The notes beneath the pieces are model-generated. The model was not told where the DNA came from and searched no databases. It saw nothing but the letters and a program-made list of their open reading frames with translations. 11,194 nucleotides of DNA from contig JAURND010000011.1 of assembly GCA_030830425.1 (NCBI GenBank), positions 1 through 11,194 of the forward strand, read 5' to 3'. The number at the start of each line of letters is the position of its first letter. Position 1 is the first letter of the stretch. The position numbers and the translations under genes were made by a program. The stretch comes from Gammaproteobacteria bacterium. GTDB lineage: Bacteria > Pseudomonadota > Gammaproteobacteria > JAURND01. Positions 1 through 11,194 of the stretch are shown here, piece by piece.

Positions 1-875
1 AAAAATCATCTGATTTGGACCATGAGTTGCGACAGTTGGAAACACAGCGGCATCAAAGTGAAAAAAAATTGCAACAACTTCGTGAACAGATTGCTGAACT
101 TCGTGTTGCACAAACTATGGTGCAAACAAATCGCGAAAACCACTGGACTCAAATTCAAGAAACAGGTCATGCGTTTGAGTCACTGGCTTTAAATATCCCT
201 CAAGAAGTCGCTGAAGCAGCATGGCAACAAAAATTACAGCGTATTGAAAATCGGATTCAACGGCTGGGGCCAATCAATCTAGCAGCGATAGAAGAATATG
301 AAAAAAGCGCAGCGCGTAAACAATATTTAGATAGCCAGAATCATGATTTAACAGAAGCATTGACCACATTGGAAACGACTATTCGCAAAATTGATAAAGA
401 GTCGCGTTCGCGTTTAAAAGAAACATTCGATAAAGCTAATGAACAATATAAGGCCTTGTTTATTACGATGTTTGATGGCGGCAATGCAGAACTAGAATGG
501 GTGGGAGATGAAGTGCTCAGTGCCGGTGTGGTCATTCGTGCTCAACCGCCAGGCAAGCGTAATACTTTATTGCATTTATTATCAGGTGGAGAAAAAGCAT
601 TAACCGCGATTGCACTGGTTTTTGCATTATTTCAGTTAAACCCCGCACCTTTTTGCGTATTAGATGAAGTGGATGCGCCGCTAGATGAAGCGAATGTGGG
701 ACGTTTTTGTCGTTTAGTAAAAACGATGTCATCGACCATTCAATTCCTCTTTATCAGTCATAACAAAACGACCATGGAAATGGCTCAGCAGATGGTTGGT
801 ATTACGATGCAAGAGCCAGGTGTATCACGCTTGGTGTCAGTCGATATGGAGCAGGCGATGGCGATGGTGGGGTAA
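1..875 (+). CDS. smc: Chromosome partition protein Smc, C-terminal part (5' truncated by window)
   Basis: The frame is open to the left edge (first full codon at position 3), so this is the last ~290 residues of a protein normally near 1,150-1,200. It runs from the end of the C-terminal coiled coil (charged, Q/E/K/R-rich, first ~90 residues) through the conserved RLGPINLAAIEEY segment into the C-terminal half of the ABC-type ATPase head. Visible motifs are the signature loop LSGGEKAL (nt ~579), Walker B with catalytic Glu in FCVLDEVDAPLDEAN (nt ~651), and the H-loop region FISHNK. In the family, this half-head pairs with the N-terminal Walker A half, and with ScpA/ScpB forms the condensin that compacts and segregates the nucleoid. 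An ATG-like start inside the window (TTG at 15) is not the real start. No frameshift or missing motif is seen. The next gene is not zipA/ligA, the neighbours found in many gammaproteobacteria. Confidence 0.96.
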   Translation, partial: KSSDLDHELRQLETQRHQSEKKLQQLREQIAELRVAQTMVQTNRENHWTQIQETGHAFESLALNIPQEVAEAAWQQKLQRIENRIQRLGPINLAAIEEYEKSAARKQYLDSQNHDLTEALTTLETTIRKIDKESRSRLKETFDKANEQYKALFITMFDGGNAELEWVGDEVLSAGVVIRAQPPGKRNTLLHLLSGGEKALTAIALVFALFQLNPAPFCVLDEVDAPLDEANVGRFCRLVKTMSSTIQFLFISHNKTTMEMAQQMVGITMQEPGVSRLVSVDMEQAMAMVG

Positions 876-1107
876 AAGTGCTTCCGCCATCCTTTAAACT
901 CAACGCCACAGTTTTTGCCGCTGACAATTAAAAACACGGTTTAGGTCATACGTAAAAAAATGGGTGTCGTTCCCGTGAAGGCAAGAATCCATGCCAGTAT
1001 GGCAGTTACCTCAATAAAGGCTTCAGGATAGACAAAACTGCCCGTCTTCCTTTAAAAAGCCTAAAACAAAGTTTTTTTGAATGGCTGATTAACAGCGCGA
1101 GAAAAAT
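876..1107. other. Intergenic spacer between smc and the kinase gene
   Basis: No credible gene is visible in these 232 bp. It contains the degenerate repeat at 963-994 and small inverted repeats: TGCCA-GTA-TGGCA (992-1004), GGCAGT (1001-1006) with ACTGCC (1037-1042), and AGGCTT (1018-1023) with AAGCCT (1057-1062). No convincing Rho-independent terminator follows smc. No confident -35/-10 pair was found for the kinase; CTGACA at 921-926 has only a poor partner near 946. Confidence 0.6.
963..994 (+). repeat. Decayed copy of a dispersed 'ATTCCCGCGAAGGCGGGAATCCA'-type intergenic repeat
   Basis: The stretch GTCGTTCCCGTGAAGGCAAG followed by AATCCATG differs at only a few positions from the palindromic intergenic repeat seen in many proteobacterial genomes. 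That repeat, when translated, reads like VIPAKAGI. Here the frame from 960 reads GVVPVKARIHA, which matches that signature. Substitutions in the right arm (GG to AA) break the original stem, so this looks like an old, inactive copy. The family assignment is from memory of the consensus, not from a search. Confidence 0.55.
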
Positions 1108-2898
1108 ATGCCAAAACTTTTAGATGAAAAACATCCAAAAAATGCACAAGAGATTCTTGATGAGATAACTGCCATTGCAATGAAAAGCGCAGGCTTATTG
1201 AGGAAAGATGCAGATAACAAGGGAGCCCTTGGAAAGGGCGCATTTAGCATCGCATGCGCCTCTAAGCTTAAGCTAAGTGTCCTCACTAAAAGCGATCAGT
1301 TAACAGAAAATAAACAAGAAAATAAACAAGCATTTAAATCATTAGATTTGGTAATAGCGGTAACCACAACGAAAGAAAGTGAAAATGATCTAAAAAAAGC
1401 CAATCAACTACTCGCAGAAAAGAATATTAGATCACCCTTTTTAGATTTCAATTTTGTCATAATTGGAAAAAAAAGAATTGCCATGCAGGCATCTGGTAAT
1501 TTTTACAGCACAGTCATAGACGAAAAAAAACGATCTATTTCCTTGTCATCAGATGAATCTAAAAATATTATTGGACAATTGGTACTAGGTCTAGAAACTC
1601 TTCACAATAATCAGCTTATTCATAGAGATCTTAAACCCCATAATATATTAGTTTTTATCGATAATTCGGCGGGATCCAGAAAAATAACCGTCAAAATAAC
1701 TGATTTTGACGGTATTCAACAGGTAGATGAAAAAGGGCGCCTAAACGAAAATATCAATGCATGCAGTACCCGATCTTATAGGGCCCCTGAAATAGAAAGA
1801 TGTATGAAAGGCGGTAAATATACTTCCCAAAACTTAAACCACTTTAAAGGAGATATTTATTCGCTGGGATGTATTGTGCATGATATATGCGGCGTCATTG
1901 CTGTCAATCAAAAGGCAGATATTGAGGGGCTGGCCAACCTGCTTAAAACTACTGATGTTAATCTTCGACCTACCATAGCCGAGATCAAAAAAAATGCTTT
2001 CTTTGGAAGTGACGAAAAACAGAGAAGCTGCTTTTTCGAAAGCCTACTTGCAAGCCACAGCCAAGAGATTTATAGCGGTGATATCGCAGATGGCTACCTG
2101 ATTAAACCTCATTCCAACCCAGGCGAAGTTTTTAATATTCTGCCTGATGTAGCCTTTCAAAGGGCATATCACGCTTTTCAGAACTTAGCGTTTCAATTCA
2201 AATTTTTAAATGAAGCAGATGGCTTTTCTAAAAAAAAGACCCCTAAAGGAATAGGGAAGCTTGTTTTCATGAAAAACATAGAGATATTTCTAGAGAGCTT
2301 TCAAAACTTGTGTGCACCTTCCCCGATTAAAGATATCTATTATGCCCAGAAACAAGCAATGCTTAATTGGGTACTAGAGCAAAAAGCGCTAATTTTTGAT
2401 AAAAAATGCGTATCAGCTATCACAAAATTGACATATCACCTGTTGCTGTATGCTGTAGCACCAGAAAACACAATAAATAAAAACGCCACGATAGCTTTGG
2501 TACTCAACATGATTCGAGATAAGCAGATTGCTTATATCGGTTTTGTCTGTCTTGCGATTTTGGGTGCTATACTCTTTGCTGGCGCAGTGCCTGTTCTGCT
2601 TGCTGGCGCGGCTTCAACAAGTGCGTTGGTGGGTATGTTACATGCTGTGGGTATTCCAGTAACTGCCGCTCAGATTGCTTCAGCTATTGCTGTTGCACCC
2701 ACAAAAATTATTGCAGTGTCGGCTGTGGTTGCTTGTTTAGCCGGTTATATCGTCATCGAATCAAGCAAAGAGGCAGAGGCGATCAGCGTAGATTTGAAAG
2801 CCCCTTATTTTGCTCAAACTTTTTTCAATACTGCTGATTCAACAGTCCGTCATGATTCTGATCTGGCGGATAAAAAACAAAACGGACTAACCTGCTAA
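1108..2898 (+). CDS. Eukaryotic-type Ser/Thr protein kinase with C-terminal membrane segments; candidate secreted effector
   Basis: The protein has 596 residues. The N-terminal half is a protein kinase fold: glycine-rich loop GKGAFS (42-47); catalytic loop HRDLKPHNIL (172-181, with D174, K176, N179); metal-binding D199 in a DFD-G sequence where DFG is normal; activation-segment end RAPEIE (225-230); αF motif DIYSLGCIV (249-257); and R287 near the αH/αI end. The expected VAIK lysine position reads I-A-V-T (83-86), so the ATP-anchoring Lys is either lost or replaced by K89. Residues ~300-470 are helical and unrecognised. Residues ~474-502 and ~534-550 are hydrophobic and probably membrane-spanning, with a weakly hydrophobic stretch between. 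There is no N-terminal signal peptide. The start ATG has only a weak upstream GAGA. Kinases of this style with membrane hairpins are common Dot/Icm effectors in Legionella and Coxiella, so effector status is inferred. The stop lies 14 bp before the binding-protein gene. Confidence 0.85.
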   Translation: MPKLLDEKHPKNAQEILDEITAIAMKSAGLLRKDADNKGALGKGAFSIACASKLKLSVLTKSDQLTENKQENKQAFKSLDLVIAVTTTKESENDLKKANQLLAEKNIRSPFLDFNFVIIGKKRIAMQASGNFYSTVIDEKKRSISLSSDESKNIIGQLVLGLETLHNNQLIHRDLKPHNILVFIDNSAGSRKITVKITDFDGIQQVDEKGRLNENINACSTRSYRAPEIERCMKGGKYTSQNLNHFKGDIYSLGCIVHDICGVIAVNQKADIEGLANLLKTTDVNLRPTIAEIKKNAFFGSDEKQRSCFFESLLASHSQEIYSGDIADGYLIKPHSNPGEVFNILPDVAFQRAYHAFQNLAFQFKFLNEADGFSKKKTPKGIGKLVFMKNIEIFLESFQNLCAPSPIKDIYYAQKQAMLNWVLEQKALIFDKKCVSAITKLTYHLLLYAVAPENTINKNATIALVLNMIRDKQIAYIGFVCLAILGAILFAGAVPVLLAGAASTSALVGMLHAVGIPVTAAQIASAIAVAPTKIIAVSAVVACLAGYIVIESSKEAEAISVDLKAPYFAQTFFNTADSTVRHDSDLADKKQNGLTC

Positions 2899-2912
2899 AA
2901 AGAAAAAATAAC

Positions 2913-3881
2913 ATGCTGAAAAAAATAAAAATGATCTATGGCATTATATTATCGCTACTATTTACAGTCAGCGGGGTATGTGCAGATCCCATTAAAATAG
3001 CCATTGCCAATTATGGTCCTCATCCTACCTTACAAGAAACGATACAAGGGTTGAAAGATGGCTTGACTAAAGCGGGGTATCCAGAAGGGACGGCGGTGAT
3101 CTATGATATTTCAGATGTCAATTTTGATGCCACGCTTATTCCACAAATGTTATCTAAGTTGGTGGCTGATAAACCGAGGCTAATTGTTGCGCTATCTACG
3201 CCGGTTGCTCAGGCTGCTAAATATAAAATTAAAGATATCCCGATTGTTTTTTCGGCGATTACAGATCCTGTGCAAGCAAAATTATTAAAAAATAAGTTAC
3301 AGGGAATTGACAATTTATCGGGTGCTTCAGATCAGCCCGATTTAATCGCATTTTTGCAGTTCAGCAAAACACTGTTACCGCAGGCCAAGACGATCGGATT
3401 GCTCTATTCCTCTAGCGAAGATAACGATCATGCTTTGGTAGAGATGATGGCTGCGGCGGCTAAAGCAGCAAACATGACGGTCATGGCGCTGCCGATTGAT
3501 AATCCCGAAGATATCCCATTACGTACGCAACAATTCAAAGACAAAGTCGATTTGATTTATGTAGGTACCAGTGGCCTCATACAACCTTCATTACCCGCTA
3601 TTGTTGCCGTGGCAGATTCATTAAAAATCCCGGTCTTTAGCGCAGATGAAAGCGCAGCCAAGAATGATGAAGTATTTGGCAGTTTTGCCGTGTCGTACCA
3701 TCAAGTAGGACTGAACACAGCAGATATTGTTGTGCGTATACTCAAAGGTGAAAAGCCGGGGGATATTACACCGATTTATCCGAGTTTCTCTAACCACCAA
3801 GGCCTAGTGAGTAGAAAAAAAGCGGAGCAGTTGGGTATTTTTTTGCCTTCTCGATCAAAAAATATAACGACTTCAAACTAA
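2913..3881 (+). CDS. ABC transporter substrate-binding protein, TrpX/YtrX-like (PF04392 type)
   Basis: The 322-residue protein starts with a signal peptide: basic K3, K4, K6, a hydrophobic core about 8-20, and a likely signal peptidase I site after V22-C23-A24. C23 lacks a proper lipobox, so a soluble periplasmic protein is more likely than a lipoprotein. The mature part shows the two-lobed ABC_sub_bind pattern: IKIAIANYGPHP at the N terminus, LIVALSTPVAQ, IPIVFSAITDPV, LSGASDQPD, TIGLLYSSSEDN, IPVFSADES and the C-terminal GEKPGDI region. Characterised relatives include the pneumococcal aromatic amino-acid binder TrpX. The substrate here is not determinable by reading. The start ATG at 2913 is chosen over M7 because it gives the charged n-region; only a weak AAGAAA lies upstream. 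The partner ATPase and permease follow after a 175-bp gap occupied by a structured repeat, which is unusual for such an operon. Confidence 0.88.
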   Translation: MLKKIKMIYGIILSLLFTVSGVCADPIKIAIANYGPHPTLQETIQGLKDGLTKAGYPEGTAVIYDISDVNFDATLIPQMLSKLVADKPRLIVALSTPVAQAAKYKIKDIPIVFSAITDPVQAKLLKNKLQGIDNLSGASDQPDLIAFLQFSKTLLPQAKTIGLLYSSSEDNDHALVEMMAAAAKAANMTVMALPIDNPEDIPLRTQQFKDKVDLIYVGTSGLIQPSLPAIVAVADSLKIPVFSADESAAKNDEVFGSFAVSYHQVGLNTADIVVRILKGEKPGDITPIYPSFSNHQGLVSRKKAEQLGIFLPSRSKNITTSN

Positions 3882-3891
3882 AGATTCTGCC

Positions 3892-3913
3892 TTCAAGTAC
3901 GAGCAATATATAC
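3892..3913 (+). repeat. End module of the structured repeat (copy R1)
   Basis: TTCAAGTACGAGCAATATAT plus two bases matches the module at 4039-4060 at 20 of 22 positions, in the same orientation. It also resembles 10208-10230. Its TACGAGCAATAT part is inverted relative to 3996-4007 with a single mismatch, so it could pair with that arm and enclose hairpins A and B. Confidence 0.8.
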
Positions 3914-3918
3914 GCTTT

Positions 3919-3953
3919 CTCCCTGAAAGTGAGACAAAACCAGGGGGTTTTTT
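3919..3953 (+). terminator. Possible Rho-independent terminator (hairpin A of repeat copy 1)
   Basis: A 7-bp G+C-rich stem (one G-U) with a 15-base loop is followed directly by six T residues (3948-3953). The shape fits intrinsic termination downstream of the binding-protein gene. The large loop makes it weaker than a textbook case. If active, it would lower expression of the downstream ATPase and permease relative to the binding protein. Confidence 0.45.
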
Positions 3954-3995
3954 AAGGGTGAAGTGTTTTGCTGCCCCCTTAAATTCAAATAGATG

Positions 3996-4056
3996 ATACT
4001 GCTCGTATCAAAAAAGCAGATACATTAAAATTCTCACATTCAAGTACGAGCAGTAT
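3996..4056 (+). promoter_or_regulatory. 12-bp perfect hairpin abutting the ATPase start codon
   Basis: Positions 3996-4007 and 4045-4056 are exact reverse complements with a 37-base loop, and the ATG is at 4057-4059. The only Shine-Dalgarno-like bases (GAG at 4048-4050) are inside the right arm. Folding would therefore hide the ribosome-binding region. Control of translation is inferred; the pairing itself is directly visible. Confidence 0.5.
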
Positions 4057-4060
4057 ATGC
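4039..4060 (+). repeat. End module of the structured repeat (copy R2), overlapping the ATPase start
   Basis: This is the second copy of the TTCAAGTACGAGCAGTATAT module, 147 bp after R1 in direct orientation. Its last bases form the ATG of the ATPase gene, so the repeat supplies the translation-initiation region. Confidence 0.8.
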
Positions 4061-4824
4061 TACAAATCAAAAACCTTTCTAAAACATTTGCAGGACACAG
4101 TCAGCCCACGTTGAGCAGCATCTCGCTGACTTTGCAAACGGGTGATTTTTGTATGGTGATTGGTAGCAATGGTTCTGGAAAATCCACGCTATTAAAAATA
4201 CTACTCGGCGAATATGCGGCGGATACTGGAAAAATAAGGTTAGGCGATCAAGATATTTTTAAACAACCCTTATATCAACGTGGAAAATATATCAGCGGTG
4301 TATTTCAAGATGTTGTGCGCGGTACGATTGCAGATATGACCGTATCTGAAAATTTAAGTTTAGCGTATATGCGTGGAAGAAAAGCAACATTTGGTTCATA
4401 TCGCCAATACCAACATGTATTTATGCAACACCTCTCATCGTTGCAGATGGATTTAGAAAAAAAACTGAATACACTTTGTAGAGAATTATCAGGCGGACAA
4501 CGTCAAGCCATTGCATTTACCATGGCTACTTTACATTCACCTCAATTGCTTTTATTAGATGAGCATTGTTCTGCATTAGACCCCAAGAGTTCGCAGCACA
4601 TCATGGAAAGCACGGCGCAGTTGATACAACAAAAAAATATCACCACCTTGATGGTCACTCATCATTTACCTGATGCGATCAAGCATGGCAATAGACTCAT
4701 TATGATCCACAAAGGCAACATTGTGTTTGATGTTAGCGGTACGGAAAAGAAAGCACTGACTATTACACAATTACTCCAACGATTTCATCATCATGAAGAT
4801 AGTTTATTAATGGGCGAGGGATAG
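4057..4824 (+). CDS. ABC transporter ATP-binding protein (TrpZ/YtrZ-like)
   Basis: The 255-residue cytoplasmic ATPase energises the importer made with the binding protein upstream and the permease downstream. All nucleotide-binding motifs are present: Walker A GSNGSGKST (36-44), Q-loop in GVFQD, signature LSGGQ (144-148), Walker B LLLLDE with D168/E169, D-loop SALD and H-loop H202. The length is usual for a single-domain ABC ATPase. MLQIKNLSKTF is a normal beginning for the family and fixes the ATG at 4057, even though the upstream sequence is repeat-derived with only a weak GAG as ribosome site. Its TAG ends 2 bp before the permease ATG, and the permease ribosome site lies inside this gene, so the two are almost certainly translated together. 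Confidence 0.93.
   Translation: MLQIKNLSKTFAGHSQPTLSSISLTLQTGDFCMVIGSNGSGKSTLLKILLGEYAADTGKIRLGDQDIFKQPLYQRGKYISGVFQDVVRGTIADMTVSENLSLAYMRGRKATFGSYRQYQHVFMQHLSSLQMDLEKKLNTLCRELSGGQRQAIAFTMATLHSPQLLLLDEHCSALDPKSSQHIMESTAQLIQQKNITTLMVTHHLPDAIKHGNRLIMIHKGNIVFDVSGTEKKALTITQLLQRFHHHEDSLLMGEG
4816..4820 (+). promoter_or_regulatory. Ribosome binding site of the permease gene
   Basis: GAGGG lies 6 bases before the permease ATG at 4827 and inside the last codons of the ATPase gene. It is the clearest Shine-Dalgarno sequence in this operon and supports the chosen start and translational coupling. Confidence 0.7.
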
Positions 4825-4826
4825 CG

Positions 4827-5693
4827 ATGTTGACTACCTGGATCAATTTAATACCGATAGGCATCATGCAAAGCCTGATGATTGCTTTTGTGGCATTGGG
4901 TGTGATGATTCCATTTCGATTATTAAATTTTGCCGATTTAACCTCGGAAGGCACATTCCCATTGGGCGGTTGTTTATGTGCGTTGTTATTGCTTCAAGGC
5001 ATTCACCCCATTTTAGCCATCTTTATGAGTATGTTAGCAGGTGGCTTGATAGGTACATTCACCGCCATGTTACACCTAAAATTACGCATCAATAGTTTAT
5101 TGGCAGGTATTATTGTCAGTACTATTTTATATAGCGTCAATTTAAGATTAATGGGGAAACCTAATGTGGCGCTCTTTAATCAGTCAACTATTTTTTCTTT
5201 ATTTGCCAGCACGGATACCCATAAAACAATTTTGTTATTGGTGTTAAATGCTTTGGTGTTATGCGCAATGTATGCTTTTTTACATACTGAAAAAGGATTA
5301 CGTTTTCGTGCTGTCGGCCTAAATCCACAGGTCTCAGCTCAGCAAGGGATAAATCTGACGCGATACACACTCATGGGATTAGCATTTGGTAATGCGTGCA
5401 ATAGTTTATCTGGCGCCTTGATGGTACAGATGCAAGGTTATGCAGATATTGGTATGGGGGTTGGTATTTTAATCCACGCGCTTGCAGCCCTGATGATTGG
5501 TGAAACATTAACAGGCACAACGCGTTTATGGCAGCAATTATTAGCGCCATTTGTAGGAGCTGTGGTTTATCAGCAAATTCAGGGATTGGTGATGGCTATG
5601 GGACTACAGCCCTCCGACTTTAAAATGGTGACGGGTGCGATGGTGTTGCTCACATTAGCGATCCAGTTATGGCGCGGTAAGCGTTTAGTCTAA
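4827..5693 (+). CDS. ABC transporter permease, branched-chain/TrpY-like (BPD_transp_2 type)
   Basis: The 288-residue protein is hydrophobic along most of its length, with about 8-9 probable membrane segments. It forms the inner-membrane channel of the importer with the adjacent ATPase. The N-terminal LLNFADLTSEGTFPLGG, followed by a LRINSLLAGIIVSTILYSVNLRLMGKPN block, is typical of permeases paired with PF04392 binding proteins. The cytoplasmic loop TEKGLRFRAVGLNPQVSAQQGIN matches the EAA-like ATPase-contact region (GLRxRAVGxN). No truncation is seen and the length fits the family. The gene order binding protein-ATPase-permease is kept despite the inserted repeat. The solute is unknown; aromatic amino acids are a hypothesis from characterised relatives only. 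Confidence 0.9.
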   Translation: MLTTWINLIPIGIMQSLMIAFVALGVMIPFRLLNFADLTSEGTFPLGGCLCALLLLQGIHPILAIFMSMLAGGLIGTFTAMLHLKLRINSLLAGIIVSTILYSVNLRLMGKPNVALFNQSTIFSLFASTDTHKTILLLVLNALVLCAMYAFLHTEKGLRFRAVGLNPQVSAQQGINLTRYTLMGLAFGNACNSLSGALMVQMQGYADIGMGVGILIHALAALMIGETLTGTTRLWQQLLAPFVGAVVYQQIQGLVMAMGLQPSDFKMVTGAMVLLTLAIQLWRGKRLV

Positions 5694-5732
5694 TTGCAGC
5701 AATTCTCCTCAAAACGCGGTCAAAAAAAATAC

Positions 5733-6974
5733 ATGACATCCTTCCATTTAAACCATCCACAAGCAGATGCCATTGTGATTGTCGCCGCAAAAAGAACACC
5801 GATAGGTAATTTTCAAGGCGTATTTAAAGACATAACGGCACCGCAGCTGGGTGGTGTTGCCATAAAAGCGGCATATGAGCAAGTGAATATGAATCCCAGT
5901 GACATAGATGAAGTGTTATTGGGATGTGTGCTATCGGCAGGTGTAGGGCAAGCACCGGCTAGGCAAGCCGCTTTTTGTGCAGGGTTACCTCATGGGGTAG
6001 CCTGCACGACAGTCAATAAAGTATGTGGCTCAGGGATGAAGGCGGTGATGTTGGCGCACGACATGTTGCTCGCAGGCTCATCGCGTGTCGCGATTGCCGG
6101 TGGGATGGAAAGTATGAGCAACGCCCCTTATTTATTACCTAAAGTGCGTAGTGGCTATCGATTAGGGCATCAAGTAGCTCTCGATCATCTGGTCTATGAT
6201 GGTTTAGAAGATGCGTATCAAAAAGGTTCTTTGATGGGTTTATTTGCCGAAGATTGCGCGCAACAACTGAATTTAACGCGCGAAGCGCAAGATCAATTTG
6301 CCATCACTTCGCTGGAACGCGCAAAAAAAACACAGGAAACAGGCGGATTTTTATCGGAAATTGCCCAGATGACTGTCTCAACAAAAAATGGCGCCATACC
6401 GATCGATCAAGATGAGGGAGTTCTCACTGCGCGTCCTGAAAAAATTGCGCAATTAAAACCCGCTTTTAAAAAAGGAGGCACTGTGACGGCGGCTAATGCT
6501 TCTTCTATTTCAGATGGTGCAGCAGCGTTAGTCTTAATGAAAGGCTCAGAAGCTGAAAAAAGAGAAATTTTTCCGTTAGCGACGATTGTTGGTTTTGTAA
6601 CACATGCCCAAGAACCTTCGCTTTTTACCATGGCGCCGATTGGCGCTGTGCAAAAATTGCTGACTGCTTTATCGTGGACTGTCGCGGATGTCGATTTATT
6701 CGAGATTAACGAAGCATTTGCGGTCGTGACGATGGCAACTATGCATGCATTGAATATTCCTCATGAAAAAGTGAATATTCATGGGGGTGCTTGTGTATTA
6801 GGGCATCCCATTGGCGCGTCGGGTGCTCGCATATTAGTCAGCTTAATTTATGCCTTACGACAATCTGGGTTAAAGCGAGGGATCGCCACTTTATGTATTG
6901 GGGGTGGAGAAGCGATTGCTTTGGCGATAGAGGTCTCAGTAGTTTCTGCTCAAAAAGCGGAATTTGCTGAATAA
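5733..6974 (+). CDS. Acetyl-CoA C-acetyltransferase (thiolase II family)
   Basis: The 413-residue thiolase probably catalyses the reversible condensation of two acetyl-CoA into acetoacetyl-CoA in the cytoplasm. The catalytic residues are all present: nucleophile C98 in NKVCGSGMKAV, H358 in GHPIGASGARI and C388 in LCIGGG. Each is about ten residues later than in the Zoogloea enzyme, which supports an N-terminal extension of that size. ATG 5733 is preferred to the in-frame TTG at 5694 because it places the conserved AIVIVAAKRTPIG near the N terminus, although no good ribosome site precedes either. The GGG after C388 is followed by E-A instead of the common M/Q-G, a mild variation. A broader 3-ketoacyl-CoA thiolase role is possible. 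The gene lies 39 bp after the permease and 35 bp before ETF-QO, all in one direction. Confidence 0.92.
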   Translation: MTSFHLNHPQADAIVIVAAKRTPIGNFQGVFKDITAPQLGGVAIKAAYEQVNMNPSDIDEVLLGCVLSAGVGQAPARQAAFCAGLPHGVACTTVNKVCGSGMKAVMLAHDMLLAGSSRVAIAGGMESMSNAPYLLPKVRSGYRLGHQVALDHLVYDGLEDAYQKGSLMGLFAEDCAQQLNLTREAQDQFAITSLERAKKTQETGGFLSEIAQMTVSTKNGAIPIDQDEGVLTARPEKIAQLKPAFKKGGTVTAANASSISDGAAALVLMKGSEAEKREIFPLATIVGFVTHAQEPSLFTMAPIGAVQKLLTALSWTVADVDLFEINEAFAVVTMATMHALNIPHEKVNIHGGACVLGHPIGASGARILVSLIYALRQSGLKRGIATLCIGGGEAIALAIEVSVVSAQKAEFAE

Positions 6975-6994
6975 TCCTTAATGATCTGTTGAGT

Positions 6995-7000
6995 GGAGAG
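6995..7000 (+). promoter_or_regulatory. Ribosome binding site deciding the ETF-QO start
   Basis: GGAGAG ends 9 bases before a GTG at 7010. This supports that codon as the start rather than the in-frame TTG at 6989, which would place this site inside the gene and has no ribosome site of its own. Confidence 0.6.
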
Positions 7001-7009
7001 CTAAAATCT

Positions 7010-8638
7010 GTGAATCGAGAATCGCTTACCGTTGATGTATTAATCATAGGCGCCGGCCCTGCAGGATTATCGGCTGCTATTCGTATCATGCAACTGAGTC
7101 AATCCCAAAATCGTCCTATCTCCGTCACTGTATTAGAAAAAGCCGCTGAAGTGGGTGCACATAACTTATCGGGTGCTGTGTTGGACCCTAAAGCGTTAGA
7201 TGAGTTACTCTCCGATTGGATGCATCGAGATTCGCCTTTAAAAACCCCGGTTACGCAAGATGCGTTTTTATTGCTGACTCAACATCGGGCTTGGCATTTG
7301 CCCACCCCAGCATGTATGAAAAATCAAGGCAATTATATCGTGAGTTTAGGGATTTTTTGTCGATGGCTGGCAAAGCAAGCCGAAGATCTGGGGGTGAATA
7401 TTTTTCCAGGATTTTCGGCAGTTCAAGTGCTGTATGATGATACTGGAAAAGTGTGTGGCGTTGCTACAGGGGATAAAGGACTTGATAAATCCGGAAATTT
7501 AACCGCTCGCTATCAGGCTGGTTTAGAGATTTACGCCACGCATACTTTATTTGCTGAAGGGTGCAGGGGCTCTTTGACCCAAACATTAATAGAGAAGTTT
7601 CACCTGACTCAACAGTCGCAGCCCCAAACTTATGCCTTAGGTATCAAAGAGTTATGGGAAGTGGCGCCTGAGCAGCATCGGCCAGGACATGTGTACCATT
7701 TCGTGGGTTGGCCTTTAGATCGCTATACCTATGGTGGCTCTTTCTTATATCATCTGGAAAAAAATCAGGTTGTCGTCGGATTTGTGGTTGGATTAGATTA
7801 TCGTAATCCCTATTTAGATCCTTACGAAGAACTACAGCAATTCAAAACACATCCCACGATTTGTCAAACGTTTAAAGGGGGGCGACGTTTAGCCTATGGC
7901 GCTCGATCCCTCAATGAGGGTGGGTGGCAATCTATCCCTGACTTGAGTTTTCCAGGCGGTACGTTAATCGGTGATTGCGCTGGCGTGTTGAATGTCTCTC
8001 GGATTAAAGGCATTCATACCAGCATGAAATCAGGGATGGTTGCTGCTGAATGCTTGATGGAAAAAGCAGTGCATCAAGAAATTCCTACTTTTAAAGCCAC
8101 TATGTTAAATACTTGGGTTGGACAAGAATTGTATGGTGCGCGAAATATTCGGCCTAGCTTTTATTGGGGGTTATGGGTGGGTTTAGCTTACAGTGCGATA
8201 GACATGTATTTATTTGGCGGTAAAGCACCATGGACCCTATCACATCGAAAGGCAGATCATGTTAGCTTAAAACCAGCCAAAAATGCCAAAAAAATTCATT
8301 ATCCTAAACATGATCAGGTGCTTACTTTCGACAAATTAAGTTCAGTTTATTTGTCTAACATCCATCATACTGAAAATCAACCTTGCCACTTAGTACTGAA
8401 AAATCCGAATCAAGCAATCGCTGTGAATTACGCGATTTATGATGCACCAGAAACACGTTATTGCCCTGCGGGCGTTTATGAAATATTATCTGTCAATATT
8501 TTGGGTGCTCATCCACAACTACAGATCAATGCGGCAAATTGTCTTCATTGTAAAGCTTGTGATATTAAAGACCCCACTCAAAACATTCGTTGGGTACCCC
8601 CTGAAGGCGGGGATGGGCCGAACTATGAAGCCATGTAA
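7010..8638 (+). CDS. Electron transfer flavoprotein:ubiquinone oxidoreductase (ETF-QO)
   Basis: This membrane-associated flavoprotein moves electrons from reduced ETF to ubiquinone, linking acyl-CoA dehydrogenases to respiration. From the GTG start the protein has 542 residues. The N terminus carries the FAD-binding DVLIIGAGPAGLSAA (G14-x-G16-x-x-G19). VLEKAAEVGAHNLSGAVLDP and GDCAGVLNVSRIKGIHTSMKSG are strongly family-typical. The C-terminal 4Fe-4S domain has all four cysteines: C485 (RYCPAGVYE), C511, C514 and C517 (CLHCKAC), followed by IKDPTQNIRWVPPEGGDGPNY, where one glycine of the usual GGGGP is D. Length fits bacterial members. The genes for the partner ETF subunits are not in the window. 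Pairing with the thiolase upstream suggests fatty-acid catabolism. A hairpin at 8738-8759 may end the transcript. Confidence 0.96.
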   Translation: MNRESLTVDVLIIGAGPAGLSAAIRIMQLSQSQNRPISVTVLEKAAEVGAHNLSGAVLDPKALDELLSDWMHRDSPLKTPVTQDAFLLLTQHRAWHLPTPACMKNQGNYIVSLGIFCRWLAKQAEDLGVNIFPGFSAVQVLYDDTGKVCGVATGDKGLDKSGNLTARYQAGLEIYATHTLFAEGCRGSLTQTLIEKFHLTQQSQPQTYALGIKELWEVAPEQHRPGHVYHFVGWPLDRYTYGGSFLYHLEKNQVVVGFVVGLDYRNPYLDPYEELQQFKTHPTICQTFKGGRRLAYGARSLNEGGWQSIPDLSFPGGTLIGDCAGVLNVSRIKGIHTSMKSGMVAAECLMEKAVHQEIPTFKATMLNTWVGQELYGARNIRPSFYWGLWVGLAYSAIDMYLFGGKAPWTLSHRKADHVSLKPAKNAKKIHYPKHDQVLTFDKLSSVYLSNIHHTENQPCHLVLKNPNQAIAVNYAIYDAPETRYCPAGVYEILSVNILGAHPQLQINAANCLHCKACDIKDPTQNIRWVPPEGGDGPNYEAM

Positions 8639-8737
8639 TGATAATATTGGAAGTTTTTTGTGAACAGCCAGGAATTTCAGCTGCCTTCTAGGGAGCCTAA
8701 GAAAAAGGTTTCTTGTGAAAGTTATACGTTCGAACCA

Positions 8738-8774
8738 AGCATGCTGTGTTTCACATGCTAAATTTTATTTTTCT
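8738..8774 (+). terminator. Candidate terminator or operator hairpin between ETF-QO and MFS genes
   Basis: AGCATG (8738-8743) and CATGCT (8754-8759) are perfect reverse complements around a 10-base loop, followed by the T-rich AAATTTTATTTTTCT. This fits a weak intrinsic terminator of the ETF-QO transcript. The stem has only three G-C pairs and stands 29 bases before the next ATG, so a regulatory site in the MFS leader is an alternative. Confidence 0.35.
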
Positions 8775-8776
8775 AT

Positions 8777-8781
8777 GAGAG
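8777..8781 (+). promoter_or_regulatory. Ribosome binding site of the MFS gene
   Basis: GAGAG lies 7 bases upstream of the ATG at 8789 and supports that start. No confident promoter was found in the 150 bp upstream. Confidence 0.5.
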
Positions 8782-8788
8782 CAAATCC

Positions 8789-10084
8789 ATGTTGCAAAAA
8801 AAACAATCCAGCATTACCTATCATTTATATGCCACATTAGTATGTACTGTTGCCAGTTTATTTTATATTTATGAATTTACATTACGAACTATGCCCAGTG
8901 GTATGGAATCGGAATTGATGCGTGATTTTCACATATCAGCAGGAGGGCTGGGTTTTTTAGGTTCGATGTTTTATTATGGTTATACCTTAATGCAAATACC
9001 TGCTGGATTACTGATAGATCGATTTGGGACTCGTAAACTATTATGTATTTCAGTTGTCCTTTGCATATTCAGTACGGCTTTGTTTGGACACTCTCACCAT
9101 ATTTTTATTGCTAATCTTTCATTTCTATTAATTGGTTTTGCAGCGTCGACTGCTTTTGTGGGCTCCTTGGTCATCATTTCGCATTGGTTTCCGCCTAAAT
9201 ATTTTGCAATGGCTGTAGGTCTAGTGCAGTTTCTAGGCTGTATTGGTGCGATAATGGGTGTAGGTCCTATTGTTGCATTGGTCTCTCGTATTGGTTGGCA
9301 TGCAACGGTAAATTGGTTGGTGGTCATTGGGGTAGTTATATTCGCACTCATTGTTATATTTGTCAGAAATTCCCCGAAGCAACCGGTTTCGCATCAGTTA
9401 GACCCCCCCAAAAACGGAGTCATATCAGAATTTCAGCGACTATCTAACGTTTGTCGTAATCCGCAAAATTGGTGGGTTGGGCTCTATGCATTTGCGATTT
9501 GGACACCAATGGTGGTGATGGCTGGATTATGGGGATTACCCTTTTTGATGGTCAAATATAACATCAATGCTGCTGTTGCCTCCTGGGGTATTACGATACT
9601 TTGGCTAGGAGTAGCAATCGGTGGCCCTGTGGCAGGGTTAATCTCTAACCTGGCTCGCAGTCGCTGTGAACCGCTGATATTTTGTGCCGCAATGGCCCTT
9701 GTGACAGGTATTTTAACGCTCTATGTCGACTTATCTTGGAATTGGATGTGTGTCATGCTTTTCTTTTTAGGCGCATCAGCCTCAGGGCAAGCATTAAGCT
9801 TTGGGGTGATTCAAGATAATAATCATAAGCAGATTGTTGGTACAGCCATTGGTTTTAATAATATGGCTGTCGTTGTAGGCGGTATGTTTTTGTTGCCGAT
9901 GATTGGTATGATTTTAAAACATAATTGGACTGGTGCTATGCTTAACGGTGCACCGGTTTATGCTTTACATGATTATCGCCTAGGATTAATCTGTGTTCCC
10001 CTGATCAGTTTATTCGCTTTTGTGGTCGCGCGATTTTATATTAAAGAAACCCATTGTATTTTAAAATATACTCGTTCTCCCTGA
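8789..10084 (+). CDS. Major facilitator superfamily transporter
   Basis: The 431-residue inner-membrane carrier has about 12 hydrophobic segments split by a hydrophilic central loop (about residues 192-225). The loop between segments 2 and 3 carries MFS motif A, GLLIDRFGTRKLL. The sequence before it, LRTMPSGMESELMRDFHISAGGLGFLGSMFYYGYTLMQIPAG, resembles the large carrier families of Coxiella and Legionella, whose members import amino acids, nucleosides or other host metabolites. The substrate cannot be read here. The last codons (after IKETHCILK) and the TGA lie in copy 2 of the structured repeat, and the stop codon sits in the left arm of hairpin A. The natural C terminus may therefore have been replaced by repeat-encoded residues. 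The carrier is convergent with glmS. Confidence 0.92.
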   Translation: MLQKKQSSITYHLYATLVCTVASLFYIYEFTLRTMPSGMESELMRDFHISAGGLGFLGSMFYYGYTLMQIPAGLLIDRFGTRKLLCISVVLCIFSTALFGHSHHIFIANLSFLLIGFAASTAFVGSLVIISHWFPPKYFAMAVGLVQFLGCIGAIMGVGPIVALVSRIGWHATVNWLVVIGVVIFALIVIFVRNSPKQPVSHQLDPPKNGVISEFQRLSNVCRNPQNWWVGLYAFAIWTPMVVMAGLWGLPFLMVKYNINAAVASWGITILWLGVAIGGPVAGLISNLARSRCEPLIFCAAMALVTGILTLYVDLSWNWMCVMLFFLGASASGQALSFGVIQDNNHKQIVGTAIGFNNMAVVVGGMFLLPMIGMILKHNWTGAMLNGAPVYALHDYRLGLICVPLISLFAFVVARFYIKETHCILKYTRSP

Positions 10085-10111
10085 AAGTGAGACAAAACCA
10101 GGGGGATTTTT
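10077..10111 (+). terminator. Possible Rho-independent terminator of the MFS gene (hairpin A of repeat copy 2)
   Basis: The same 7-bp stem as in copy 1 is followed by ATTTTT. The MFS stop codon (10082-10084) is inside the left arm, so a translating ribosome would compete with its folding. The perfect hairpin B immediately after it may contribute. Confidence 0.4.
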
Positions 10112-10323
10112 AAGGGGGAAGTATTCTTACCCCCTTAAATTCAATAAGTTATACCGTTCTTACCCTAACAGCATTTTTTTCAGTATATGGTTTTAAAAGC
10201 CAGTACCTTCAAGTAAGAGCGGATATAGACTTTGATGACGCTAAAAAGACCGCTGTATCGGTAGAAAAGCCAGAGAATAGGGGGGGATAAAGCAATTGAT
10301 CACCCCTTAGTTAGATAGCCACC
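10085..10323. other. Intergenic region between the convergent MFS and glmS genes
   Basis: The region is mostly occupied by repeat copy 2, ending with the module at 10208-10230. The rest holds two small inverted repeats that could end glmS transcription on the minus strand: ACCG/CGGT (10249-10262), followed in minus-strand sense by CTTTTT, and a GGGGGAT/ATC-A-CCCC stem (10282-10305). Neither is convincing alone. No coding sequence is visible. Confidence 0.5.
10208..10230 (+). repeat. End module of the structured repeat (copy R3)
   Basis: TTCAAGTAAGAGCGGATATA plus three bases is a diverged third copy of the end module at 3892 and 4039 (12 of the first 14 bases match). It forms the right arm of hairpin C in copy 2. 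Confidence 0.65.
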
Positions 10324-11194
10324 TTACTCAACGGTGACAGATTTAGCGAGGTTACGAGGTTGATCTACGTCGGTCCCTTTTAAGACAGCGACATGATAGG
10401 CCAATAGTTGTAATGGAATGCTGTATACAATCGGTGCCAATATTTCATCAACAACAGGTAGGGTAATTAATATCGTGTTGTTTGTAAAATCTTTAAATTG
10501 TTCTGGGTCATCACAAAAGATGATTAATTGTCCGCCACGTGCACGAACTTCTTGTAAGTTTGATTTTAATTTTTCAATGAATGGATTCGTGTGGGCAACT
10601 GCGATGACGGGCATGTTTTTATCTACTAATGCCAAAGGACCATGTTTAAGTTCGCCAGCTGCATATGCTTCAGCGTGAATGTAAGATAATTCTTTTAGTT
10701 TCAATGCCCCTTCCATAGCAATCGGATATAACGATCCGCGACCTAAAAATAGTACATGTTGTTTATCGACAAAAACGGCTGCTAATTCACGTATACGATC
10801 ATTTAAAGCCATCGCTTGTTCAACTTTGACAGATAACCCTTTTAATGCAGACACAATTTGAGCTTCGGTATCTGGTTTTAATCGATGAGGTTTGCCCAAA
10901 GCAATGGTTAATAGCAATAGTGCCACGAGTTGTGTCGTAAATGCTTTAGTCGATGCAACGCCAATTTCAACGCCAGCACGCGTGAGTAATTCGAAATCAG
11001 ACTCTCGTAAAATAGAGCTTTCAGGCACATTGCAAATCGCTAACGTATTTTGGTAACCCAAGGTTTTAGCTTGATTTAAAGCCGCTAATGTATCGGCGGT
11101 TTCTCCTGATTGAGAGAGCACAGTAAACAATGTATGGGGTTGTACCACGGTTTTGCGATAACGGAGCTCACTGGCAATTTCAATTTGACAAGAT
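10324..11194 (-). CDS. glmS: Glutamine--fructose-6-phosphate aminotransferase, C-terminal part (5' end beyond window)
   Basis: On the minus strand the frame is open to the right edge (last full codon 11191-11193). It gives about 289 residues of a ~610-residue enzyme that makes glucosamine-6-phosphate for peptidoglycan and LPS. The visible part covers the isomerase half with its two SIS domains: [14 protein letters not shown] at the edge, sugar-phosphate loop [68 protein letters not shown], and the highly conserved end [18 protein letters not shown]. The glutaminase half with its N-terminal Cys lies outside the window. The in-frame GTG at 11146-11148 is internal, not a start. No damage is seen. 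The gene faces the MFS gene tail to tail. Confidence 0.97.

What the first reader, a model, noticed from the sequence alone, without database searches (positions are those of the whole stretch)
3906..4060. Two-copy structured element with three hairpins and covarying base pairs
The same ordered set of three hairpins occurs at 3906-4060 and 10064-10230. Hairpin A and its surroundings are identical over 31 bases. Hairpin C is diverged in sequence but still pairs: the C4047-G4005 pair is A10216-T10160 in copy 2, and A4052-T4000 is G10221-C10155. A wobble G-U (4044/4008) is a full G-C pair (10213/10163). Double changes that keep pairing suggest the fold itself has been selected or is required for propagation. 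This fits a MITE/REP-like mobile palindrome, or an RNA with a function. I know no named family with this architecture.
Basis: seen in the sequence. Interest (0 to 1): 0.75.

Follow-up and report, generated by a model that had tools for sequence, protein, structure and literature searches.

The report
High-copy modular hairpin MITE family
The two look-alike hairpin blocks are two of some 150 or more whole and partial copies of a tiny non-coding jumping element, built from interchangeable hairpin modules, that inserts at TA sites throughout one poorly known bacterial genome.

Summary
The repeat is real, and the two copies belong to a large family. In the window's own genome (864 kb, 64% complete), a covariance model hits 150 of 150 scored candidates, partial copies included; 150 is a scoring cap, so a floor. 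The right-end motif occurs 191 times (reversed control 0).

Elements run TA|TAC...GTA|TA, 146-186 bp in 64 complete copies, with one of four left modules, a GGGGG/CCCCC middle hairpin and one of two right hairpin modules. Terminal inverted repeats are imperfect. Four of 57 joined flanks match an unoccupied recipient repeat with a single TA. Of 64 copies, 61 are not contained in an ORF. Several sit head to tail sharing one TA. This is a TA-targeting MITE, most likely moved in trans by an IS630/Tc1-mariner-type transposase, which was not found in this partial genome.

That favours inherited DNA hairpins over a selected RNA. Hairpin A is weak in copy 2. No credible relative appeared in 368 other genomes of its class (8 candidates scored per genome), plasmids, phages, viral contigs or Rfam.

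The parts
3909..4057 (+). Copy 1: complete element, left module A + middle hairpin + right module type 1 (149 bp including the TA on each side)
3909..3910 (+). TA target duplication, left
   Evidence: rule deduced from aligned copies and from empty sites at other loci; no empty site is known for this copy
4056..4057 (+). TA target duplication, right; its A is the first base of the ATG of the downstream ABC ATPase ORF
3909..3941 (+).
3941..3988 (+). Middle module (AAGGGGG...CCCCCTT hairpin; this copy has one G-to-T change in the stem)
3995..4057 (+).
3881..3910 (+). Right-end remnant (type 1, positions 33-63) of another element, at whose terminal TA copy 1 is set; source of the 147-bp-spaced direct repeat
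10067..10227 (+). Copy 2: complete element, left module A + middle hairpin + right module type 2 (161 bp; a hybrid of the two lineages)
10067..10099 (+). Left module A of copy 2; it supplies the last five codons and the stop (10082-10084) of the MFS transporter ORF
10099..10144 (+). Middle hairpin of copy 2
10150..10227 (+). Right module type 2 of copy 2 (one extra base near 10223; folds less well than that of copy 1)

Best explanation
A high-copy, non-autonomous DNA element (MITE). Its ends are imperfect terminal inverted repeats that begin TAC and end GTA, and it inserts into TA dinucleotides, which are duplicated (shown by aligned copies and four empty sites). It prefers [A/C]TA[G/T] targets. 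The likely mobiliser is an IS630/Tc1-mariner-type DDE transposase acting in trans, now lost, unassembled or in the missing 36% of the genome (inferred). The terminal TATA of one copy offers a fresh target, giving head-to-tail arrays that share one TA (arrays shown; mechanism inferred). Two end lineages (A/B with right type 1; C/D with right type 2) have exchanged left modules next to the shared GAGACAAAACCAGGGGG stretch; copy 2 is such a hybrid (inferred from module associations). The hairpins belong to the ends of the element and persist mainly by common descent, not as a selected transcript (inferred). Copies can alter neighbouring genes as a side effect (inferred).
For: Copy number: 150 of 150 scored model candidates at E <= 4.1e-8, partial copies included (cap 150), and 191 right-end motifs with 0 for the reversed-pattern control. 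Ends: of 64 complete copies in the 171.5 kb sampled, 56 begin TATAC and 56 end GTATA. Inverted repeats: ungapped identity over 27 nt averages 0.64-0.77 for matched module pairs and 0.51-0.59 for hybrids, against a slid-control mean of 0.27 and maximum of 0.56 (51 copies). Because those copies were selected for their TATAC/TATA tips, I repeated it for positions 7-27 only: 0.58-0.70 matched, 0.41-0.51 hybrids, control mean 0.27 and maximum 0.48 (53 of 64 copies). TA duplication: 4 of 57 joined flanks match an unoccupied repeat copy ungapped with exactly one TA; the best is 98.8% over 81 nt. Target: 31 of 34 non-tandem copies have A/C before the TA and 29 of 34 have T/G after it (p 9e-8 and 1.4e-5). 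With a stricter exclusion of neighbouring modules, 26 of 29 and 24 of 29 (p 2e-6 and 2e-4). 61 of 64 copies are not contained in an ORF of 90 aa or more. Modularity: left class and right type are associated (26/14 versus 4/20, Fisher p 2.3e-4). A middle-hairpin variant tracks the right module (p 1.8e-4) but not the left one (p 1.0, 58 of 64 copies).
Against: No transposase of the expected kind was found in the own genome: DDE_3, NCBIfam IS630, mariner Transposase_1 (whose controls rang nowhere, so uninformative). No other genome shows the family, so no orthologous empty site could be read; three of the four empty sites rest on recipient-repeat copies that are at best 82-88% alike. Terminal repeats of hybrids are poor: over positions 7-27 they average 0.41-0.51, around the control maximum of 0.48. 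11 of 64 copies were dropped from the target count because their ends did not fit the pattern, and the background for that count is the same sample, which is rich in element ends. Some right-stem covariation exceeds shuffles, as a functional RNA would also show.
Confidence: 0.88

Rival explanations
1. A functional structured RNA (regulatory leader, sRNA or terminator family) that spread and is kept for its fold.
For: Double changes in the right stem: 25 cells against a shuffled mean of 10.0, 0 of 500 shuffles reaching it; 9 of 14 pairs, 61 cells against at most 38 in 500 shuffles. C-type left hairpin: 9 cells against at most 6. Copy 1 RNA folds better than shuffles (z -2.69). G-T cells look more common than A-C cells in the right stem (read by eye, dominated by two lineage differences).
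Against: Most right-stem double changes lie in two pairs that separate the two lineages, i.e. few events; related copies inflate the shuffle test; the number of pairs with double changes is only weakly above shuffles on A1 (4 against 2.2, 17 of 500 reach it), further pair types not at all (341 of 500), and the middle helix has none. D- and B-type left hairpins lose pairs without compensation above shuffles. No orientation bias relative to flanking genes in 37 copies with both neighbours in view. No Rfam match; no terminator-like site in 3860-4120.
Confidence: 0.07
2. REP/BIME- or IS200/IS605-like palindromes moved by a Y1 (RAYT) transposase.
For: Palindromic, mostly intergenic, high copy, mosaic.
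Against: Length 146-186 bp, TA duplication with empty sites, no Y1_Tnp in the own partial genome although that search rang in 5 of 14 control genomes.
Confidence: 0.03
3. Tandem duplication or gene conversion, rather than transposition, made most copies.
For: Several head-to-tail arrays; identical right arms in neighbouring copies at C49 and C50.
Against: 29 of 53 usable complete copies have no other module within 15 nt of either end; tandem neighbours can carry different left modules (e.g. C49, C23, C111); empty sites show single insertions. It may explain the hybrids.
Confidence: 0.02

Closest known systems
RUP of Streptococcus pneumoniae (proposed to be mobilised by IS630-Spn1)
   Same: Small, intergenic, 108 copies, target sites with TA, terminal inverted repeats (PMC2229807, passages seen)
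   Different: RUP is described as a 107-bp unit with a proposed IS partner; here 146-186 bp, mosaic, and no partner found. Sequences were not compared
BOX elements of Streptococcus pneumoniae / S. suis
   Same: Mosaic repeat of stem-loop modules; other end modules in S. suis; insertion into one another (PMC3049150, passages seen)
   Different: BOX varies chiefly by the number of tandem boxB modules; here left, middle and right modules are each replaced one for one. Sequences were not compared
Correia/NEMIS elements of Neisseria
   Same: ~107 and ~155 bp, terminal inverted repeats, TSD, TA at termini (PMC2229807, passages); >120 copies (PMC10969869, passages)
   Different: The reported IHF site was not looked for here, and promoters only by one consensus scan of 3860-4120. 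Sequences were not compared
ERIC (enterobacteria)
   Same: 127 bp, TSD, TA at termini (PMC2229807, passages)
   Different: Not described as mosaic in the passages seen. Sequences were not compared
QMITE1/QMITE2 of Coxiella burnetii
   Same: 45 and 78 MITE copies scattered in one genome, some overlapping gene ends (PMC5896051, passages seen)
   Different: Direct repeats of 7-9 bp (QMITE2) and 2-4 bp (QMITE1); together 0.93% of the genome. Sequences were not compared
REP/BIME with RAYT
   Same: Palindromic, mosaic, >100 copies (abstract starts of PMC2817692 and PMC3733652 in search listings)
   Different: REPs are 20-40 bp; here 146-186 bp with a TA duplication, and no Y1 transposase found in the partial genome

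Membership tests
MITE (prokaryotic) | Short (<500 bp) | tested here: met
   146-186 bp in 64 of 64 complete copies
MITE (prokaryotic) | No transposase of its own | tested here: met
   146-186 bp cannot hold a transposase gene; whether copies encode small peptides was not examined
MITE (prokaryotic) | Terminal inverted repeats | tested here: met
   Imperfect: over positions 7-27, 0.58-0.70 in matched module pairs against control mean 0.27, maximum 0.48; hybrids only 0.41-0.51
MITE (prokaryotic) | Target-site duplication | tested here: met
   TA; 4 of 57 joined flanks with a single-TA empty site
MITE (prokaryotic) | Many dispersed, mainly intergenic copies | tested here: met
   150 of 150 scored candidates; 61 of 64 not contained in an ORF of 90 aa or more, by a simple ORF caller
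MITE (prokaryotic) | AT-rich | not tested
   Not computed against the genome
IS630/Tc1-mariner-mobilised MITE | TA target, duplicated | tested here: met
   established for IS630-family ISY100 (PMC2170065, passages)
IS630/Tc1-mariner-mobilised MITE | CTAG-like target preference | tested here: inconclusive
   [AC]TA[GT] preferred; CTAG itself 5 of 34 against 2.9% of NTAN sites in the sample, 4 of 29 under stricter exclusion. For IS630 the CTAG preference is known here only from a title in a reference list
IS630/Tc1-mariner-mobilised MITE | Cognate IS with the same terminal repeats in the genome | tested here: inconclusive
   No DDE_3, IS630 or Transposase_1 match, but the genome is 64% complete and the last search had no ringing control
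REP/BIME-RAYT | 20-40 bp palindrome | tested here: not met
   146-186 bp elements; the GTAG/CGTC end tags were not looked for
REP/BIME-RAYT | Y1 REP-associated transposase | tested here: inconclusive
   None found in the partial genome
Known structured RNA family (Rfam 15) | Reaches a curated model score | tested here: not met
   0 matches at gathering threshold in the window; only three weak matches, all far below their gathering scores, around copy 1
BOX element | boxA/boxB/boxC sequence identity | not tested
   No BOX sequence was compared

The most novel reading that the evidence does not exclude
The family evolves by recurrent exchange of whole left-end hairpin cassettes at a conserved seam. 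Hybrids with ill-matching terminal repeats still transpose, which would mean that the transposase reads end shape (subterminal hairpins) plus a TATAC tip rather than a fixed repeat sequence.
Probability: 0.15. Interest if true: 0.65.

Novelty: new variant of a known kind. Interest (0 to 1): 0.4.

Why it matters
It documents a dense MITE expansion (at least one model match per ~6 kb) in a lineage whose only relatives among the held genomes searched were at class level. The separable end modules let one ask whether mobile-element ends can be swapped and still work. It may also explain in part why this genome assembles into 172 pieces: 26 of the 150 model matches begin within 200 bases of the first base of a contig (my count), where about 6 would be expected by chance. 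For RNA discovery it is a caution: compensatory changes between copies of a mobile palindrome need not mean a functional RNA.

Tried and rejected
Rfam search of the window and a permissive search around copy 1: nothing credible. tRNA/tmRNA: none. Structured-RNA reading: weighed with pair counts; not preferred. RNAalifold inside the Python box returned no structure for my alignments, so pairs were set by hand from single-sequence folds. Y1, IS630 and mariner transposases: none in the own partial genome (the last had no ringing control). ORFs upstream of five truncated right ends: nothing I recognised as a transposase by eye; no domain search run on them. Plasmids and phages: no match. Viral contigs: 0 for two patterns. 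Genome contigs exact 20-mer: 0 (records of the window's own genome may be left out there). Relatives: 1 of 93 genomes, the own one (at most 8 candidates scored each). Class: 2 of 369, the own genome and G059 at E 0.0045, 30.7 bits, which on reading is only a CCCCTT-rich stretch and is taken as chance; again only 8 candidates per genome were scored, so weak relatives could be missed. Naming the organism through the ETF-QO protein: the 8 loci found are at most 60% identical and from mixed lineages, so no name. Promoter/terminator scan of 3860-4120: one weak promoter-like site, 0.5 expected; no terminator. One check weakened an early figure: terminal-repeat identity was partly built in by selecting copies with TATAC/TATA tips; recomputed without the tips it is lower but still above control for matched pairs.

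Full report
What was checked. The window holds two direct copies of one block (family D1). The first hairpin is not one shared hairpin: as DNA the left part of copy 2 folds no better than shuffles (z -0.06), while copy 1 folds there with other bases (z -2.87). The middle hairpin is clear in both copies (z -3.18 and -3.52). The right stem is clear in copy 1 (z -4.20) and weaker in copy 2 (z -1.46), which has an extra base and a longer loop.

A large family. A BLAST search of the own genome with copy 1 listed 98 matching pieces, of which 46 span 98 bases or more (my count, copy 1 among them), the others 87-98% identical to it and several in head-to-tail arrays. Copy 2 listed 56 pieces, of which 43 span 100 bases or more, 80-91% identical apart from itself. 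Both searches scored only 40 candidates of 220 and 225. The right-end motif TCAAGTAMGAGCRGTATA, two mismatches allowed, occurs 191 times (89 forward, 102 reverse), with 0 for the reversed-pattern control. A covariance model built from 26 copies (A1; model R1) gave 150 matches out of 150 scored candidates, all at E <= 4.1e-8, partial copies included. That is a floor, since 1299 first-look candidates existed and the genome is 64% complete.

Anatomy. I merged the own-genome loci L001-L094 and the window into 171,520 bases, a sample chosen around copies, and mapped modules in it by BLAST. Sixty-four elements were taken as complete because they carry a left, a middle and a right module in that order and nearly whole; fragments and remnants are also present and were left out of the counts below. 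Left modules: A 29, B 11, C 14, D 10; right modules: type 1 30, type 2 34. A rarer middle hairpin replaces the second GGGGG run with a different inner palindrome but keeps the outer GGGGG/CCCCC pair; four cases matched a regular expression, and a few more are visible in the contexts printed. Fifty-six of 64 begin TATAC and 56 of 64 end GTATA. Tandem copies join as ...GTA TA TAC..., sharing one TA.

Insertion. When the element and one TA are removed, 4 of 57 joined flanks (7 of 64 copies could not be used) match, ungapped, an unoccupied copy of another repeat with a single TA: C108 against C10 at 98.8% over 81 nt, C39 at 88%, C23 at 82%, C4 at 83%. Among 53 of 64 copies whose ends fit the pattern, 34 were first classed as not next to another copy; 31 of these have A or C before the TA and 29 have T or G after it, against 47.5% and 49.4% of all NTAN sites in the sample. 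That class still held a few copies beside element remnants; with every copy that has another module within 15 nt removed, 26 of 29 and 24 of 29 remain. The left end and the reverse complement of the right end agree over 27 nt without gaps at 0.64-0.77 for A/B with type 1 and C/D with type 2, at 0.51-0.59 for the hybrids, and at a mean of 0.27 (maximum 0.56) in slid controls (51 copies). Leaving out the tips by which copies were chosen (positions 7-27 only, 53 copies), the figures are 0.58-0.70, 0.41-0.51 and 0.27 with maximum 0.48. TA duplication with terminal repeats is the mark of IS630/Tc1-mariner transposition (ISY100: PMC2170065, passages seen).

Mosaic ends. Left class and right type are linked (26/14 against 4/20, p 2.3e-4), yet 18 of 64 are hybrids, window copy 2 among them. 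In 58 of 64 copies that could be typed, a middle-hairpin variant follows the right module (14 of 30 against 1 of 28, p 1.8e-4) and, within right type 2, not the left (6 of 12 against 8 of 18, p 1.0). So the exchange most likely lies between the left module and that variant site, where GAGACAAAACCAGGGGG is conserved (copies were chosen for A1 partly by its first nine bases). Whether this is homologous recombination, gene conversion or part of transposition is not shown.

Base pairs. In 76 distinct right modules (of 91 taken) 94.5% of cells pair, against at most 51.8% when slid; 9 of 14 pairs show a double change, 61 cells against a shuffled mean of 26.3 and maximum of 38. Most of this is two pairs that separate type 1 from type 2. 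Within type 1 there are 2 such cells (shuffled maximum 3) and within type 2 there are 10 (shuffled mean 3.4, maximum 10). The dedicated counter on A1 gave 25 double-change cells against 10.0, 0 of 500, all in the right stem; but pairs with a double change were 4 against 2.2 (17 of 500 reach it), further pair types showed no excess (341 of 500), and the middle helix had no double change. Left class C: 5 pairs and 9 cells against a shuffled maximum of 6 cells; class D: 3 cells against a mean of 3.0, with slid versions reaching 9, and pairing down to 80%; class B: none (classes C and D were assigned by the 5' arm alone and hold a few doubtful fragments). The stems are real and partly compensated, but the pattern is one of a few old events plus decay.

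Gene context. With a simple ORF caller (90 aa or more), 61 of 64 copies are not contained in an ORF. Of 37 with both neighbours in view, 22 lie between tandem, 10 between divergent and 5 between convergent genes; among the 22, the element is co-oriented with the genes in 10 and opposed in 12. The other 27 were at stretch edges (24) or inside an ORF (3). Copy 1 ends on the A of the ATG of the ABC ATPase ORF (4057-4824), and its right stem pairs the GAG six bases upstream, a possible ribosome site (inferred). Copy 2 supplies the end of the MFS ORF (8789-10084). Both are plausible side effects of insertion.

Distribution. None of 92 other genomes returned as relatives matches (every one is kin only at class level). 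Among 369 class genomes only the own one matches credibly. No match in plasmids, phages or viral contigs, none in Rfam. The genome-contig scan found no exact 20-mer. These searches look for near sequence relatives and cannot exclude diverged ones.

Mechanism and verdict. Shown: high-copy, mosaic, TA-flanked elements with single-TA empty sites, mostly not in genes. Inferred: trans-mobilisation by an IS630-like enzyme, not found here; the genome is incomplete. It works like RUP, Correia, ERIC and BOX elements (passages seen), of which it shares features, but it was not compared with them by sequence. I saw no report of this family, but my literature searches were four, none by sequence, and cannot establish that it is unpublished.

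Noticed in passing
L012:~480-640 (G000:C10), L017, L056 and others: A second interspersed repeat (TTCCCTTAAAATGCTCACATATGCATATATGCTGCGCTTTTTCGGCC and flanks) that serves as an insertion target of the element; parts seen in 12 fetched loci.
   Followed up: partly
G000:C121, C8, C9, C110, C39 (fetched stretches): A third repeat family (ACAGCAATTCCCG...CTTTAAAG...CTAAAACAAAGGGTTTCTTGTGAAAG): 14 and 15 BLAST rows for two junction queries in the 171.5 kb sample; also used as insertion target.
   Followed up: partly
L018:1473-1506 and L062:745-777: Solo 33-34 bp palindromes TATACTCGT...GAGTATA made of two left ends back to back; possibly products of internal deletion.
   Followed up: no
window 1108-2898 (+): 596-aa ORF with a Ser/Thr protein kinase domain (Pfam PF00069) and, by eye, hydrophobic stretches towards its C terminus.
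   Followed up: no
window 4045-4059: Copy 1 abuts the ABC ATPase start codon between ABC transporter genes (2913-5693); its right stem would sequester a GAG six bases upstream of the ATG.
   Followed up: partly
window 955-1060: Intergenic stretch with a TTCCCG..GAAGGC-type palindrome, seen by eye, resembling other repeats in the genome.
   Followed up: no
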